From Gammaproteobacteria bacterium (GTDB lineage: Bacteria; Pseudomonadota; Gammaproteobacteria; UBA6429; Thiohalophilaceae): DNA of 63,010 nucleotides. The notes under the pieces are model-generated. The model saw only the letters and a program-made list of their open reading frames with translations, made no database searches and was not told the origin of the DNA. The stretch is taken from assembly GCA_029881995.1 (NCBI GenBank), contig JAOULO010000015.1, forward strand, positions 1 to 63,010, in the 5' to 3' direction. This document shows positions 1 to 63,010 of this stretch, in pieces (the first letter of the stretch is position 1; each line of letters opens with the position of its first letter). The translations under genes were made by a program, and so were the position numbers.

Positions 1-96
1 CTTTGATTTGCCATAATCCTTTGCCAAAAGACTCGGGAGTTTTTTGATATAGGATTTAATCGCCCGATTTCTTTTAAAGTTCGCAATCAATTCCAT
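1..96 (-). CDS. Cassette gene, 5' part only (hypothetical)
   Basis: An ATG at 94-96 is preceded by a strong ribosome-binding site (AGGAGAAATAT on the minus strand) and an open frame runs to the window edge. The visible 32 residues are lysine- and arginine-rich, starting MELIANFKRN. It sits in the cassette after the attC site at 112-197, as expected for an integron cassette gene. Too little is visible for a function. Confidence 0.6.
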   Translation of the reverse strand, partial: MELIANFKRNRAIKSYIKKLPSLLAKDYGKSK

Positions 97-111
97 ATAT
101 TTCTCCTTTTG

Positions 112-197
112 CAACTAACGATTCAATAAGGGGCCGCCGCAGTTTGGCGGTCCCAGCACGCGCCTTTTGCGTGCGATCTTGATTGGCTTGTTAGGTT
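112..197 (-). repeat. attC site 1
   Basis: The ends CTAACGA and TTGTTAGGT face each other around an imperfect palindrome (GGGGCCGCCG against TGGCGGTCCC). The central part, with a GCGCGCCTTTTGCGTGC hairpin, differs from the other sites, so this is a diverged member of the same attC family. It ends the cassette whose gene is at 234-587. Confidence 0.8.
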
Positions 198-233
198 TTT
201 TAGTCATATTTACACTATATAATACAGGCTGTC

Positions 234-587
234 TTAGCTTTTGGTGATTTTATTTAGATCCACCAAAACAGCTTTGGCTTTAGTTATGACTTCCACCCAT
301 GCGGAATTGCTTAATAGTTCATTAATAGTCATGTTATGACAAAATTGTGGATCAAGAGACTCCCATGTTTCTGAGAAACCAACAAGTAACTCTAATTCTT
401 GTGAATTGAATGCTTGTTTAAACATTTGTTCTTTTGGATCCCATTCCTCAAACCACCATTCAAAGAATTCTTCTGCATAATTTTTATACGCAACATTTTT
501 GGCAAATTCCCTTTGTTCAGATTCAGAGGCGATAAATTTTACTATTTCGATTCTTGATTCTCTGAATTGATTGGTAATTTCACTCAT
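234..587 (-). CDS. Cassette-encoded hypothetical acidic protein
   Basis: This 117-residue protein has no signal peptide or membrane segment, so it is probably cytoplasmic. It is acidic, with an aromatic cluster around residues 41-50 (EEFFEWWFEEW), and looks largely helical. I do not recognise the family. The ATG lies about ten bases after the GTTAGGT end of attC 2, the usual spacing for a cassette gene, and the stop lies shortly before attC 1. No clear ribosome-binding site precedes the start, as is common for genes placed against attC. Function cannot be inferred from position because cassettes assort independently. Confidence 0.75.
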   Translation of the reverse strand: MSEITNQFRESRIEIVKFIASESEQREFAKNVAYKNYAEEFFEWWFEEWDPKEQMFKQAFNSQELELLVGFSETWESLDPQFCHNMTINELLSNSAWVEVITKAKAVLVDLNKITKS

Positions 588-592
588 ATGAA

Positions 593-670
593 ACCTAACG
601 CTTGCTTGTGGGGCCGCCTGCGCAGCGAAGCGGAGCAGTTAGGCGGTCCCACACGAAGCGCTGGTTAGCG
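593..670 (-). repeat. attC site 2
   Basis: Ends ACCTAACGC and GGTTAGCG flank the shared arm GGGGCCGCCTGCGCAGCGAA and its partner AGGCGGTCCC. The stop codon of the gene at 665-1099 lies inside the TAAC core, so gene and attC overlap. Confidence 0.88.
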
Positions 671-1099
671 CTTTCTTGACCCAAACACAACCGTGGCTTT
701 TTCATTATTGATTGTTGCATACCCAGACTGAATTCCTTTTAACTTAATAATGTTTGATAGCTCTGAAATATTTAGATTCATTACCGACGTGTGGTGGCAG
801 TCAAAAAGGACGGCATTAAAATAACCGTCAAATTCTTTTTTTGACTTTAATATGGTGCTGGTTAATTCGATATAGCCACCAATTTCTTTATGGGAGTCAA
901 GCTTAAAATCAAATGGTTTGTATGTAAATTCAAAGCCTTTAACATTGCCTAAAACTTCTTTTAATTTATTGATAGAGGCCTCTCGGCACTCATTTGTTAC
1001 CGGGAATTGTACGGTAATTTTGTTTTTGTTCTGACTGTCATTTGTACAGCCAGAAGCAGAGAGCAAAATTAGAAATATTAATAAAGTTGTCTTTTTCAT
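665..1099 (-). CDS. Cassette-encoded lipoprotein, hypothetical
   Basis: The protein has 144 residues. It starts with a classic lipoprotein signal: two lysines, a leucine/isoleucine-rich core and the lipobox SASGC with the acylated Cys at 18. It is therefore expected to be membrane-anchored. The mature part is mixed alpha/beta with a short Asn/Lys linker and two more cysteines, and matches no family I recognise. The stop codon is within attC 2 and the start just before attC 3, so it is a complete single-gene cassette. Secreted and lipid-anchored products are common in large chromosomal cassette arrays, but no role can be claimed. Confidence 0.8.
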   Translation of the reverse strand: MKKTTLLIFLILLSASGCTNDSQNKNKITVQFPVTNECREASINKLKEVLGNVKGFEFTYKPFDFKLDSHKEIGGYIELTSTILKSKKEFDGYFNAVLFDCHHTSVMNLNISELSNIIKLKGIQSGYATINNEKATVVFGSRKR

Positions 1100-1102
1100 A
1101 TT

Positions 1103-1183
1103 ACGCTAACGCTTGCTTGTGGGGCCGCCTGCGCAGCGAAGCGGAGCAGTTAGGCGGTCCCGCACGAAGCGCTGGTTAGGTGA
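1103..1183 (-). repeat. attC site 3
   Basis: Ends ACGCTAACGC and CTGGTTAGGTG bracket the same palindromic arm as attC 2, with near-identical sequence over its full length. Confidence 0.88.
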
Positions 1184-1184
1184 T

Positions 1185-1562
1185 TTATGAGCAGCGCACA
1201 TACTTGACCTCTGGCGTTTCCGGTGCGTACCGAATAATTAATGTTTTATTACTATTAGTTAGTTTCAACTGATACTCAAACTTTACAGTTTGACCTTCTA
1301 CTGACTCCATACCAGATATTTTTACTTGTTCCTTTGAAATAACTACTACTTGTTTGATTCGAGAGTAACTTTCATAACCACGGACGCCAGATTTTTCCAA
1401 AGTTATTAAATTTGGATAATCATCCCCTGTGACTGGGTGTTTTTTACATTCCTGCAAAGTAGGTGCCCATCGACCAATAAAATAATCAGGTAATGGGGCT
1501 TCTCCAGCATTAGCCAAAAATGATGTAATTAATAAAGCTAATGTAATAAGAAATTTATTCAT
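1185..1562 (-). CDS. Cassette-encoded secreted hypothetical protein
   Basis: The protein has 125 residues. A cleavable signal peptide is clear (MNKF, hydrophobic core to about residue 17, then a LANA-G cleavage site), so the product is probably periplasmic. The mature domain begins with a short GRWAP segment and has two cysteines (about residue 39 and near the C-terminus) that could form a disulfide. It resembles small beta-rich secreted proteins with a GxW start, but no named family is assigned. The gene fills its cassette between attC 3 and attC 4. An AGAGAAATG stretch gives a plausible ribosome-binding site. Confidence 0.78.
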   Translation of the reverse strand: MNKFLITLALLITSFLANAGEAPLPDYFIGRWAPTLQECKKHPVTGDDYPNLITLEKSGVRGYESYSRIKQVVVISKEQVKISGMESVEGQTVKFEYQLKLTNSNKTLIIRYAPETPEVKYVRCS

Positions 1563-1585
1563 TTCTCTTTATTCACTATATTTTC

Positions 1586-1664
1586 ACCTAACGCTTGCTT
1601 GTGGGGCCGCCTGCGTAGCGAAGCGGAGCAGTTAGGCGGTCCCACACGAAGCGATGGTTAGGTG
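1586..1664 (-). repeat. attC site 4
   Basis: Ends ACCTAACGC and TGGTTAGGTG surround the shared arm, differing from attC 2 by a few bases (CTGCGTAGCG instead of CTGCGCAGCG). Confidence 0.88.
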
Positions 1665-1880
1665 TTAACTTGCTAGAATGCACTTTTTAACCTCTAGTTT
1701 TTCAACAACAACTTCAACATTCCTTCCCAGGGCGTCAGTGACTTCAGTATTTTGTTCGGGATCTTTGGAGTCGAACCATTCCAGGTTGCATCCTAATTCT
1801 TGCTCGTTATCCAGCACCCATTTATCTCCGTCCTCTTTGAACAGAACTGTAATTGGGTATTGTGGTTTTTCAGTTGTCAT
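1665..1880 (-). CDS. Cassette-encoded small hypothetical protein
   Basis: A 71-residue protein without signal peptide or membrane segment, acidic and predicted mostly beta. It has the pattern TVLFKEDGDKWVLDNEQELG, followed by a Cys and a segment ending in VKKCIL. I do not recognise a family. It fits one cassette exactly: the start lies about 20 bases after attC 5 and the stop touches attC 4. An overlapping plus-strand frame at 1678-1923 crosses the attC boundary and is treated as a shadow. Confidence 0.65.
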   Translation of the reverse strand: MTTEKPQYPITVLFKEDGDKWVLDNEQELGCNLEWFDSKDPEQNTEVTDALGRNVEVVVEKLEVKKCILAS

Positions 1881-1901
1881 AATGCTTTTTATTTTTTGTT
1901 C

Positions 1902-1992
1902 ACCTAACGATTTAATAACGTGACACCGTGAGCGGAGGCCTGCTTTTTAGGCCGTAGCTCAAGGTGGTCACGGTTGATTTAGTTGTTAGGTG
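1902..1992 (-). repeat. attC site 5 (divergent type)
   Basis: Ends ACCTAACGA and GTTGTTAGGTG are standard. The interior is unlike the other sites: a CCGTGAGC...GGTCACGG arm and an AGGCCTGCTTTTTAGGCC hairpin replace the GGGGCCGCC arm. This suggests the cassette came from another integron family. Confidence 0.82.
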
Positions 1993-1993
1993 T

Positions 1994-2329
1994 TTACCTA
2001 AATGCACTTTCAATACCATTTTCATTTATATCAAAAATGAAAACCATGCCAGAAGTAAAATATACCGGTTGGTTTGTGATTTTCTTTCCGTTAGGAAATT
2101 TTGCAGTTATTTTCATTCCTGCTTCATCCTTCACATGGAATTCGATTGATTTTCCTGCTTGTAATTTGCCTAATTCTTTTGTATTGCTCCTCCATTCGGC
2201 AGTTACCTCGACAACTTGTTGTGAGTTGTTATTTATTATGAACTTCGGCCCTAAAAAATAAGGAGAAATATATATTAAGCCACTACCTATGATTAGCAAG
2301 ATTACTATTAATATAAGTGCCTTTTTCAT
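1994..2329 (-). CDS. Cassette-encoded membrane-anchored hypothetical protein
   Basis: The protein has 111 residues. Residues 4-26 form one hydrophobic segment, most likely an uncleaved N-terminal anchor with the rest in the periplasm. The soluble part (about 30-111) is beta-rich (FIINNNSQQVVEVTAEW, then KSIEFHVKDEAGMKITAKFP), suggesting a small beta-sandwich. No family is recognised. The start is near attC 6 and the stop touches attC 5, the divergent site, so this gene belongs to the foreign-type cassette. Confidence 0.74.
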   Translation of the reverse strand: MKKALILIVILLIIGSGLIYISPYFLGPKFIINNNSQQVVEVTAEWRSNTKELGKLQAGKSIEFHVKDEAGMKITAKFPNGKKITNQPVYFTSGMVFIFDINENGIESAFR

Positions 2330-2342
2330 TTTTGTTGTTTAC

Positions 2343-2424
2343 ACCTAACGCTTGCTTGTGGGGCCGCCTGCGTAGCGAAGCGGAGCAGTTAGGCGGTCCC
2401 GCACGAAGCGATTGTTATAAGCGG
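2343..2424 (-). repeat. attC site 6
   Basis: Shared-type arm as in attC 4. The outer core on the array-proximal side reads TTATAAC rather than CTAACC, matching the TTATAAC core at 2902-2908. The two ends of this cassette therefore carry compatible recombination cores. Confidence 0.85.
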
Positions 2425-2429
2425 TGTTA

Positions 2430-2897
2430 TTATTTAATTCTTTTAAGTACATATTTATACCATTCATCTTTATTTATATCTTTGATAATTTCACCAGACT
2501 TCATAGCTCCAAAGGAGTCTGGGAAAAGAAGATATAGTTCATTTTCACGAAATGTGTGGTCGGGACCGCAAATACAGCATGGAAACTCTGATCTACCTAC
2601 TTTATTCATCCAAAACTCACCATCTTTGTGAAAATTAAAATCATTATCATAGTGTTTTTTAGAGATTGACCGAAAAACTATTTCTGATTTGTTACCTTTT
2701 AATATTTTAAGAGGAACTAGCGTGTACTTTATTTCTGAATTTTCTTTCTCCATGCTTTTCAATTTAGCCAAAACAATCGTTTTAGACTTTTCTATCAGTT
2801 GGTCCTTATCTAAGTCAAAGCCGCTTTTTGGGGCTGAGCATGCAAATGCTTGATTAAAGGAAATCAGCAAGATTAACAGTGATATATATTTCATCAT
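2430..2897 (-). CDS. Cassette-encoded secreted cysteine-rich protein, possibly TIMP/NTR-like
   Basis: The protein has 155 residues. A signal peptide (MMKYISLLILLISFNQAFA) is followed at once by a Cys (ACSAP), then a segment SKTIVLAKLKSMEKE. Two further cysteines sit in a CCICGP cluster near residue 107. A mature N-terminal Cys followed by a 'suspect-V-hydrophobic-K-V' strand is the layout of netrin/TIMP-like (OB-fold) secreted proteins. This is a pattern impression, not a match. It is the first cassette on the right side of the array, ended by attC 6 and begun after the TTATAAC core at 2902. The start could be either of two adjacent ATGs. Confidence 0.72.
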   Translation of the reverse strand: MMKYISLLILLISFNQAFACSAPKSGFDLDKDQLIEKSKTIVLAKLKSMEKENSEIKYTLVPLKILKGNKSEIVFRSISKKHYDNDFNFHKDGEFWMNKVGRSEFPCCICGPDHTFRENELYLLFPDSFGAMKSGEIIKDINKDEWYKYVLKRIK

Positions 2898-2900
2898 GAG

Positions 2901-2909
2901 CTTATAACA
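2901..2909 (-). other. Right-hand end of the cassette array (TTATAAC core)
   Basis: On the minus strand the bases read GTTATAAG, a variant of the GTTRRRY recombination core, lying four bases upstream of the last cassette gene. No attC palindrome follows to the right, so this is the junction between array and flanking chromosome, where attI would sit in a complete integron. Confidence 0.6.
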
Positions 2910-2925
2910 GTGTATTAGACGGCAC

Positions 2926-2997
2926 TTCCATTATTGGAAACATTTCCATATCTGGAAGTATATTGCCAATAATGGAAGTAAGTTTCCATTACTGGAC
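2926..2997. repeat. Four phased TTCCA-N4-TGGAA palindromes
   Basis: Palindromic 14-mers start at 2926 (TTCCATTATTGGAA), 2944 (TTCCATATCTGGAA), 2964 (TGCCAATAATGGAA) and 2984 (TTCCATTACTGGAC). Start-to-start distances are 18, 20 and 20 bases, about two helical turns. The first and third are also long inverted copies of each other. The last one contains the stop codon of the gene at 2989-3357. This looks like a protein-binding array on one face of the helix, placed at the cassette-array boundary. Confidence 0.75.
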
Positions 2998-3357
2998 ACC
3001 TTCTATTTCTTCAATTCGTTCTCTTAAACCGAGTTTTTCTGCATCTCTTCTGCGCATGCGCCAGCGTTTTTGTTGTTGGAGCCAGACTGCGCCATGTTGT
3101 TTGATTTTGAATCGCAGTTCGGTTTCCTGATAATCCACTCTGACATAGACATTTTCTGTGCTGACCGGGAACAGGGTTTTGTTGCGTGTCGGTTGGGGTA
3201 TCAGCTTCTGTTCGTCAACGATGAGTTCAACGGTGGTGTAGCGCTTGTGTGTCTGTTTGTCCTGTCGGTATCGAACGTATAACAGGCGATCTCCGAAGCG
3301 GTTGAGATAACGCTTGGTTCCATTTTTACCGGGGGAAAGACGCTTGGTAACTTCCAT
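2989..3357 (-). CDS. Conserved-looking basic hypothetical protein
   Basis: The protein has 122 residues and is very basic, with no signal peptide. The N-terminus (KRLSPGKNGTKRYLNRFGDRLLYVRYR) and the C-terminal segment with Trp (WLQQQKRWRMRRRDAEKLG) suggest a nucleic-acid-associated protein. From memory, similar small proteins occur in many Proteobacteria near mobile DNA, but I cannot name the family. A GGAGCAGATC ribosome-binding site precedes the ATG. It lies between the cassette array and a LysR gene, where an integrase would be expected, but it has no tyrosine-recombinase motifs. The stop lies inside the palindrome array at 2926-2997. Confidence 0.72.
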   Translation of the reverse strand: MEVTKRLSPGKNGTKRYLNRFGDRLLYVRYRQDKQTHKRYTTVELIVDEQKLIPQPTRNKTLFPVSTENVYVRVDYQETELRFKIKQHGAVWLQQQKRWRMRRRDAEKLGLRERIEEIEGVQ

Positions 3358-3483
3358 GATCTGCTCCTTTTTTGTTCAGTTCATTCCCCTTGACCCTGTG
3401 CCATGTATATCAGACTCCGGCCTGTTTGAAAACCGCCGCTTATGTCCATGCCAAACAGCTTTGGTGATTTGGCTTATTTTTGT

Positions 3484-4377
3484 TCAAAGTGCGGTGTCCC
3501 TGAACTGTTCTACCAGGTAATCAACCAGCACCCGCAACCGCTTTGGTAAAAAACGTTGTTTGGGATAAATGGCATAGATGTCACCGGTGTTAAGTTCGTA
3601 TTGGGTGAGGATGGGAACAAGCCTGCCCTGCTGGATCGCGTCGTTGCCGATGAAGTCCGGGGTCATGATGATACCCAGACCATCGATGGCTCCCCTCAGC
3701 AGGACATCACCATTATTGGCGCGCATGCGTTCGTTCACGCGTACGGGGATGTCGCTGTTTTGCTCATCGGTAAAATGCCAGTAGTGTGATTTGGCATAGC
3801 TGTAGGTGAGGTGGTTATGGTCTTCCAGTTCATTGGGGTGCTGAGGCTCACCGTGCTCGGCCAGGTAGCCGGGGCTGGCGCAGAGGATCATCCTGCTGCT
3901 GGCCAGCTTGCGGGCCACCAGGGTGGAATCCTTGAGGTGACCGATGCGAATGGCGAGGTCCACCTCCTCTTCCATAAAGTTGAGGGTGCGGTCATTGAGG
4001 TCCAGCTCGACCTTGAGTTCCGGGTGTTGTTGCAGAAAGGCATTTAATACCGGCGAGAGGTGACTGATACCAAAACTGAGGGGAGCGGCAATGCGCAGGG
4101 TGCCACTCAGGGCCACATCCCCCTGGGTCAGGGCCAGCTCGGCCTCTTCCAGTTCGGCCAGCAGGGTCTGGCACTGTTCGTAATACTGGCGGCCGCTTTC
4201 GGTGAGATTGAGGCGGCGGGTGGTGCGAGTGAGTAATTGCACACCCAGGCGGCTTTCCAGGTCAGACAGCCTTCTGCTGACCGCCGATTTGGCGACATTG
4301 AGCCGGTCGGCGGCGGCACTCAGGCTACCAGCCCTGACCACCCGGACAAAGGTCTGCATTTCTTCGAAGCGATCCAT
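3484..4377 (-). CDS. LysR-family transcriptional regulator
   Basis: The protein has 297 residues, the normal length for the family. Residues 1-60 form the winged helix-turn-helix (AAADRLNVAKSAVSRRLSDLE), followed by a linker helix and a two-lobed effector domain from about residue 90. The best resemblance is to the CrgA/DmlR/AaeR-type branch (ERMRANNGDVLLRGAIDGLGI is typical). The gene is divergent from the cytochrome b561/YceI genes, with about 100 bases between. This is the classic arrangement for a LysR protein controlling its divergent neighbours and itself. The effector is unknown. A run of frames on the plus strand across this gene are shadows. Confidence 0.93.
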   Translation of the reverse strand: MDRFEEMQTFVRVVRAGSLSAAADRLNVAKSAVSRRLSDLESRLGVQLLTRTTRRLNLTESGRQYYEQCQTLLAELEEAELALTQGDVALSGTLRIAAPLSFGISHLSPVLNAFLQQHPELKVELDLNDRTLNFMEEEVDLAIRIGHLKDSTLVARKLASSRMILCASPGYLAEHGEPQHPNELEDHNHLTYSYAKSHYWHFTDEQNSDIPVRVNERMRANNGDVLLRGAIDGLGIIMTPDFIGNDAIQQGRLVPILTQYELNTGDIYAIYPKQRFLPKRLRVLVDYLVEQFRDTAL

Positions 4378-4475
4378 TGTTCTTGTTCCCAGAACATTAA
4401 TTTCTTAATTATGCCCTTTATTCCTGAAATAGCAACGATACACTTATTCCACAATAACAAGCACTGAGGAAACAG

Positions 4476-5027
4476 ATGCGCTGGCGAACAACACCACAAC
4501 AATGGGGATGGCTCACCATCCTGATTCACTGGATGACCGCTTTGACCGTGTTCGGCCTGTTTGGCCTGGGCCTGTGGATGGTGGAGCTGGATTACTACAG
4601 TCCCTGGTATCGCAAGGGGCCTGACCTGCACAAGAGCATTGGCATTCTGCTGTTCACCCTGACGGTTGCAAGGCTGGAGCTGCGCCGTATTGAAGGCCGG
4701 GCTGAAGCCCTGGCAAGCCATAGCCCCCGTGAACAGAAGCTGGCCCATCTGGTTCATGGCCTGTTTTATCTATTATTAATCGCTGTGATGATGGCCGGTT
4801 ATTTCATTTCCACCGCCGATGGTCGGGCCATCGAGGTCTTTGGCCTGTTTAGCATCCCTGCCACTTTGCATGGCATCGACAAGCAGGAAGACATCGCCGG
4901 GCTCATTCACCTGTGGCTGGCCATCAGCCTGATCAGCCTGGTCGTGCTGCATGCTGGAGCCGCCATTAAACACCACTTTTTTGACCGGGACCGAACATTA
5001 AAACGCATGTTTGGTTCTGATAATTAA
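4476..5027 (+). CDS. Cytochrome b561 family membrane protein
   Basis: The protein has 183 residues with four hydrophobic segments (about 12-35, 53-70, 92-112 and 143-165). Histidines in membrane positions (His18, His52, His94, His145, His159) fit the paired ligands of two b-type hemes in bacterial cytochrome b561 (YceJ-type). Such proteins are thought to pass electrons between the quinone pool and periplasmic acceptors. The YceI gene follows after 20 bases, the conserved yceJ-yceI pairing, so the two are probably one transcript. An AGGAAACAG stretch precedes the ATG. A long antisense frame at 4320-4757 is not considered real. Confidence 0.92.
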   Translation: MRWRTTPQQWGWLTILIHWMTALTVFGLFGLGLWMVELDYYSPWYRKGPDLHKSIGILLFTLTVARLELRRIEGRAEALASHSPREQKLAHLVHGLFYLLLIAVMMAGYFISTADGRAIEVFGLFSIPATLHGIDKQEDIAGLIHLWLAISLISLVVLHAGAAIKHHFFDRDRTLKRMFGSDN

Positions 5028-5047
5028 CTAACCAAGAGGACGCACAA

Positions 5048-5623
5048 ATGAAAAAAACAATGCTAGGCACCTTACTCTTTGCCATGGCCATGGTCAGTCT
5101 GCCAGCCCGTGCCGCTGATTATGTGATCGATACCAAGGGGGCCCATGCCTTTATTCAATTCAAGATCAATCATCTGGGATTTAGCTGGCTGGTTGGCCGC
5201 TTTAACAAGTTCGATGGTGAGTTCAGTTTTGATGCAAAAAATCCCAAGGCATCCAAAATCAACGTCAACATTGATCCGGCCAGTGTCGACAGTAACCACG
5301 CCGAACGTGACAAGCACCTGCGCAGCAAGGACTTCCTGGATGTGGACAAATTCCCAACTGCGAAGTTTGTCAGTACCTCTTATACACCCAAGGGAAAAAA
5401 TAAAGGTGTCTTAAAAGGTAAGCTGACCCTGCACGGTGTTACCAAAGCTATCAGCATTAACATTAAGCACATTGGTGAAGGTAAGGATCCCTGGGGCGGT
5501 TACCGTGCCGGTTTTGAAGGTTCAGTCAAGCTGAAGCTGGCGGACTATGGCATCAATTACAATCTTGGCCCTGCATCGCGCTCTGTGGAAATGTTTTTGT
5601 CGGTGGAAGGAATCAAGAAGTAA
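5048..5623 (+). CDS. YceI family periplasmic lipid-binding protein
   Basis: The protein has 191 residues. A signal peptide (MKKTMLGTLLFAMAMVSLPARA) is followed by the YceI lipocalin-like barrel. That domain starts at DYVIDTKGAHAFIQFKINHLG, with SRSVEMFLSVEG near the C-terminus. Members bind polyisoprenoid or quinone-like molecules in the periplasm. Pairing with the cytochrome b561 gene suggests a shared role with isoprenoid quinones, and the LysR gene on the other side may control both. An AAGAGGACG ribosome-binding site precedes the start. Length and motifs are complete. Confidence 0.94.
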   Translation: MKKTMLGTLLFAMAMVSLPARAADYVIDTKGAHAFIQFKINHLGFSWLVGRFNKFDGEFSFDAKNPKASKINVNIDPASVDSNHAERDKHLRSKDFLDVDKFPTAKFVSTSYTPKGKNKGVLKGKLTLHGVTKAISINIKHIGEGKDPWGGYRAGFEGSVKLKLADYGINYNLGPASRSVEMFLSVEGIKK

Positions 5624-5642
5624 TAATAACTCGATTTAAGTT

Positions 5643-5658
5643 GAAACATGGATGTTTC
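5643..5658. terminator. Weak hairpin between convergent genes
   Basis: GAAACAT and ATGTTTC form a six- to seven-base stem between the YceI stop and the chemoreceptor stop. T-rich bases follow on both sides, so it may act in both directions, but the stem is short and AT-rich. Confidence 0.35.
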
Positions 5659-5660
5659 TC

Positions 5661-7298
5661 TTATAATTTAAAACTATCTACAATCTTTTGTAGTTTCGCA
5701 GATGTTTCATTAAGATTCGTCCCCGCTTTTGCGGTTTCCTCAGCTCCACCAGCTGTATCATGGGCATGTTTGGATATTTTGCTAACTGTCATATTAATAT
5801 TTTCAGCAACAGAACTTTGCTCATCTGCTGCAGATGCAATTTGAATATTCATTTCATTGATAAGGCTAACCGATTTGGTTATCCTTTCAAGTGTTTCACC
5901 TGTCTGTTTTGCATGTTCTACGCTGTCATTTGCCTTGGCACTACTTCTTTCCATCACATCAACTGCCTGCCTGGCACGTTCCTGAAGTTGTTCAATCATC
6001 TCCTGTATTTCTGTTGTTGACTTTTGTGTCCTACTTGCCAGGCTACGAACTTCATCTGCTACCACAGCAAAACCTCTACCCTGCTCACCTGCCCTTGCTG
6101 CTTCTATTGCTGCGTTCAAGGCCAGTAGATTTGTCTGTTCAGCTATATCTTTGATTACGTCAAGAACAGTTCCAATTCTCGTACTATCAGTTTCTAAATC
6201 CTGAATAACAGAAGCCGAATGGATAACTTCTCTTGATAAGTCATTAATAGTATTAATTGCTTCTGCTACAGTTTGACTTCCTTCAGAAGATATTCTATCA
6301 GCCTCGGTCGCTGATTCAGATGCCGACCTTGTCAGCTTGGCCACCTCCTGAACAGCTGATGACATCTGATTAACAGCCGTGGCAACCTGATCTGTCTCAC
6401 TAAGTTGTTGACTAGCAGATTGCTTATTAACATCAGCGATAACTGAAAGGCTTCTTGAGGAGACGGCAACGGAATCTGTTGATTCTCTTACATCAACAAT
6501 TATTGTTTGTAGATTCTCCATGAATGCATTAAAGGCATTTACCAGCTCACCTATTTCATCTTTACTATTAACATGTAACCTGTTTGTCAGGTCTCCTCCA
6601 CCTTTTGCTATATCTCTTAATGAGTCAACAATGTTTCCAATATTTCTGGAGATGAGTCCGGAAATAATTAATGCCATCGAAACCAGTAAAAGGACGGCAA
6701 TACCACCGACCACAATACCTAACATTATTGTCCGTTCTGCTGCGAGGTTGGCCTGGTCAATACTATCAGTAAACGTCTTGTAGCTGTTTTCTCGGTATTC
6801 TTTTAGGGATGTCTGGAATTTTAATAATTTACTACTCATTCCATCAATTTTTTCTGTTAACTCTTCTGGTGGAATTGATTCAGATATCATTCCGGTGCTA
6901 AGTGCTTTTGCTGACTGATAGTAATCAATGAAACTATTTTTAAGATTATTTACTGATTCTGACTCATCGGGCGCCACTGTTAAAATTTTATCAAATGACG
7001 CTTGAATTTTATTTGCCAGTTTATCAGTTTCATCAACCATCTCCTTTTCACCGGAACTTACAGCTGATTGTAACTGCTCCTTTATCTTGTCTAAACGCAC
7101 CAGGTTGGCGTCTGAGGACTCCAGAATAGGAAAAAATATATCTCTCACACTGGAAAGGCGTGTATGATTTTGCTTGGAAACAACATAGGTATTGATAAAG
7201 AATATTGAAAATCCAATAACACCAATTACTGCTATTGATAATATTTTCAACCGAATTGATATGGTGAAAAATGAGTTCAGCTTTATCTTTTTCATCAC
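5661..7298 (-). CDS. Methyl-accepting chemotaxis protein
   Basis: The 545-residue receptor has a first membrane segment at about 17-37 and a helical periplasmic domain at 40-190 (four-helix-bundle type). A second membrane segment lies at 191-214, a HAMP domain at about 214-266, and a long cytoplasmic coiled coil. The signalling tip is intact ([20 protein letters not shown] and the [12 protein letters not shown] segment). There is no CheR-tethering pentapeptide at the C-terminus. It is the last gene of a porin/binding-protein/receptor set; 44 bases separate it from the binding-protein gene, so co-transcription is likely. The receptor may read the loaded state of that periplasmic protein (inference). 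Confidence 0.95.
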
Positions 7299-7342
7299 AT
7301 ATCCAGAAACAGTAAATGCAAGCTTAATTTATAGCTGCAAAA

Positions 7343-7786
7343 TCATCTGATACTCAATATAACTTTTACAGTTGAGTCAACAGCCGAACTACTAACATAT
7401 CCAATTGCACCAGGATTATTTCTTACCCAGTCTTTAATTTGATTATCAGATCCAACTGTCTTTGGAGGTCTCCCTTTACCTGAAAAAATCATTTTTGACC
7501 AGTATGACTTAAGCTGTGATGCTGACTTACTAACTACTTTACGATAGAAAGTCCTATAAGCAGGGCTATTAGTTTGCTGATCGACAGGGCGTACTGTATA
7601 TCCTCCAGGTAAGGATCGTTTTTTGCCAAGATATATCCTTTTGATGTCCGACATGGGAACAGAGCCACCTCGGTATGATTTATTGACAATCACGGATACA
7701 CCGCTGGCATATGTGTTTTCTATAACTAGTAGTGAAGCAGCAACTAGTACAATTTTTAGATTCTTTGAATTAAGAAATATGTTCAT
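7343..7786 (-). CDS. Small PstS-like periplasmic phosphate-binding-type protein
   Basis: The protein has 147 residues. A signal peptide (to about 28, ENTYASG) precedes a single-lobe domain of the PBP-like (PstS-related) superfamily. Typical segments are IKRIYLGKKRSLPGG, FYRKVVSKS, SYWSKMIFSGKG and the closing GAIGYVSSSAVDSTVKV. It is about half the length of a transport PstS, so it is more likely a sensory or carrier protein than part of an ABC transporter, and no permease gene lies near. It sits between a porin gene (9 bases upstream) and a chemoreceptor gene, which suggests sampling of an anion and reporting to the receptor. Anion identity is unknown. Confidence 0.85.
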   Translation of the reverse strand: MNIFLNSKNLKIVLVAASLLVIENTYASGVSVIVNKSYRGGSVPMSDIKRIYLGKKRSLPGGYTVRPVDQQTNSPAYRTFYRKVVSKSASQLKSYWSKMIFSGKGRPPKTVGSDNQIKDWVRNNPGAIGYVSSSAVDSTVKVILSIR

Positions 7787-7795
7787 GATAGCCTC

Positions 7796-8860
7796 CTAGA
7801 AAACCACATCAACAGCTATCTTGAATATAGCGACTTCTTTCTCATCCGGGACTTCTTCAAAATGACCTGCAGGATTTTCAGTCGGTTCAGAATCTTTTCG
7901 TTCAACCGGTTTTATCAACTTGTATTCCATTTTAAATGAGGCAGAGGGGCTCATGAGGTATTTAATTCCATAAGCTATGGATTCCTGCCCCAGTTTATTC
8001 TCGGTCTCAAACTCTGCCACTGTGACATGGGGCATAAACCCACCGAAGCGATAACCTAGCGTGAAATACGAGGCCTCAGTAGTAACTTCGTCAACATCTT
8101 CGACTTCACCTTTGGCATACTCGTAATAACCGACAATTCCGGCAATATCAAAATTTAACCCAAACGATGCAACAGATTGTGTTTTATCACTTAGTTCCGA
8201 TTCTCTTTCAGAACCAGGTAAGACAATCAATCTACTCTGGTTGTAAGCTGCACGTACTTTAAAGGAGTCGGTTCCCATACTCAGAACAGCTCCCCCCATG
8301 TTGGTCATTTTCTCTTTTTCCAGAGCGGTACCGCCCCCATACAGGCTGGCCAGAACTTCAATATCACCAAAGGCATTCTGATAATTTATTTTTGCGCCCG
8401 AAAAGGCTTCATAAGAAAGGCTAGGCCCTAGAACTTCAATTCGGTACACCTCTTCAGGGGGAGATATCCATGGATAGGCCAGGCCAATATCGTAGTATTC
8501 AGAAACAATCAGATTAGGGTACTTCATTTTACCCATATTCCAGGTAACTTCCTCATAGGCGCGGAATGTCACATACGCCCAATCAACAACCATGGCATAA
8601 TTTTCTTCAGCACCGGTACCAAAAATCTGGCCCGCTGCTGACCATCGGTCATCGATATCTGCAGAGACTGTCATACCAAAATGGGTATATCCAAAATCTC
8701 CTTTATTATCGACCCTTTCCATGTATTTACTTTCATTATCGCTTACTGCACCAGCGGCCCGAACAAATCCACCTACCTGGACATTCTCTGTTGCAGTAGC
8801 AATATTGATGTTTGTAAGCAGGGCGAAGCAACTTGCTATTACAAAAATCAATTTATTCAT
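7796..8860 (-). CDS. Outer-membrane porin-like protein
   Basis: Taken from the ATG at 8860 (354 residues), because GGAGTAAGTACT gives a ribosome-binding site and a signal peptide begins there (MNKLIFVIASCFALLTNINIATA). An upstream in-frame ATG at 8896 would add 12 residues before the signal. The mature part alternates polar and apolar residues and ends in an aromatic-type terminal strand (IFKIAVDVVF), as beta-barrels do. It starts with VQVGGFVRAAGAV, resembling sulfur/iron-oxidiser and DcaP-like porins. It is the first gene of the porin/binding-protein/chemoreceptor operon, whose promoter region contains the FNR-type box at 8973-8986. Confidence 0.85.
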   Translation of the reverse strand: MNKLIFVIASCFALLTNINIATATENVQVGGFVRAAGAVSDNESKYMERVDNKGDFGYTHFGMTVSADIDDRWSAAGQIFGTGAEENYAMVVDWAYVTFRAYEEVTWNMGKMKYPNLIVSEYYDIGLAYPWISPPEEVYRIEVLGPSLSYEAFSGAKINYQNAFGDIEVLASLYGGGTALEKEKMTNMGGAVLSMGTDSFKVRAAYNQSRLIVLPGSERESELSDKTQSVASFGLNFDIAGIVGYYEYAKGEVEDVDEVTTEASYFTLGYRFGGFMPHVTVAEFETENKLGQESIAYGIKYLMSPSASFKMEYKLIKPVERKDSEPTENPAGHFEEVPDEKEVAIFKIAVDVVF

Positions 8861-8972
8861 AGTACTTACTCCATTATTTAAATGGCTACATGCCATTAGA
8901 ATCTTCCTGTTTTTATCGGTCCCCTATTTATCTGCACAACAAACTATTTCATTAGTTTATTTAAGGTGTTAA

Positions 8973-8986
8973 TTGATCTGGATCAA
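8973..8986. promoter_or_regulatory. FNR/ANR-type operator
   Basis: TTGATCTGGATCAA matches the TTGAT-N4-ATCAA consensus of FNR/ANR (and DNR/NnrR) perfectly. It lies 113 bases upstream of the porin start and 243 upstream of the carbonic anhydrase start. The distance to the porin fits activation if its transcription start is about 70 bases before the ATG. Oxygen- or NO-responsive control of the porin/binding-protein/chemoreceptor operon is the likely use; control of the other gene is possible. Confidence 0.75.
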
Positions 8987-9100
8987 TTTGACTCATTTTT
9001 TATACCCCTAAATCAAGTATGCCCGATTGAAACACTCAGATATAAGACCTCTAATACTGTTTGCGGCTATATCACTAAATTCTTTAAAAGTGGTGGGTAT

Positions 9101-9118
9101 TGCTCTTCTCGAAGAGCA
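9101..9118. repeat. Perfect short palindrome in carbonic anhydrase leader
   Basis: TGCTCTTC and GAAGAGCA are perfect complements around a two-base centre, 110 bases before the carbonic anhydrase start. It is more likely a protein-binding site or small leader hairpin than a terminator, because no T-run follows. Confidence 0.4.
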
Positions 9119-9228
9119 GCAGCAAACACTGACTTAATCAATTATCAAATCCGCTAAGGACAAATACTAAAGATTTGCGGTCTTTTGTCCGCCTTAAGAA
9201 TTACTGCTCCGGAAGAAAAGGGATTTCC

Positions 9229-10104
9229 ATGAAGATATATATATACGTTATTTTATTAGTTCTTTTCCAGCTTGTGATTACAGGCTGTACTTCCATTGGG
9301 AATGACAAACAATCCATCGATAGCATCGCTGAGGATCACGGCCGATATGATGAATCGAAGGCTGAGCGTGCCTCCGAAAAATCAGTACAAAAATCTAACC
9401 GCGCAATAGACCACACAAAAACTACCTGGGGTTATGGTGATGAAATAGGACCAGAAAACTGGGGAGATCTCAGTCCTGATTTTCATCTATGTAAGAAAGG
9501 TAGTCGCCAATCTCCCGTTGATATAACTGAGACTCAGCAGGTGAAGCTGGGGAAAATTCAGTTTAAATACAACAGCAGGCCTTACAATATTGTGAATAGC
9601 GGACACACTGTTCAGGTCAACATGCTTAATGGAAGCAGTATTAAACTGGATGGAAAATTATACTGGTTAAAACAATTTCATTTTCACACCCCTTCAGAGC
9701 ATTTAATTGATGGTAAGCCTGCCGATATGGCCGTGCATTTTGTTCATAAGGCCAGGGATGGCAAAATCGCTGTTGTTGCGGTATTAATGGACGGTTGTTT
9801 CGAAAATAAAACCATTCGCCAGCTCTGGAAAAAAATTCCACGAAAACCTGGTTCAAAAAAGAAAATCAGTAAAAAATCAGCTAAATGGATAAATGTCAAA
9901 AGCCTGATTCCCAGTAATCGTGCATATTATCAATATATGGGATCGTTAACGACACCACCTTGCACAGAGGAGGTCACCTGGATTGTTATGCGAAATTCAA
10001 CGCCCGTTTCCAGAGATCAGTTAAAAGTATTTTCTGACTTATTTGGTAATAATGCCCGTCCAGTTCAGAATAAAAACTACCGGGTTATTCGTACCTCAAA
10101 ATGA
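9229..10104 (+). CDS. Alpha-type carbonic anhydrase, lipoprotein
   Basis: Taken from the ATG at 9229 (291 residues). AAGGGA precedes it, and a lipoprotein signal begins there with the lipobox VITGC (Cys20), so the enzyme should be anchored in the cell envelope. A 50-residue linker leads to the catalytic domain. WGYGDEIGPENWG, the zinc His pair of QFHFHTPSEH and the third His in the AVHFVH segment are all present, as are GSLTTPPCTE and the final NNARPVQ motif. It interconverts CO2 and bicarbonate outside the inner membrane, useful for inorganic carbon supply in an autotroph (inference). A strong hairpin follows the stop. Confidence 0.95.
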   Translation: MKIYIYVILLVLFQLVITGCTSIGNDKQSIDSIAEDHGRYDESKAERASEKSVQKSNRAIDHTKTTWGYGDEIGPENWGDLSPDFHLCKKGSRQSPVDITETQQVKLGKIQFKYNSRPYNIVNSGHTVQVNMLNGSSIKLDGKLYWLKQFHFHTPSEHLIDGKPADMAVHFVHKARDGKIAVVAVLMDGCFENKTIRQLWKKIPRKPGSKKKISKKSAKWINVKSLIPSNRAYYQYMGSLTTPPCTEEVTWIVMRNSTPVSRDQLKVFSDLFGNNARPVQNKNYRVIRTSK

Positions 10105-10119
10105 AGGGTATACAATAAC

Positions 10120-10150
10120 TAAAGCGAAGCAGGTGCACTGCTTCGCTTTA
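10120..10150. terminator. Bidirectional hairpin terminator
   Basis: TAAAGCGAAGCAG and CTGCTTCGCTTTA pair perfectly over 13 bases with a five-base loop. The hairpin lies between the carbonic anhydrase and DUF2914 genes, which converge here. AT-rich stem ends can serve as short U-runs in both directions. Confidence 0.8.
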
Positions 10151-10158
10151 GGTTAACG

Positions 10159-10713
10159 TTATTGAGGATTTTGACTTATTACAGGCTCTGATATCTGCCC
10201 AGTCGATTGAGCCGCACTTGCCGTTTCATAGGTAAAGTTTTTCTCAGTGATCACATCACCGGCACCATTAACGACTGAGACCTTCCAGTTACCAGCCCAG
10301 CCAGGTACAAAACTTTTACTGGACCAGACACGCCAGCGTGGTCCTTTGACATTAAATTCCACTTCTGCCATGACCTTGCCAGCATATTCCCAACGGTGCC
10401 TGGCAGTCTGGCCGGACATGTCACGCAGCTCGGTGAAAAAATATAGCTGGTTCTGTTCTCCACTGACGGCTTCCAGGCTGTCTGTGGGTTCACGATTTTC
10501 CACGGCTGAGGTGAAGGCTGAACGAAATACGCTACCTTTGGAAAAACCGGCCTGCTCAACAGCCTGTGTGGCAGGCTTAATACTTTCTGTTGTGGTCGCA
10601 GTAATTTCAGTGCTGCCGTCTGGAGGACCCAGTGGTTCAAGGCTGGCCTGTTCTGCTAATATTGAACTTGATGCCATCAACATCAGGCTCAGGATTCCGA
10701 ATCGTCTGTACAT
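10159..10713 (-). CDS. DUF2914 domain protein, secreted
   Basis: Start set at 10713 (184 residues): GGGAG lies eight bases upstream and the signal peptide begins there (MYRRFGILSLMLMASSSILA). A Pro/Thr-rich linker leads to a C-terminal DUF2914 domain of about 80 residues. Its features are AFTSAVENREPTDSL, LYFFTELRDMSGQTARHRWEY and a final Trp-containing GNWKVSVVNGAGDVI. The family's function is not known. DUF2914 domains occur at the ends of envelope proteins and have an Ig-like look. A CRP-type site lies 77 bases upstream. The gene converges with the carbonic anhydrase gene on a shared terminator. Confidence 0.85.
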   Translation of the reverse strand: MYRRFGILSLMLMASSSILAEQASLEPLGPPDGSTEITATTTESIKPATQAVEQAGFSKGSVFRSAFTSAVENREPTDSLEAVSGEQNQLYFFTELRDMSGQTARHRWEYAGKVMAEVEFNVKGPRWRVWSSKSFVPGWAGNWKVSVVNGAGDVITEKNFTYETASAAQSTGQISEPVISQNPQ

Positions 10714-10789
10714 GTTTGTTCTCCCATAATGGATTGTTGGTAACACACCGATAGAGCATGCAAGCTTAACCAGATACCAGGTATGGCTG

Positions 10790-10805
10790 CGTGATTATAA
10801 TCACA
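10790..10805. promoter_or_regulatory. CRP/Vfr-type operator
   Basis: CGTGATTATAATCACA matches TGTGA-N6-TCACA with one mismatch and contains the perfect 14-base palindrome GTGATTATAATCAC. It lies 77 bases before the DUF2914 start, within the intergenic space after the CULT gene, so it is more likely to act on the DUF2914 gene. Confidence 0.5.
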
Positions 10806-10838
10806 GCAGAAATTCAATTACTTCACAGTTCTTTGTTC

Positions 10839-11300
10839 TTATGTATTACTGCCATCTTCAATGATCAGGCGATCCAGAATAAGACCATAAAAAGAAGTTT
10901 TATCCTGGGTGTTTTGGAAGAACCAGCCAAGATGTTCCTGACATTGATTGCAGAGGGCATATTGCCAACTATGGCCATTGAACCAGCTCCATTCCAGTGT
11001 GGGGACACCAACAATCCTGCACCAGGCCTTTCGATAACAGCCAATAGTAAATTCAAAACCACCGGGGTTTGTAAAATGGTGGACATGCTTACCGGCCATG
11101 GATTCGGCATTGCCCTGATAAGTGATGACGGTTTTGCAGTAGGCACAGCGTACCGCCTTGCCGTGATCGAGTACGGCCGAGCTTTTACCTTCAGGTGCTG
11201 ACTTTTTCTTGGTTGCCGTGTCCTGTTTAAAAAAATACAGGGGCGGAGTTGCCAGCCAGCGTCCTGAGAAACAGTTAGAGTTTTGTCCGAGCCCTATCAC
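10839..11300 (-). CDS. CULT-domain (cereblon-type) zinc protein
   Basis: This 153-residue protein carries a complete CULT domain, the ligand-binding fold of eukaryotic cereblon that is also found as single-domain bacterial proteins. Zinc ligands are Cys52, Cys55, Cys117 and Cys120 (CAYC and CNQC). Trp106, Trp112 and Trp126 match the three cage tryptophans of human cereblon (380, 386, 400) with identical spacing of 6 and 14 residues, and the Trp112-to-Cys117 distance also agrees. Phe128 matches Phe402. The cereblon His378 position is Trp104 here. The start is GTG at 11300, as no internal Met precedes the domain; residues 1-48 are not conserved-looking. It sits just upstream of and divergent from hemH; its natural ligand is unknown. 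Confidence 0.9.
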   Translation of the reverse strand: MIGLGQNSNCFSGRWLATPPLYFFKQDTATKKKSAPEGKSSAVLDHGKAVRCAYCKTVITYQGNAESMAGKHVHHFTNPGGFEFTIGCYRKAWCRIVGVPTLEWSWFNGHSWQYALCNQCQEHLGWFFQNTQDKTSFYGLILDRLIIEDGSNT

Positions 11301-11366
11301 CGCCAGTTGACCTCATCTGTGAATAAAGAATTGCCATCCCATTCTCCAACATGAATAATAGCCAGC

Positions 11367-12407
11367 ATGACAAGATACCAGAGTCCACCCGTTTTTTCTC
11401 ATGATGACCCTGCCTGTACCGGCATTTTGATCACCAATCTGGGGACACCGGATGCGCCCACCACCAGTGCAGTAAGACGCTATCTGGCCGAGTTTCTGTC
11501 AGACCCCCGCGTGGTGGAAATGCCACGCTGGCTGTGGATGCTTGCCCTGCACGGTATCATCCTGCGGATTCGCCCTCCCAGGGCCGCCAAAGCCTACCGG
11601 TCAATCTGGCATGAACGGGGTTCACCGCTCTTATATATAAGTGAGGACTTACACAAGGCCTTGCAACAGGCCTGTCATGACTTTCCGGGACCGGTGCGAG
11701 TAGAGCTGGCCATGCGCTATGGCAAACCCTCCATTGAAGCTGGTCTCAATGCCCTACAACAGGCCGGGGCCAGACGCATTTTGATTTTCCCGCTCTATCC
11801 CCAGTATTCGGCCACCACCACGGCCACTACCTTCGACGCGGTCAGCAAGATATTGCAAAAATGGCGCTGGATGCCCGAGATTCGCATGATCAATCATTAC
11901 CATGATCATCCCGCCTATATCCAGGCTGTCGCCGACAGTGTTCGCCAGCACTGGCAAAATCATGGTCAGGCCGACAAGCTGCTGTTTTCCTTTCATGGCC
12001 TGCCGAAAAAGAACCTCGACCTGGGCGATCCCTATTTCTGTGAATGTTCCAGGACCGCACGCCTTGTTGCTGAAAACCTGCAACTTGCCGAAGACCAGTG
12101 GCAACTGTGTTTTCAATCGCGCTTTGGTCGTGAAGAATGGCTGCAACCCTATACCGATCACACACTCAAGCAATGGGGTGAACAGGGTATTAAACACGTA
12201 CAGGTGATCTGCCCCGGCTTTTCAGTAGACTGTCTGGAAACCCTGGAAGAAATCGCCGTGGAAAATCGGGATGTGTTTTTAAATGCGGGCGGGAAAGAAT
12301 ACAGTTATATACCAGCATTAAATGCTGATACAAGTCATGCACAAATGCTAAAACAAATTATCCAGCAACATACCTCTGGCTGGCCTGAAACGGACACGCC
12401 AAAATAA
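11367..12407 (+). CDS. hemH: Ferrochelatase
   Basis: The enzyme inserts Fe2+ into protoporphyrin IX, the last step of protoheme synthesis, at the inner face of the membrane. The 346-residue length is normal. Seen are the N-terminal GILITNLGTPDAPTTSAVRRYLAEFLSDPRVV, the active-site SFHGLP (about residue 208), the pyrrole-binding YPQYSATTTA and the C-terminal CPGFSVDCLETLEEI with the conserved Glu. It is followed by a strong terminator shared with soxB. The product would feed the many cytochromes expected in this organism. A short AT-rich space separates it from the divergent CULT gene. Confidence 0.97.
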   Translation: MTRYQSPPVFSHDDPACTGILITNLGTPDAPTTSAVRRYLAEFLSDPRVVEMPRWLWMLALHGIILRIRPPRAAKAYRSIWHERGSPLLYISEDLHKALQQACHDFPGPVRVELAMRYGKPSIEAGLNALQQAGARRILIFPLYPQYSATTTATTFDAVSKILQKWRWMPEIRMINHYHDHPAYIQAVADSVRQHWQNHGQADKLLFSFHGLPKKNLDLGDPYFCECSRTARLVAENLQLAEDQWQLCFQSRFGREEWLQPYTDHTLKQWGEQGIKHVQVICPGFSVDCLETLEEIAVENRDVFLNAGGKEYSYIPALNADTSHAQMLKQIIQQHTSGWPETDTPK

Positions 12408-12421
12408 CGACAGCCAATAAA

Positions 12422-12444
12422 AAAGGGAGGCATTGCCTCCCTTT
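12422..12444. terminator. Bidirectional hairpin terminator (hemH/soxB)
   Basis: AAAGGGAGGC and GCCTCCCTTT pair perfectly over ten bases around ATT. The A-run before and T-rich bases after allow termination from both sides of these convergent genes. Confidence 0.85.
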
Positions 12445-12464
12445 GTTTGTAGCTTAAAGGCTTT

Positions 12465-14267
12465 TTAGGCAAGTTCACCCAAGTATTCTTTAATACCAGG
12501 ATTCCCTTTAGCGCCCTTAATCTTGGGTGTGTTCATCTTCTTGATCTTGGCGACCTTTTCATCACGAAGATATTCAGCAACCACTTCCCAGACAGGTTTA
12601 CCTGGAGCCTTGGAACCAACGGTTGCCCAACCAGATACAGTGTATTTCTTGCTAGGATCAATCTTGGTGCCATCATCAAGGGTCATGTCGCTGATACGGT
12701 TCATGCTCTTGCCATTGACATCAATGCTGTAGTCCATGCCACCAAGACGCACCATGTCACCACCCTGCTGATAATAAGGATCGTGGTTAAACAGGTTATC
12801 GGCCACATCTTCAAGAATATCCTTGATGGTCTGACCTGACATTTCACGAACATAGGTTTCAGGATAGGTCATACAGGTCTGATCCATTACGTTGTCCATG
12901 GTAATGGTCTGGCCTGGTAGAACCGAAGTTCCCCAACGGAAACCAGGTGACAGGGAAATCTGAGCACCGCCTACGACACGCAGGGCATCACAGATAATCT
13001 GATCGAAAGTTCCATTGAAGTTACCACGGCGATAGAGCAGCCCCTCTGCAACGGCCAGCTCTTCGGTCAGTGTTTTGATGTAAGGCTTACGAACATCTTC
13101 AATGTAAGACGTCATTTCCTTGTCGGCTTCCAACAGGTTGGAGAAAACTGGAATCAGTGTATAACGCCAGTCCTGTACCTTGCCGTTGCGTACGTCGAAC
13201 TGCATAAAACCAAGGAACTTACCATTGGAACCGGCATTGGTGACCAGTGTCTGACCACCCTTGTTCTTTACAACCGTTGGAGCAGGCATACCATCATGAG
13301 TATGACCACCGAAGATGGCGTCGATACCGCTAACACGTGAGGCCATTTTCAGATCCACGTCCATACCGTTATGTGAAATAACAACCACAACATCCGGTTT
13401 TTCTGTTTCACGTACCTGGTCAACAATCTTCTGCATTTCACTGTCGCGAATACCGAAGGTCCAGTCTGGGATAAAACGCGATGGATTAGCGATTGGTGTA
13501 TAAGGGAAGGCCTGACCAATCACTGCAACGCGGACATCGCCCATTTTTTTGATAGTGTATGGTTTGAAGGCACGTTGTGTATTTTCATTAAAGCCTTCAA
13601 ATTCTGCGAAGCGATAATCAAAAGCAGCATCATCTTTAACGAAGACGTTTTGGCAAACAAAATCACCCTTGAATTCTTTAACGTTCTTGATGACTTCTTC
13701 ATCAAGATAAGTGAATTCCCAGTGACCGGTCATCACATCAACACCCAGACGATTACAGGCACCGACCATGTCGCGACCTCGTGTCCAGTAGGCAGTACCA
13801 GAACCCTGCCAGGTATCACCACCATCTAATAAGAGTGTCTTGTCTGCGCCATGATCGGCTCGCAGTTTCTTCACCAGGGTCCGCAGGTGAGCAAAGCCAC
13901 CTACCTTGCCATAAGTCTTGGCGGCTTCGGTAAAATCGATATAGGAAAAGGCATGGGCCTCGATACTGTTTTTGGCCACACCAAAATGGTCTAACAGTTT
14001 ATCGCCAACAATATGGGGTGACTTACCGTAGGCACCACCCACACCCAGGTTGACATTGGGTTCACGGAAATAAATTGGGTTTAGTTGTGCATGACAGTCC
14101 GTCATGTGCATCAGGCCAACATTTCCGAATTGAGGAATATCGTAGATCTTCTCAGGGCTCTTGGCTGATACCTTGCCCTTGCCATTTTTATTATCACAGC
14201 CTGGCAGCATACCACCGGCAGCGGCCACACCCATTAATTGCATAAATTCACGGCGGTTGACAGACAT
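12465..14267 (-). CDS. soxB: Sulfur-oxidation protein SoxB
   Basis: SoxB is the dimanganese hydrolase that frees sulfate from the SoxYZ-bound thiosulfate intermediate in the periplasmic Sox pathway. The 600-residue protein has a twin-arginine signal (NRREFMQLMGVAAAGG). Metal-site motifs of the 5'-nucleotidase family follow: TDCHAQLNP (Asp57, His59), DGGDTWQGS (about 148-156), the SoxB-type GHWEFTY (181-187), SHNGMD and GGHTHDG. The C-terminal 5'-nucleotidase-like domain (from about 400) is complete. No soxX, Y, Z or A lies in this window, so the gene is solitary here, as in many Gammaproteobacteria where Sox genes are dispersed. The 246 bases upstream hold no recognised operator. Confidence 0.96.
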   Translation of the reverse strand: MSVNRREFMQLMGVAAAGGMLPGCDNKNGKGKVSAKSPEKIYDIPQFGNVGLMHMTDCHAQLNPIYFREPNVNLGVGGAYGKSPHIVGDKLLDHFGVAKNSIEAHAFSYIDFTEAAKTYGKVGGFAHLRTLVKKLRADHGADKTLLLDGGDTWQGSGTAYWTRGRDMVGACNRLGVDVMTGHWEFTYLDEEVIKNVKEFKGDFVCQNVFVKDDAAFDYRFAEFEGFNENTQRAFKPYTIKKMGDVRVAVIGQAFPYTPIANPSRFIPDWTFGIRDSEMQKIVDQVRETEKPDVVVVISHNGMDVDLKMASRVSGIDAIFGGHTHDGMPAPTVVKNKGGQTLVTNAGSNGKFLGFMQFDVRNGKVQDWRYTLIPVFSNLLEADKEMTSYIEDVRKPYIKTLTEELAVAEGLLYRRGNFNGTFDQIICDALRVVGGAQISLSPGFRWGTSVLPGQTITMDNVMDQTCMTYPETYVREMSGQTIKDILEDVADNLFNHDPYYQQGGDMVRLGGMDYSIDVNGKSMNRISDMTLDDGTKIDPSKKYTVSGWATVGSKAPGKPVWEVVAEYLRDEKVAKIKKMNTPKIKGAKGNPGIKEYLGELA

Positions 14268-14513
14268 TCAACTCCTCCTAAAAAACTTCAAAGTAATTAT
14301 AATTAAATAAATGCGAACCAAATCGAAACAGAACTAAATTATTGTTTTCATCTGGCACGTCAAAAATGCTTTTTGGATTATGCCATAGGGACAGTCCGAT
14401 CTAAAACTTTCCACGAAAAATTTTTATTTTATTGCGATTTGCAGTGAATTGGGTTTTACCTGTTGCACATTGATATTATTAATAAAAATCAAATAGTAAG
14501 GCAGGGTTTCCTG

Positions 14514-15122
14514 TTATTTGCCTAGTGGCAAGCTGCAGTATTTACGAAGTCTGAAAGTAAATAGCAGACCCAACAATACCGCATAAACTGTAGGCCAATA
14601 GAAGTCTGCCTTGACCAGGAGAAAGAAATGTACAACCGCGAGAATCGCAATGAGGTAAACCAGTTTGTGTAAGCGTAACCAGTTTCGACCAAGACGCTTC
14701 ATCATGTACCGGTTGGAAGTGACTGCCAGAGGGATCAGTAGGACAAACGCACTCATACCTATCGTTATATAAGGTCGCTTGATAATATCGGCCCAGATTT
14801 CCTGCCAGTCAAAAAACTGATCCAGTACCAGGTAACTACTCAAATGAATAAACACATAAAAAAAAGCAAACAGCCCCAGCATACGTCGATATTGCATGGG
14901 CCAGGATTGCTTAAGTATATTTTTTAACGGTGTAATCGACAGGGTAATAAGCAGGAAACGGAGTCCCCACTCGCCGTTGCTGCGAGTAAAGACCTCGATA
15001 GGATTGGCACCAAGTTGATTATTCAATAAGCGAAAGCTCAGAAGTAGAAACGGTAACAGGCACAGAGCAAAGATCAGGGGTTTGCCAATACGAGCCTGCC
15101 AGTAATTAAAATTAATACTCAT
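14514..15122 (-). CDS. msrQ: Heme-binding membrane subunit of methionine sulfoxide reductase
   Basis: MsrQ (formerly YedZ) is a b-heme membrane protein that passes electrons from the quinone pool or Fre to MsrP. The 202-residue protein has about six hydrophobic segments. It shows the FRD-like pattern GEWGLRFLLITLSITPLK, RRMLGLFAFFYVFIHLSSYL and RLHKLVYLIAILAVVHFFLLVKAD, with histidines for heme. It lies 75 bases after msrP, in the standard msrP-msrQ order. Together they repair oxidised methionine in periplasmic proteins. Confidence 0.95.
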   Translation of the reverse strand: MSINFNYWQARIGKPLIFALCLLPFLLLSFRLLNNQLGANPIEVFTRSNGEWGLRFLLITLSITPLKNILKQSWPMQYRRMLGLFAFFYVFIHLSSYLVLDQFFDWQEIWADIIKRPYITIGMSAFVLLIPLAVTSNRYMMKRLGRNWLRLHKLVYLIAILAVVHFFLLVKADFYWPTVYAVLLGLLFTFRLRKYCSLPLGK

Positions 15123-15197
15123 GCAAAAAGGATAGAACAGGAATTAATAAATTTCGGTTGTCTGACGAAATGATATCTAATGTAATTTAAACAATAC

Positions 15198-16133
15198 CTA
15201 GTAGTATTTGCGTAAATCCATACCACGATACATGCTCGCGACCTGCTCGCCATAACCATTAAACATCTGTGTATCACGACGTAGAAATTCACCTATTCTG
15301 CGTTCCTTGCGCTGGCTCCAGCGAGGATGATCCACCTCAGGATTGACGTTAGAGAAAAAACCATACTCATTAGGCGCAGAGAGATTCCAGCTGGTCGGTG
15401 GTTCGTTCTGAACAAAACTGATCCGGACTATCGATTTTATACTTTTATACCCGTACTTCCACGGCACCACCAGTCGAATAGGCGCTCCATTTTGTTTAGG
15501 CATGACTTTGCCATACAGGCCCACGGCGAGAAATGTCAGTGGATTCATGGCTTCATCGATGCGCAGACCTTCCACATAGGGCCATTCCAGTACTGAACGT
15601 TTTTGACCAGGCATCTCCGAAGGACGATACAGGGTTGTGAACTGAACATACCTTGCCTTAGATGTGGGTTCAAAGCGTTTGATCAAATCAGCCAGTGAAA
15701 AACCAATCCAGGGTACCACCATAGACCAACGCTCCACACAACGCAGACGATAAATACGTTCTTCCAGGCTATGGGGTTTTAAAATATCTTCCAGATTATA
15801 TTTACCGGGTTTTGCCACCTCACCATCAATGGTGATCGACCAGGGAGAGGTGGTCAGTCGATCGGCGTATTTGGCTGGTGAAGTTTTGTCAGTGCCAAAT
15901 TCATAGAAGTTGTTATAACTGGTAATCGATGCATGATCTGTCAGTTTCTCATCCGTCGAAAACTTTTTGTTCTTGACATGTTTTAATGCCGCTTCAGTTT
16001 TAGCCGAGGCTGTTTTCACAAAAGGTAGTAATGCCAGACCTGCCGTGGTCTGCATAAATTCCCGGCGTCGCATATATACACTTTCATCGGTAATCTCTGA
16101 TGGCTTGATGTCACCCGGCTTTTTAATCAGCAT
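15198..16133 (-). CDS. msrP: Periplasmic methionine sulfoxide reductase, molybdenum subunit
   Basis: MsrP (formerly YedY) reduces methionine sulfoxide in periplasmic proteins using a molybdopterin cofactor. The 311-residue length is typical. A Tat signal ([10 protein letters not shown], residues 21-30) precedes a hydrophobic stretch. The sulfite-oxidase-fold domain carries the molybdenum ligand Cys132 in the [15 protein letters not shown] context, and also [25 protein letters not shown] lies five bases before the ATG. It is followed by msrQ and preceded 14 bases away by a thioredoxin-like gene. The neighbouring two-component system may control the set, as HprRS does in Escherichia coli (inference). 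Confidence 0.96.
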
Positions 16134-16147
16134 ATTTCACCTATTGC

Positions 16148-16675
16148 TTATTCCTGAAGTAATGTCTGTATCATGGATTCTGTTTGTTGATAACGTCCCT
16201 CTCCAATCTGGAGGTAACGTATCTGGCCCTGTCGATCGATTAGATACATGGCTGGCCAGTAGCGGTTTTTATAACGCCGCCAGATTGCAAAATCATTATC
16301 AATCACGACGGGATATGAAATCTGTTTGCGTTTGATATAGTTCTTTACATTATCCAGTTTGCGTTCGTGGTCAAACTCAGGAGAATGTACACCTACTACC
16401 ACGAAGCCCTTCTCCTTATATCGGTCATACCAGGATTTAATATAGGGCTCCACATTGACACAGTTATAGCAACCATAGGTCCAGAATTCGACCATGACCA
16501 CCTTACCTTTTAGTCTGGAAAGAGACAGGGGTTTAGAATTGAGCCAGGTTTTACCAGTTATATCCGGTGCAGGTTGCTGCATATTTCTGGGAGGGATAGC
16601 AAAGCTCAGGCTATTGATAAATAAACCAGCCGTTAGTAAGCCAAGCAGTAAAAATATAAATCGTTTTGTCATCAT
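16148..16675 (-). CDS. Membrane-anchored thioredoxin-like (TlpA/DipZ-type) protein
   Basis: The protein has 175 residues. Residues 5-26 are a signal or anchor segment, so it acts in the periplasm. The redox motif is CYNC (Cys69, Cys72) in the setting VEFWTYGCYNCVN, closer to the DipZ C-terminal domain (WTxxCxNC) than to TlpA. VVGVHSPEFDHERKLDNV and the cis-Pro segment YWPAMYLIDRQG complete the fold. It lies 14 bases upstream of msrP, so it is probably co-transcribed. A role in supplying thiol electrons or in oxidative-damage repair is reasonable but not shown. A hairpin at 16686-16714 separates it from the spondin gene. Confidence 0.88.
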   Translation of the reverse strand: MMTKRFIFLLLGLLTAGLFINSLSFAIPPRNMQQPAPDITGKTWLNSKPLSLSRLKGKVVMVEFWTYGCYNCVNVEPYIKSWYDRYKEKGFVVVGVHSPEFDHERKLDNVKNYIKRKQISYPVVIDNDFAIWRRYKNRYWPAMYLIDRQGQIRYLQIGEGRYQQTESMIQTLLQE

Positions 16676-16685
16676 GTCTTTAAAT

Positions 16686-16714
16686 CAGGGCATCAGTTAT
16701 TCACTGATGCCCTG
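16686..16714 (-). terminator. Hairpin after the spondin-domain gene
   Basis: CAGGGCATCAGT and ACTGATGCCCTG pair perfectly over 12 bases with a five-base loop, directly after the spondin gene stop. It may end or attenuate transcription before the thioredoxin gene. A T-run follows only on the plus side, so minus-strand termination may be partial. Confidence 0.65.
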
Positions 16715-16721
16715 TTTTTCC

Positions 16722-17378
16722 TTACTTCACTTTTTCAATAACAACTTTAGCAACCGGATTACGCCAGTCAGTGTCCGCAGCTACCAGATCACCAGTGCCA
16801 TGGATACCCGCATGAATATGCACATAACCTTCACCATTGGCAGCATTATAGGGTTCACCACCACAATGAGGGCCAGGAATACTGGTGCAGTGTTCATCAT
16901 TCACTTCACTGCCTGCATCATAGGCTGGCAGGTAATAAACACGCGCCTTACCTTTTTTGGCACCACGCACACCATTTAAGGCAATAAAACCATCATTGGT
17001 AGGTAAGACCATTGAAACCAGAGTAACCTGTTCCGCATCATCATCGGTCTTCACCATCATGGTGACACTTTTACCTGGCAGGATGGGACCTGAATTGGCA
17101 GCGTCTTTCGCCTTACCACTGGCAAATAACATATCGTGTAAAGGTGCTGTATTTCCGCCTTCAGCCAGTTGAGCGAGTGCATCACTGGCTGGCTCGCCCT
17201 CTTCGAAAATCTTCACCCCTTTATCGTGACTCACCGCAAGTGCTGGTGTTAACAAAGAACCTCTGGTTAAATTTGTTACTGTGATTTTGTAATATCCTTT
17301 ATCACTTGCATAGCTCTGTGTTGAAAAAGCGCCGAGGCCGAGTGACAGTACCAACATACTTAACAGTTGTTTTTTCAT
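16722..17378 (-). CDS. Spondin-domain secreted protein
   Basis: Start set at 17378 (218 residues), where AAGGAGAACACA precedes the ATG of a signal peptide (MKKQLLSMLVLSLGLGAFSTQSYA). The longer frame adds 18 residues without a ribosome-binding site. The mature part matches bacterial spondin_N domains: YYKITVTNLTRGSLLTPALAVSH, a central FEEGEPAS segment and acidic residues suited to calcium binding. These small periplasmic proteins are of unknown function. It lies between a two-component system and the thioredoxin-MsrPQ genes and is likely a member of that stress regulon. Confidence 0.85.
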   Translation of the reverse strand: MKKQLLSMLVLSLGLGAFSTQSYASDKGYYKITVTNLTRGSLLTPALAVSHDKGVKIFEEGEPASDALAQLAEGGNTAPLHDMLFASGKAKDAANSGPILPGKSVTMMVKTDDDAEQVTLVSMVLPTNDGFIALNGVRGAKKGKARVYYLPAYDAGSEVNDEHCTSIPGPHCGGEPYNAANGEGYVHIHAGIHGTGDLVAADTDWRNPVAKVVIEKVK

Positions 17379-17449
17379 TGTGTTCTCCTTGTTTAGCTGA
17401 GTTTTTATTTGTCGCATCCTCAGACTACGCAATGGAGTTCACAAGCCAG

Positions 17450-18976
17450 TCACATAATGGTCACGTTTTCATCACGCGAGTGAAAACCCGGCACTGTATT
17501 TGATTGCCTGACAGGCAGATAAAACTGAAAAATAGTACCTCGATTTATTTCACTGGTGGCTTCAATAATACTACCGTGGAGTTCTACAATACGTTTCACA
17601 ATGGCCAGTCCAAGCCCGGCATTATCACCCTCACCCTTGCGACTTTTTTCCAGGCGATAAAATCGGTCGAAGATATGTGGTAATTCTTCAGCTGGAATAC
17701 CACAACCGGTGTCTGCTACTTTGACCTGGATCTGTTTTGAATCATTCACCAGGCTGACATTAATACAGCCACCTGCGGGCGTGTAGCGCATCGCATTTTC
17801 CAGTAAATTCTCCAGCACTCGCTGGATAAGTCCTATGTCACCATAGGCAAAGGCCAGGTTTCTTCCAAACTCGGTTTTTAATTCAATATCTTTTCCATCT
17901 GCCTGTAAGCGGAACTTCTGCACGACATCCTGTACCAGCTCAGCCAGAGAGAAAGGCTCAATATTTAACAGTGTCTCGCAGGATTCCAGCTTGGACAGTT
18001 CAAACAACTCATCGACCAGGAGATTTAAGCGCTGACTATGACTGGCTGCGATTTGTAAATAGCGTGATCGTTCCTCCGCTGATATATCTCCACCCTTTAG
18101 GATCAAAGTTTCCAGGTAGGCATGGAGTGTGGCCAGCGGTGTGCGTAGATCGTGTGACACATTGGCGATGAGTTCACGTCGCTGAGAATCATTATTTTTA
18201 AGCTCATGTAACTGGGCATCGATTCGATCAGCCATGATATTGAAGTTCTGGCCCAGTTGATCGATTTCATCGGCCTGTTGCTGTTTTACAGGATAACGTT
18301 GTCGAAGATCAGTTGCAGGCTCATCACGAGCATAGGTATTAATCGCATTGGAAAGGCGACTCAGTCGGCGTGTAAGCAGGAAGAAAATCAACCAGCCGGC
18401 CAGCAGGGCAACCGCAAGACTGGCAACCACACCACCGATAGTAAAGCGAGCAATATAACTTCCGGCCAGCATACTGCTGATACTATCGACATCTTCCCCT
18501 GCCAGGATAATATATAGATAGCATTCAAGGTCACCTTCTTTGATTAAAGAGGTGACAGAAAATATCTTGTGCTTATTCAGATCGCGAGGGTCATCACCCA
18601 TTATTGGAAAATTCTTTTTACCAGACAGGAAAGTTTGAATCGGTTTCAAATCAACTGAAGTCCGTTTGATTTTTTCCGGCGGTGCAGAGTAATCGAGGAT
18701 CTTGCCCTGTTTATCCAGTAAATAAACTTCAATACTGGGATTGACCACCATGAGCATGTGAAATACCTGCTTGAGGGCCGTTTTGTTGATCTTGCCATTA
18801 CTGAACAGCTGCTCCTGCTTGACGATATTATCAGCCAGGGTAGCATTGAGTTTCTGGTTAACTTCCTGTTGATACATCTCGGTTGAATAACGTACCAGCA
18901 GAAAAAATAACAGGCCAATCAGACAGACCAGTCCAAACAGGGCGATAGCCAGCTTACTGTATAGAGTACGAACCAT
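17450..18976 (-). CDS. Sensor histidine kinase
   Basis: The 508-residue kinase has membrane segments at about 10-28 and 178-202, enclosing a 150-residue periplasmic sensor domain (Cache/CpxA-like in size). A HAMP domain follows to about 255. The dimerisation/phosphorylation motif ANVSHDLRTPLATLHAYLE has His275. The ATPase domain carries N, G1 and G2 boxes (ENAMRYTP, DTGCGIPAE, GEGDNAGLGLAIVKRI). Its start codon overlaps the stop of the response regulator gene (TAATG), so translation is coupled. Given the neighbours, the signal is likely envelope or oxidative stress. Confidence 0.95.
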   Translation of the reverse strand: MVRTLYSKLAIALFGLVCLIGLLFFLLVRYSTEMYQQEVNQKLNATLADNIVKQEQLFSNGKINKTALKQVFHMLMVVNPSIEVYLLDKQGKILDYSAPPEKIKRTSVDLKPIQTFLSGKKNFPIMGDDPRDLNKHKIFSVTSLIKEGDLECYLYIILAGEDVDSISSMLAGSYIARFTIGGVVASLAVALLAGWLIFFLLTRRLSRLSNAINTYARDEPATDLRQRYPVKQQQADEIDQLGQNFNIMADRIDAQLHELKNNDSQRRELIANVSHDLRTPLATLHAYLETLILKGGDISAEERSRYLQIAASHSQRLNLLVDELFELSKLESCETLLNIEPFSLAELVQDVVQKFRLQADGKDIELKTEFGRNLAFAYGDIGLIQRVLENLLENAMRYTPAGGCINVSLVNDSKQIQVKVADTGCGIPAEELPHIFDRFYRLEKSRKGEGDNAGLGLAIVKRIVELHGSIIEATSEINRGTIFQFYLPVRQSNTVPGFHSRDENVTIM

Positions 18977-19701
18977 TACGCGGTGGCCCTCTGGGCCTGT
19001 GCATCGGCAAATTTGTAACCGACTCCCCAGACTGTCAGTACATATTCAGGTTGTGACGGATCTTTTTCTATCTTGGAGCGCAGGCGATTGATATGGGAGT
19101 TGACCGTATGCTCATAACCATCATGACCATAACCCCAGATGGTATCCAGTAATTGTAAACGACTGAATACCCGCCCCGGGTTTTTGGCAAAATGCCAAAG
19201 TAAATCGAACTCTTTAGCTGTCAGTACGATATCCTCACCAGCCAGGGACACCTTGCGCATATCACTGTCGATCTCCAGTTCACCAAAACTGAGTCGCTGA
19301 ATATCGGTTTGAGAACTGGCACCATTACCCGACATCGCATCCATCCGTCTTAGAATGGCCTTGACCCTGGCAATCAGTTCACGAACGCTAAAAGGCTTGG
19401 TGAGATAATCATCGGCACCAATTTCCAGCCCCAGCACCCTGTCAAGTTCGGAGGATTTGGCCGTCAGCATAAGGATAGGGGTATAGTTATTCTGTTTACG
19501 GAGTTGCTGACAAATCTCGATCCCGTCCTTACCGGGCAACATTAAATCCAGAATCAATAAATCGAACCGCTCTTTCTCGGCCAGGTTCAGGCCCTGAATA
19601 CCGTCATGGCAAACAACGGGGTCCACATCAATATCCCGCAGATGCATGGCCACCAGCTCTGCCATATCCACATTGTCTTCAATTACCAGTATTCGATACA
19701 T
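18976..19701 (-). CDS. OmpR-family response regulator
   Basis: Taken from ATG 19701 (241 residues), with AGGGG seven bases upstream; a GTG two codons earlier is the alternative. The receiver domain has the acidic pair at about 9-10 (IEDN), the phosphorylation site Asp52 (LILDLMLPGKDG) and the Lys of YLTKPFSVREL. A winged-helix DNA-binding domain follows (AKEFDLLWHFAKNPGRVFSR, then YEHTVNSHINRLRSKIE, GVGYKF). It is partnered with the kinase downstream, which it overlaps by one base. A direct repeat at 19753-19768 may be its own binding site. Confidence 0.96.
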   Translation of the reverse strand: MYRILVIEDNVDMAELVAMHLRDIDVDPVVCHDGIQGLNLAEKERFDLLILDLMLPGKDGIEICQQLRKQNNYTPILMLTAKSSELDRVLGLEIGADDYLTKPFSVRELIARVKAILRRMDAMSGNGASSQTDIQRLSFGELEIDSDMRKVSLAGEDIVLTAKEFDLLWHFAKNPGRVFSRLQLLDTIWGYGHDGYEHTVNSHINRLRSKIEKDPSQPEYVLTVWGVGYKFADAQAQRATA

Positions 19702-19752
19702 TGTCACGCCCCTGCCTACTACAGACTACTTATATACCTTAGATGTAAAAAT

Positions 19753-19768
19753 TCACAAAAGTGTCACA
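19753..19768. promoter_or_regulatory. Direct repeat, possible response-regulator site
   Basis: TCACA occurs at 19753 and 19764, an 11-base period typical of OmpR-family tandem sites, about 52 bases upstream of the regulator start. It also sits in the space shared with the divergent gene at 19846. Confidence 0.35.
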
Positions 19769-19845
19769 CCTTGGGAATTTTTTTCTACTAATTTTAGGCC
19801 TTTTGCCCCATCAGCTAGTCATTTTTACCCTCCCTGAGGTAAGAT

Positions 19846-20505
19846 GTGCCAGCCATGAATAATAATACCAAGGAAAATAACGGCAGCCGGACGACCCAAC
19901 GTGCCCTGTTCCAGAAAAACCAGGCAACTGGTGAGGAACGGGTTTTTACCATTTATGATCAACGGTTTATCGAAGTTAATCGGCGCGGCATCATTGGTGA
20001 GAAAAAATACAGTCTCAACCTGAGCATTCTGGAACCCTGGCCAGTTCGACACCGCTATTTCTCCTGGCACTGGCTGATGAGTACCGTTTATTTCATGATC
20101 GCCACGGCCGCCTATGGAACCTACCTGTATTACCACCAGCATACCGAAGTCCTGAGTCGTCTCGCTCCCTTCATTCTGATCTTTATATTATTGACGCTGG
20201 GCTCACTTGTCATGTTCCTGTCCCGCTCACCCAATGTCATCGAATTCCGCAGCCGCTATTGCGGTGTACCCCTGGTCAGTCTGTTATATAACAATCCCAA
20301 TAAAGAGGATTGCAAAGTATTTGTCGAAGAAATGAAGAACCGCATCATCGCCGCCAGTCAGAGTACCCGAATAGATAAACACCAGATGCTGGTTAACGAG
20401 ATCACCCGCCTGGAAAGGCTGGTGAAAGAAAACATTCTTAATGAACACATCTATGAACAGGCCAAGGCACGTATCCCCAATATGAAATTCAACCAGAGTT
20501 ACTGA
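19846..20505 (+). CDS. Two-pass membrane protein with C-terminal helical tail, unknown
   Basis: The protein has 219 residues. A polar basic N-terminus (about 1-70) resembles a membrane-associated PH-like start. Two hydrophobic segments follow (about 72-95 and 101-123), then a soluble tail. The end (LVNEITRLERLVKENILNEHIYEQAKARI) resembles a SHOCT-like motif. The start is probably GTG at 19846, five bases after GAGGT; an ATG at 19855 is possible. No family is recognised. It is divergent from the response regulator, so it could share its promoter region. It ends one base from the convergent DUF4384 gene. Confidence 0.8.
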   Translation: MPAMNNNTKENNGSRTTQRALFQKNQATGEERVFTIYDQRFIEVNRRGIIGEKKYSLNLSILEPWPVRHRYFSWHWLMSTVYFMIATAAYGTYLYYHQHTEVLSRLAPFILIFILLTLGSLVMFLSRSPNVIEFRSRYCGVPLVSLLYNNPNKEDCKVFVEEMKNRIIAASQSTRIDKHQMLVNEITRLERLVKENILNEHIYEQAKARIPNMKFNQSY

Positions 20506-20506
20506 T

Positions 20507-21046
20507 TCAATTCCTGGGTTGGGTACGCAATATCAGACTTGTTTCTCCGTAAGCCTGTTTCGGATGAAGATGGATTTTATTCCTGAGTAATACTATCCCC
20601 TGCTTCAGCTTCCTTAGACCACTCTTCAAATTTTCTCCATCCAGCTTTGGTAGAGGCACATCTGCAGCAAATACCCATATTGTCTCCTTACCAAAAGGCG
20701 GTTCGGCTTTAAAAACAAAAGGAGCATCCGGTGCAGGCAAGGGCCTAAAACTCCCTTTTCTGAAGAAACTTGTAGAATGATTCCGGTTCGGGAGCAACTG
20801 ATAAATCTCATTCCTGGCATTCTGGTATATCACCAGGATATGGCAATCCTGGTTCAATGAAAGTAGAAAAGTAATCTCGTCACCATCCAGAAACTCGGTA
20901 CTATTTCCCATATGGGTCGTAATATCAATTTCGATTTTAGCGGGTGTGGCTAAAATCGTCTTCGAAGCACCAAGAAACAATATTAAGACAAAGAAAAAAA
21001 TGAATCTGATATAACATTTAATAGAACGATCAGTCTGGATGCACAT
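20507..21046 (-). CDS. DUF4384 domain protein, secreted
   Basis: The protein has 179 residues. A membrane/signal segment (about 12-32) precedes a DUF4384 domain. Its features are the typical FLDGDEITFLLSLNQDCHILVIYQNARNEI, QLLPNR, and a closing ETIWVFAADVP and GIVLLR segment. DUF4384 domains are found attached or next to bacterial caspase-like proteins and envelope kinases and are thought to be beta-rich interaction domains. Here it is the last gene of the caspase operon, 15 bases after the barrel gene. No strong ribosome-binding site is seen. Being linked to a caspase-like gene supports a shared role. Confidence 0.82.
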   Translation of the reverse strand: MCIQTDRSIKCYIRFIFFFVLILFLGASKTILATPAKIEIDITTHMGNSTEFLDGDEITFLLSLNQDCHILVIYQNARNEIYQLLPNRNHSTSFFRKGSFRPLPAPDAPFVFKAEPPFGKETIWVFAADVPLPKLDGENLKSGLRKLKQGIVLLRNKIHLHPKQAYGETSLILRTQPRN

Positions 21047-21060
21047 CCGTTCTTAACCAA

Positions 21061-21786
21061 TCAGTTTAAGTTAAAGGCGTAATTATACCCAACATAAACG
21101 CCCCCGATCTCATGTTTCTGGAAACCACCATTATCAAACTCATATTCATAGCTTGAACTTTTTATTCCAAACATCAATCTATGGCTGTCACTCAGTGAGT
21201 ATAACGCTCCGATATCAAGTCCAGAACTTTTACCTTTACCAATCTTTTTACCATTGGTTTTGACTTCTCCGGAAGGAATTACACCAAAAGAACCATAAAT
21301 TTTCCAGTCAGAACTGACTGGCCAGTAGCCTGCAATACCGATCCCTAGACCACCGTACTCCTGCTGGTAGTTATTACTCTGCCAGGTACTGGTTGTCCCT
21401 TTTATATCAAAAAACACGGAAATTCTCTGGGTGAGGTAATAGCCAAATACAAGATCAACTTCACTGCGATTAATAGTATCATTCGAAACCGTGTCAGTAC
21501 CTGTCTCAGTTACCTGATAAGGCCCTTCTTTTTCAAACTTATATTCGCCTCCCTGCAGATTCAGGCCGGTATAAAAATTACCTGACAGATATGCAATACT
21601 GAACCCAACCTGGCGACCCTCGTCAGACTGAAGTGTTTCGCCTTCCCTGGAGTTTTTGGCTTTCCAGCCTCCCCCCATGGCCTTCACTGAGAAGCTAAGT
21701 CCGCTACTGGTTTCTGCTCTGCTATCGACCGATAACAAAAACAAGATACAAAAAGCGGTTAAATAAAATAATTTATACATTTTCAT
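21061..21786 (-). CDS. Small outer-membrane beta-barrel protein
   Basis: Start set at 21786 (241 residues), because the signal peptide begins there (MKMYKLFYLTAFCILFLLSVDSRAE). The longer frame would run into the caspase gene. The mature part has alternating Tyr/Gly-rich strands (VGFSIAYLSGNFYTGLNLQGGEYKF, VDLVFGYYLTQRISVFFDI, GGLGIGIAGYW, DIGALYSLSDSHRLMFGIK). It ends in GVYVGYNYAFNLN, consistent with an eight- to ten-strand barrel (OmpA/OprF-sized). It follows the caspase-like gene by seven bases. Its job is unknown; it may anchor or expose a partner at the outer membrane. Confidence 0.8.
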   Translation of the reverse strand: MKMYKLFYLTAFCILFLLSVDSRAETSSGLSFSVKAMGGGWKAKNSREGETLQSDEGRQVGFSIAYLSGNFYTGLNLQGGEYKFEKEGPYQVTETGTDTVSNDTINRSEVDLVFGYYLTQRISVFFDIKGTTSTWQSNNYQQEYGGLGIGIAGYWPVSSDWKIYGSFGVIPSGEVKTNGKKIGKGKSSGLDIGALYSLSDSHRLMFGIKSSSYEYEFDNGGFQKHEIGGVYVGYNYAFNLN

Positions 21787-21793
21787 GAATACT

Positions 21794-22816
21794 TCATAGT
21801 GTTGGTATGGGTAGAATATCTGTTTTGAAGTTTGAATCACCTTTCTCATCTTCAACAATAACCTTTCTACTACTTTCCATATCCGATTCGACAATAACCT
21901 TAACTCTATCTTTGGGTATACCTTTTACCTTTACTTTGATAAAAACAAATTCGCCCAGTTCATCTCCTGCTCCATGCAGCACACCACTTTCTGGCACCTG
22001 GTCAACATTATTAGCTACTGCCTTTTCAACATTTGTTGATAGTTCACTCAGACTGAGCATAGTACGATCATTACTTTTTAATTCATTGAGCAGAAAATAG
22101 CTGAAAGGAGAATGACCGGATGATTTATAATCATCATCGACATACTCAACCCCTCCTGCGGCCATGATTTGTACGCTCTTCTTCATGGCGACTTTTTTAT
22201 AATACTGATCTGTTCCAATATTTGAATGTATTCCTCTAACCCCACTCCTAAGTAAACTGCCACTAAAACATGAATCAGATATAAGCAAGGTATGTCTTAC
22301 TCTGGATGAAATCAACATAAGTTCATCGCGAATAGTCGAGTTCCTTAGATAGCTTGTATGGTCATGACCTTTTGCATCCGTTGGTACCCAGTAGCCGGTA
22401 TTGGTATTTTCATCCAGATAACCGTGTCCGGCATAATAAACCAGCACACTATCATTCGTAAGAACCCGTCGTGAAAGTGACTGTAATGCCAGCAACACAT
22501 CCTTTCTGCTTGCATTTTCCATTAATTTTACATCGGTGAAATGGTATTGCTCCTTCAGGACCTGTTTCAGAGCCCTGGCATCTGAAACAGCTGTCTTCAG
22601 ACTTGGCCATGTCCCTCCTGCATCACTGTAATCATTGTTACCAATGATCAAGGCCCGATACGTCCCGGTATCGATAGGCAATACAGGTTTACTGTTAATC
22701 GACTTCATTCCGATACCGCGAGATTCTGCATAGCTAATTTTAAAATCCAGGCAGAATACGACCAGTACCGTTAAAAACAGTATCTTATGGAGTTTAGTTT
22801 GTTCTTTGAACTTCAT
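21794..22816 (-). CDS. Secreted caspase-like peptidase (C14 family)
   Basis: The 340-residue protein has a signal peptide (to about residue 30), so the protease acts outside the cytoplasm. The caspase/metacaspase p20 domain spans about 52-270. It starts YRALIIGNNDYSDAGG and carries the catalytic His131 (VYYAGHGYLD) and Cys183 (LISDSCFSGSLLR). The Asp182 preceding the Cys suits a metacaspase-like basic specificity rather than aspartate specificity, but that is inference. A C-terminal beta-type segment (about 270-340) has no catalytic features. It lies nine bases after the anti-sigma gene and seven before the barrel gene, clearly one transcript. Confidence 0.93.
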   Translation of the reverse strand: MKFKEQTKLHKILFLTVLVVFCLDFKISYAESRGIGMKSINSKPVLPIDTGTYRALIIGNNDYSDAGGTWPSLKTAVSDARALKQVLKEQYHFTDVKLMENASRKDVLLALQSLSRRVLTNDSVLVYYAGHGYLDENTNTGYWVPTDAKGHDHTSYLRNSTIRDELMLISSRVRHTLLISDSCFSGSLLRSGVRGIHSNIGTDQYYKKVAMKKSVQIMAAGGVEYVDDDYKSSGHSPFSYFLLNELKSNDRTMLSLSELSTNVEKAVANNVDQVPESGVLHGAGDELGEFVFIKVKVKGIPKDRVKVIVESDMESSRKVIVEDEKGDSNFKTDILPIPTL

Positions 22817-22824
22817 ATTTGCAC

Positions 22825-23727
22825 TCAGTTATTGCGTTTATCGATAATAAATCCACCCTTTGCTGAGAACAACTGTCCATTGCTTGTCTTACCGCTCAAA
22901 TTCCATACATACCGATGGCCTGTATCGCCTGGAACCCTGGTGAATTTTGCCTGTGGTTTTGAGGTAGTATGTTTACCTGCTGATATCTGACGCCCCTGCT
23001 TATATATCTTGAGGTGCATGGTATAGCTTTCTGCATTTTCCACTTCCGGCCAGTGTAATAACGCTGTGTTTTCTCCCTGCAAAGTCACTTTCAATTTTCC
23101 GTAGGGTTGTGCTGTTTTATTTGCACCGGAAAAAAAACCAATACCTGGTAGTGTCTGTTCTTTCTTGAATTGTATGACCGGATTGTCCTGGTAAGCGATA
23201 ACAGCAGGTGAGCCGGTCATATTAACAGGCAGAGGAACCAGCATAATAGTAAAAACACTCGCTGCAATTGCCGTTATCGGGACACTCATCCATACAGGCC
23301 ATTTTACGGAAAACCAGCTTTTAAAAAGATCAGAGAATCTACTTCCTGAGTGTTGCGGTTGAGTCCAATTGGTATCAACAGTACCTTTATCCATACTGAC
23401 ACGGTGACTGACATAATGCAGTGCTGATTTCATCGCCTGAGGCTCTTTTTTGATTATGTCTTCCAGCTGCTGCTGCTCAGTAGCATTCAATTCACTATTA
23501 AGATGCCTGTCAAGCATATCTAGATCCAGGGCCTGCTTATTACCTGCATCGATAGATGGGATGTTTATACTACCTAGATTTGACTTCAGATTCATGAGCA
23601 TGTCGACTTCCGCCCTGCAGTCTATACATTCCATCAAGTGCAATCGTACCTGCCTGAATTCATTAGAGCCAGGATCACAGATGTAATTATTTAACTGATC
23701 TGCATCCGGATGATGTGTCGTGTTCAT
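22825..23727 (-). CDS. Zinc-finger anti-sigma factor with periplasmic domain
   Basis: Start set at 23727 (300 residues), with AGGG seven bases upstream; a longer frame would overlap the sigma gene. The N-terminal zinc-anti-sigma motif is H-x3-C-x2-C (His30, Cys34, Cys37). A single membrane segment spans about 144-166, and the periplasmic part from 167 ends in a beta-sandwich. That sandwich has fibronectin-III-like features: GENTALLHWPEVENAESYTMHL and HRYVWNLSGKTSNGQ. This is the normal layout of a membrane anti-sigma factor that senses an envelope signal. It directly follows the sigma-like gene (stop 23790), supporting a cognate pair. Confidence 0.85.
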   Translation of the reverse strand: MNTTHHPDADQLNNYICDPGSNEFRQVRLHLMECIDCRAEVDMLMNLKSNLGSINIPSIDAGNKQALDLDMLDRHLNSELNATEQQQLEDIIKKEPQAMKSALHYVSHRVSMDKGTVDTNWTQPQHSGSRFSDLFKSWFSVKWPVWMSVPITAIAASVFTIMLVPLPVNMTGSPAVIAYQDNPVIQFKKEQTLPGIGFFSGANKTAQPYGKLKVTLQGENTALLHWPEVENAESYTMHLKIYKQGRQISAGKHTTSKPQAKFTRVPGDTGHRYVWNLSGKTSNGQLFSAKGGFIIDKRNN

Positions 23728-23789
23728 ATGTTTACCCTGCATTTCTGGTTTATATAATACATGACAATAAATTTTCCGATATTTAAAAA

Positions 23790-24728
23790 CTATTTCATCA
23801 AACCAGCCAGTCTGGCCAGTGTTTTCCGACAAAAATAATAAAGTTGCTGGCGATTTACCTTATTAGGTTCAATACCAGACTTGATAGAAATATTAAGTCT
23901 TTCTAATGCACCAAGCACATCTGACGCATCCAGATTATCAAGTACCATCGCTTCAACGACATATTGCTCAACAGGGCTTAACTGCTGCCATGCAGCCGCC
24001 AGTTTTTCCCGACTCTCCATTTTTTCTGGTAGCTCATCAAAATATGGAATATCAAGTTCAACCGCAGGGCTGTCTCCCTGTTCATGCTCATTGTCCAGAG
24101 TGCTGGACAAAGACACGGTATTAGGTGGATCGAGTAGGTACAGCCGCTTTCTCTGTGTCAGGGTGATAATGATCTGGTGACACATCATTTCTGTATCTTT
24201 CTCACTTCGGCAAAGTTTTTGTGCTATCGCCGCAATATTGTCTCCGGCCCGCAAACCATAGAAGACCTTCGCTGCCTCAGGGAACAATGCTCTTATATAT
24301 GTGGGCACATGTACTTTTCGACCAAAACGCCAGTCTTTCCAGCGTTCATAAAAAGGCAGTGAATTGGCAATAAAATAAAAATAGTCATACAGGCGGGCAC
24401 CATTCTTTCCTGAGTACTGTCTCAGACGTCCAGCGTTTGTCAGGTCGTCCAGCATCCAGGCATAACTGGCATTTCCCCATTCACAAAGGACTTCATCATG
24501 TACAGGCCTTTTAACAGTATTCGTCAGGGTACAAACATAACGATATCGATTATCATTACAAAAACGTTTACAAAACCGACCTGTCTGGTAACTGATAACA
24601 GGATGAGCCAGTGAATTAACTTTTTCACGAGCCCCTTTATCACCAGTTGCAGCCAACTCAGCCAATTTGAACTGTTCTGATTCAGCAGATAATCCATCTA
24701 CCTGTAATTTGTTCTTACCAGATGTCAT
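23790..24728 (-). CDS. Atypical sigma-70 family (ECF-like) factor
   Basis: The protein has 312 residues, longer than usual ECF factors (about 190). A region-2-like part (about 20-150) has DEVLCEWGNASYAWMLDDLT and RLRQYSGKNGARLYDYFYFIANSL, corresponding to the sigma-2 core and the 'run-through' segment. The C-terminal part (about 240-312) resembles sigma-4: AAWQQLSPVEQYVVEAMVLDNLDASDVL, ending in RQQLYYFCRKTLARLAGL. A central insert of about 60 residues is acidic. The neighbour is a zinc-finger anti-sigma factor. Overall identity to known ECF groups is low by eye, so sigma activity is a strong inference, not shown. Confidence 0.72.
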   Translation of the reverse strand: MTSGKNKLQVDGLSAESEQFKLAELAATGDKGAREKVNSLAHPVISYQTGRFCKRFCNDNRYRYVCTLTNTVKRPVHDEVLCEWGNASYAWMLDDLTNAGRLRQYSGKNGARLYDYFYFIANSLPFYERWKDWRFGRKVHVPTYIRALFPEAAKVFYGLRAGDNIAAIAQKLCRSEKDTEMMCHQIIITLTQRKRLYLLDPPNTVSLSSTLDNEHEQGDSPAVELDIPYFDELPEKMESREKLAAAWQQLSPVEQYVVEAMVLDNLDASDVLGALERLNISIKSGIEPNKVNRQQLYYFCRKTLARLAGLMK

Positions 24729-24745
24729 AAACTATTCCAGTCATC

Positions 24746-26668
24746 CTATTCAGGTTGATAGAGAAACCAGCCCGATATACGGTCTTGAAGTATATGAATT
24801 GCGATTCCGTAAGTATCATACGCAAGATATTCACCAGACATTAAGTGAATCTGCCGGTTGGGGGTTCCTAATGTTTTTATTGCACGCTCTGACTTGTCAC
24901 CTATTACAATCCCCTGGTTCATTTTGGCTATGCCTGCATACTGCCAGGCATTGATGACGCGATTATTCATATCCAGTATAAAGTGACCGCCGTTGGCTGT
25001 TCGATAAATCTGGTACTTATCCCCCTCTATCCATAAGTTATCATTTTGTTCAGTTTTTCTATTAAGACTTCTTAAGCCTTTATCACCAAGCCGTACACCA
25101 TGAATAGTCGGGGCCTGGCCTGCCAGTTTTTTAGACAGCGTCTGTTTATTAATATGACTTACAGCAAGTTGGAACAGCACCGGTTTCCCATTGTCACGCG
25201 CATACATAGCCAGCTTTTGCCACAACTCTTTTGCCTTTTCTGACTTACCAAGGTATCTCGCATAGGCCGCGCTATTGTGATAGACACTGTATAGCAGGAT
25301 ATCATCAGGTATACTTTTTACCTCATGCAGAGTACTTGTTCGGACAAGCAAAGCCTCAAAGGCCTTTTCAGTAGCATCAATATTTCCTTCTAAACCGCTG
25401 GTCATTGCCAGAATCATATCGGAGGCTGCATCCCGGCCAAACAGGGAAAGATATTTACCCTGAATAATGCCCCTTACCATGTAGGAATTCTGATCCAGCA
25501 AATAACTGAAGGCGAGAAGCAAATAGGTTTTTGGGTTATTCGGTTCCAGCTTGATTGCCTTTTCAAAATATTCAATGCTCTGCTGAATATTTTGCTGCAT
25601 TTTTTTCTTGATCTTTCTTGCAGCTGAACTTAAGTCAGTACGCTTCGAAGAAACAGCGTGAGTGCTATCATTACCTGACATGGATGCACTGGCATCAATC
25701 AGGATTGGATAGTAATAAACTGGTTTTGCCCAACCGAATTCCTCAACCAGTTGACGATAATTGTTCAAGGCTTGTGTAAAATATGTCTGACCAATCGCCG
25801 TAAGTACTGCCCGATTGGTAAAATCACGCCCATAAACGGTAAAATATCGTCTCGCCAACTCATATCGACCAGCGATAAAAGCCTGAAGTCCCATTTGATA
25901 CAATGTCGATTGTGTAGCAACCCCTTTCAGTTGTACATGCGCCCGCAAAGCACGATGTCTTGCCTGCTGACAGGCATTATTTTTCTCTTTTTTTGATTTA
26001 CTCTTACTACAGGATGTCTGCCAGATATTTTCTACCCAGGCAGTAAAGAAATCTTTTTTATCCAGGACTTGATAAGGATCATATCCCACACTGGCCATTA
26101 AAATCAGACCGTCGTGATCGGCCTGGTTTTCTTTCTGGCTAATGTCCTGCCATAGCTTATTATCATTTTTTATATTGCCCAGCATGAAACTTTTAACTTC
26201 CTGTCCCTGCTCACCAATCAGCCTGAAAAATCGTTGGTGCCATAGATCATCTGAACGTTGATGTGCCAGCTCGTGTGCCAGAACAAAGGCCAGCAGATGT
26301 TCTGCTCGATGCTTTCCATATTTTAAACAAGTTTCAATGGCTGCCCGACTTAGAAGAATATTGCCATCAGCCAGTGAGGCTGCCCACGGGCCCGAGGATG
26401 ATTTCACCACATGTAATCCCGGTTCCAGCCGAGTATTATCCCATGCCCTCAATAACACCTGAAAGACTCCCTGAGCCATAGCGGTAAGTGAATCTTCCTC
26501 AGCCGAGAGTGTATGTTGTCGCCAGTAGGTGATCGACTGCCTGGGGTCCTCAGGTGGTGCTAGTGAGTCAGACCAGGCATAAGCAGGAATCAAAAACATA
26601 GAAAGCAGGCCCAAGCCGAAGCAAACGACTCTTATGCTCTTCTTTCTATATTGCTCGTTACCAGGCAT
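24746..26668 (-). CDS. M48-type metallopeptidase with TPR-like repeats, secreted
   Basis: The 640-residue protein has a signal peptide (to about 33). The zinc-peptidase motif HELAH (132-136) sits in LAFVLAHELAHQRSDD, with a downstream glutamate in KENQADHDGLILMASVGYDPY, the third M48 ligand. Helical TPR-like repeats follow (about 240-480), including SIEYFEKAIKLEPNNPKTYLLLAFSYL. The C-terminus (about 520-640) is beta-rich, with SmpA/OmlA-like features (IVIGDKSERAIKTLGTPNRQIHLMSGEYLAYD). It resembles BepA-like periplasmic chaperone-proteases. GGAG precedes the start. It is the first gene of the sigma/caspase operon, 17 bases before the sigma gene. Confidence 0.88.
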   Translation of the reverse strand: MPGNEQYRKKSIRVVCFGLGLLSMFLIPAYAWSDSLAPPEDPRQSITYWRQHTLSAEEDSLTAMAQGVFQVLLRAWDNTRLEPGLHVVKSSSGPWAASLADGNILLSRAAIETCLKYGKHRAEHLLAFVLAHELAHQRSDDLWHQRFFRLIGEQGQEVKSFMLGNIKNDNKLWQDISQKENQADHDGLILMASVGYDPYQVLDKKDFFTAWVENIWQTSCSKSKSKKEKNNACQQARHRALRAHVQLKGVATQSTLYQMGLQAFIAGRYELARRYFTVYGRDFTNRAVLTAIGQTYFTQALNNYRQLVEEFGWAKPVYYYPILIDASASMSGNDSTHAVSSKRTDLSSAARKIKKKMQQNIQQSIEYFEKAIKLEPNNPKTYLLLAFSYLLDQNSYMVRGIIQGKYLSLFGRDAASDMILAMTSGLEGNIDATEKAFEALLVRTSTLHEVKSIPDDILLYSVYHNSAAYARYLGKSEKAKELWQKLAMYARDNGKPVLFQLAVSHINKQTLSKKLAGQAPTIHGVRLGDKGLRSLNRKTEQNDNLWIEGDKYQIYRTANGGHFILDMNNRVINAWQYAGIAKMNQGIVIGDKSERAIKTLGTPNRQIHLMSGEYLAYDTYGIAIHILQDRISGWFLYQPE

Positions 26669-26910
26669 GGACTAACTCCACTTTTTCATGTCATCACAAT
26701 AACTAGACCACAAAATGCATTAGATTTGAAAAATAATTTATATTTTCAATATATTTATAACTTATTGCTAAGTATAGAAAGAGTAATCTGGATTATCAGA
26801 ACTTTCTTTCAAATTCCGAGTAATACCCGGTCTTCTATTTAACGAGATGCAGTCATGGATATCCCAACAGTGACTGCAAACAGTTATGCAATTAGATAGG
26901 AGATAATATC

Positions 26911-28308
26911 ATGTGGCGTAATTCGAAACCTGTACAACTCACTGGACGAATATCGGTGGGTCTCTTCACAATAATCCTGGTTCTAAGTGGCTGTGGATCC
27001 GGTGAAAATATCAACAAGTCCGCAAGGACCGATAACACCCCCAATATCGCTATGGACGTACCCCCTAGTCTGACGGGTTCACAACAGAACTTTGTTGGTC
27101 AATCTGGTGTTAATGCTCTGGCCTATTCATCAGCGGCCAATGCGGTTGGTCAACCCTGTGCCTATCTGGTGGATGATAAGGAAGATCATTTTCGTAATGG
27201 CTATCAGATGACAAAATTGCTGGTCTCAGCCATTGCAACCTGGAGCTGTATTGGAGACCTGCTAATCGATGTTTCCAATTTTGTCGACCACGATGGTGCT
27301 ATTCATGAGACAGACAATAACAGGGACTCGGAATTCTATAAACCGGAAGATCCAACCCATTACAGCGTGACGGACGATTCTGACAGTCAAACTACCGTTA
27401 AGATGTATTATGGCTATTATCGTGATACCCCACCCATTCCTGAAGATGAGCCCCAGTTCTATATTTCATGGAATGAATCGGGTGATGATACTCTACAAGG
27501 TCGTATCATTGTTGATGCGCGGACTATTAATCCTGGCAATCGTAAACTGGAAGATCCGATCATGTTACGAATGGATTTTAATTACACCAGCGATGAAAAA
27601 GCGGTAGATATGTTTCTGCGCTTTGATGGAGGGAACAAATGGGCAGAAGGTTTCCGTATTCACCTGGTCAAGGACATGAACGCCAACCCTCTGGAAAGCG
27701 TATATCTCGCTCGTGGCCTAATTGAAATGAAAGCACAATTTCTGCCTGTGGCATCCATAAAAGAGATCCCGGTTGTTCAGCTCTATACTGTATCCAACCG
27801 ATCTGGCGATGGTGCAGCCATTGCTAAATTTCTGGATGTCTCTCTACCTTTGAAACTAAGTGGAGGTATTATTGATAACCATTTAGGTAATTATCTGTTC
27901 TCACGCGATGATAAGTACTACTTCGATAAACAGGGTCAATCAGACTGGATATATAAGCTGGTCACTGATTCTGAATATCGTGGTGGACGTACCACGCCAG
28001 AAATTGATGGTAGCTGGATCCCCTTTAACCCATCACTGGACTTGATTGCCGGTGAGTCAGGGCTGAATCTGGGTAGTGATTATTTTACTGACTCAAAATG
28101 TGCCAAGATCAATGATAAGTGTAACCCGTTACTGAATGCCATCTTCGATCAACATAAATACTTTGATGAGTTGGAGCATAACCTGGGTACAGAACCCCAG
28201 GACTGGCGCAGCAAAGCAATCTCAAACCCAATCAACCTGGAAAGTGTTTATCCAAATGGACATGACTGGACTGACGCCTTTGAGTTTAGCTTTACTCCAT
28301 CAATATAA
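26911..28308 (+). CDS. Large lipoprotein of unknown function
   Basis: The protein has 465 residues. It has a lipoprotein signal with lipobox VLSGC, followed by a low-complexity linker. The mature part is acidic, rich in aromatic residues and predicted mostly beta (YHSVTDDSD, KMYYGYYRD, FRIHLVKDM). No catalytic motif or family is recognised. Two cysteines near 390-400 (SKCAKINDKCNP) may form a disulfide. AGGAG is well placed before the ATG. It is divergent from the M48/sigma/caspase operon with 242 bases between, so it may share the promoter region and be part of the same regulon (inference). A strong terminator follows. Confidence 0.82.
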   Translation: MWRNSKPVQLTGRISVGLFTIILVLSGCGSGENINKSARTDNTPNIAMDVPPSLTGSQQNFVGQSGVNALAYSSAANAVGQPCAYLVDDKEDHFRNGYQMTKLLVSAIATWSCIGDLLIDVSNFVDHDGAIHETDNNRDSEFYKPEDPTHYSVTDDSDSQTTVKMYYGYYRDTPPIPEDEPQFYISWNESGDDTLQGRIIVDARTINPGNRKLEDPIMLRMDFNYTSDEKAVDMFLRFDGGNKWAEGFRIHLVKDMNANPLESVYLARGLIEMKAQFLPVASIKEIPVVQLYTVSNRSGDGAAIAKFLDVSLPLKLSGGIIDNHLGNYLFSRDDKYYFDKQGQSDWIYKLVTDSEYRGGRTTPEIDGSWIPFNPSLDLIAGESGLNLGSDYFTDSKCAKINDKCNPLLNAIFDQHKYFDELEHNLGTEPQDWRSKAISNPINLESVYPNGHDWTDAFEFSFTPSI

Positions 28309-28327
28309 CTTGTCGTTGTTTTAAATT

Positions 28328-28359
28328 TGATCCGGTACGCCTGTACCGGATCATTTTTT
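28328..28359 (+). terminator. Rho-independent terminator
   Basis: TGATCCGGTAC and GTACCGGATCA pair perfectly over 11 bases with a four-base loop, followed by TTTTTT. It ends the lipoprotein gene and may also act on the opposite strand. Confidence 0.9.
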
Positions 28360-28371
28360 ATGTGTCAGATT

Positions 28372-29256
28372 TTATTTTCCTAGCCAGAATCTTTTACCAT
28401 TCTCCAGACGAATCTTTCTTTCGATATCAGGTGGCAACTGGGACATCCAGTGACGGTGAAACTGAATAAACTCATCAAAATGTAACCAGCCTTCATCTGC
28501 CCTGTCCCAACGATGTATCTCAGAGGCTTTCCAGACTGGGTCTGTGCCAGTCATAAATCGATCAGGATATTTTTTAAAAACATTCAGCCAAGGTTTTGAA
28601 ACCCGGTTATCACCTATCAGGAAGGTACCATAATGATGGGGATCCCTTGCTGAGAGTTCGATCCAGACATTCTTACATGAAGCGAGTAATTTATCGCTAT
28701 GATCAGCCCCAAGTAAGCCACCCGCATGGGCCCATAGAAAACGTATCTTTGGGTATTTTCGGCAGACAGATTCCATATACTTATAACTGCCCGCCTCCGT
28801 ATGGAGTAAAAACGGGAGATTAAATTCCTCAGCCAGTGCCAGTAAGCCTGTGAAAACCCGGTTGTCCCTGCGCGGCCCCAGACCAATGACAAGATGTACT
28901 TCACCTATACCAAAATACTCCCCAGACTGCAGTGCCTTCCTGGCACGAACCAGCACATCTGGACGATTAAACCAGCCATAACGTGCCCTGACATCAATAT
29001 AAGGACTATAGATTGGCAACACCCAATCACCACCTGCCTTACGTAACTTAACAGCATTACTTGATGGAGTAGCCGTTACCACGGCCAGTTCCACATTGTG
29101 CCTTTTAAGAATCTCTATGGCCTGTTCTGCAGAAACCAGTTCCTCCTGATCCCAGTTAAAATGCAGATGCACATCGGCAAAGGGAGGTGGTTTGCCACTT
29201 AGACTGGCACAGGCAGATATCGAAAATAATAAAGTAACAAGAATGAAAAATTTCAT
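28372..29256 (-). CDS. Lipoprotein of the amidohydrolase (TIM-barrel) superfamily
   Basis: The protein has 294 residues. A lipoprotein signal with lipobox SISACAS puts it at the membrane surface. The barrel has the metal-binding start FADVHLHFNWD, a middle His in PFLLHTEAGS, AHAGG and a closing MTGTDPVWK, as in amidohydrolase-2 enzymes (TatD/ACMSD-like). The start overlaps the cobS stop by four bases (ATGA), so it belongs to the cobalamin operon by transcription, but no cobalamin role is known for such a lipoprotein. The substrate cannot be inferred. Confidence 0.85.
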   Translation of the reverse strand: MKFFILVTLLFSISACASLSGKPPPFADVHLHFNWDQEELVSAEQAIEILKRHNVELAVVTATPSSNAVKLRKAGGDWVLPIYSPYIDVRARYGWFNRPDVLVRARKALQSGEYFGIGEVHLVIGLGPRRDNRVFTGLLALAEEFNLPFLLHTEAGSYKYMESVCRKYPKIRFLWAHAGGLLGADHSDKLLASCKNVWIELSARDPHHYGTFLIGDNRVSKPWLNVFKKYPDRFMTGTDPVWKASEIHRWDRADEGWLHFDEFIQFHRHWMSQLPPDIERKIRLENGKRFWLGK

Positions 29257-30014
29257 TTCAATAAAACACCAAGGACAAGTAAAGCCGTGACTTCCAGGAT
29301 TTCAATCATGGCTCCAGCCGTATCCCCGGTCGTTCCTCCAAGTCGGTTGACCATCAACTGTCGTAATAGAAAAAATACCACCAGACAGGCAGATATCAAG
29401 TAAACAAGCTGAATCCCTACCACATAAATACCAACAATGGAAAAAAAGAGAATAGTGAACCATGCCAGCATACGCGGTAACTCACTGGCCTGTATGGCAC
29501 CAATTCCACTGGGTCTGACATACGGTGTCGTCATGAATAAAAAAAGAATAAATAACCTGGCCATAACCGGAACGACTATCAAACCTGTCGAACCGGGTTT
29601 AGAAATAACCGTTAATAGGGCAAACTTTAGAATCAAAGTAATCACAATAATGGAAACACCTGCGGGCCCACAATAGGGATCTTTCATGATCGCTAGGGTT
29701 TTGTCCTTATCACCATATCCCCCCACCCAGGCATCGGCACTGTCGGACAGGCCATCGAGATGCAGGGCACCGGTAAGCAGCACCCATATTAACAGCACCA
29801 GTGCAGCAATGATTAAGGGTGAAGAGACCTGTAGATATTGGTGGCATACATAAACTACAAGATAAAGCAGCGCACCTATTACAAGACCCGCAACAGGATA
29901 AAAAATAACAGACTGACCCAGTCGCTTTTCAGTGTAATCACCGTCAGTAAGGATGCCTTTAGGTAGAGGAAGACGGGTCAAAAACTGAAGCGCAATAAGC
30001 AGGGCCTTGAACAT
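29253..30014 (-). CDS. cobS: Adenosylcobinamide-GDP ribazoletransferase
   Basis: CobS joins adenosylcobinamide-GDP to alpha-ribazole, completing the nucleotide loop of cobalamin, in the inner membrane. The 253-residue protein has about six hydrophobic segments and the family core. That core shows ALQFLTRLPLP, GLVIGALLYLVV, LHLDGLSDSADAWVGGYGDKDKTLAIMKDPYCGPAG and RLGGTTGDTAGAMIEI with the Asp/Gly-rich active site. It follows cobC with no gap. The lipoprotein amidohydrolase gene overlaps its stop. Confidence 0.96.
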   Translation of the reverse strand: MFKALLIALQFLTRLPLPKGILTDGDYTEKRLGQSVIFYPVAGLVIGALLYLVVYVCHQYLQVSSPLIIAALVLLIWVLLTGALHLDGLSDSADAWVGGYGDKDKTLAIMKDPYCGPAGVSIIVITLILKFALLTVISKPGSTGLIVVPVMARLFILFLFMTTPYVRPSGIGAIQASELPRMLAWFTILFFSIVGIYVVGIQLVYLISACLVVFFLLRQLMVNRLGGTTGDTAGAMIEILEVTALLVLGVLLK

Positions 30015-30623
30015 TTATAATTGCCCGGCATGAAATTTTACAATAGGCATCAAACTACCACCGTAATCATCCAGTCGAATACGGCTAATCGCGGCATACT
30101 TTACGGAGAGGCGAAACATATGCGCCCTTGGCATACCCAGTACATGAGATAAGATCACTCGCATCATTCCACCGTGACCAACAAGCAATACATGTTGACC
30201 ATTGTAATCTTGTGCCAGATCATCCCAAGCGGCCAGCACCCTTTGTTCAAATTCATTAATCGTCTCTGCACCTTCCGGCATGTTATTTACCGGGTCTGAC
30301 CAGAAGCGCTTTAGACAGTCTTTATCCATTTCGATTAATTCATCCGGTGTCTTGCCTTCCCATGGCCCAAAATAGATCTCCTTGAAACGCTCATCGGTTT
30401 GCATGGGAATACCATGTCGTTTGGAAACTTCACTGGCAAACTCTGCACAACGGAGTAAAGGGGATGAAACTATTTTGTCCCAAGGCTTGTGTTCACCGAC
30501 AGAAGCGCGCATTTGGGACCAGCCTTTCTCACTCAGTGGATCATCGGTATGACCACGATAACGTGTTCCGCCAACGGGTTCACCATGACGAATTAAATCA
30601 ATAAGCGTAGAAGGAAACTCCAT
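30015..30623 (-). CDS. cobC: Alpha-ribazole phosphatase-type histidine phosphatase
   Basis: The protein has 202 residues. The phosphoglycerate-mutase-like motif RHGEPVGGTRYRG (about 12-24) carries the phosphorylated His, and GHGGMMRVI carries the second catalytic His. In the B12 pathway it removes phosphate from alpha-ribazole-5'-phosphate. The name rests on context between cobT and cobS, since the fold alone does not fix the substrate. Its start overlaps the cobT stop by one base. Confidence 0.88.
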   Translation of the reverse strand: MEFPSTLIDLIRHGEPVGGTRYRGHTDDPLSEKGWSQMRASVGEHKPWDKIVSSPLLRCAEFASEVSKRHGIPMQTDERFKEIYFGPWEGKTPDELIEMDKDCLKRFWSDPVNNMPEGAETINEFEQRVLAAWDDLAQDYNGQHVLLVGHGGMMRVILSHVLGMPRAHMFRLSVKYAAISRIRLDDYGGSLMPIVKFHAGQL

Positions 30624-31678
30624 TATTCAATTTTCTCCGATACCCCCGCTTCAGCAAAACTGGCCATTTGTGTATGGGTCACGACAGCCATGCGTAATAT
30701 GGGTACTGCAACGGCCGCACCACTCCCTTCACCCAGGCGCATACCAAGATCCAGGACGGGTTGTATACCTATGGCTTCTACCATCTGCTTATGCCCAGGC
30801 TCGGCTGAGCGATGGGACATAAACAACCAGTCCTTAACACCCGCTTGTATGTTAATGGCAATCAGGGCTGCACTACTGGCAATAAACCCATCTACAATAA
30901 ATGGAACACCTCGCTGTGCACAGTGGATATAGGCTCCACACAGTGCGGCGATCTCAAAACCGCCAACACAACGTAAAATATCTATTGGTGATTTCATTTC
31001 ATGTTCATGTAATTCCAGAGCCGCCTGTATCACCTTTGCCTTGTGCCTGACCCCTTCGTCATCCAGCCCAGTACCAGGTCCAACTAGTTCACTGGCAGGC
31101 TTATTCAGAATAGAACAGGCAATGGCCGTGGCAGCCGTGGTATTGGCAATGCCCATATCGCCACCAATGAACAGATCCATACTCTGTTTAATGGCTCGTT
31201 CAACAGCATCTCTCCCTAACTGAAGTGCCTTGGCAAGTTGCTCTTCATCCATGGCGGCTTGCCTGGCCATGCTGGCGGTACCGGCCGCAATTCGCTCACT
31301 TATAACACCAGGCATGCTTTCAGGAGGGATGACGGTTCCGGTATCAACAACTTCCAGGCTTGCGCCCAGTTCTTTTGCCATCACCGAAATTGCTGCACCA
31401 CCACGGGCAAAATTTTTCACCATTTCGGTTGTCACTGCCTGCGGGAAGGCCGAGACATTTTCTTCTGCCACCCCATGATCACCGGCAAACACGGTTATGG
31501 ATATTTTATCCAGTTTGAGTTCATTACCACCCTGCAAGCCTGCCAGTCGAATCGCAATCTCTTCCAGGCGACCAAGGGAACCGGGTGGTTTGGTCAACTG
31601 TAACTGCTGATCACTCGCGCTTTGCATGCAGGATTCATCAGGTTTTTTAACGGCTTGATTAATCCAGTCTAGGGACAT
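30623..31678 (-). CDS. cobT: Nicotinate-nucleotide:dimethylbenzimidazole phosphoribosyltransferase
   Basis: CobT makes alpha-ribazole-5'-phosphate from the lower-ligand base and nicotinate mononucleotide. The start at 31678 has AGGA well placed; an ATG at 31699 overlapping the cobU stop by four bases is an alternative. About 351 residues. Visible motifs are TKPPGSLGRLEEIA, VFAGDHGV, FARGGAAISVMAKELGA, GGDMGIANTTAATAIAC and SHRSAEPGHKQMVEAIG, all diagnostic, with a catalytic Glu near the C-terminus (MRLGEGSGAAVAVPIL). It is in the middle of the cobUTCS set. Confidence 0.96.
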   Translation of the reverse strand: MSLDWINQAVKKPDESCMQSASDQQLQLTKPPGSLGRLEEIAIRLAGLQGGNELKLDKISITVFAGDHGVAEENVSAFPQAVTTEMVKNFARGGAAISVMAKELGASLEVVDTGTVIPPESMPGVISERIAAGTASMARQAAMDEEQLAKALQLGRDAVERAIKQSMDLFIGGDMGIANTTAATAIACSILNKPASELVGPGTGLDDEGVRHKAKVIQAALELHEHEMKSPIDILRCVGGFEIAALCGAYIHCAQRGVPFIVDGFIASSAALIAINIQAGVKDWLFMSHRSAEPGHKQMVEAIGIQPVLDLGMRLGEGSGAAVAVPILRMAVVTHTQMASFAEAGVSEKIE

Positions 31679-31695
31679 TAACTTTCCTTCATCAT

Positions 31696-32205
31696 TCATT
31701 TTATTTTTTGAGGTAGACCCGCCAGCATAAATATAACGCTGTCAGATAATGCCGCCAGTTTCTGATGTAATAATCCTGCTTCATCACAATAACGACGTGT
31801 TAGCTCCCCCATCGGGATAATCCCCAGACCGGTTTCATTACTCACCAATAAAACTGTCCCGGGTAACTCCTGCACCACATCATACAATTGAGCTATTTCT
31901 AATTGCAGCCTGTCTTCATCATCAAGTCCTAACAGGTTACTCAGCCAGAGGGTCAGGCAATCGACTAGTAGACAAGTATCAGTAGATGCATAGTTTTTGA
32001 GTGTCTGGGCAAGTGCAATGGGTTCTTCTATTACTTGCCAGTGGGAGGGGCGTTCCTGCTGATGACGTCGGATCCGTAGCTGCATTTCTTGATCATCACC
32101 GGTTGCTGTCGCGATGTAGATAACATTCTGTTTACTAGCCGTAGCCTGCTGTTGTGCATATGCACTCTTACCTGAGCGTGCGCCGCCAAGAATCAGCTCT
32201 ATCAT
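31696..32205 (-). CDS. cobU: Adenosylcobinamide kinase / guanylyltransferase
   Basis: CobU phosphorylates adenosylcobinamide and then adds GMP from GTP. The 169-residue protein has the P-loop GGARSGKSAYAQ at the N-terminus, the RRHQQERPSHWQVIEEP segment with the histidine that takes GMP, LVDCLTLWLSNLL and VSNETGLGIIP. Together these are diagnostic for the family. It lies 15 bases after AmpE, so the cobalamin genes may be transcribed with the upstream ampD-ampE genes. No cobalamin riboswitch is seen before it. Confidence 0.95.
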   Translation of the reverse strand: MIELILGGARSGKSAYAQQQATASKQNVIYIATATGDDQEMQLRIRRHQQERPSHWQVIEEPIALAQTLKNYASTDTCLLVDCLTLWLSNLLGLDDEDRLQLEIAQLYDVVQELPGTVLLVSNETGLGIIPMGELTRRYCDEAGLLHQKLAALSDSVIFMLAGLPQKIK

Positions 32206-32220
32206 TGCAATAGCTGCCGT

Positions 32221-33093
32221 TTAGATCATCCATCCTGCCAGGGTCATTGCAGCTAATAGGGCAAGGAAGACAATAATGGTTCTTTTAATTAATGAGATGG
32301 CATGAGCGACGGTATTGATGAGCAATGTGCTCTCACCGTCGGCGACATCAATACGCACATCCTGGCGCAGTGCACCATTACCGCTTGTAACCAGCAGGTC
32401 ATCACTATCACGGGTCCAGAAATCATTCACTGAACGCCAGTAGCTAATGGTATCGATAAAATTCCCTGCCAGGGCATAACCAATGATGCAGAGTCGGGCT
32501 GGAACCCAGTTCATGACCCAGAACAGATCATGTACGGAATGGCTGAACTTATCCGGCACCAATACTGTTTCTTCTTTCAACAGGGTGCTAGCTCTGAATA
32601 ATACTGCTCCCATAGGGCCCAGTAGAGCAAACCAGAACAGGATTGCAATAATTCGGTCATTGGCGTGGATTAAAATGGAATTTTTAACAGCGCTGGCCAG
32701 GGCCTGGGGTTGCTCATCCACAGGACGACCCAGTATCTCTATGGCATATTGTTTTGCCAGTTCATGATTCCCAGTTTCAGCAGCATCTACATATGCCTGC
32801 ACGTCACGGGACAGTGTACGAGGCCCAAGACAAAACAACAAAACAGCAATACCGAACAAAAAGCTGAATAGGGAAAATACCCCGCCGAGCATGGCATCAA
32901 TCAACCACACAGCAAACACCAGTGGCCCTAATACCAGCACCACGCCAAATGGGCTTTCATAGAATGGCCGATCTTCCAGTTTTTCCATCATCCAGTTGCG
33001 GTAGGTTTCAAACCAGTCATAACGACGTAACTGATCGACCTTTTCCCAGTAACTTTCAATGGCCAGACTGATTAGGATGCTGATTAGACTCAT
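32221..33093 (-). CDS. ampE: AmpE-like inner-membrane protein
   Basis: The 290-residue protein has about four hydrophobic segments (54-92, 145-170, 200-225 and 265-288). It belongs to the AmpE/CobD-related family: the N-terminus is SILISLAIESYWEKVDQLRRYDWF, and the middle has LLFCLGPRTLSRDVQAYVDA. In enterobacteria ampE follows ampD and takes part in the beta-lactamase/cell-wall recycling signalling locus. The gene order here (ampD then ampE) supports the name over CobD, although the cobalamin genes follow, so CobD-like was considered. Confidence 0.85.
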   Translation of the reverse strand: MSLISILISLAIESYWEKVDQLRRYDWFETYRNWMMEKLEDRPFYESPFGVVLVLGPLVFAVWLIDAMLGGVFSLFSFLFGIAVLLFCLGPRTLSRDVQAYVDAAETGNHELAKQYAIEILGRPVDEQPQALASAVKNSILIHANDRIIAILFWFALLGPMGAVLFRASTLLKEETVLVPDKFSHSVHDLFWVMNWVPARLCIIGYALAGNFIDTISYWRSVNDFWTRDSDDLLVTSGNGALRQDVRIDVADGESTLLINTVAHAISLIKRTIIVFLALLAAMTLAGWMI

Positions 33094-33139
33094 GGATAGT
33101 TAGTTTCCAATTTATAGTGTTTGTTTGCAAGCCGGGAGA

Positions 33140-33697
33140 TCATACCCTTTTCGCCAGTTGAGAGCGATAACGTTCCCAGTCAAAAGCCGGTCCAGGGTCA
33201 GTTTTTCGACCGGGTGCAATTTCACTATGGCCTGCAACCCTGTCTTTACTCATATCGGGGTAAGTTTTAAAAATGAGCTGGCTGATTTCAACCAGTTTTT
33301 CATATTGCACATCTTCATAGGGGATATCATCCGCCCCCTCCAGCTCTATCCCAATGGAAAAATCATTGCAGCGTTCCCTGTCCTCGAACCGTGACTCCCC
33401 AGCATGCCATGCCCGTTTATGGAAGGGAACAAACTGAATAATCTCACCATTTCGGCGAATTAACAGGTGTGAAGCCACTTTCAACTGACAAATATCCCTG
33501 AAATAGGCATGTTCATCAGGATTGAGGCAATTGGTGAATAATTGCTCAATATAAGGGCCACCAAACTCATTCGGTGGCAAGCTGATGTTATGTACTACCA
33601 ACAGGTCGATCGTGGAATCGGCCGGTCGATCATCACAGTTTGGTGAGAGCACATGACGGGCATTGTCCAATAAGCCGGTATCTGGGTCGATCTGCAT
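33140..33697 (-). CDS. ampD: 1,6-anhydro-N-acetylmuramyl-L-alanine amidase
   Basis: AmpD removes the peptide from anhydro-muropeptides in the cytoplasm during cell-wall recycling. Start set at 33697 (about 185 residues), six bases after the stop of the upstream thioredoxin gene. Zinc ligands are in LLVVHNISLPP (His), and in GHSEIAPGRKTDPGPAFDW (His and Asp), with the HAGESRFEDRERCNDFSIGIELEG centre. There is no signal peptide, consistent with the cytoplasmic enzyme. ampE follows downstream. Confidence 0.95.
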   Translation of the reverse strand: MQIDPDTGLLDNARHVLSPNCDDRPADSTIDLLVVHNISLPPNEFGGPYIEQLFTNCLNPDEHAYFRDICQLKVASHLLIRRNGEIIQFVPFHKRAWHAGESRFEDRERCNDFSIGIELEGADDIPYEDVQYEKLVEISQLIFKTYPDMSKDRVAGHSEIAPGRKTDPGPAFDWERYRSQLAKRV

Positions 33698-33702
33698 GGA
33701 CT

Positions 33703-34089
33703 TCAGGGGGCCTCCTGCGCCGGGGCCTGTAATGCTCGCCGAATAGCCTGATGAATCTGTTCTGTATTGGCTTCGCAATTTAACTCACTGTGGAACTCAC
33801 CATCACTAAATAAGAACAATGCAGGTAGATGGAATATTTCATATTCATTGGCCAGGGCCATACTCTCGTGGGCATCGACTTCATAGATTATGAGACTGGG
33901 ATTGATATTGAGGTAATCCATAAGCACAGCCTTCCAGGCCCGACAACTTGCACAGCCCTGACTGGTGAAAATCACCAGACTAACACCTTTGCCTGAATGC
34001 AGGATGTCATAAAACGTATCATCTACCAGTTTTCGCATACGGAAACGGTTAGGTGAAATAATGCAAGCCTTAGTATTTTTCTTTGCCAT
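33703..34089 (-). CDS. Thioredoxin-family protein with CASC motif
   Basis: Start at 34089 (128 residues), eight bases after the CBS gene stop; the ribosome-binding site is weak. The thioredoxin fold carries CASC (TSQGCASCRAWK), EVDAHESMALANEYEIFHLPALFLFSDGEF with the cis-Pro after the active site, and no signal peptide. It is therefore cytoplasmic. The CASC dipeptide differs from the CGPC of housekeeping thioredoxin. It is placed between the CBS/P-II genes and ampD and is likely part of the same transcript. A specific partner is unknown. Confidence 0.82.
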   Translation of the reverse strand: MAKKNTKACIISPNRFRMRKLVDDTFYDILHSGKGVSLVIFTSQGCASCRAWKAVLMDYLNINPSLIIYEVDAHESMALANEYEIFHLPALFLFSDGEFHSELNCEANTEQIHQAIRRALQAPAQEAP

Positions 34090-34096
34090 TGCTAGT

Positions 34097-34501
34097 TCAG
34101 GTTTTATTGACCATGCCCTGTAATACCATATCTGTAAAACTGACCACACCAATCACCTTGGCATTTTCAACTACTGGAGCACGGGATAGGCCAAACTTAT
34201 CAAATAATCTTGCACAGTAACGGATATCCATTTCGGCATCGACAGAAATTACTGGCTTGGACATCACTTCATACACATTGACTCGCTCAGGGGCACGATC
34301 TTTAGCCAGAACCTCCTTGGCAATATCGGAAATCAATAAAATACCATACTCATCGTCATCATGACGTTTGTCGATAATGACGCATTTGGTTTCAACATGT
34401 TTCATTTTGCTCAGGACTTCCTCGACTGTTGTCATACCATCCACCAGGTCAAATTTGTGCTTCATCACTTCCCTGACACGTACAACTTTTTTATCACTCA
34501 T
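34097..34501 (-). CDS. CBS-pair domain protein
   Basis: The 134-residue protein consists of two CBS motifs and little else. The first is about 8-60 (VREVMKHKFDLVDGMTTVEEVL) and the second about 75-130 (VYEVMSKPVISVDAEMDIRYCARLF, APVVENAKVIGVVSFTDMVLQG). CBS pairs usually bind adenosine nucleotides. The start overlaps the stop of the P-II-like gene by four bases, so the two are translationally coupled. This supports a shared regulatory role for the DUF1538 transporters upstream. Confidence 0.9.
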   Translation of the reverse strand: MSDKKVVRVREVMKHKFDLVDGMTTVEEVLSKMKHVETKCVIIDKRHDDDEYGILLISDIAKEVLAKDRAPERVNVYEVMSKPVISVDAEMDIRYCARLFDKFGLSRAPVVENAKVIGVVSFTDMVLQGMVNKT

Positions 34502-34848
34502 AATTCGTCCTCCACCTTATCTGTCAGACTCTTGACCTGCTGGGCGACACCCACTGCATCCTCTACGTCGATCTGAAAGGCGATACCTGCACCATGTTTA
34601 TTTTCAAAGTCACCCACTCTGGCAATTTTTTCCAGTATCTTGCGACTCAGGTGTTCCTCAACCAGGAAAAGCAACATATCCCGTTGCGTTTCGAGGGTCA
34701 GGCCAAAAAAGGTCTTGCTCTGTTTCAGACCTTCACCACGAGCATGATTGATGACCGTGGCCCCCGTGGCCCCACCTTCCCTGGCTGCGGTCATAACAGC
34801 ATCCGTCTTGTCATCCTCGATCAGTGCAATTATTAATTTAAAGTGCAT
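34498..34848 (-). CDS. P-II-like signalling protein
   Basis: The 116-residue protein has the ferredoxin-like layout of the P-II/GlnB superfamily: LIIALIEDDKTDAVMTAAREGGATGATVINHARGEG, then ETQRDMLLFLVEEHLSRKILEKI. The conserved Tyr51 region of GlnB is not kept. It is a member of the divergent PII-like group rather than a nitrogen regulator proper. It lies two bases after the second DUF1538 gene and overlaps the CBS gene, the arrangement expected for a regulator of a transporter. Its ligand is unknown; adenine nucleotides are likely. Confidence 0.85.
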   Translation of the reverse strand: MHFKLIIALIEDDKTDAVMTAAREGGATGATVINHARGEGLKQSKTFFGLTLETQRDMLLFLVEEHLSRKILEKIARVGDFENKHGAGIAFQIDVEDAVGVAQQVKSLTDKVEDEL

Positions 34849-34850
34849 GC

Positions 34851-35645
34851 TCAGCCTCCTTTGTTGTCACCATGGACATTATTTCGTGACGCCCGCCAGC
34901 GGCTCAGTTGGGCATAACCCATTACTGTAAGCATAGGAAATAAACTGGCAAACGCGATTAAACCAAAGCCATCAATCAGGACACTACGTCCTGGTACGGT
35001 ACTGGCCAGGCCCAGACCCAGGGCCGTAACCAGTGGCACTGTGACCGTTGATGTGGTTACCCCACCGGAATCATAGGCCAGGGCAATAATATTTTTCGGT
35101 GCATAGCTGGTCTGAATAATCACCAAAACATAACCGGCAATAATATAGTAATGCAAAGGGGTTCCGGTCACGATACGGTAGGTTCCCAGTGCAATCCCAG
35201 CCCCAACACCAATTGCTACCGCGACCCGTAAACCCCACACACTGATTGTTCCACCTGATACATCCTGGGCCTTTATCGCTACGGCAATCAGAGCGGGCTC
35301 AGCAACCGTTGTCGCAAATCCTATGGCCGCCGCAAACAGATAAACCCATTTGTAATCCTGCCAGTGAATTAACTCAGGCACAGATCGCCCTGCATATATA
35401 AAGGAGGGATCGGTCAACTGTTTTGCCATCAGGTCACCCAGGGGGAACAGGGCTTCTTCCAGCCCGACCAGAAAAAAGGCCAGCCCCAGCAATACATAGG
35501 TGAAACCCACCAGTACCTTGCGCATATTGGGTACTGGTTTGCGGATAACCAGCCCCTGAAAACCGAAAATGATAATTACGATGGGCAGGACATCCAGAAT
35601 CGTCCCTAGCATTACCTGCCATAGATGAATAAAAAATGCTGTCAT
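34851..35645 (-). CDS. DUF1538 membrane protein, second copy
   Basis: The 264-residue protein has about seven hydrophobic segments. The family core is [26 protein letters not shown] followed by [26 protein letters not shown], and an earlier [12 protein letters not shown]. It is 24 residues longer than its upstream partner at 35642-36364 and shares the same core, so the two are tandem duplicates that probably form a heteromeric transporter. Their genes overlap by four bases. DUF1538 proteins are putative transporters of unknown substrate, here coupled with P-II and CBS regulators. Confidence 0.9.
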
Positions 35646-36364
35646 ATCAGCATTCCATAGCCCATGACAAAAATCATGGGCGTCAAAGAGGCAAAGGCAA
35701 TCAGGCCAAAGCCATCGGTCATGGGATTTCTTCCCTTGATACTGGAGGCGAGACCAACACCTAGTGCTGTTACCAGCGGGACGGTGATGGTTGATGTTGT
35801 CACCCCACCAGAATCATATGCGATACCAATAATTTCTTTAGGTGCGAACATGGTCATCACCACAACACCAAGATAGCCACCAATGATGAGATACTGGATT
35901 GGCCAACCGCGGATGATTCGCATGACACCTACTACGATGGCAACACCCACTGATAATGCCACGGTTAAACGTAAACCAAAGGCATAACTGTCCATGGCCT
36001 CTTCACTCTTATCAATAAATGCGGCATTGGCCGCGATCTCGGCTGCCTTGGCGGCAACCGCAATCAAAGCAGGTTCAGCGATGGTTGTACCAAAACCCAG
36101 CGCAAAGGCAAAAGCAAACAACCATAATGCACTTCCTTTACGGGCAAAGGCATAGGCCATGTTTTCACCCAATGGAAACAGTCCCATCTCAAGGCCACGG
36201 ATAAACAGAGTCAGGCCGATAACCACCATAAACACACCCACCAGGAGATTGCCAAGATCAGGAATGGGTTGCTGAAGAACAAATAGCTGGAAAAAACCAA
36301 TCACCACAATGATGGGTAGTAAATCGCGTAAACTGTCAATAAAGGGTCGAAATACCTGATACAT
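35642..36364 (-). CDS. DUF1538 membrane protein, first copy
   Basis: The 240-residue protein has about seven hydrophobic segments and the same core as the downstream copy: [69 protein letters not shown]. The AEPALIAVA and DSGGVTT segments, conserved in both copies, may form the transport path. It is the first gene of the long minus-strand run, with 114 bases between it and the divergent symporter gene. Function and substrate are unknown. Confidence 0.9.
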
Positions 36365-36478
36365 AGGCTTTATTATAGAATGTATATGAAATTTATTTGT
36401 TGACTCTCAATACTGTGCTAATAGTTTGTATAACAACATTCATCCTATATCACTCAAAAGACCTGAACAGGATACATA

Positions 36479-37837
36479 ATGGATAATTTTCTAACTGATT
36501 TAACAAACTGGACCGGAACCCTGGCAGGTTATTTCTGGGGTATACCCTCTATAGTCTTACTGGTTGGAACCGGTGTTTATCTCACTATCAGGTTACGCTT
36601 TATCCAGTTCCGAGGTTTGAAACATGCCTTTCAGTTGATCAGTGGCAAGTATGATAAAAAAACCGATCCGGGTGAGGTCACTCATTTCCAGGCACTGTCC
36701 ACAGCACTCTCTGCTACCGTAGGTACGGGTAATATTGCTGGTGTAGCCACAGCCATTGCCTTTGGTGGCCCAGGTGCGGTGTTCTGGATGTGGTTGACTG
36801 CACTGGTAGGTATGGCCACCAAGTTCACCTCCTGTTCACTGGCACTTAAATACCGTGAATACCATCAGGACGGTAGTGTCTCCGGTGGACCAATGTATAC
36901 CCTGAAAAACGGATTGAATATGCCAAAAATGGGCGCAGCCTTTGCCGTCTTTACCCTGATCGCATCCTTTGGTATTGGCAATATGGTACAGGCCAACTCG
37001 GTCGCTGATGGGCTTGGCTATATTTTTCCTGAGGCCATCGAGTTCAGATTATTGCTCGGTGTGGCTATTGCGATCCTGGTGGGACTGGTGATTATTGGTG
37101 GGATAAAACGTATCTCTAAAGTTGCCTCACGAATTGTTCCTTTCATGGCTGTTATATATTGTGGTGCTGCACTTTTAATACTTATACTTAATGTTGATAA
37201 AATCCCTTCCGCCTTTGCCACAATCATCAATCTTGCCCTGAATCCTTATGCTGCAGGTGGGGGTGCCATTGGTGCCGCCATTCAGTATGGTGTCGCCCGT
37301 GGTGTATTTTCTAACGAAGCTGGGTTGGGTTCCGCTCCTATGGCCCACGCTGCTGCCCAGACTACAGAGCCTGTTCGGGAAGGCCTGGTTGCCATGCTAG
37401 GCCCCTTTATCGACACCATCGTGATTTGTACCATGACAGCCCTTGTTATTGTCATTATGGGTGCCTGGGGAGATGCACGACCTGAAGCCCTGAAAGGGGC
37501 CGCGCTCTCTGCCTATGCCTTTGAACAGGCACTGGGTAAAGCAGGTAGCTGGATTGTGGGTTTTGGTCTGATGTTTTTTGCCTTTTCCACCATTATTGCC
37601 TGGTCATACTATGGTGATCGTAGTGCTGAATACCTGTTTGGTGAGCGAGCCGTACTACCCTATCGAATTATCTATACTGTAATTGTTGTTATTGGTGCCT
37701 ATGCGCCACTACAGCTTGTATGGAATTTTGCCGATATTGCTAACATTATGATGGCAGTACCTAACCTGATCAGCCTGATTTTACTGGCTGGGCTGGTGAA
37801 AAAACTGGCGGATGATTATGATAAAAAACCGCAATGA
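36479..37837 (+). CDS. Sodium:alanine/glycine symporter (AGCS family)
   Basis: The 452-residue length is typical of AGCS permeases. About ten to eleven hydrophobic segments are present. Family signatures are FQALSTALSATVGTGNIAGVATAIAFGGPGAVFWMW, GGPMYTLKNGL, ANSVADGLGYIF and FSNEAGLGSAPMAHAAAQTTEPVREGLVAMLGPFIDT. It imports alanine or glycine with sodium across the inner membrane. It is divergent from the DUF1538 operon and not linked to an obvious metabolic neighbour. Use of a sodium gradient would suit a marine or saline habitat (inference). Confidence 0.94.
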   Translation: MDNFLTDLTNWTGTLAGYFWGIPSIVLLVGTGVYLTIRLRFIQFRGLKHAFQLISGKYDKKTDPGEVTHFQALSTALSATVGTGNIAGVATAIAFGGPGAVFWMWLTALVGMATKFTSCSLALKYREYHQDGSVSGGPMYTLKNGLNMPKMGAAFAVFTLIASFGIGNMVQANSVADGLGYIFPEAIEFRLLLGVAIAILVGLVIIGGIKRISKVASRIVPFMAVIYCGAALLILILNVDKIPSAFATIINLALNPYAAGGGAIGAAIQYGVARGVFSNEAGLGSAPMAHAAAQTTEPVREGLVAMLGPFIDTIVICTMTALVIVIMGAWGDARPEALKGAALSAYAFEQALGKAGSWIVGFGLMFFAFSTIIAWSYYGDRSAEYLFGERAVLPYRIIYTVIVVIGAYAPLQLVWNFADIANIMMAVPNLISLILLAGLVKKLADDYDKKPQ

Positions 37838-37992
37838 TTTGACTTCAATATCATATTGAACTGAAATACGCATATCCGCTCTATATAAAAGTATGCAGGC
37901 GCCTCCCCCCTACGTCTGTTGCGGGAATAACAATAACAGGGAAGTCGTTACTTTCTTGATTTAGTCACATCAATGCCTGAAGGAGAATGAGC

Positions 37993-38559
37993 ATGAAAAT
38001 TTTACACTCAAAATTTAATTCACTATTTATAATCGGTTTGGCTCTGTTGCTGGGTGCCTGTTCAAGTAAAACCATGGTCGAAAGTGATCTGGACATTGCC
38101 GGGGCACCTGACTGGGTCAACAAAGGAACCCAGTTTCTGAATGATCGCGGTGGTCGACTGTTCCATGGCGTTGGTGAAGCACCAAAGGTAGGGAGTAATT
38201 CCCTGCAAAAATCAACAGCTGATAATAGAGCCAGAACGGAAGTTGCCAGAATATTTTCTTCTTTCATGGATGCCGTTAGTACTGACTACACATCAGCAGC
38301 CTCTTCAGGTGGTAGTGGTGTGAGTGAACAGGCGCTATCACAACAAATTAAATCTGTCACTAAAGTCAACCTGTCGGGTGTCAAAATCATTGCCCGCTGG
38401 AAAGATAAAAAGACAAATATTATCTATTCCCTGGCCGAGCTTGATCTGGAAAAAGTCAAAGGTACGGTCAATACCACCAAGAATATGAATTCAGATCTGA
38501 AACGCTATATCTCATCTAATAGCGCAAACATATTCGATAAAATGAGTACAGGAGAATAG
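37993..38559 (+). CDS. LPP20-family lipoprotein
   Basis: Start chosen at 37993, seven bases after GGAG; an ATG six bases earlier is too close to it. About 188 residues with a lipoprotein signal (lipobox LGACSS). The mature part has DWVNKGTQFLNDRGGRLFHGVGEAP, TADNRARTEVARIFSSFM, VNLSGVKIIARWKD and IYSLAELDLEKV, the LPP20 pattern also seen in the fourth gene of this operon. The family is common in outer-membrane lipoproteins, with no firm biochemical role. It is the first of four tightly packed lipoprotein genes; the next starts three bases after its stop. Confidence 0.88.
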   Translation: MKILHSKFNSLFIIGLALLLGACSSKTMVESDLDIAGAPDWVNKGTQFLNDRGGRLFHGVGEAPKVGSNSLQKSTADNRARTEVARIFSSFMDAVSTDYTSAASSGGSGVSEQALSQQIKSVTKVNLSGVKIIARWKDKKTNIIYSLAELDLEKVKGTVNTTKNMNSDLKRYISSNSANIFDKMSTGE

Positions 38560-38561
38560 AA

Positions 38562-39173
38562 ATGCACTCGACGTATAAAAAAGTCCTTTTAATTTTTATC
38601 AGTCTGTCCATTCTAACACTTGCGGCCTGCGGTGGCACAAAAGTATCTCGTAAAGAGGTGGATGAAACAATTGATCTAAGTGGTGCCTGGAATGACACCG
38701 ACTCAAGATTAGTTTCAAGGGCAATGATTGACGACATGCTGGATCAACGCTGGCTAAGAAAACACACACAGAAACACCGCAAGCCGCCAACCGTTATCGT
38801 AGGCCGAGTACGGAACCTAAGTCATGAGCATATCAATGTGCGTACTTTTGTCTCTGATATCGAACGTGCCATGATCAATTCAGGTGAAGTGGAATTTGTT
38901 GCCTCAAGTGAAGAACGTGGAGATATCCGCGATGAACGTAAGGATCAGGACTTACATGCTTCAGAAAAAACCCGTAAGGCAATGGGACAGGAAGTTGGTG
39001 CTGACTTCATGCTCAAAGGCACGATTAATACCATTATTGATGCTAAAAAGCGTACTCAGGTTCGTTATTATCAGGTCGATCTAACACTCATCAGCCTGAC
39101 CAATAACCGTAAGGTCTGGGCAGGTCAGAAAAAAATCAAGAAACTGGTTGAAGGTAGTAACCTGAGATATTAA
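38562..39173 (+). CDS. LpoB-like penicillin-binding-protein activator lipoprotein
   Basis: The 203-residue protein has a lipobox (LTLAACG) and a short linker. The LpoB/TolB-N-like domain has SRAMIDDMLDQRWLR, PPTVIVGRVRNLSHEHINVRTFVSDIERAMINSGEVEFVAS, and GADFMLKGTINTIIDAKKRTQVRYYQVDLTLISLTNNRKVW. In enterobacteria LpoB reaches through peptidoglycan to stimulate PBP1b. The bacteria outside that group keep a similar domain with a different partner set. Here it is flanked by LPP20 and COG3014-like genes, a cluster found in many marine Gammaproteobacteria. Confidence 0.87.
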   Translation: MHSTYKKVLLIFISLSILTLAACGGTKVSRKEVDETIDLSGAWNDTDSRLVSRAMIDDMLDQRWLRKHTQKHRKPPTVIVGRVRNLSHEHINVRTFVSDIERAMINSGEVEFVASSEERGDIRDERKDQDLHASEKTRKAMGQEVGADFMLKGTINTIIDAKKRTQVRYYQVDLTLISLTNNRKVWAGQKKIKKLVEGSNLRY

Positions 39174-39196
39174 TCACAACACAATAAAAATTAATT

Positions 39197-40519
39197 ATGC
39201 TGTTTCAAAACTATCCTGTGGTCACCCGCCGTCTATGTCTGGCTGTACTGTGTAGCATAGGCGGTGGCTGTGCTACCTATAGCGAATCGTTTCGTCCTCT
39301 TGAAAAAGAGATCATTGCCCAACGACCCGAGAAGGCCCTTAAAATTCTCGAGAAAAGCCCGCCTAGTGGTAATGATCGGCTATTATATTTTCTTGATAAG
39401 GCTATGTTCCTACGCATGATGGGTAAACACAGTGAAAGTAATCAGGTCCTTCAAAGCGCTAAAAAATATATCGAAAAGTTTTCTCCCACCAGTATCACAG
39501 AAGAGACGGCTTCTTTCTTTGTCAACGATAGTACCAAGGCTTTTATTGGTGCGCCATTTGAACAAGTCCTGGTTAATTTTTATTCAGCCTTGAATTACCT
39601 TGATATGGGTGAAATCGATTCGGCCCGGGTTGAAGCTCAGCAGGTCGATATAAGACTAAAAACTCTGGCTTCCAATGAAAAAAATCCAATATTAATTGCC
39701 AATCCTTACGCCCGCTATTTAACAGGTATCATATACGAAGACCTCGGAGAATGGAGCAATGCCCTGATCGCCTATCGCAAGGCCTACCAGGCCTATAAGG
39801 CCCACCAGAAACGCTATGCTGTTCGTGTTCCTCGTTATCTCAAATATGATTTGATTCGCCTAACAGATTACGAAGGCTTGAGGGATGAACGTGACAAATA
39901 CATAAAAGAATTCAAAATTAATAAATGGGACAAACAATCCAGTTTGAAAAAAAATGGTGAAGTTGTCTTTGTCATGAACAATGGCCTGGCACCTATTAAA
40001 CGCCAAAGGACTGTTGCCCATGCGGCTATAAAAGGTCAAGTAGCCCGTATTTCACTGCCCTATTATCAAAAACGCCGTAATGGTTTTTCTAATGCGCGAA
40101 TTTCGGTTGGAAATCAAACCGCAACCACAGTTGAAGTTAATGACATCAATTCAATTGCAGAAAAGACACTGGCGCACTTTTTACCCGGTATCACAGCCAG
40201 ATCCATCGCTCGTGCAATCGCAAAACATAATGTTGCACGTGCAGTAGGTGACAGAGATTCACTGGCCGGTTTAGCCATGATGGTTACCAACTATGCAACG
40301 GAAGTCGCTGATACACGAAGCTGGCTGACCCTTCCAGGTGAAATTCACATGGCCAGAATGCCCCTCAAAGCAGGTAAATACACAATCGATCTTCAACTGC
40401 GTGGTGCAGGAAACAACGTACTACATACATATCAATTCAGGGATGTCAAAGTGAAACGGGGAGCTAAAACCTATCTCACCTACCACTGGGTTTCACCCAG
40501 AGCGTTAAGGAGTAAATAA
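39197..40519 (+). CDS. COG3014-like TPR-type lipoprotein
   Basis: The protein has 440 residues. A lipoprotein-type signal with an unusually Gly-rich lipobox (GGGCATY, Cys about 29) is followed by helical TPR-like repeats (about 40-220): PEKALKILEKSP, YFLDKAMFLRMMGK, VLVNFYSALNYLDMGEIDSARVEAQQVD. A beta-rich C-terminal half contains a segment SLAGLAMMVTNYATEVADTRSWLTLPGEIHMARM. It is the third gene of the lipoprotein operon. No enzymatic motif is seen. A scaffold or assembly role at the envelope is a fair inference. Confidence 0.85.
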   Translation: MLFQNYPVVTRRLCLAVLCSIGGGCATYSESFRPLEKEIIAQRPEKALKILEKSPPSGNDRLLYFLDKAMFLRMMGKHSESNQVLQSAKKYIEKFSPTSITEETASFFVNDSTKAFIGAPFEQVLVNFYSALNYLDMGEIDSARVEAQQVDIRLKTLASNEKNPILIANPYARYLTGIIYEDLGEWSNALIAYRKAYQAYKAHQKRYAVRVPRYLKYDLIRLTDYEGLRDERDKYIKEFKINKWDKQSSLKKNGEVVFVMNNGLAPIKRQRTVAHAAIKGQVARISLPYYQKRRNGFSNARISVGNQTATTVEVNDINSIAEKTLAHFLPGITARSIARAIAKHNVARAVGDRDSLAGLAMMVTNYATEVADTRSWLTLPGEIHMARMPLKAGKYTIDLQLRGAGNNVLHTYQFRDVKVKRGAKTYLTYHWVSPRALRSK

Positions 40520-40521
40520 TC

Positions 40522-41532
40522 ATGAAACGTTCTTTAACTGTAATACTTGTCACCGGTTTGTTAATGACCGGCTGTGGAACAACCAGTCAGGTCAAACCAG
40601 ACTGGATCAACGCCAAAAGCAAGGACTATCCATCAAATCGATATCTGATAGGTCGAGGCGAATCCAAACGTCAAGCACAGGCCCGCGACCGCGCACGCGC
40701 TGATCTGGCAAAAATCTTCCAGGTTGCGGTTGTAGAACAAAGTCGAGACATTGAACGCTATTCCAGCCGAGGTGTTGGCCGTGATGCCATCAAACAACTG
40801 GAATCTGAAGCATCCCGGGATATTGAAACACGGACTGAACAGGTACTTAGCGGCATTGATATCGCTGAAATCTGGGAAGAGCCCAAGACCAAACAATTCC
40901 ATGCCCTGGCAATTCTGGATCGACTGCAAACCTCTAACAGGCTCAGACAGGAAATCAATCATCTTGATGAGGTCACTGATCAACATATTGCTGTCGCCAG
41001 AAACAATTCAGATCTGATAACCAGTATCGGTGCGGCTAGTCGAGCCGTTGAAAGTCAGGTTGAACGTGACAGTACCCAACGTATCCTGAAAATCGTTGAT
41101 CGTTCCGGTGTGGGTGTTATCCCAAAACACAATCTTGGCAAGCTGGTTAATGATCGAGATGCACTGGTTAAACGACTGACTGTTAGCCCAAATATTTCCA
41201 AAGACGATATAGGTGGACTGGATAGGACTATCGCGGGTGCCCTGGCCTATGCCGGATTTTCGCACAAGGGAAAAACTGCCAATTATATACTTGATGCTAA
41301 TCTTGAGACCCTTCCTATAGAAGATAAAGAGGGTTGGATGTGGGTTCGTGCCAGTCTCGATATCAATCTAAAGGATGCCAAAACCGGTGATAGCCGCGGC
41401 TCACATCGCTGGGATTTCAAGGCATCTGCACAGACTGCCGGTTCGGCAAAAAAACGGGTCAAATCAAAAATCGACCAACTCCTAAAAACTGAGCTTAAAA
41501 AGACCATTATCTCATTCGGCAAGCCAGAATAA
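40522..41532 (+). CDS. LPP20-family lipoprotein, longer form
   Basis: The protein has 336 residues with a lipobox (LLMTGCG). The N-terminal LPP20 domain (about 25-150) has PDWINAKSKDYPSNRYLIGRGESKRQAQARDRARADLAKIF and the helical tail. The C-terminal 150 residues are a separate beta-rich domain (ANYILDANLETLPIEDKEGWMWVRASLDINLKDAKTGDSRGSHRW), reminiscent of LpoB-like folds. The gene starts two bases after the third gene and is closed by a terminator at 41556. Two LPP20 genes in one operon suggests paired function. Confidence 0.86.
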   Translation: MKRSLTVILVTGLLMTGCGTTSQVKPDWINAKSKDYPSNRYLIGRGESKRQAQARDRARADLAKIFQVAVVEQSRDIERYSSRGVGRDAIKQLESEASRDIETRTEQVLSGIDIAEIWEEPKTKQFHALAILDRLQTSNRLRQEINHLDEVTDQHIAVARNNSDLITSIGAASRAVESQVERDSTQRILKIVDRSGVGVIPKHNLGKLVNDRDALVKRLTVSPNISKDDIGGLDRTIAGALAYAGFSHKGKTANYILDANLETLPIEDKEGWMWVRASLDINLKDAKTGDSRGSHRWDFKASAQTAGSAKKRVKSKIDQLLKTELKKTIISFGKPE

Positions 41533-41555
41533 CGTTTTACGCGAATTGTCTAAAC

Positions 41556-41590
41556 AACCGAGTCTATCCCGTATAGACTCGGTTTTTTTT
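41556..41590 (+). terminator. Rho-independent terminator after lipoprotein operon
   Basis: AACCGAGTCTAT and ATAGACTCGGTT pair perfectly over 12 bases around a five-base loop, with a run of eight T. It ends the four-gene lipoprotein transcript ahead of nadC. Confidence 0.93.
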
Positions 41591-41643
41591 GGCGGGTACA
41601 ATTTCTCACCAGTTTTTCACTGTTTCAAGCAGATAAGTCAATT

Positions 41644-42483
41644 ATGACCACTATTAGTCAGCAGGATATTTTCAATCAGGTTAAATCTGCATTGGCAGAA
41701 GATCTAGGTACTGGTGATGTCACCGCAAGCCTGATTCCAGCAGATCAAACGGTTGCAGCAAAGATCATTGCTCGCGAACAAGCAGTGTTATGTGGTACGT
41801 CATGGGTTAATGCGGTTTTTTCCCAGCTAGACAGTTCCATCCAGATAAAATGGGAAGCTGAAGATACTGACACAATTCAGGCCGATCAAGTATTGTGTAC
41901 TATCACAGGCCCTGCTAGAGCTATACTGAGTGGGGAGCGTACTGCACTGAATTTCTTACAAACCCTCTCGGGAACTGCATCTGCTACGCAAAGATATGTT
42001 GATGAGATCAAGGGCACGAACTGTAAAATTCTTGATACACGTAAAACAATCCCGAACCTGCGCCTTGCACAAAAATATGCAGTGACCTGCGGTGGTGGAT
42101 TGAATCACCGTATTGGCTTATATGATGCCATTCTGATAAAGGAGAACCATATACTGGCGGCCGGTTCAATTACACAGGCCGTTAAAACAGCACAAAATGA
42201 TTTTCCTGATCTTTTACTCGAGGTTGAAGTAGAAACGCTGGACGAGCTTCGTGAAGCAATACAAGCTGGCGCAAGACGTGCACTGCTTGATAATATGAAT
42301 ATTGAAACTCTCAAACAAGCGGTAAGTATTAACAAGGGCCAACTGGAACTAGAGGCTTCTGGTGGAATCAGCTTTGATAATCTTCGAAAAATTGCTGAGA
42401 CTGGGGTAGATTATATTTCGATCGGAAGCCTGACCAAGCACCTTCATGCGATCGATTTATCCATGCGTTTTAATCCACAGTGA
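41644..42483 (+). CDS. nadC: Nicotinate-nucleotide diphosphorylase (quinolinate phosphoribosyltransferase)
   Basis: NadC converts quinolinate and PRPP to nicotinate mononucleotide, a step of de novo NAD synthesis. The 279-residue enzyme shows the N-terminal ALAEDLGTGDVTASLIP, GPARAILSGERTALNFLQTLSGTA, LDTRKTIPNLRLAQKYAVTCGGGLNHR and LLEVEVETLDELREAI, all diagnostic. C-terminal EASGGISFDNLRKIAETGVDYISIGSLTKH completes the barrel. The stop overlaps the convergent PilZ-like gene by 14 bases, with no terminator room, so both messages must end inside the other gene. Confidence 0.97.
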   Translation: MTTISQQDIFNQVKSALAEDLGTGDVTASLIPADQTVAAKIIAREQAVLCGTSWVNAVFSQLDSSIQIKWEAEDTDTIQADQVLCTITGPARAILSGERTALNFLQTLSGTASATQRYVDEIKGTNCKILDTRKTIPNLRLAQKYAVTCGGGLNHRIGLYDAILIKENHILAAGSITQAVKTAQNDFPDLLLEVEVETLDELREAIQAGARRALLDNMNIETLKQAVSINKGQLELEASGGISFDNLRKIAETGVDYISIGSLTKHLHAIDLSMRFNPQ

Positions 42484-45010
42484 GCTGGGGTGAGCTTAAC
42501 TCAAAAATAGTGAATTTATTTTTAACCAACCAGAGGCTTCCTAATCGAGCAGGAATTTTCTTCCCATCTGCTCTAATAACTTTAAGAGGCGTACCCGTTA
42601 CCATCCCATATTGATTTGGAATAAGTACTTTCCACTTCTTATCCATATCACGCATCAAAATGACAGGCAGGCCTTTATTCGCATTTTGCTCGGTCGATAC
42701 AACCAGCACGGCCTCTGCATGGGTCGATATTCTAAAAATGGCAAGCTCAACATTACGGTAATTAGAACGTTGAACACGAGTAATACACCCAAGTAGTGGA
42801 GGACTATCTTTTTCAGCCGGTGTAAAGGTAACCACCTGGCCTATCTCAATAGGCGTTGTAAAATCACTTTCTTCAGTTGCCAGCAGCAGACCACCAGAAC
42901 TGAAATTAATCATCTCCCAACCATCAAAACCACCCTGTTCTTCATCAAGTACAATTGACGATTTTCCAGCCAGGGTATCGACGAAATCACGCATCTCTTT
43001 AAGTTCACTCTTATCAAGATGGGCCAAATCGGATAAAAGGCGATAACTTTCTTCAAATCCAAAGTAGACCTGGAAAACTTCACTGCCAATTGCAGCATGA
43101 CGTTTCTGATGACGTTCACGTTTACGGAGACTTAGCAGAATTGTTTCAAGTACTGGTACTCGATCATACTTATGAATACTGCGTAGGGGTTCACTCAGAC
43201 TGGACTCATCGTAATCTTCCAGAACACGATTTTTTGTCAGTATGCCATGCTCTTCAACCAGAAAGTTATACATGGCTGAATAGTCAATAATAATAGATGG
43301 AGATTTCATGCCCTCATTGCGGTTAAAGGCAGCCTGAGCATTATGATTAATAGAGCTTATCAACCAACCTTCAACAACGTCCTGCCCATGATCCGGGATC
43401 AATCTCAAGCCATCTTCGATATAGCCAAGATATTGATCTGAAACCTGGAACAGCCAGACTGGCCAGGTGGTTACATCCAGCACACCAAACAACTGAATAG
43501 AGAGATACAGCTTTTTGATACTACAGGAGGGTACACCACGATAATCAGTTGCCTTGGGCTTAACCCAGCGACTGGCTGCACCCAGCAGCTTGTACTCTTT
43601 ATCAATATCAGCATGCTCTATGATATAGAAAAAGAGTTTATTACAGTCTTCCCAACTGGTACTGGTCAGTTTCTGGTAGCGAAGAGCTCTAAGGCGCTGC
43701 TCTATACGCGTCATTTCGAGAATACGAAAAACGCACATGGTAATACGTTCACGATTTTTATCCGTGGCCTCTTCTACATCTGATTTGAACACGTGTTTGT
43801 AGGTAATAGAAATCTGCTCTGCCATTGAAATGGCGGCTAACAATACTTCCCTGCGTGTATGATTTTCTGGAAGACTATGTTTCTGCTGTCGATATTTTTC
43901 TATCGTGTCCGCAATTACCGGGTAAACCTGCCCAATAACAGCAGATACTAGTTCCAGTCGCTTATTGGGCTTAATGACTGATCGGTTTTGGGCAGAAAGA
44001 ATCTGGGCAGCTGTCTGAAATAATCGGTCTGGAAAATTTCGTAACTGTTTTAATCGATCCGCATAAGCTACCTTATCCAGTTCAGACTTTGTTGCCTCTT
44101 TAATTGGCGTAGGTAAATTGGCAAAGTGTGTATAAACTTTTTGTTCGCTAAGCCTGTCAGCAGCTTTGCTTTCTTCCTGCAAAATTTCTTCAGCCGCCAA
44201 TTCGATAGAAGAATCATCCTCGACAATGGGAACCTTGGAGATTTCTATTTCCTGAGACTGATCATCATTCCTCTTAAAACTGAGGTAGGTGATATTGCTT
44301 ATTTTGCGCTTTTTGCCCTTCTTGTCTTTTTCCAGTCTTTGCCTGATGTTCTCACGAAAGTCTTCTGAGATATCCAGTTTTAAAAATTCATTTTCTCTGC
44401 GCAAAATATATTTCCCTAATTCATCAAGGAAATCTTCATCGATTCTCGCAGGTTCCAGCTGGTAACGGTTTATTCCCAGACCGTCATAATTTCTCACAAT
44501 CAACATGATCGTTGCCAGGTCGCTGGCCAGCTGAAACTCCATGGTGACACGGATTCGAGGCTCGAAGGAAAACTGGGCATGAGTGATCTCGTGTCGTTCA
44601 TCACGAAAATCACGGCTTGAATAGGCAATCTCATGCTGCCTGAAATAATCTTTCTGTTGTTCTACCTGCTGGCGAGTTTCGACCTGAAATTTAACTTTTT
44701 TGTCACTATGACAATAAAACCCCAGAATCAGATTGGTCATATTATCTCGGCTATCGGCTCGAAGCTCATAGCCATCTTGCAGTAGATGAGTCAAGTTGCC
44801 ATAACCCTTGAGGTTATAATTGACCTTAACATCCGGTTTGATGATCTCGATTTGTTTAATAAGATCGTTGAGGTAGGAATAAATCTGTACGAGTTTGGGC
44901 AGCACCTCATCGCGCGAGCGGGCTTCCAGCTCGGCCTGACGCTGTTTATCGACCTGATCCCTGGACTGTTTGGCCTGTGCCTGTTTTTTTAGCTCATCAA
45001 GTAAGCTCAT
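42470..45010 (-). CDS. Large cytoplasmic protein with PilZ-like C-terminal domain
   Basis: Start set at 45010 (846 residues), with GGGGAAG close upstream; a longer frame adds ten residues. No membrane segments. The N-terminal part (about 1-240) is charged and helical, then a helical middle region follows. The last 150 residues carry a segment GWEMINFSSGGLLLATEES that resembles the NxSxxG half of a PilZ domain, with no clear RxxxR arm before it. A c-di-GMP role is therefore suggestive, not shown. No full-length family is recognised by eye. It is tail-to-tail with nadC (14-base overlap) and next to the succinyl-CoA synthetase genes. A DUF1631-like assignment was considered. Confidence 0.7.
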   Translation of the reverse strand: MSLLDELKKQAQAKQSRDQVDKQRQAELEARSRDEVLPKLVQIYSYLNDLIKQIEIIKPDVKVNYNLKGYGNLTHLLQDGYELRADSRDNMTNLILGFYCHSDKKVKFQVETRQQVEQQKDYFRQHEIAYSSRDFRDERHEITHAQFSFEPRIRVTMEFQLASDLATIMLIVRNYDGLGINRYQLEPARIDEDFLDELGKYILRRENEFLKLDISEDFRENIRQRLEKDKKGKKRKISNITYLSFKRNDDQSQEIEISKVPIVEDDSSIELAAEEILQEESKAADRLSEQKVYTHFANLPTPIKEATKSELDKVAYADRLKQLRNFPDRLFQTAAQILSAQNRSVIKPNKRLELVSAVIGQVYPVIADTIEKYRQQKHSLPENHTRREVLLAAISMAEQISITYKHVFKSDVEEATDKNRERITMCVFRILEMTRIEQRLRALRYQKLTSTSWEDCNKLFFYIIEHADIDKEYKLLGAASRWVKPKATDYRGVPSCSIKKLYLSIQLFGVLDVTTWPVWLFQVSDQYLGYIEDGLRLIPDHGQDVVEGWLISSINHNAQAAFNRNEGMKSPSIIIDYSAMYNFLVEEHGILTKNRVLEDYDESSLSEPLRSIHKYDRVPVLETILLSLRKRERHQKRHAAIGSEVFQVYFGFEESYRLLSDLAHLDKSELKEMRDFVDTLAGKSSIVLDEEQGGFDGWEMINFSSGGLLLATEESDFTTPIEIGQVVTFTPAEKDSPPLLGCITRVQRSNYRNVELAIFRISTHAEAVLVVSTEQNANKGLPVILMRDMDKKWKVLIPNQYGMVTGTPLKVIRADGKKIPARLGSLWLVKNKFTIFELSSPQLTVD

Positions 45011-45176
45011 CTTCCCCACAACCCTTTGTATTACAAACAAATCATTTTGTTATGTGTAGTGTGATTGTATAAAAAAGCGCAAGAAATGGGTACGTGTTTT
45101 TTCAAACAACCACATATTATTTACGACTATTATAGGGCATTAAGCCCCGATCACTCAATATAAATAAACAATTGAT

Positions 45177-46046
45177 TTATTTAGATTTAATGGCTTTATC
45201 AAGTGCCTGCCCCATATCAGCAGGAGATTTGGCGGTACAGACACCGGCCGATTCAAGGGCAGCAAACTTTTCATCAGCCGTACCTTTGCCACCTGCGATT
45301 ATGGCGCCGGCATGTCCCATGCGTTTTCCCTTGGGGGCGGTAACACCGGCAATATAGGCTGCTACAGGCTTATCGACATACTCTCTAATATACTCTGCCG
45401 CCTCTTCTTCGGCTGTTCCGCCTATTTCTCCCACCATCAGAATGGCCTCAGTCTTAGGATCGGCCTGAAACAGCTGCAGGGCATCGACAAAGGTGGTCCC
45501 TGGTATCGGATCACCGCCAATACCAATACAGGTACTTTGCCCATATTGCCCTGATTGTTTGACGGCTTCATAGGTCAGGGTACCGGAACGGGAGACAATA
45601 CCTACGGATCCAGGCTTATGTATCTCACCGGGCATGATGCCAATTTTACATTCTCCCGGCGTGATAATACCGGGACAGTTAGGACCAATAAGCCTGGCTC
45701 CGGCTTCCTGTACGATCATCTTGGCCTCGAGCATGTCGAGAGTTGGGATACCTTCCGTGATACAGACAATGAGTGGTATGCCTGCATCAACGGCTTCCAA
45801 AATGGCATCTTTACAGAAAGGAGCAGGTACATAAATGACTGTGGCATCTGCACCGGTTTCATCCACTGCCTGTTGAACAGTATCAAACACAGGTAAATCC
45901 AGATGCTTTGTCCCGCCCTTACCAGGGGTAACACCACCAACCATATTGGTGCCATAGGCAATGGCCTGCTCAGAATGAAAGGTTCCCTGTTTACCGGTGA
46001 AACCCTGACAAATGACTTTGGTATTTTTGTTAACGAGTACACTCAT
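45177..46046 (-). CDS. sucD: Succinyl-CoA synthetase, alpha subunit
   Basis: SucD binds CoA and carries the active-site histidine that is phosphorylated during ATP/GTP formation from succinyl-CoA. The 289-residue subunit has [35 protein letters not shown]-like ([20 protein letters not shown]) and the catalytic histidine in [18 protein letters not shown] (about 247). It follows sucC by three bases. This completes the tricarboxylic-cycle step after 2-oxoglutarate dehydrogenase in the same run. Confidence 0.98.
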
Positions 46047-46049
46047 GAT

Positions 46050-47213
46050 CTAGGCCTTTGCGGCGGCAACCGCCTTTTCCGCCGCCTCAGTCAAATCATC
46101 AGCGGCAATAATTTCAAAATCGCTTTGTTCCAGTAACTCCCTGCCTCGTGCAGCATTATTGCCCTCCAGGCGAACCACCACAGGAACTTCGACATGGACT
46201 TCTTCGACCGCTCCGATAATGCCTTCGGCAATCATGTCACAACGCACAATACCACCAAAAATATTGACCAGAACCGCTTTGACATTTTTATCAGACAGAA
46301 TCAACTTAAAGGCTTCAGCAACCCGCTCTTTGGTGGCCGTGCCTCCCACATCCAGAAAGTTAGCCGGGTTACCTCCATGTAATTTGATAATGTCCATGGT
46401 TGCCATAGCCAGACCAGCACCATTCACCATACAACCAATATCACCATCCAGGGCCACATAGTTGAGATCCCATTCCCTGGCCTCAACCTCTCGTTTATCT
46501 TCCTGACTTTCATCTCGCAATTCGGCAAGTGCCTTGTGTCGATATTCTGCATTATCATCAATATTGATTTTGGCATCGAGGCAGATCAAATTTCCCTCAG
46601 ATGTGACGACCAGTGGATTGACTTCCATCAGACTCAGGTCGTTTTCAACAAACAGCTTGGCCAGTCCCATGAGAATTCGACTGAACTGTTTTATCTGGTC
46701 TCCCTTGAGGCCAAGCCCAAAGGCCAGTTGCCGACACTGATATGCCTGTACACCAACCATGGGGTGCAAGGTCGTGGTGAGAATTTTTTCCGGTGTCTCA
46801 TGGGCGACCTTTTCGATTTCCATGCCCCCTTCCGTTGAGGCCATGAAAACCACTCGCTGCTTGGAACGATCGATCACTGCACCGAGATACAGTTCCCGTG
46901 CAATATCACTGGGTTGTTCTATTAATACCTGATTAATCGGCTGACCATTGGCATCGGTTTGATAGGTCACCAGATTGGAACCTAACATGGACTTTACAAA
47001 ATCTGCGGCTTCTTTTTTGTCCTCGGTGAGTGTGACACCACCGGCCTTACCTCGGCCACCGGCATGGACCTGAGCCTTCAATACCCACTTGCTGCCGCCA
47101 AGCTCTTTAAGGGCCTTATCGAGATCACCGGCCTTGTTGATGACACAATGGGCAGGAACCGGCACGCCGTATTGAGAGAATAAATCCTTGGCCTGATATT
47201 CATGTAAGTTCAT
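46050..47213 (-). CDS. sucC: Succinyl-CoA synthetase, beta subunit
   Basis: Start set at 47213 (387 residues), where the protein begins [12 protein letters not shown]. The longer frame adds 18 residues without family support. SucC provides the nucleotide-binding ATP-grasp domain: [50 protein letters not shown] and a succinate-contact region. The specificity (ADP or GDP) cannot be set by eye. It partners with sucD just downstream. Confidence 0.98.
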
Positions 47214-47270
47214 TGTTATACCTGATAATTTTTTGCGTATATAAACAAGTTCATTCGTTAATTGCAAGAA

Positions 47271-48713
<1,443 letters not shown>

Positions 48714-48716
48714 TTA

Positions 48717-49916
48717 TCAGATTTCTAACAGGATGCGGGCGGGGTCTTCCAGCAGGTCCTTGATGGTGACCAGGAACTGTACCGCTTCACGGCCATCTAC
48801 GATTCGATGATCATAAGACAGGGCCAGATACATCATGGGTCTGACCACGACTTCTCCATCTTCAACCATTGGCCTATCCTGAATTTTGTGCATGCCAAGA
48901 ATGGCACTTTGAGGTGGATTTAAAATCGGTGTCGATAATAGTGATCCAAATACACCGCCATTGGTAATCGAAAAAGTCCCACCAGTAATTTCATCCAGTG
49001 ACAATGAACCGTCTTTGGCTCGCAGACCAAAATCCCGGATTCGCGATTCAATATCGGCCACGCCCATCATATCGGCATCACGTAATATGGGTACTACCAG
49101 GCCACGGGGTGAACCGACGGCAATGCCAATATCATAAAAACCATGATAAACAATATCATCACCTTCGATAGAACCATTCACTTCCGGAAAACGCTTTAAT
49201 GCCTCGACAGCGGCTTTGACAAAAAAGGACATAAAACCAAGACGAACATTATGGGTCTTCTCAAACTGATCACGATAACGAGTCCGTATATCCATCAAAG
49301 GTTTCATGTTGACTTCATTAAAGGTCGTCAGGATAGCAGCAGTGCGTTGTGCCTCGACCAGCCGTTCGGCAATTCGGGCACGTAGACGGGACATAGGTAC
49401 TCTTTTCTGTGGACGCTCTCCGGATGTTGGAAAACTGACGACGGTTCGGGGAGAGGCTGATGGTAAAGGGGTTACATTGCCTGATTTACCTTGCATATGA
49501 TTCTGAACATCCTCTTTCAGGATTCGTCCATCTTTACCCGTGCCCTTAACCTGTTCTGATGTAAGATTGTTTTCATCCATTAATTTTTTGGCTGAAGGAG
49601 AAACCAGTGCATCCTCTGTTTGAGATTGAGGTGTTGTGGTTTCTTCCTGTTTATCTGCCTTAGGTTTACTGCTTGCCTGACCTTCAGTGACAGTGCCAAT
49701 CAGTTGACCGGCGAAAACGGTGCTTCCTTCCTGCTCCAGTATTTCAGCCAGCACACCATCATCCAGTGAAGGCACTTCAAATACGACCTTGTCGGTTTCG
49801 ATATCTGCCAGGACTTCATCACGCGCCACAGCATCACCCACCGCTTTGTGCCATTTCACCAGAGTGCCTTCATTCACCGACTCTGGAAAGGCGGGGACTT
49901 TAATTTCAATGGCCAT
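48717..49916 (-). CDS. sucB: 2-Oxoglutarate dehydrogenase E2 (dihydrolipoyl succinyltransferase)
   Basis: Start set at 49916 (399 residues), where AAGGG is seven bases upstream. The lipoyl domain (1-75) has Lys43 in [13 protein letters not shown], followed by an Ala/Pro-linker, an E1/E3-binding domain (about 105-140, [31 protein letters not shown]) and the catalytic domain with [16 protein letters not shown]. The enzyme transfers the succinyl group to CoA. It lies directly after sucA. Confidence 0.98.
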
Positions 49917-49936
49917 TGTCATTCCCTTTTATTCAG

Positions 49937-52768
49937 TTAAATCGTAAAGGCCTGTTCGACCAGTTCCTGTTGTTGTTGAATATGTAACTTGGCTGATCCC
50001 ACCGCCGGTGCTGCATGGAATGGTCGACCTGCATATTCAAGATGTAAATGTCTACCAATAATATTTCGAATATGGTGCTGACTGGAAAACCAGGCGCCCT
50101 GATTCATGGGTTCTTCCTGACACCAGACATATTTTTCCAGATTGGGATATTTTTTCAGTTCACGCTTAAACTCTTCCACCGGGAAGGGATAGAGTTGTTC
50201 AACCCGGATAATCGCGGCATCCTGAATCTCATCCCGTTTTCTTTTATCAAACAGATCGTAATAGACCTTACCGGCACAGATGATCAACCTTTTGATCTGA
50301 TCATAAGGAATATCAGATTTATCTCTGATTACAGTCTCAAATTCACCTTCGACCAGGCGACTGAAAGGACTGGCCGCCATGGGGTGACGCAACAGACTCT
50401 TGGGCGACATAATAATTAATGGCCGACGACTTTCCATGAGCATCTGTCGACGTAATAGGTGAAAAATCTGTGATGCCGCCGTGGGAACACAGACCTGCAT
50501 ATTGTGTTGGCCACAAAGCTGTAGATAGCGTTCTGGACGCGCCGATGAGTGTTCAGGTCCCTGACCCTCAAGACCATGGGGCAATAACATCACCAGACCA
50601 CACATACGACTCCATTTCTGTTCACCTGCGCTAATGAACTGATCGATCACCACCTGTGCATTATTGGCAAAATCTCCAAACTGGGCCTCCCAGATGGTCA
50701 GGGTATGAGGGTCTGTTGTTGCATAACCGTATTCATAAGCCAGCACAGCTTCTTCCGATAATACAGAATTGATCACCAGAAAGTTTGGTTGACCTTCAAA
50801 AAGGTTCCTCAAAGGAACATAGGCTTCACCATCATGTTGATTATGCAATACGGCATGGCGATGGAAAAATGTACCTCGGCCTGAATCCTGCCCTGAAATT
50901 CTTACTGGGAAACCGTCATGTAACAGGGTGGCATAGGCCATGGTTTCACAAAATCCCCAGTCAACAGGTATTTCAGCTTGAGCCATTCTATCCCGGTTCT
51001 CAAGGATCTTTCTGACATTAGGGTGAACCTCAAACCCATCCGGCAATTTTTGCAGACTGTCATTCATGCGTTGAATAAGTTCAGCCGAAATAGCAGTTTT
51101 TACATTTGGCCGATACTCCTGCCCAACATAATCACTCCAGTCAGTGATATAAGGATACTGACTCTTGTTACCGGCCATCAGTTCTTCAACTACACTATCA
51201 CCCGCATCCAGTAGACTTCGGTAGTAATCACTAATTTGTTTTATCGTCTGCTCATCAAGGACTGATTGAGACATGAGGCGTTGAGCATATAACTCTCGGG
51301 TAGTGGGGTGCTGCTTGATGGTTTTATACATCATCGGTTGAGTCGCCATGGGTTCATCCGCCTCACTATGCCCATGACGACGATAACAAACCAGATCAAT
51401 AACAATATCCTTGCGGAAGTTCGTCCGATAATCCATTGCCAACTGTGTAATAAACACCACTGCCTCAGGGTCATCTGCATTGACGTGCAGGATAGGCGCG
51501 TTAACCATTTTGGCCACATCACTACTATAAAGAGTAGAACGGGCATCCTCCTGATTGCTGGTGGTAAAGCCAATCTGGTTATTGATGATGATATGTACTG
51601 TCCCCTTGGTGGAGTAACCGCGAGACTGGGACATATTAAAGGTTTCCATGACAACACCTTGTCCGGCAAACGCCGCATCTCCATGAATCACCACTGGAAC
51701 GACCTTGGCCCCTTGTTTATCCTTACGCCTGTCCTGCCTTGCCCGGACAGATCCTTCAACAACCGGACCGACAATCTCCAGATGCGATGGATTAAAGGCA
51801 AGCGCAACATGGACCGGACCATATTCTGTCAGGATGTCCGAGGAAAATCCCATGTGATACTTCACATCACCGGTACCATTTCCGTTTGCCGCATTGCCTT
51901 CAAACTCTTTAAACAAATCTGAAGGTGTCTTGCCCATGATATTAATTAATACGTTAAGCCGACCACGATGGGCCATGGCGATTGCCATCTCTTCTACCCC
52001 ACGCTTACCTGCCCGATCAATCAGGGCACGTAACATGGGTATCAGGCTGTCCCCTCCTTCGAGAGAAAATCGTTTCTGCCCCACATAACGGCTATGTAAA
52101 TAGCGTTCAAGCCCTTCAGCCATATTCAGATGGGCATATATTTTCTTTTTGGTTTCCGGGGTAAAGGCGGGTTGACCGTGTATTTTTTCCAGTTGATCCT
52201 GCAACCAGCGTTTCTCTACTGTACTGGTCAGGTGCATATATTCAGCGCCAATAGAACCACAATAGGTGGCATTTAGAATATCGATGATCTCTCGCAGTGT
52301 CGCCTTATCTTTGCCTGCTGCCAGGGAGCCGGTTTCAAACAGGGTGTCATAATCGGCCTCAGTTAACTCATGATAGCTAGTATCCAGTTCCGGAATATCG
52401 AACTCTTCACTACGTGCCAGCGGATCTAAGTGTGCCTTCTGATGACCGCGAAAGCGATAGGCATTAATGAGCTGAAGTACTCGAACCTGTTTATGGACAT
52501 GCTCAACACCTGGACTCGCTGCTGGTCCAGCCTGCGGCTTGTGCATACCCATGGCACGAAACTGACTGCGAATATCGGCGTGAGAAATCTCGGCCTCATG
52601 GCCGTTAACTTTTGGTAATGATGCAAAATAATCACGCCAGGCTTCGGGCACATTATCCGGATGTTGAATATAATCCTCATACATTTGTTCCAGATAAGCG
52701 GCATTGGCTCCTGCAAGGGGAGAGCTTGCCCATAATGCCTGTAACGTGGTTTCCTTACTGGAGGCCAT
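49937..52768 (-). CDS. sucA: 2-Oxoglutarate dehydrogenase E1
   Basis: The 943-residue thiamine-diphosphate enzyme decarboxylates 2-oxoglutarate and passes the succinyl group to the lipoyl arm. Seen are the N-terminal E2-binding helix (AAYLEQMYEDYIQHPDNVPEAWRDYF), AMAHRGRLNVLINIMGKTPSDLFKEFEG, GDAAFAGQGVVMET, VDLVCYRRHGHSEADEP and RISGQDSGRGTFFHRHAVLHNQ. First gene of the run sucA-sucB-lpdA-sucC-sucD. The intergenic region upstream of 257 bases holds no recognised operator besides the Fur-gene terminator. Confidence 0.98.
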   Translation of the reverse strand: MASSKETTLQALWASSPLAGANAAYLEQMYEDYIQHPDNVPEAWRDYFASLPKVNGHEAEISHADIRSQFRAMGMHKPQAGPAASPGVEHVHKQVRVLQLINAYRFRGHQKAHLDPLARSEEFDIPELDTSYHELTEADYDTLFETGSLAAGKDKATLREIIDILNATYCGSIGAEYMHLTSTVEKRWLQDQLEKIHGQPAFTPETKKKIYAHLNMAEGLERYLHSRYVGQKRFSLEGGDSLIPMLRALIDRAGKRGVEEMAIAMAHRGRLNVLINIMGKTPSDLFKEFEGNAANGNGTGDVKYHMGFSSDILTEYGPVHVALAFNPSHLEIVGPVVEGSVRARQDRRKDKQGAKVVPVVIHGDAAFAGQGVVMETFNMSQSRGYSTKGTVHIIINNQIGFTTSNQEDARSTLYSSDVAKMVNAPILHVNADDPEAVVFITQLAMDYRTNFRKDIVIDLVCYRRHGHSEADEPMATQPMMYKTIKQHPTTRELYAQRLMSQSVLDEQTIKQISDYYRSLLDAGDSVVEELMAGNKSQYPYITDWSDYVGQEYRPNVKTAISAELIQRMNDSLQKLPDGFEVHPNVRKILENRDRMAQAEIPVDWGFCETMAYATLLHDGFPVRISGQDSGRGTFFHRHAVLHNQHDGEAYVPLRNLFEGQPNFLVINSVLSEEAVLAYEYGYATTDPHTLTIWEAQFGDFANNAQVVIDQFISAGEQKWSRMCGLVMLLPHGLEGQGPEHSSARPERYLQLCGQHNMQVCVPTAASQIFHLLRRQMLMESRRPLIIMSPKSLLRHPMAASPFSRLVEGEFETVIRDKSDIPYDQIKRLIICAGKVYYDLFDKRKRDEIQDAAIIRVEQLYPFPVEEFKRELKKYPNLEKYVWCQEEPMNQGAWFSSQHHIRNIIGRHLHLEYAGRPFHAAPAVGSAKLHIQQQQELVEQAFTI

Positions 52769-52971
52769 TTTTATCCTGCTTTTTATAGCTTGCCATACTT
52801 TAAGAATAGTTCACTTTTATAGTGTCGGCCGTGATGGATTTTTCTATAGTAATCCGCAAATTGCAGTGGAAAAAATGATTTTCGTCAGTTTTTAGTCCCG
52901 TAAGAATTAATGATTACAAATTTAATTGATTTGTTACTAAATGTTGCAGGTATTTTTAGCGATAGAAATAA

Positions 52972-53005
52972 AAAGGCCATACCCAGTTCCCTGGATATGG
53001 CCTTT
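52972..53005 (-). terminator. Terminator of the Fur-family gene
   Basis: AAAGGCCATACCCAG and CTGGATATGGCCTTT pair over 15 positions with one G-T pair and a four-base loop. On the minus strand TTTTTATTTC follows. It ends the Fur-family gene before sucA. Confidence 0.88.
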
Positions 53006-53026
53006 GTTATGATTTTGAAAATAAAA

Positions 53027-53455
53027 TCAGTGCATGGATTTGCGAACGCGAATCACGATGTCGATACCTTCTGCTTCTGTACCATCAGGTAAAACCGGCA
53101 TACTCTCAAGACGTAGCTGACCATTGTTAATATCCATCAGGCTACCCGTATCGATATCATAAAAGTGATGATGCTCCGAGGTATTTGAGTCATAAAACAC
53201 CTTGCTGGGATCAACAATCACTTCACGAACCAGGCCCTTTTTGGCAAACAAACCCAGCGTGTTGTAAATCGTAGCCTTGGAAACTACCGGCCCTGTTTGA
53301 TTGACCACACTCAGAACCTGATCGGCTGACATGTGTTGCGGTTTGGCAAACAAAATCTGTCCTATCTCCACCCTTTGCTGAGTAGGTGTTACCCCTGCTT
53401 TTTTAAGTTTATCGATAATCTGACTCTTGGAAATCATATTTATCTCGTCCATCAT
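53027..53455 (-). CDS. Fur-family regulator without cysteines
   Basis: The 142-residue protein has a winged helix (about 10-80: GVTPTQQRVEIGQILFAKPQHMSADQVLSVV, KATIYNTLGLFAKKGLVREV) and the Fur-type dimerisation domain. His95-97 (EHHHFYDIDTG) is the typical metal-site His cluster. There is not a single cysteine, so the structural zinc site (CxxC) of Fur, Zur and PerR is absent, as in some Irr-like regulators. Whether it senses heme, peroxide or manganese cannot be said from sequence. AGGA precedes the ATG. A palindrome 37 bases upstream is a candidate autoregulatory site. Confidence 0.88.
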   Translation of the reverse strand: MMDEINMISKSQIIDKLKKAGVTPTQQRVEIGQILFAKPQHMSADQVLSVVNQTGPVVSKATIYNTLGLFAKKGLVREVIVDPSKVFYDSNTSEHHHFYDIDTGSLMDINNGQLRLESMPVLPDGTEAEGIDIVIRVRKSMH

Positions 53456-53491
53456 TTCTATCCTCTCCCCAAAAAGTATAGACCAGCCATT

Positions 53492-53504
53492 TAGACAAAG
53501 TCTA
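53492..53504. promoter_or_regulatory. Candidate Fur-family operator
   Basis: TAGACAAAGTCTA is a perfect palindrome in TTTAGACAAAGTCTATT, 37 bases before the Fur-family gene. A related half-site (TATAGAC) lies at about 53478. The shape resembles the TTTAGAA-N-TTCTAAA type bound by Irr-like regulators, suggesting autoregulation. Confidence 0.45.
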
Positions 53505-53527
53505 TTCCATTAATTTACCCACTACCA

Positions 53528-54610
53528 TTATACACATATTCTATATGGCTTTGAATCCATAATTGGCGCTTTTTTAAGCACAATGTCGGCCATTAGACGT
53601 GCCGAGGCAGGCCCAAGCACCACGCCATTGCGAAAATGCCCGGTATTGACATAAAGACCCTCAATTTTTTCATCTTTGTATATATAAGGAATACCTTCCG
53701 GGCTGGCAGGCCGTAATCCTGCCCAATGGTGTTCAATCTCACACCCTTGCAGGGATGGAATCAATCGATAGGCTTCTCCCACCAGTTCTTCCCTGGCCTC
53801 ACTGGTGGTGGATTTATCAAAGCCTACCTCTTCCAGGGTACTACCGACCAGTACTCGCCCATCACGGCGGGGAATCACATATCGGTCTTTGCTCAATACA
53901 ATCCTGGAGACCTGGCCGGGCCGGGCCCGGAACAACAGCATCTGACCACGCAAAGGTCTGACCTTAATTCGAATCCCCAGGCCAGATAATAAACCACCAC
54001 TCCAGGCGCCACTGGTAATAATTAAATGCTCGGCTGGTATTTTCTGGCCGGCCACCATGACGGCTTCGATCCGCTGATCCTTGAGACAAAGCCCATCCAC
54101 CTCACTGTGTTCTAGCACTTTCACAGCATAATGTTGCAGGCTACCACGCAAGGCCTTAACGAGACGGGGATTACGAACCTGGGCAACATCGGGTAACCAG
54201 ATCCCCTCACCCTTCTGTTCGGTCAGTCCAGGTTCCAGTTGCTGAACTAGCGATGGCTTGATGATTTCACAGGCTTGCCCATAGTTCTGCGCCCATTGCT
54301 GGGCCTGAGCTTCTTCACCAGAATCCAGTATCAATAAACCACTTTGGGTCCACTCCGGATCAATACCACTCTCTTCAGCCAGCTCTGTGGCCAGACCTGA
54401 ATAGATTTGCTGGCCCCAACTGGCTAACTGGCTGACCGCATCGGAATAACGCCAGGGGTAAAGAGGCGAAATAATGCCACCACCGGCCCAGGACGACTCC
54501 TGTCCCAACTCACCACGCTCCAGCAGGGTCACGACCATCCCTTCTCTAGCCAACTCACGGGCTGTCAGCATCCCAATAATGCCGCCACCCACAATTAAAC
54601 ATTCACTCAC
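53528..54610 (-). CDS. thiO: Glycine oxidase (thiamine synthesis)
   Basis: ThiO oxidises glycine to dehydroglycine for thiazole formation in thiamine synthesis. The 360-residue flavoenzyme starts with the FAD motif LIVGGGIIGMLTARELAREGM, with ESSWAGGGIISPLYPW soon after. Near the end is HWAGLRPASPEGIPYI and HFRNGVVLGPASARLMADI. Next to the pilin operon, divergent from it; this neighbour pair occurs in Pseudomonas as well. No other thi genes are in the window. Confidence 0.93.
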   Translation of the reverse strand: MSECLIVGGGIIGMLTARELAREGMVVTLLERGELGQESSWAGGGIISPLYPWRYSDAVSQLASWGQQIYSGLATELAEESGIDPEWTQSGLLILDSGEEAQAQQWAQNYGQACEIIKPSLVQQLEPGLTEQKGEGIWLPDVAQVRNPRLVKALRGSLQHYAVKVLEHSEVDGLCLKDQRIEAVMVAGQKIPAEHLIITSGAWSGGLLSGLGIRIKVRPLRGQMLLFRARPGQVSRIVLSKDRYVIPRRDGRVLVGSTLEEVGFDKSTTSEAREELVGEAYRLIPSLQGCEIEHHWAGLRPASPEGIPYIYKDEKIEGLYVNTGHFRNGVVLGPASARLMADIVLKKAPIMDSKPYRICV

Positions 54611-54756
54611 AGGAAAATCTCACCTTTATAGTCTGGTATTCAAGCATCGTGCAATCTTTCTCAAAACCCACTTATGATAAACCGTTTATCCGGATAACGC
54701 CTCAGCTTATCGGCCGGGAGAGGACAGGAGCTTTCGCATCCATAATAATTACATTC

Positions 54757-55236
54757 ATGAAAAGAGAATACGGATTTACCCTGATCGAACTGATGATCGC
54801 CATGGCGGTACTGGCCATTGTGGCGGGTTTTGGTGTACCAAAATTAAGTGCTTTAATACAAAACAACCGGTTGATTGCCGAAATCAACCTGTTTTCAGCT
54901 GAATTACAATATGCCCGTAGTGAAGCTATAAGACGTACGGGAGATGTGGTTGTATCACCCAACGAAAATAATTGGAGCAAGGGCCTAACTATCTACATTG
55001 ATCAGAATGGTAATGGAAGTTTTGATAATGGAACTGATACCCCATTGAGAATTACCCCTGCACTCAATCATATAACTGTAACAGGTCCTGCTAGTAATAT
55101 TGTTTTCTCATCTGATGGTTTCGCTGGTGCGACCTCTAATTTTACTATTCCAGATTCAAGAGCTGGCAAAAATTATACTATTACAGTCACACCAAGCGGT
55201 AGTACAAAAGTTAAATCTCAGGCTCAAGCAAGTTAA
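54757..55236 (+). CDS. fimT: Type IV pilus minor pilin FimT/FimU-type
   Basis: Start set at 54757 (159 residues), the ATG that gives a short leader before the prepilin motif G-FTLIE (MKREYGFTLIELMIAMAVLAIVAGFGVPKL). The longer frame adds 36 residues not expected in a prepilin. The hydrophobic helix is followed by a GspH/FimT-type globular part. It is the first gene of the minor-pilin operon, and an internal member of the tip complex that primes pilus assembly. The ribosome-binding site is weak. thiO is divergent. Confidence 0.9.
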   Translation: MKREYGFTLIELMIAMAVLAIVAGFGVPKLSALIQNNRLIAEINLFSAELQYARSEAIRRTGDVVVSPNENNWSKGLTIYIDQNGNGSFDNGTDTPLRITPALNHITVTGPASNIVFSSDGFAGATSNFTIPDSRAGKNYTITVTPSGSTKVKSQAQAS

Positions 55237-55246
55237 GCAAGCTGAT

Positions 55247-55750
55247 ATGAAAATGTACTCTGGAAAGCAAATTAAACATAGCAAAGGTTTCACTCTTATC
55301 GAAGCCATGGTAACTCTGCTGATATTTTCTGCCGGTCTACTTGGCCTGGCAGGAATGCAGATGTCGGGTATGCAAAACAGTAATAGTGCCCTGTTACATA
55401 CACTGGCTATCCAGCAAACCTATGATATGGCAGAGCGTATTAGGGCTAATTTTGAACGTATACGCAAAGATATTGCAAATGGTTCAGATTACGATGATCT
55501 GAGTATTGAAACTGTTACATGTATAACAGACGCAAATACTGCATGTGTCGATGTATCAATCGCCCATAGTGACTTCGAAGCCTGGTATAACACAACAAAC
55601 AGTACTCTACCCTCAGGTTCAGGGAAAGTAGAAGGGAGCACGATCAATGTAGGTAGCGCAGGAGTCCCCACCAAAGAGTACATCATTACTGTTACCTGGG
55701 TTCAACCCACAGGGCAAAATGCCAGTGTCAGTCTGGAGTTTCAGCCATGA
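55247..55750 (+). CDS. pilV: Type IV pilus modification/minor pilin PilV
   Basis: Start set at 55247 (167 residues), giving a leader ending in KG before FTLIEAMVTLLIFSAGLLGLAGMQ, the prepilin motif and helix of PilV. Then the typical QQTYDMAERIRANFERI segment. The remaining frame upstream overlaps fimT and is not used. PilV, PilW and PilX with PilY1 form the pilus tip complex. The gene begins 10 bases after fimT and overlaps pilW by four bases. Confidence 0.92.
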   Translation: MKMYSGKQIKHSKGFTLIEAMVTLLIFSAGLLGLAGMQMSGMQNSNSALLHTLAIQQTYDMAERIRANFERIRKDIANGSDYDDLSIETVTCITDANTACVDVSIAHSDFEAWYNTTNSTLPSGSGKVEGSTINVGSAGVPTKEYIITVTWVQPTGQNASVSLEFQP

Positions 55751-56787
55751 GTTTATCTAAGCAATTTATTCAGAATCCTGTTCCTGATTTGCAGCATGGT
55801 CTAAGCCTTATCGAGATGATGGTAGCCCTGGCAGTATCAGCCATCCTGTTACTTGGGGTAACTACCGTGTATACAAGCAGTAAACGCTCCTATCAGGTAA
55901 CCGAAGAATTTTCTGATATTCAGGAAAATGCACGTTTTGCCCTTCACTTCCTGTCTAGAAACATTCGTATGGCTGGCTTTACTGGCTGCAGCAGTCTTAA
56001 GAGTATGAGTGCCAACAATACCACAGGTAATGACAATTATAAATTTGAAGATGAAACATCCATCACAGGATTTGCAGCGGCAAGTGCGGAAGGTGTTCCA
56101 GATGGAGGTACTCCCGTTGGTACGGCTGCTATCAGTATCAGGAAAGCAACAGCCTGTTCTGCACAGGTGACAGGAACGACAAATGGCAACAAAACAGTAC
56201 AGTTCACCAACAGTAATTGTAACTTTGCACAAAATGACCTTGTCATAGTAACGGATTGTGAGAGCGCGGACATATTCCAGAACAATAACAATCCCCAAGG
56301 TGCTGCAAATGCTGATGACCCCAATCAATCGGGGCCCGGTTCGCTTACAAGTACAGCTGGTTTAAGTAAATCTTATGGTTCTTCAGCTTATGTATTCAAA
56401 TTTGAAAATCTTTCCTATTTTTTAATGAACGATGCGACTAATGGTAACCGTCCTACTCTTTATAAAACCGAGAATGGAACTACTGAAGCACTCGTACCCA
56501 ATGTGGAAGACCTGGCAATTAAATATGGCGTAGATACAAATGGAGATAATAGTGTTGATACTATTCGTGACGATGCAGCCGCAGTTGGTGCAAATAACTG
56601 GAATACCGTTTTGAATGTCTATATCCACCTGCTTGTACGCTCTGATCCAGTAGGTGATGGGACTAATGGTTTCCCTTTTTCATTCAATGGAACGGTACAT
56701 AATAGTGCAAATGATAATTTAATAAACGATGGCCGATACCGAAAGGAATTTGTCACAAGTATCGCTCTTAGAAACAGAATCCCCTAA
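55747..56787 (+). CDS. pilW: Minor pilin PilW
   Basis: The 346-residue protein has a longer leader (18 residues) before the prepilin motif G-LSLIEMMVALAVSAILLLGVTTVY. ENARFALHFLSRNIRMAGFTGC is a classic PilW signature. The globular part is large and Asn/Asp-rich. The start overlaps the pilV stop (ATGA), so translation is coupled. It belongs to the tip complex with PilV, PilX and PilY1. Confidence 0.94.
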   Translation: MSLSKQFIQNPVPDLQHGLSLIEMMVALAVSAILLLGVTTVYTSSKRSYQVTEEFSDIQENARFALHFLSRNIRMAGFTGCSSLKSMSANNTTGNDNYKFEDETSITGFAAASAEGVPDGGTPVGTAAISIRKATACSAQVTGTTNGNKTVQFTNSNCNFAQNDLVIVTDCESADIFQNNNNPQGAANADDPNQSGPGSLTSTAGLSKSYGSSAYVFKFENLSYFLMNDATNGNRPTLYKTENGTTEALVPNVEDLAIKYGVDTNGDNSVDTIRDDAAAVGANNWNTVLNVYIHLLVRSDPVGDGTNGFPFSFNGTVHNSANDNLINDGRYRKEFVTSIALRNRIP

Positions 56788-56807
56788 TTTCATATGGTAG
56801 CAAGACT

Positions 56808-57377
56808 ATGGATATAGTAACCAATAAACAAGCTCTTCCCTCCCACCAAGCAGGCGCCACCCTGATTATTGGCCTGGTACTACTGGTTGCCCTGACAATT
56901 ATTGGTGTCGCCAGTCTCAGCACCACTAGCCTGGAACACCGTATGGCCGGTAACATGGGTGATGTCAACCAAGCATTTAATGCAGCAGAAACAGCTGGTC
57001 GGGCCGCCCAACTAGTGATTTCGAAGATTAACCTCTGGCATGACGGAGTGGCTACATGTGCAGCGGATGCAAAAATCACTGATAGTCAGGTATGCATCAA
57101 TAAAAAAATTAACACTCCATGGTGGAGCACATATTCACATAGTGACTGGATGGATCAAACAATAGAAATTAGTGGTGGAGCTGCTATATCAAATGTCAAA
57201 ACGCCTCCCCACGTCATGATAGAAAACCTGCACTTTTTAAATGATGAACTGGGTATGGGACATAAATATGTTAACGAGGTTGGCACTCAATACTATCGAG
57301 TAACCAGCCGTGGTACTGGCCGTTCTGATAACTCCCAGGCCATAGTACAGCAAACTATAGCCAAACGTTTTAACTAG
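56808..57377 (+). CDS. pilX: Minor pilin assembly protein PilX
   Basis: The 189-residue protein has the PilX-type N-terminal segment (QAGATLIIGLVLLVALTIIGVASLSTTSLEHRMAGNMGDVNQAFNAAETA). The Ala/Gly start and the ALNEMAGN-like region are the family signature. The cleavage site is A-G-A rather than G-F, as in many PilX proteins. Cysteines at about 83 and 93 may form a disulfide. pilY1 follows after nine bases. Confidence 0.92.
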   Translation: MDIVTNKQALPSHQAGATLIIGLVLLVALTIIGVASLSTTSLEHRMAGNMGDVNQAFNAAETAGRAAQLVISKINLWHDGVATCAADAKITDSQVCINKKINTPWWSTYSHSDWMDQTIEISGGAAISNVKTPPHVMIENLHFLNDELGMGHKYVNEVGTQYYRVTSRGTGRSDNSQAIVQQTIAKRFN

Positions 57378-57386
57378 GATATAAAA

Positions 57387-60300
57387 ATGAATTCTGTAAT
57401 GGAGCAATTCAAAATGAAACCTTGTAAAATCACTGCTCTCTATCTAGCTGTATACAGTCTGGTTTTACTCTTCACTTTACCAGTACGAGCGGCTACGCTG
57501 GATATTTCAGAAGTTCCTATCACCGTCGGTACCAGTCCAAACCCCAATGTAATGCTGCTTCTGGACAGCTCAGGGAGTATGAACAACCTTAACTGGCCTT
57601 CTACCTACGTCCCATTTGATTCGAATACTCAGGAGTGGTGTGGCCGAAATTGTACCGAGAATGATCAATGGGCTTCCGACGATGATTATATACCTATAAT
57701 TGATATTAACGGTTCTGGTGATGATGGAGAGTCTCGAAGAAAGGCAATTGTAACTGATAAAAATGGCGATCCTAAAACAATCACCTGTAATAGTCCTGCT
57801 GGATCAAGTGGAGGAATCAGTGTAATAGGTTTAAATAAAGACGAAGATACATTTAAATGCCTTTACATACCGGGAAAAACAAATCCCGAACATGCCTACA
57901 CTGGCGATTATCTCAACTGGCTGTTTACTTATTATGGTACCGCACACAGTATTGAAACCAATACGCCAGCTGACTTTATCGGAACTGATGTAACTAAGGC
58001 CACCCCTACCACTATCGATAAGGTTACCATTCCAACCGACCGTCGGGTTGACTCTGTTAAAAAGATTGTTGCCGATAATATTATTCCCATTGAAAAAGTT
58101 AATTTTGGTCTTGCCAAATTTAATGCTGAAGAGGGGGCTGACATTTTTGCTGCATGTAGTGATGAAGCAGGAGTTAAAGTAACTACCTCAAATATAGATA
58201 CACTACTCAGTACCTATTCTGCCGATGGCGGTACCCCATTGTCAGAAGCCTTATACGAAATCACACGTTATTTTCGTGGTATGACCCCATTGTACGGTGC
58301 CAGTGAAAGTATTCTGACTACTGACAATAGTGATTGTGGTGGTGGTGGTGGACACGGTGGTGGTGGTTTCATGGGAGCCATGGGGATGGGTGGCGGAGGT
58401 GGTACAAGCCATGGAGATGGTGATTCCTGCGATGCTGACAGATTTACCAGCCCAATCAAGTATAACTGCCAGGACAATTTCACCATTATCCTGACCGATG
58501 GGATGGCAACTGATATTACAAAGTGGCCCACTGATGCCCAGGATGAACTCTTGTGTGGTCAGGCAAATGTAACATGTGATGGCTCAACTCCCCCAGATTA
58601 TGACGGTTTACATCCAACTGAAGATGATGCAAACCCTACCAAACCACCATACAAACACAATTCTGATGGCCATAAAACCGGCACAACTTCTGCAATTGGA
58701 CGTTATATTTTCACGGATGATATCGCAAAATTTGCCTATGACATCGATATGGCCAGTTCTTCATCTCCATTATTTGGGCCTGAATTTGACCAGGCACCGT
58801 TCGCCAAACAGAACATGAAAACCCTTACCATCAGTTTTGGTTTTGATGCCAATGTATTAAAAGATGCGGCCATGCTTGGCAATGGCAATACTGACATCTC
58901 TTATAAAACAGACTCAAGTATCGACGTCCCAAATCACTGGAATGCAAAAACATCAGAGGATCTCCAGCAGGCTCTGGAAGAGGCGATGATTGAGATCAAA
59001 ACTCAGTCAACCGTCAGTTCTGCTTCGTCCGTTGCAGCAAACTCTGGCTATCAGGCTGATGGTACTGCCCTTTATCAGGGTAAATTCAGATTTATCAAAG
59101 AAGGTGATGGATTTTCTGAAAATACCTGGGTTGGTGATGTCACAATGTATCCAATAAAAAATGATGGCTCCGTGGAAACAGATGAAGCCAAGATTAAGAG
59201 TGCAGCAACGGTCTTAAATGATCGAGTACTTGCTGATTCACCAAGAAGTATATTCACTTACAATCCAACCAGTGAAACAGGTATTGAATTTTCTGTTGCT
59301 AACTTCGAAGCAGACGACAATGGAATGACAACAGAGCAAAAAGGGTTTCTAAAAAATAAATTTCTGATTAATTACATTCGCGGCTATCGAGGGTGCGAAG
59401 TACAAAACACCCCTGATGATGATGCCAATTGTACGGATGGAGATGTTTATTCTTTCAGAAATAGATACAGTCTGTTAGGTACTATAGTTAACTCAGGTCC
59501 TCTCCTTATTCCAAAGCCTTCATCAAGATATCCTGATCAATGGGGCTCAGACTCTATCGAGTCAGTTGGATGCCCGGCTACGTCAAGTGATGATGCATCC
59601 TGCTATAGCACATTCAAGGCTGATAAATCAGATCGGAGCAATGTACTATATGTTGGTGGGAATGATGGAATGTTACACGCTTTTGATGCAGGCAGACCAG
59701 ATAACCCTCTCACCGATACAGATGAAAGTCGTGACGCAACACTGGATGAAAAATTTGCCTATATTCCTAATAAAATTATTAGCAAATTAGGCTCTTATGG
59801 CGATATTAATTACAACCACAAATACATGGTTGATGCAACGCCTACCGTTATCGATGCCTATGACAGTACAACTAACACATGGAAAACAATACTGGTCAGT
59901 GGACTCAACAAGGGTGGTCAGGGAGTGTTTGCTCTGGATGTAACAAATATTGGTAAAGACGGACAAAGTTTCTCTGCAGAAAATGTACTGTGGGAATTTA
60001 CAGATGAAGACAGTGCAGAGTTAGGCTATACCTTTAGTCGCCCTGCTGTAATACGAATGCACTACACTGTAAGTGGTAAAGATGTTGGTAGATGGGTGGC
60101 TGTATTTGGAAATGGTTACAACAACAGTTTCGCCGATGGTCGAGCGAGTACGACGGGTCAGGCCATGCTATATTTTGTTGATGTATTCACCGGTAATTTA
60201 ATAAAAACCATACCGACTAATTATGGCTTTACCAAAGACCCTGCGAACCCAACAGTCTCTGATAACGATCCCAACACCTATGATGCGTCTCAAAGCCGCC

Positions 60301-61259
60301 CCAATGGTTTATCAACTGTCGCACCTATCGATATCAATAATGACCTGATTGTTGATTATATCTATGCCGGTGATGTTTACGGTAATATGTGGCGGTTTGA
60401 TGTAAGCTCCGGCAATACCGGCCACTGGGCAATCTACGGTAAAGGTACTGGGACCGACAGAGATAAACCTATCTTTGTTGCCACACACCCTTCTAATTCA
60501 CAATCTATCACCTCTCGCCCAGCCGTCGCCCGAGCAGGGTATCAGGGAATCATGCTTTACTTTGGTACAGGCAAGTATCTTGGTGCCAGTGACAACCTGG
60601 ATACAGGCAGCATACAGACTTTTTATGGACTGCTTGACAACCCTGAAGTCAGCGGTGGTAGCGTGATTACACGTGACACTACCATTGATGTAGGTAGTGG
60701 GGAAACTGAGCCTGAAATGACGCCTCAAACCTTTACCGAGCACGATGTCAGCTTTACACATAACAGCACAATATATACTCACAAGGTACGTGAACACAGT
60801 ACAGCTGCAACCACAAATAATTATAGGAGCTGGTATGTTGACCTTAAAGCATCAAATGCTGGTGCCACGGCACTGGGTGAACGAATTGTATATAGCCCAA
60901 TAGTACGCGGAGGGTTTAACAAAAGGGTGATTTTAACTTCTATCATCCCTTCAGCCCAATCATGTACCGGTGGGGGAACCAGTTGGTTAATGGAACTTGA
61001 TGCAAAAAATGGTAACAAGACATCTGAACCAGTGTTTGACCTGAATGCAGACACAAAACTTGATAGTTACGACAATGGTGTTAACGACAAAGTCTACAAT
61101 GGTTGGAGTCATGATGGTATTAACTCCTCCCCAACCATTATCGTCTCAGATGGGGTCGAAAATAAGTATATGTCAAGCTCAAGCGGCAATATTGTTCGTA
61201 TCACTGAAGCTCTACCATCTGGTAGTAAAGGCCGACAATCATGGCGTCAACTCAAATAA
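57387..61259 (+). CDS. pilY1: Pilus tip adhesin/regulator PilY1
   Basis: The 1290-residue protein has a signal peptide (to about 36). A von Willebrand A-type domain has a MIDAS-like motif (Asp60, Ser62, Ser64 in LLLDSSGSMN). The C-terminal seven-blade propeller (about 700-1250) has YVGGNDGMLHAFDA and a calcium-type loop with D-x-N-x-D (DINNDLIVD, about 982-990). A Gly-rich insert (about 317-346, with runs of Gly, His and Met) splits the vWA part; it is discussed as a finding. PilY1 sits at the pilus tip and controls retraction and surface sensing. A PilY2-like gene and pilE follow. Confidence 0.95.
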   Translation: MNSVMEQFKMKPCKITALYLAVYSLVLLFTLPVRAATLDISEVPITVGTSPNPNVMLLLDSSGSMNNLNWPSTYVPFDSNTQEWCGRNCTENDQWASDDDYIPIIDINGSGDDGESRRKAIVTDKNGDPKTITCNSPAGSSGGISVIGLNKDEDTFKCLYIPGKTNPEHAYTGDYLNWLFTYYGTAHSIETNTPADFIGTDVTKATPTTIDKVTIPTDRRVDSVKKIVADNIIPIEKVNFGLAKFNAEEGADIFAACSDEAGVKVTTSNIDTLLSTYSADGGTPLSEALYEITRYFRGMTPLYGASESILTTDNSDCGGGGGHGGGGFMGAMGMGGGGGTSHGDGDSCDADRFTSPIKYNCQDNFTIILTDGMATDITKWPTDAQDELLCGQANVTCDGSTPPDYDGLHPTEDDANPTKPPYKHNSDGHKTGTTSAIGRYIFTDDIAKFAYDIDMASSSSPLFGPEFDQAPFAKQNMKTLTISFGFDANVLKDAAMLGNGNTDISYKTDSSIDVPNHWNAKTSEDLQQALEEAMIEIKTQSTVSSASSVAANSGYQADGTALYQGKFRFIKEGDGFSENTWVGDVTMYPIKNDGSVETDEAKIKSAATVLNDRVLADSPRSIFTYNPTSETGIEFSVANFEADDNGMTTEQKGFLKNKFLINYIRGYRGCEVQNTPDDDANCTDGDVYSFRNRYSLLGTIVNSGPLLIPKPSSRYPDQWGSDSIESVGCPATSSDDASCYSTFKADKSDRSNVLYVGGNDGMLHAFDAGRPDNPLTDTDESRDATLDEKFAYIPNKIISKLGSYGDINYNHKYMVDATPTVIDAYDSTTNTWKTILVSGLNKGGQGVFALDVTNIGKDGQSFSAENVLWEFTDEDSAELGYTFSRPAVIRMHYTVSGKDVGRWVAVFGNGYNNSFADGRASTTGQAMLYFVDVFTGNLIKTIPTNYGFTKDPANPTVSDNDPNTYDASQSRPNGLSTVAPIDINNDLIVDYIYAGDVYGNMWRFDVSSGNTGHWAIYGKGTGTDRDKPIFVATHPSNSQSITSRPAVARAGYQGIMLYFGTGKYLGASDNLDTGSIQTFYGLLDNPEVSGGSVITRDTTIDVGSGETEPEMTPQTFTEHDVSFTHNSTIYTHKVREHSTAATTNNYRSWYVDLKASNAGATALGERIVYSPIVRGGFNKRVILTSIIPSAQSCTGGGTSWLMELDAKNGNKTSEPVFDLNADTKLDSYDNGVNDKVYNGWSHDGINSSPTIIVSDGVENKYMSSSSGNIVRITEALPSGSKGRQSWRQLK

Positions 61260-61274
61260 TATGAGGCAACACTG

Positions 61275-61589
61275 ATGAAAAATATACCTCAAACTTTATA
61301 TGGCGTGATTTTAGGTTCATGTTTGTTTTTAATCTCTGCTCAGTCTGTATTTTCTGAAAGAGAATTTATAACAGGGACTATCACGAATATTAATACTGCT
61401 AAAAACACCATCTTGGTAGATAGCTCTTTGTACAAGCTACAACCTGGCGTCAAGGTTAATGACTCTAGTGATAAAAAAATGCCCAGCAAATATAATCTAA
61501 AGGTTGGACATGATATTCGTTTCACTCTAAAGAAAAAGAAGCATAAGCACCTTGAAGTAATAAAAGAAATCTGGATCGTCCGCGGCTAA
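61275..61589 (+). CDS. pilY2: PilY2-like small secreted protein
   Basis: The 104-residue protein has a signal peptide (to about 27). The mature part is a small beta domain (FITGTITNINTAKNTILVDSSLYKL, PGVKV), followed by a basic tail with several lysines. Length, order and layout match PilY2 of Pseudomonas (about 115 residues, located between pilY1 and pilE). The assignment rests mostly on order, since PilY2 proteins are weakly conserved. Its start is 16 bases after pilY1. Confidence 0.78.
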   Translation: MKNIPQTLYGVILGSCLFLISAQSVFSEREFITGTITNINTAKNTILVDSSLYKLQPGVKVNDSSDKKMPSKYNLKVGHDIRFTLKKKKHKHLEVIKEIWIVRG

Positions 61590-61613
61590 TTGTTAAATAA
61601 AAAGAAATATTTT

Positions 61614-62015
61614 ATGAAGCACCAATCCGGTTTAACAATCATCGAACTCGTCATTACTGTAGGGGTAATTAGCATCCTGGCCGTAGTTGCATGGCCACAG
61701 TTCGATCGTTACCAGATCAAAGTATCCAGGGCTGATGGGATAGCCGGACTTCAGATTGCTGTAAATGAAATAGAACAATGTGGTGCACAGAATTTTAATT
61801 TTGCAGGATGTGGCGGGGCAATAACAACTGATTCGCCCAGAGAGAAATACACTATAGCAATTGATGCTGATAACACAACCGCTAGCACTTACCGATTAAC
61901 AGCAACCAAAGACACAGGAAGTGCTGATACCGAATGTGGTGTACTCAGCATTGATCATCTGGGAGTAAAAGGTGAGACAGGTTCAAAAGATGTTACTTAC
62001 TGCTGGCAGCGATAA
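61614..62015 (+). CDS. pilE: Minor pilin PilE
   Basis: Start set at 61614 (133 residues), giving a five-residue leader before the prepilin motif G-LTIIELVITVGVISILAVVAWPQFDRYQ. A TTG at 61590 would extend the leader but is unlikely. The +5 Glu is present; the +1 residue is Leu instead of Phe. Four cysteines in the globular part, two near the end, suit a C-terminal disulfide loop. Last gene of the pilus operon, convergent with ispH. Confidence 0.92.
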   Translation: MKHQSGLTIIELVITVGVISILAVVAWPQFDRYQIKVSRADGIAGLQIAVNEIEQCGAQNFNFAGCGGAITTDSPREKYTIAIDADNTTASTYRLTATKDTGSADTECGVLSIDHLGVKGETGSKDVTYCWQR

Positions 62016-62019
62016 TTTA

Positions 62020-62949
62020 TTATTGTAATTCCTTTGGAATAGAGAAAGTAATCGACTCTGGCTGCCCATCCATATTTTCCAGTTCCCCACTACCCCACTC
62101 TTTTAACCTATCGATAACCTGAGAAACCAATATCTCAGGTGCTGATGCGCCAGCTGTTACACCAACACTGTTTTTATTTACTAACCATTCTTTCTGGATC
62201 TGTGATTCATCATCGATCAGGTAGGCCTCGGTACCCAGGCGTTCAGCAACTTCTTTTAGACGGTTAGAGTTTGAACTATTTGGTGAACCAACCACCAGCA
62301 CCAGATCGGCCTTGTTTGCCAGGTCCTTGACCGCATCCTGTCGGTTCTGAGTGGCATAACAGATATCATTTTTCTTTGGTCCAACAATAGCGGGAAAACG
62401 CTGCCGCAGGGCATCAATGACCTCAGCAGTATCATCCACTGATAGAGTGGTCTGACTGACATAGGCCAGCTTTTCCTGTGTCACTTCCAGTACATTGACA
62501 TCATCCACGGTTTCAACCAGATACATCTGACCACCATACTGATCATCGAACTGGCCCATGGTGCCTTCAACTTCCGGGTGGCCTTTGTGACCGATGAGAA
62601 TACAGGCATAACCCTGTTTGCTAAAACGTGCAACTTCCAGGTGAACCTTGGTCACCAGAGGGCAGGTTGCATCGAAGACTTTGAGGTTCCTGTTTTTTGC
62701 CTCTTCCTGTACTTCACGGGAAACACCATGGGCACTAAAGATAACAATGGCATCATCTGGTACTTCATCCAGTTCGTCGACAAAGATGGTGCCCTTGTCC
62801 TTAAGACCATCAACTACAAAACGATTATGCACTACCTCATGTCTGACATAGACAGGTGCACCAAAGACTTCCAGGGCACGCTCAACAATCTCTATTGCGC
62901 GGTCAACACCGGCACAGAAGCCTCGTGGATTGGCAAGCAGAATCGTCAT
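62020..62949 (-). CDS. ispH: 4-Hydroxy-3-methylbut-2-enyl diphosphate reductase
   Basis: IspH (LytB) makes IPP and DMAPP, the last step of the non-mevalonate isoprenoid pathway, with a [4Fe-4S] cluster. The 309-residue enzyme has the three cluster cysteines ([37 protein letters not shown]), plus [27 protein letters not shown] and SSNSNRL. It starts as the stop of an FKBP-type gene ends (TAATG). Gene order pilE-ispH is the same as in Pseudomonas. Confidence 0.98.
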
Positions 62950-63010
62950 TAAGCTTTTTTACCCTTGCTCGGTTTGATGTCTAGAATTTCTACATCAAAG
63001 GTCACTTCAA
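62949..63010 (-). CDS. FKBP-type peptidyl-prolyl isomerase, C-terminal end only
   Basis: The last 19 codons read [19 protein letters not shown], the closing strand of FKBP-type isomerases. The stop overlaps the ispH start by one base. An FKBP gene (fkpB/slpA) directly before ispH is the enterobacterial and pseudomonad order. The remainder lies outside the window. Confidence 0.75.

Follow-up and report, generated by a model that had tools for sequence, protein, structure and literature searches.

A predicted divergent sigma-70-family factor and its likely membrane anti-sigma factor in a conserved, probable envelope gene set with a caspase-like protease

We found a conserved gene set that most probably couples a sigma/anti-sigma circuit, controlling its own expression, to envelope genes dedicated to it; we put the probability of this reading at a little over three in four. 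The genes lie in a 63,010-nucleotide window (the whole stretch of DNA analysed) of a gammaproteobacterial contig, and the gene set, a sigma fold at domain level, a ZAS domain, catalytic residues and promoter-like motifs are read directly from sequence or model. An ORF check of the window recovered all six of the minus-strand genes described in a first-pass annotation, co-directional and closely packed. They encode a putatively secreted M48-like metalloprotease that carries TPR repeats (640 aa; 24746..26668), a divergent sigma-70-family factor named SIG (P0002; 312 aa; 23790..24728), a likely anti-sigma factor with a ZAS-type H-x3-C-x2-C domain, one TM helix and an fn3/Ig-like periplasmic domain (P0003; 300 aa; 22825..23727), a putatively secreted caspase-like protease (340 aa; 21794..22816), a probable outer-membrane beta-barrel protein (241 aa; 21061..21786) and a putatively secreted DUF4384 protein (179 aa; 20507..21046). 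The gaps between them are, in this order, 17, 62, 8, 7 and 14 nt. The anti-sigma and barrel starts were taken as ATG; the longest anti-sigma ORF begins at TTG 23832. The first-pass annotation had included neither the seventh member of the set, a divergently transcribed lipoprotein gene (465 aa; 26911..28308, plus strand), nor three promoter-like sites.

The seven-gene set is kept mostly in uncultured bacteria. After removal of same-contig duplicates, all six minus-strand genes occur in identical order at 23 of the 41 loci carrying a SIG gene, another 13 loci hold a collinear partial set and five show a different arrangement; the six genes thus belong together across genomes, so that this refuting condition of the first-pass annotation fails. 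Lipoprotein homologues accompany SIG at 26 of the 41 loci.

SIG is nearly invisible to sequence profiles. P0002 has no Pfam match up to E 1 and zero matches in a PDB sequence search up to E 10, and its NCBIfam hit to SigI (0.048) is too weak to use. Among 39 of the 41 family proteins (L038 and L058 omitted as odd long ORFs, L032 trimmed), Pfam sigma70_r2 matches two, at best 0.033. The family profile placed DesR at the top of the PDB sequences (0.036), followed by two sigma entries (0.27 and 0.47), with no significant sigma match, and hhalign against RpoS/FliA-type sigmas gave a pairwise E of 4.5e-4 at a probability of only 33%. Because P0002 has no Pfam match, the label 'sigma-like' needed structure. 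The AlphaFold model of SIG (pLDDT 84.8, pTM 0.47) returned 245 Foldseek rows at E <= 10. The best 50 of these, headed by one at E 3.3e-4, all come from sigma factors or RNA polymerase; only two rows reach E 0.001 or better, and the whole-chain TM is about 0.2. The VIA matches listed for the model are also sigma or RNA-polymerase entries, ECF chains among them. Residues 15-138 form a sigma2-like part that superposes on RpoS region 2 (5h6x) at 3.4 A over 92 aa (Z 8.4), and residues 234-312 form a sigma4-like part that superposes on SigL sigma4 (3hug_K) at 1.5 A over 65 aa (Z 9.3), with 1.5-1.8 A over 61-65 aa overall. These Z values of 8-9.5 are middling and, according to VIA's own note, may reflect an arrangement common in helical models. 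In the model, sigma2 and sigma4 folds are thus present in order within one chain, evidence at domain level that draws on the consistency of the structural matches. The earlier call of an atypical, 312-residue sigma-like factor is thereby backed by AlphaFold, Foldseek and VIA; the product does have a predicted sigma-type fold, and the other refuting condition of the first-pass annotation fails as well.

ECF sigma factors have two domains only, in about 200 aa, without an ordered domain in between. SIG falls outside this group (group 4), being 312 aa long and having high-confidence helices within residues 143-199, between the sigma2- and sigma4-like parts. This helical region sits where sigma3 would be expected, and the hhalign alignment runs collinearly through it, at the same 33% probability only.

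P0003 is likely the membrane ZAS-type anti-sigma factor of SIG, judging from sequence, and its inhibition of the sigma factor is putative, suggested by the neighbouring position of the two genes and their common type of promoter. The zf-HC2 profile matches 18 of 33 family members (best 4.6e-11), the alignment covering 33 of 36 proteins after omission of three cut by contig ends; P0003 itself is not matched by zf-HC2 at E 1. In the H-x3-C-x2-C motif, the His is conserved in 34 of 36 and each Cys in 33 of 36 homologues, and a hydrophobic helix is present in 35 of 36. The best PDB matches of the family profile are ChrR (5.2e-4) and 3hug_B (6.5e-3), the latter being RslA by its entry title. The periplasmic part matches fn3_2 at 0.0018, below the cut-off. 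The zinc-finger anti-sigma factor with a membrane segment and an Ig-like domain proposed in the first-pass annotation is therefore supported, the zinc finger at the family level and the Ig-like domain by this sub-cut-off match.

A fixed bipartite motif, TTCAAA-N16-GTCT, lies upstream of the operon on the minus strand (26705..26730) and upstream of the lipoprotein gene on the plus strand (26808..26833), both found by motif search. A degenerate copy, TTTAAA-N16-GTCA, precedes the anti-sigma gene (23762..23787, minus strand); it scores 19.9 with a position weight matrix (PWM), a value reached by none of 200 resamples. Resampling used a first-order Markov model, not exact dinucleotide shuffling. 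With spacers of 14-20 allowed, the motif is found upstream of the M48 gene in 22 of 33 regions (resample mean 0.14, maximum 2) and on the divergent strand in 18 of these 33 (mean 0.18, maximum 3); five of the 38 M48 loci are cut at the start and yield no upstream region. The junctions between SIG and the anti-sigma gene had been left out of matrix building; a score of at least 15 is nevertheless reached in 31 of the 36 homologous ones, against 0.02 expected from resamples. Across 32 M48 and 36 anti-sigma regions, a spacer of 16 accounts for 61 region-strand matches and 13 other lengths combined for two. In genome G235, the anti-sigma-caspase-barrel-DUF4384 half lies on a separate contig and is still headed by the motif (PWM 24.7). 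Reinekea forsetii G2M07 (L035), a free-living strain, carries the complete six-gene set together with all three sites. Sigma-type control, as suggested in the first-pass annotation, is supported by this motif at the operon, the lipoprotein gene and the anti-sigma gene.

Outside the locus, the motif is in excess of the reversed control where SIG is present (21 versus 8 matches in 14 genomes) and not where it is absent (32 versus 51 in 36 genomes; Fisher p 0.002). The genomes in this test come from different families, and part of the signal is due to genome G338, whose removal weakens the enrichment (p 0.02). Within the same order the counts are 9 versus 3 (p 0.027). A tighter pattern gives 35 matches in the SIG-bearing genomes, of which 14 fall at the locus. 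In G338 there are seven matches against none in the control, two at the locus and five elsewhere; three of these five lie before or at ORF starts, and two are without such an ORF. The three ORFs encode a galactose-oxidase-like exported protein, a lipoprotein resembling P0007 and, by our reading of its sequence, a small barrel-like protein. In genome G000, a loose pattern (spacers 13-19) has no excess (46 matches versus 77 in the reversed control); 12 of the 46 have a spacer of 16, and most of the 10 such matches beyond the window lie inside or partly inside ORFs. The strongest candidate for SIG control beyond the locus was the lipoprotein P0007, and the motif accompanies it in only two of the six SIG-bearing genomes that encode it. 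We do not claim a defined wider SIG regulon.

The remaining operon products are likely exported, judging from hydropathy alone. The M48-TPR protein matches TPR_2 (2.2e-7), and HExxH together with the presumed third-ligand Glu is found in 34 of 38 homologues, the other four having gaps. Its Peptidase_M48 score of 17.2 bits is below the cut-off of 20.3, and a scan of 10 homologues at E 0.001 yielded one match to that profile, above the cut-off. The caspase-like protein matches Peptidase_C14 (4.8e-24), and the dyad of His131 and Cys183 is invariant in 33 of 33 homologues, as is an Asp at C-2, which presumably indicates cleavage after Arg or Lys, as in metacaspase structures. An N-terminal hydrophobic stretch is present in 27 of the 32 homologues with complete starts. 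The barrel protein itself has no Pfam match, and it is not among the 15 of 26 homologues matching OMP_b-brl (best 7.2e-11); because of these family matches it is probably an outer-membrane protein. The DUF4384 assignment was confirmed by Pfam (2.3e-17).

The divergent lipoprotein shows 41-54% identity across 17 aligned relatives (18 of 22 adjacent lipoproteins were used), with a lipobox and an invariant Cys28. It has no Pfam match up to 0.1. Foldseek with its AlphaFold model (pLDDT 78.8) returned nothing at E 0.001 or better; VIA gave outer-membrane barrels and a few others (best Z 9.3, rmsd 5-6 A), and the predicted fold is read only as 'barrel-like'.

We infer the following circuit. SIG would most likely read TTCAAA-N16-GTCT promoters, the operon copy driving M48-SIG as positive feedback, the divergent copy driving the lipoprotein gene and the degenerate copy driving the anti-sigma-caspase-barrel-DUF4384 unit, which would supply negative feedback and effectors. 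At rest, SIG would be bound by the membrane anti-sigma factor, to be released when the fn3/Ig-like domain senses a cue from the periplasm or the outer membrane. The envelope would then be the site of action of the M48-TPR protein, caspase, barrel, DUF4384 protein and lipoprotein, whose task is probably the remodelling or quality control of outer-membrane proteins. The first-pass annotation had proposed an envelope signal that switches on a periplasmic protease set through the sigma factor; the sigma-type control agrees with our findings, but 'protease set' is too narrow, as the barrel and the lipoprotein are also members.

It is improbable that the motif is read by a different sigma factor, for instance RpoE, or by a different regulator, with SIG a degenerate sigma relative acting otherwise. 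Sequence profiles link SIG only weakly to sigma factors, the GTCT element resembles sigma-E-type -10 elements and an RseA-type anti-sigma factor exists in all 14 SIG-bearing genomes tested. The last observation also indicates that the module is no replacement for the classical sigma-E system. However, the TTCAAA element is unlike the sigma-E -35 (GAACTT), the motif excess over the reversed control is confined to SIG-bearing genomes, and it is the sigma and anti-sigma genes themselves that the sites adjoin.

Compared with our preferred reading of the caspase as an effector, it seems unlikely that the caspase is the circuit's signalling protease, cutting the anti-sigma factor in the periplasm and so freeing SIG, as DegS makes the site-1 cleavage in RseA. 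The caspase gene stands immediately 3' of the anti-sigma gene in 28 of the 41 loci, both products are probably periplasmic by hydropathy and the invariant Asp suggests a basic cleavage site. Yet the periplasmic part of the anti-sigma factor lacks a strongly conserved basic site, its single column with K/R in at least half of the members (0.75) lying in the C-terminal domain, and the caspase gene shares its promoter-like site with the anti-sigma gene, as expected of an effector. A precedent is the CHAT protease Csx29, described as cleaving Csx30, the inhibitor of CASP-sigma (PMC10028731). We regard as quite unlikely the fuller proposal of a CRISPR-free, caspase-gated envelope response, in which the secreted caspase is the regulated protease that cuts the membrane anti-sigma factor and so frees a sigma factor of a hitherto unrecognised family that has TTCAAA-N16-GTCT promoters of its own; if true, a caspase would control transcription across the inner membrane. 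For other bacteria, a role in biological conflict has been proposed for caspase-ECF-sigma neighbourhoods (PMC8195603), and the caspase matches a generic PADLOC caspase model (2.8e-12) and NCBIfam caspase_w_EACC1 (NF047832; E 1.2e-22), though at 80.4 bits it is below the cut-off of 140 of the latter. A death or anti-phage module, with a caspase that acts by killing its own cell or by cleaving the proteins of an invader, is nevertheless hard to credit here, considering the N-terminal hydrophobic stretch and the envelope proteins as partners. Apart from the caspase model, PADLOC on the six proteins gave only a weak cyclase match to the same caspase (0.015).

The role of secreted bacterial caspases is poorly understood, and here one of them is assigned to a defined and conserved regulatory circuit whose other members include an M48 protease, a lipoprotein and an outer-membrane barrel. 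The probable promoter sequence makes the regulon and the inducing condition directly testable. SIG also illustrates how structure and promoter footprinting can reveal a sigma family missed by profile libraries. Caspase-sigma operons are already known in general; for the M48/lipoprotein/DUF4384 set, the SIG family and the promoter, we found no described equivalent in the open-licence PMC literature.

The RpoE-RseA-DegS system likewise combines a membrane anti-sigma factor, envelope genes and sigma-type promoters at its own locus, whereas the SIG locus has another sigma family, a ZAS-type anti-sigma factor and a secreted caspase, and it occurs beside RseA. The M48 protein recalls E. coli BepA, a periplasmic protease with an exported M48 catalytic motif followed by TPR (PMC7950410 and PMC8423444), but it is 640 aa long with an additional C-terminal part and a sub-cut-off Peptidase_M48 score; its 16 PDB sequence matches at E 0.01 cover only the TPR and do not include BepA. 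Metacaspase-sigma-70 operons of Myxococcus and others (PMC3501461) similarly place a caspase-like gene in a predicted sigma operon conserved between genomes. Their sigma factor was found by Pfam, to which SIG is invisible, and the accessible portion of that report mentions no M48, lipoprotein and DUF4384 set or promoter. The type III-E CRISPR locus encoding Csx29, Csx30 and CASP-sigma (PMC10028731) also brings together a caspase-fold protease, a sigma factor and a sigma inhibitor, and both loci have three sigma motifs. There, the sigma factor resembles ECF factors and RNA guides the protease, whereas the SIG locus has envelope genes as conserved neighbours and a caspase with an N-terminal export-like stretch.

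The six minus-strand reading frames that the first-pass annotation proposed as an operon at 20507-26668 are present there, with intergenic gaps of 17, 62, 8, 7 and 14 nt. They encode an M48-TPR protein, a sigma-like factor (SIG), an anti-sigma factor, a caspase-like protease, a small barrel protein and a DUF4384 protein. This order, on one strand, is found in 23 of 41 non-duplicate homologous loci, so the genes are indeed conserved together; of the other 18 loci, 13 keep a collinear part and 5 show a different arrangement. Among loci with enough contig on the expected side of the gene, M48 (32/34), anti-sigma (32/34), caspase (29/31), barrel (24/30), DUF4384 (24/26) and a divergent lipoprotein (19/24) occur somewhere in the locus. 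Pairwise distances between the families are correlated (r 0.67-0.84 after exclusion of six divergent loci), as would be expected for joint inheritance; shared species history would give the same. One operon (L008:10943-12551) has two tandem barrel paralogues, and another locus (L034) has an inverted M48 gene and DUF4384 ahead of a different-looking caspase. The window operon is flanked by a sensor kinase (17450-18976), a response regulator (18976-19707) and a convergent 219-aa gene (19846-20505, plus strand). By eye, the same three genes come after DUF4384 in genome G025 (L213), and the flank (17450-20505) looks syntenic.

Searches for SIG gave homologues in 4 of the 40 genomes from the order and, within the class, in 11 of 369 genomes sampled, the window's genome counted in both. 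In the named genome collection, 31 contigs carry a homologue; three Nitrospirota bins and a bin from Desulfosarcinaceae are among their sources. In the SIG tree, two Nitrospirota sequences and the Desulfosarcinaceae sequence group together (support 84/81). The group is nested with gammaproteobacterial sequences in a weakly supported set, a placement that suggests transfer. Alternatively, these sequences might come from bin contamination, above all those on short contigs. A Troglogloeales bin (L036) has the variant order M48-caspase-SIG-anti-sigma with a large DUF4384 protein.

Most of the products appear to be exported. By simple hydropathy, an N-terminal hydrophobic stretch is seen in 29/33 M48, 27/32 caspase, 23/26 barrel and 25/28 DUF4384 proteins with complete starts and in just 1 of 40 SIG proteins, and an internal hydrophobic helix in 35 of 36 anti-sigma proteins. 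Pfam matched the caspase (C14, 4.8e-24) and DUF4384 (2.3e-17) domains and recognised TPR in the M48 protein, with Peptidase_M48 below the cut-off; HExxH and the Glu are found in 34 of 38 M48 homologues, the remainder being gaps. The predicted caspase dyad, His131 and Cys183, is kept in all 33 homologues. The assignment of a zinc-finger anti-sigma factor (22825-23727, minus strand) is supported by its family: the H-x3-C-x2-C ligands are present in 34, 33 and 33 of 36 members, zf-HC2 matches 18 of 33, and the profile finds its best PDB matches in two anti-sigma factors, ChrR and 3hug_B (RslA per the structure title). Three members (L028, L051 and L052) have lost zinc-ligand residues and keep the rest of the protein. 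The periplasmic part has a weak, below-cut-off likeness to fn3 (0.0018).

We then considered the sigma-like product of 23790-24728 (minus strand, 312 aa). No Pfam model matches it, and its 39 family members give marginal sigma matches only. All 50 Foldseek rows listed for its AlphaFold model (pLDDT 84.8, pTM 0.47) are sigma or RNA-polymerase entries, although only two of those listed reach E 0.001 or better and whole-chain TM is about 0.2. From the chain naming, we take the polymerase chains to be sigma subunits, and the RPSB and RPSD rows are presumably Bacillus sigma factors (UniProt convention). In VIA, residues 234-312 superpose on sigma4 domains (1.5-1.8 A across 61-65 aa) and residues 15-138 on RpoS region 2 (3.4 A). 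Helical models commonly reach such Z values, and therefore the case for the fold rests on the consistency of the rows and on two domains in the right order. The model thus supports the suggested sigma-type fold, with predicted sigma2- then sigma4-like domains. The SIG profile aligns collinearly with RpoS-/FliA-type sigmas (pairwise E 4.5e-4, probability only 33%). The chain exceeds ECF factor length, with a predicted ordered helical region between the two parts that may be a sigma3 domain.

A promoter-like motif recurs at these loci. TTCAAA-N(14-20)-GTCT precedes M48 in 22 of 33 loci, with spacer 16 every time, and 18 of the 33 carry it on the divergent strand, one of them (L031) with a 17-nt spacer. 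The means over first-order Markov resamples were 0.14 and 0.18, respectively. Spacer 16 accounts for 61 region-strand matches and other lengths for 2 (14 lengths tried). A matrix built from 44 sites, none from the SIG/anti-sigma junction, scores at least 15 at that junction in 31 of 36 cases, against 0.02 expected. In the window, TTCAAA-N16-GTCT lies before M48-SIG (26730-26705, minus strand) and before the divergent lipoprotein (26808-26833, plus strand), and a degenerate TTTAAA-N16-GTCA before the anti-sigma gene (23787-23762, minus strand). Homologues of the lipoprotein gene (26911-28308, plus strand), a seventh member of the set, occur in 26 of the 41 loci. The protein is well conserved, 17 relatives being 41-54% identical to the window protein; it has no match in Pfam, and its barrel-like model gave no clear relative in structure comparison. 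Genome G235 offers a natural test of the distal half as its own transcription unit: there, anti-sigma, a 160-aa ORF, caspase, barrel and DUF4384 lie on a separate contig, still headed by the motif 67 nt upstream of the anti-sigma ORF. Its M48-SIG genes are followed by glycyl-tRNA synthetase genes (ORFs read by eye).

Outside the locus, 14 SIG-bearing genomes contain 21 motif matches versus 8 for the reversed-pattern control, while 36 SIG-less genomes of the order show no excess (32 versus 51; p 0.002 for the difference, 0.02 without genome G338). Restricted to the order, SIG-bearing genomes have 9 versus 3 (p 0.027). In the window's genome (G000), matches to a looser pattern do not exceed the control (46 versus 77). 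Two genomes from different families have the motif upstream of genes of another lipoprotein family, P0007 (L096 / G000:C54:8040-8065; L153 / G338:C10:57302-57331). Of the 14 SIG-bearing and 14 SIG-less genomes searched, 6 and 7 hold a member, and the motif precedes it in only 2 and 0, respectively. An intergenic match (L092 / G000:C104:49856-49881) is near an ECF-like sigma/anti-sigma pair (ORFs read by eye); no ORF of at least 80 aa lies directly downstream on the motif strand, and the site possibly belongs to a small RNA or small gene.

The simplest model for this gene set, with its domain folds and motifs, is an autoregulated sigma factor with a membrane brake and envelope effectors (probability roughly 0.77). 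That estimate takes account of the modest structural Z values and of the control count in G000. SIG would recognise the motif and raise its own expression through the M48-SIG site, and an anti-sigma promoter under SIG would provide negative feedback, with the effectors encoded in the same units. An envelope cue would release SIG from the membrane anti-sigma, and the gene set may serve outer-membrane upkeep. The caspase might instead be the protease that cuts the anti-sigma, rather than an effector; we consider this unlikely because no conserved juxtamembrane basic site is seen in the anti-sigma family. RseA, the classical sigma-E anti-sigma, is present in all 14 SIG-bearing genomes, and therefore the SIG module runs beside the classical sigma-E route.

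Caspase-sigma operons are already known. A 2012 survey (PMC3501461) noted that metacaspase operons, in Myxococcus and elsewhere, share sigma-70 factors. Other work describes EACC2-caspase neighbourhoods with ECF sigma factors (PMC8195603), a caspase-like protease coupled to a sigma inhibitor in type III-E CRISPR (PMC10028731) and ECF54 associated with CHAT proteins (PMC8999054). The term sigma factor is absent from the available text of a survey of metacaspases in an aquatic ecosystem (PMC4933709). In the open-licence PMC literature searched, just 5 papers mention DUF4384, and there was no co-mention of caspase, DUF4384 and sigma factor together. In the parts of that literature accessible to us, no description of this gene set, sigma family or promoter was found.
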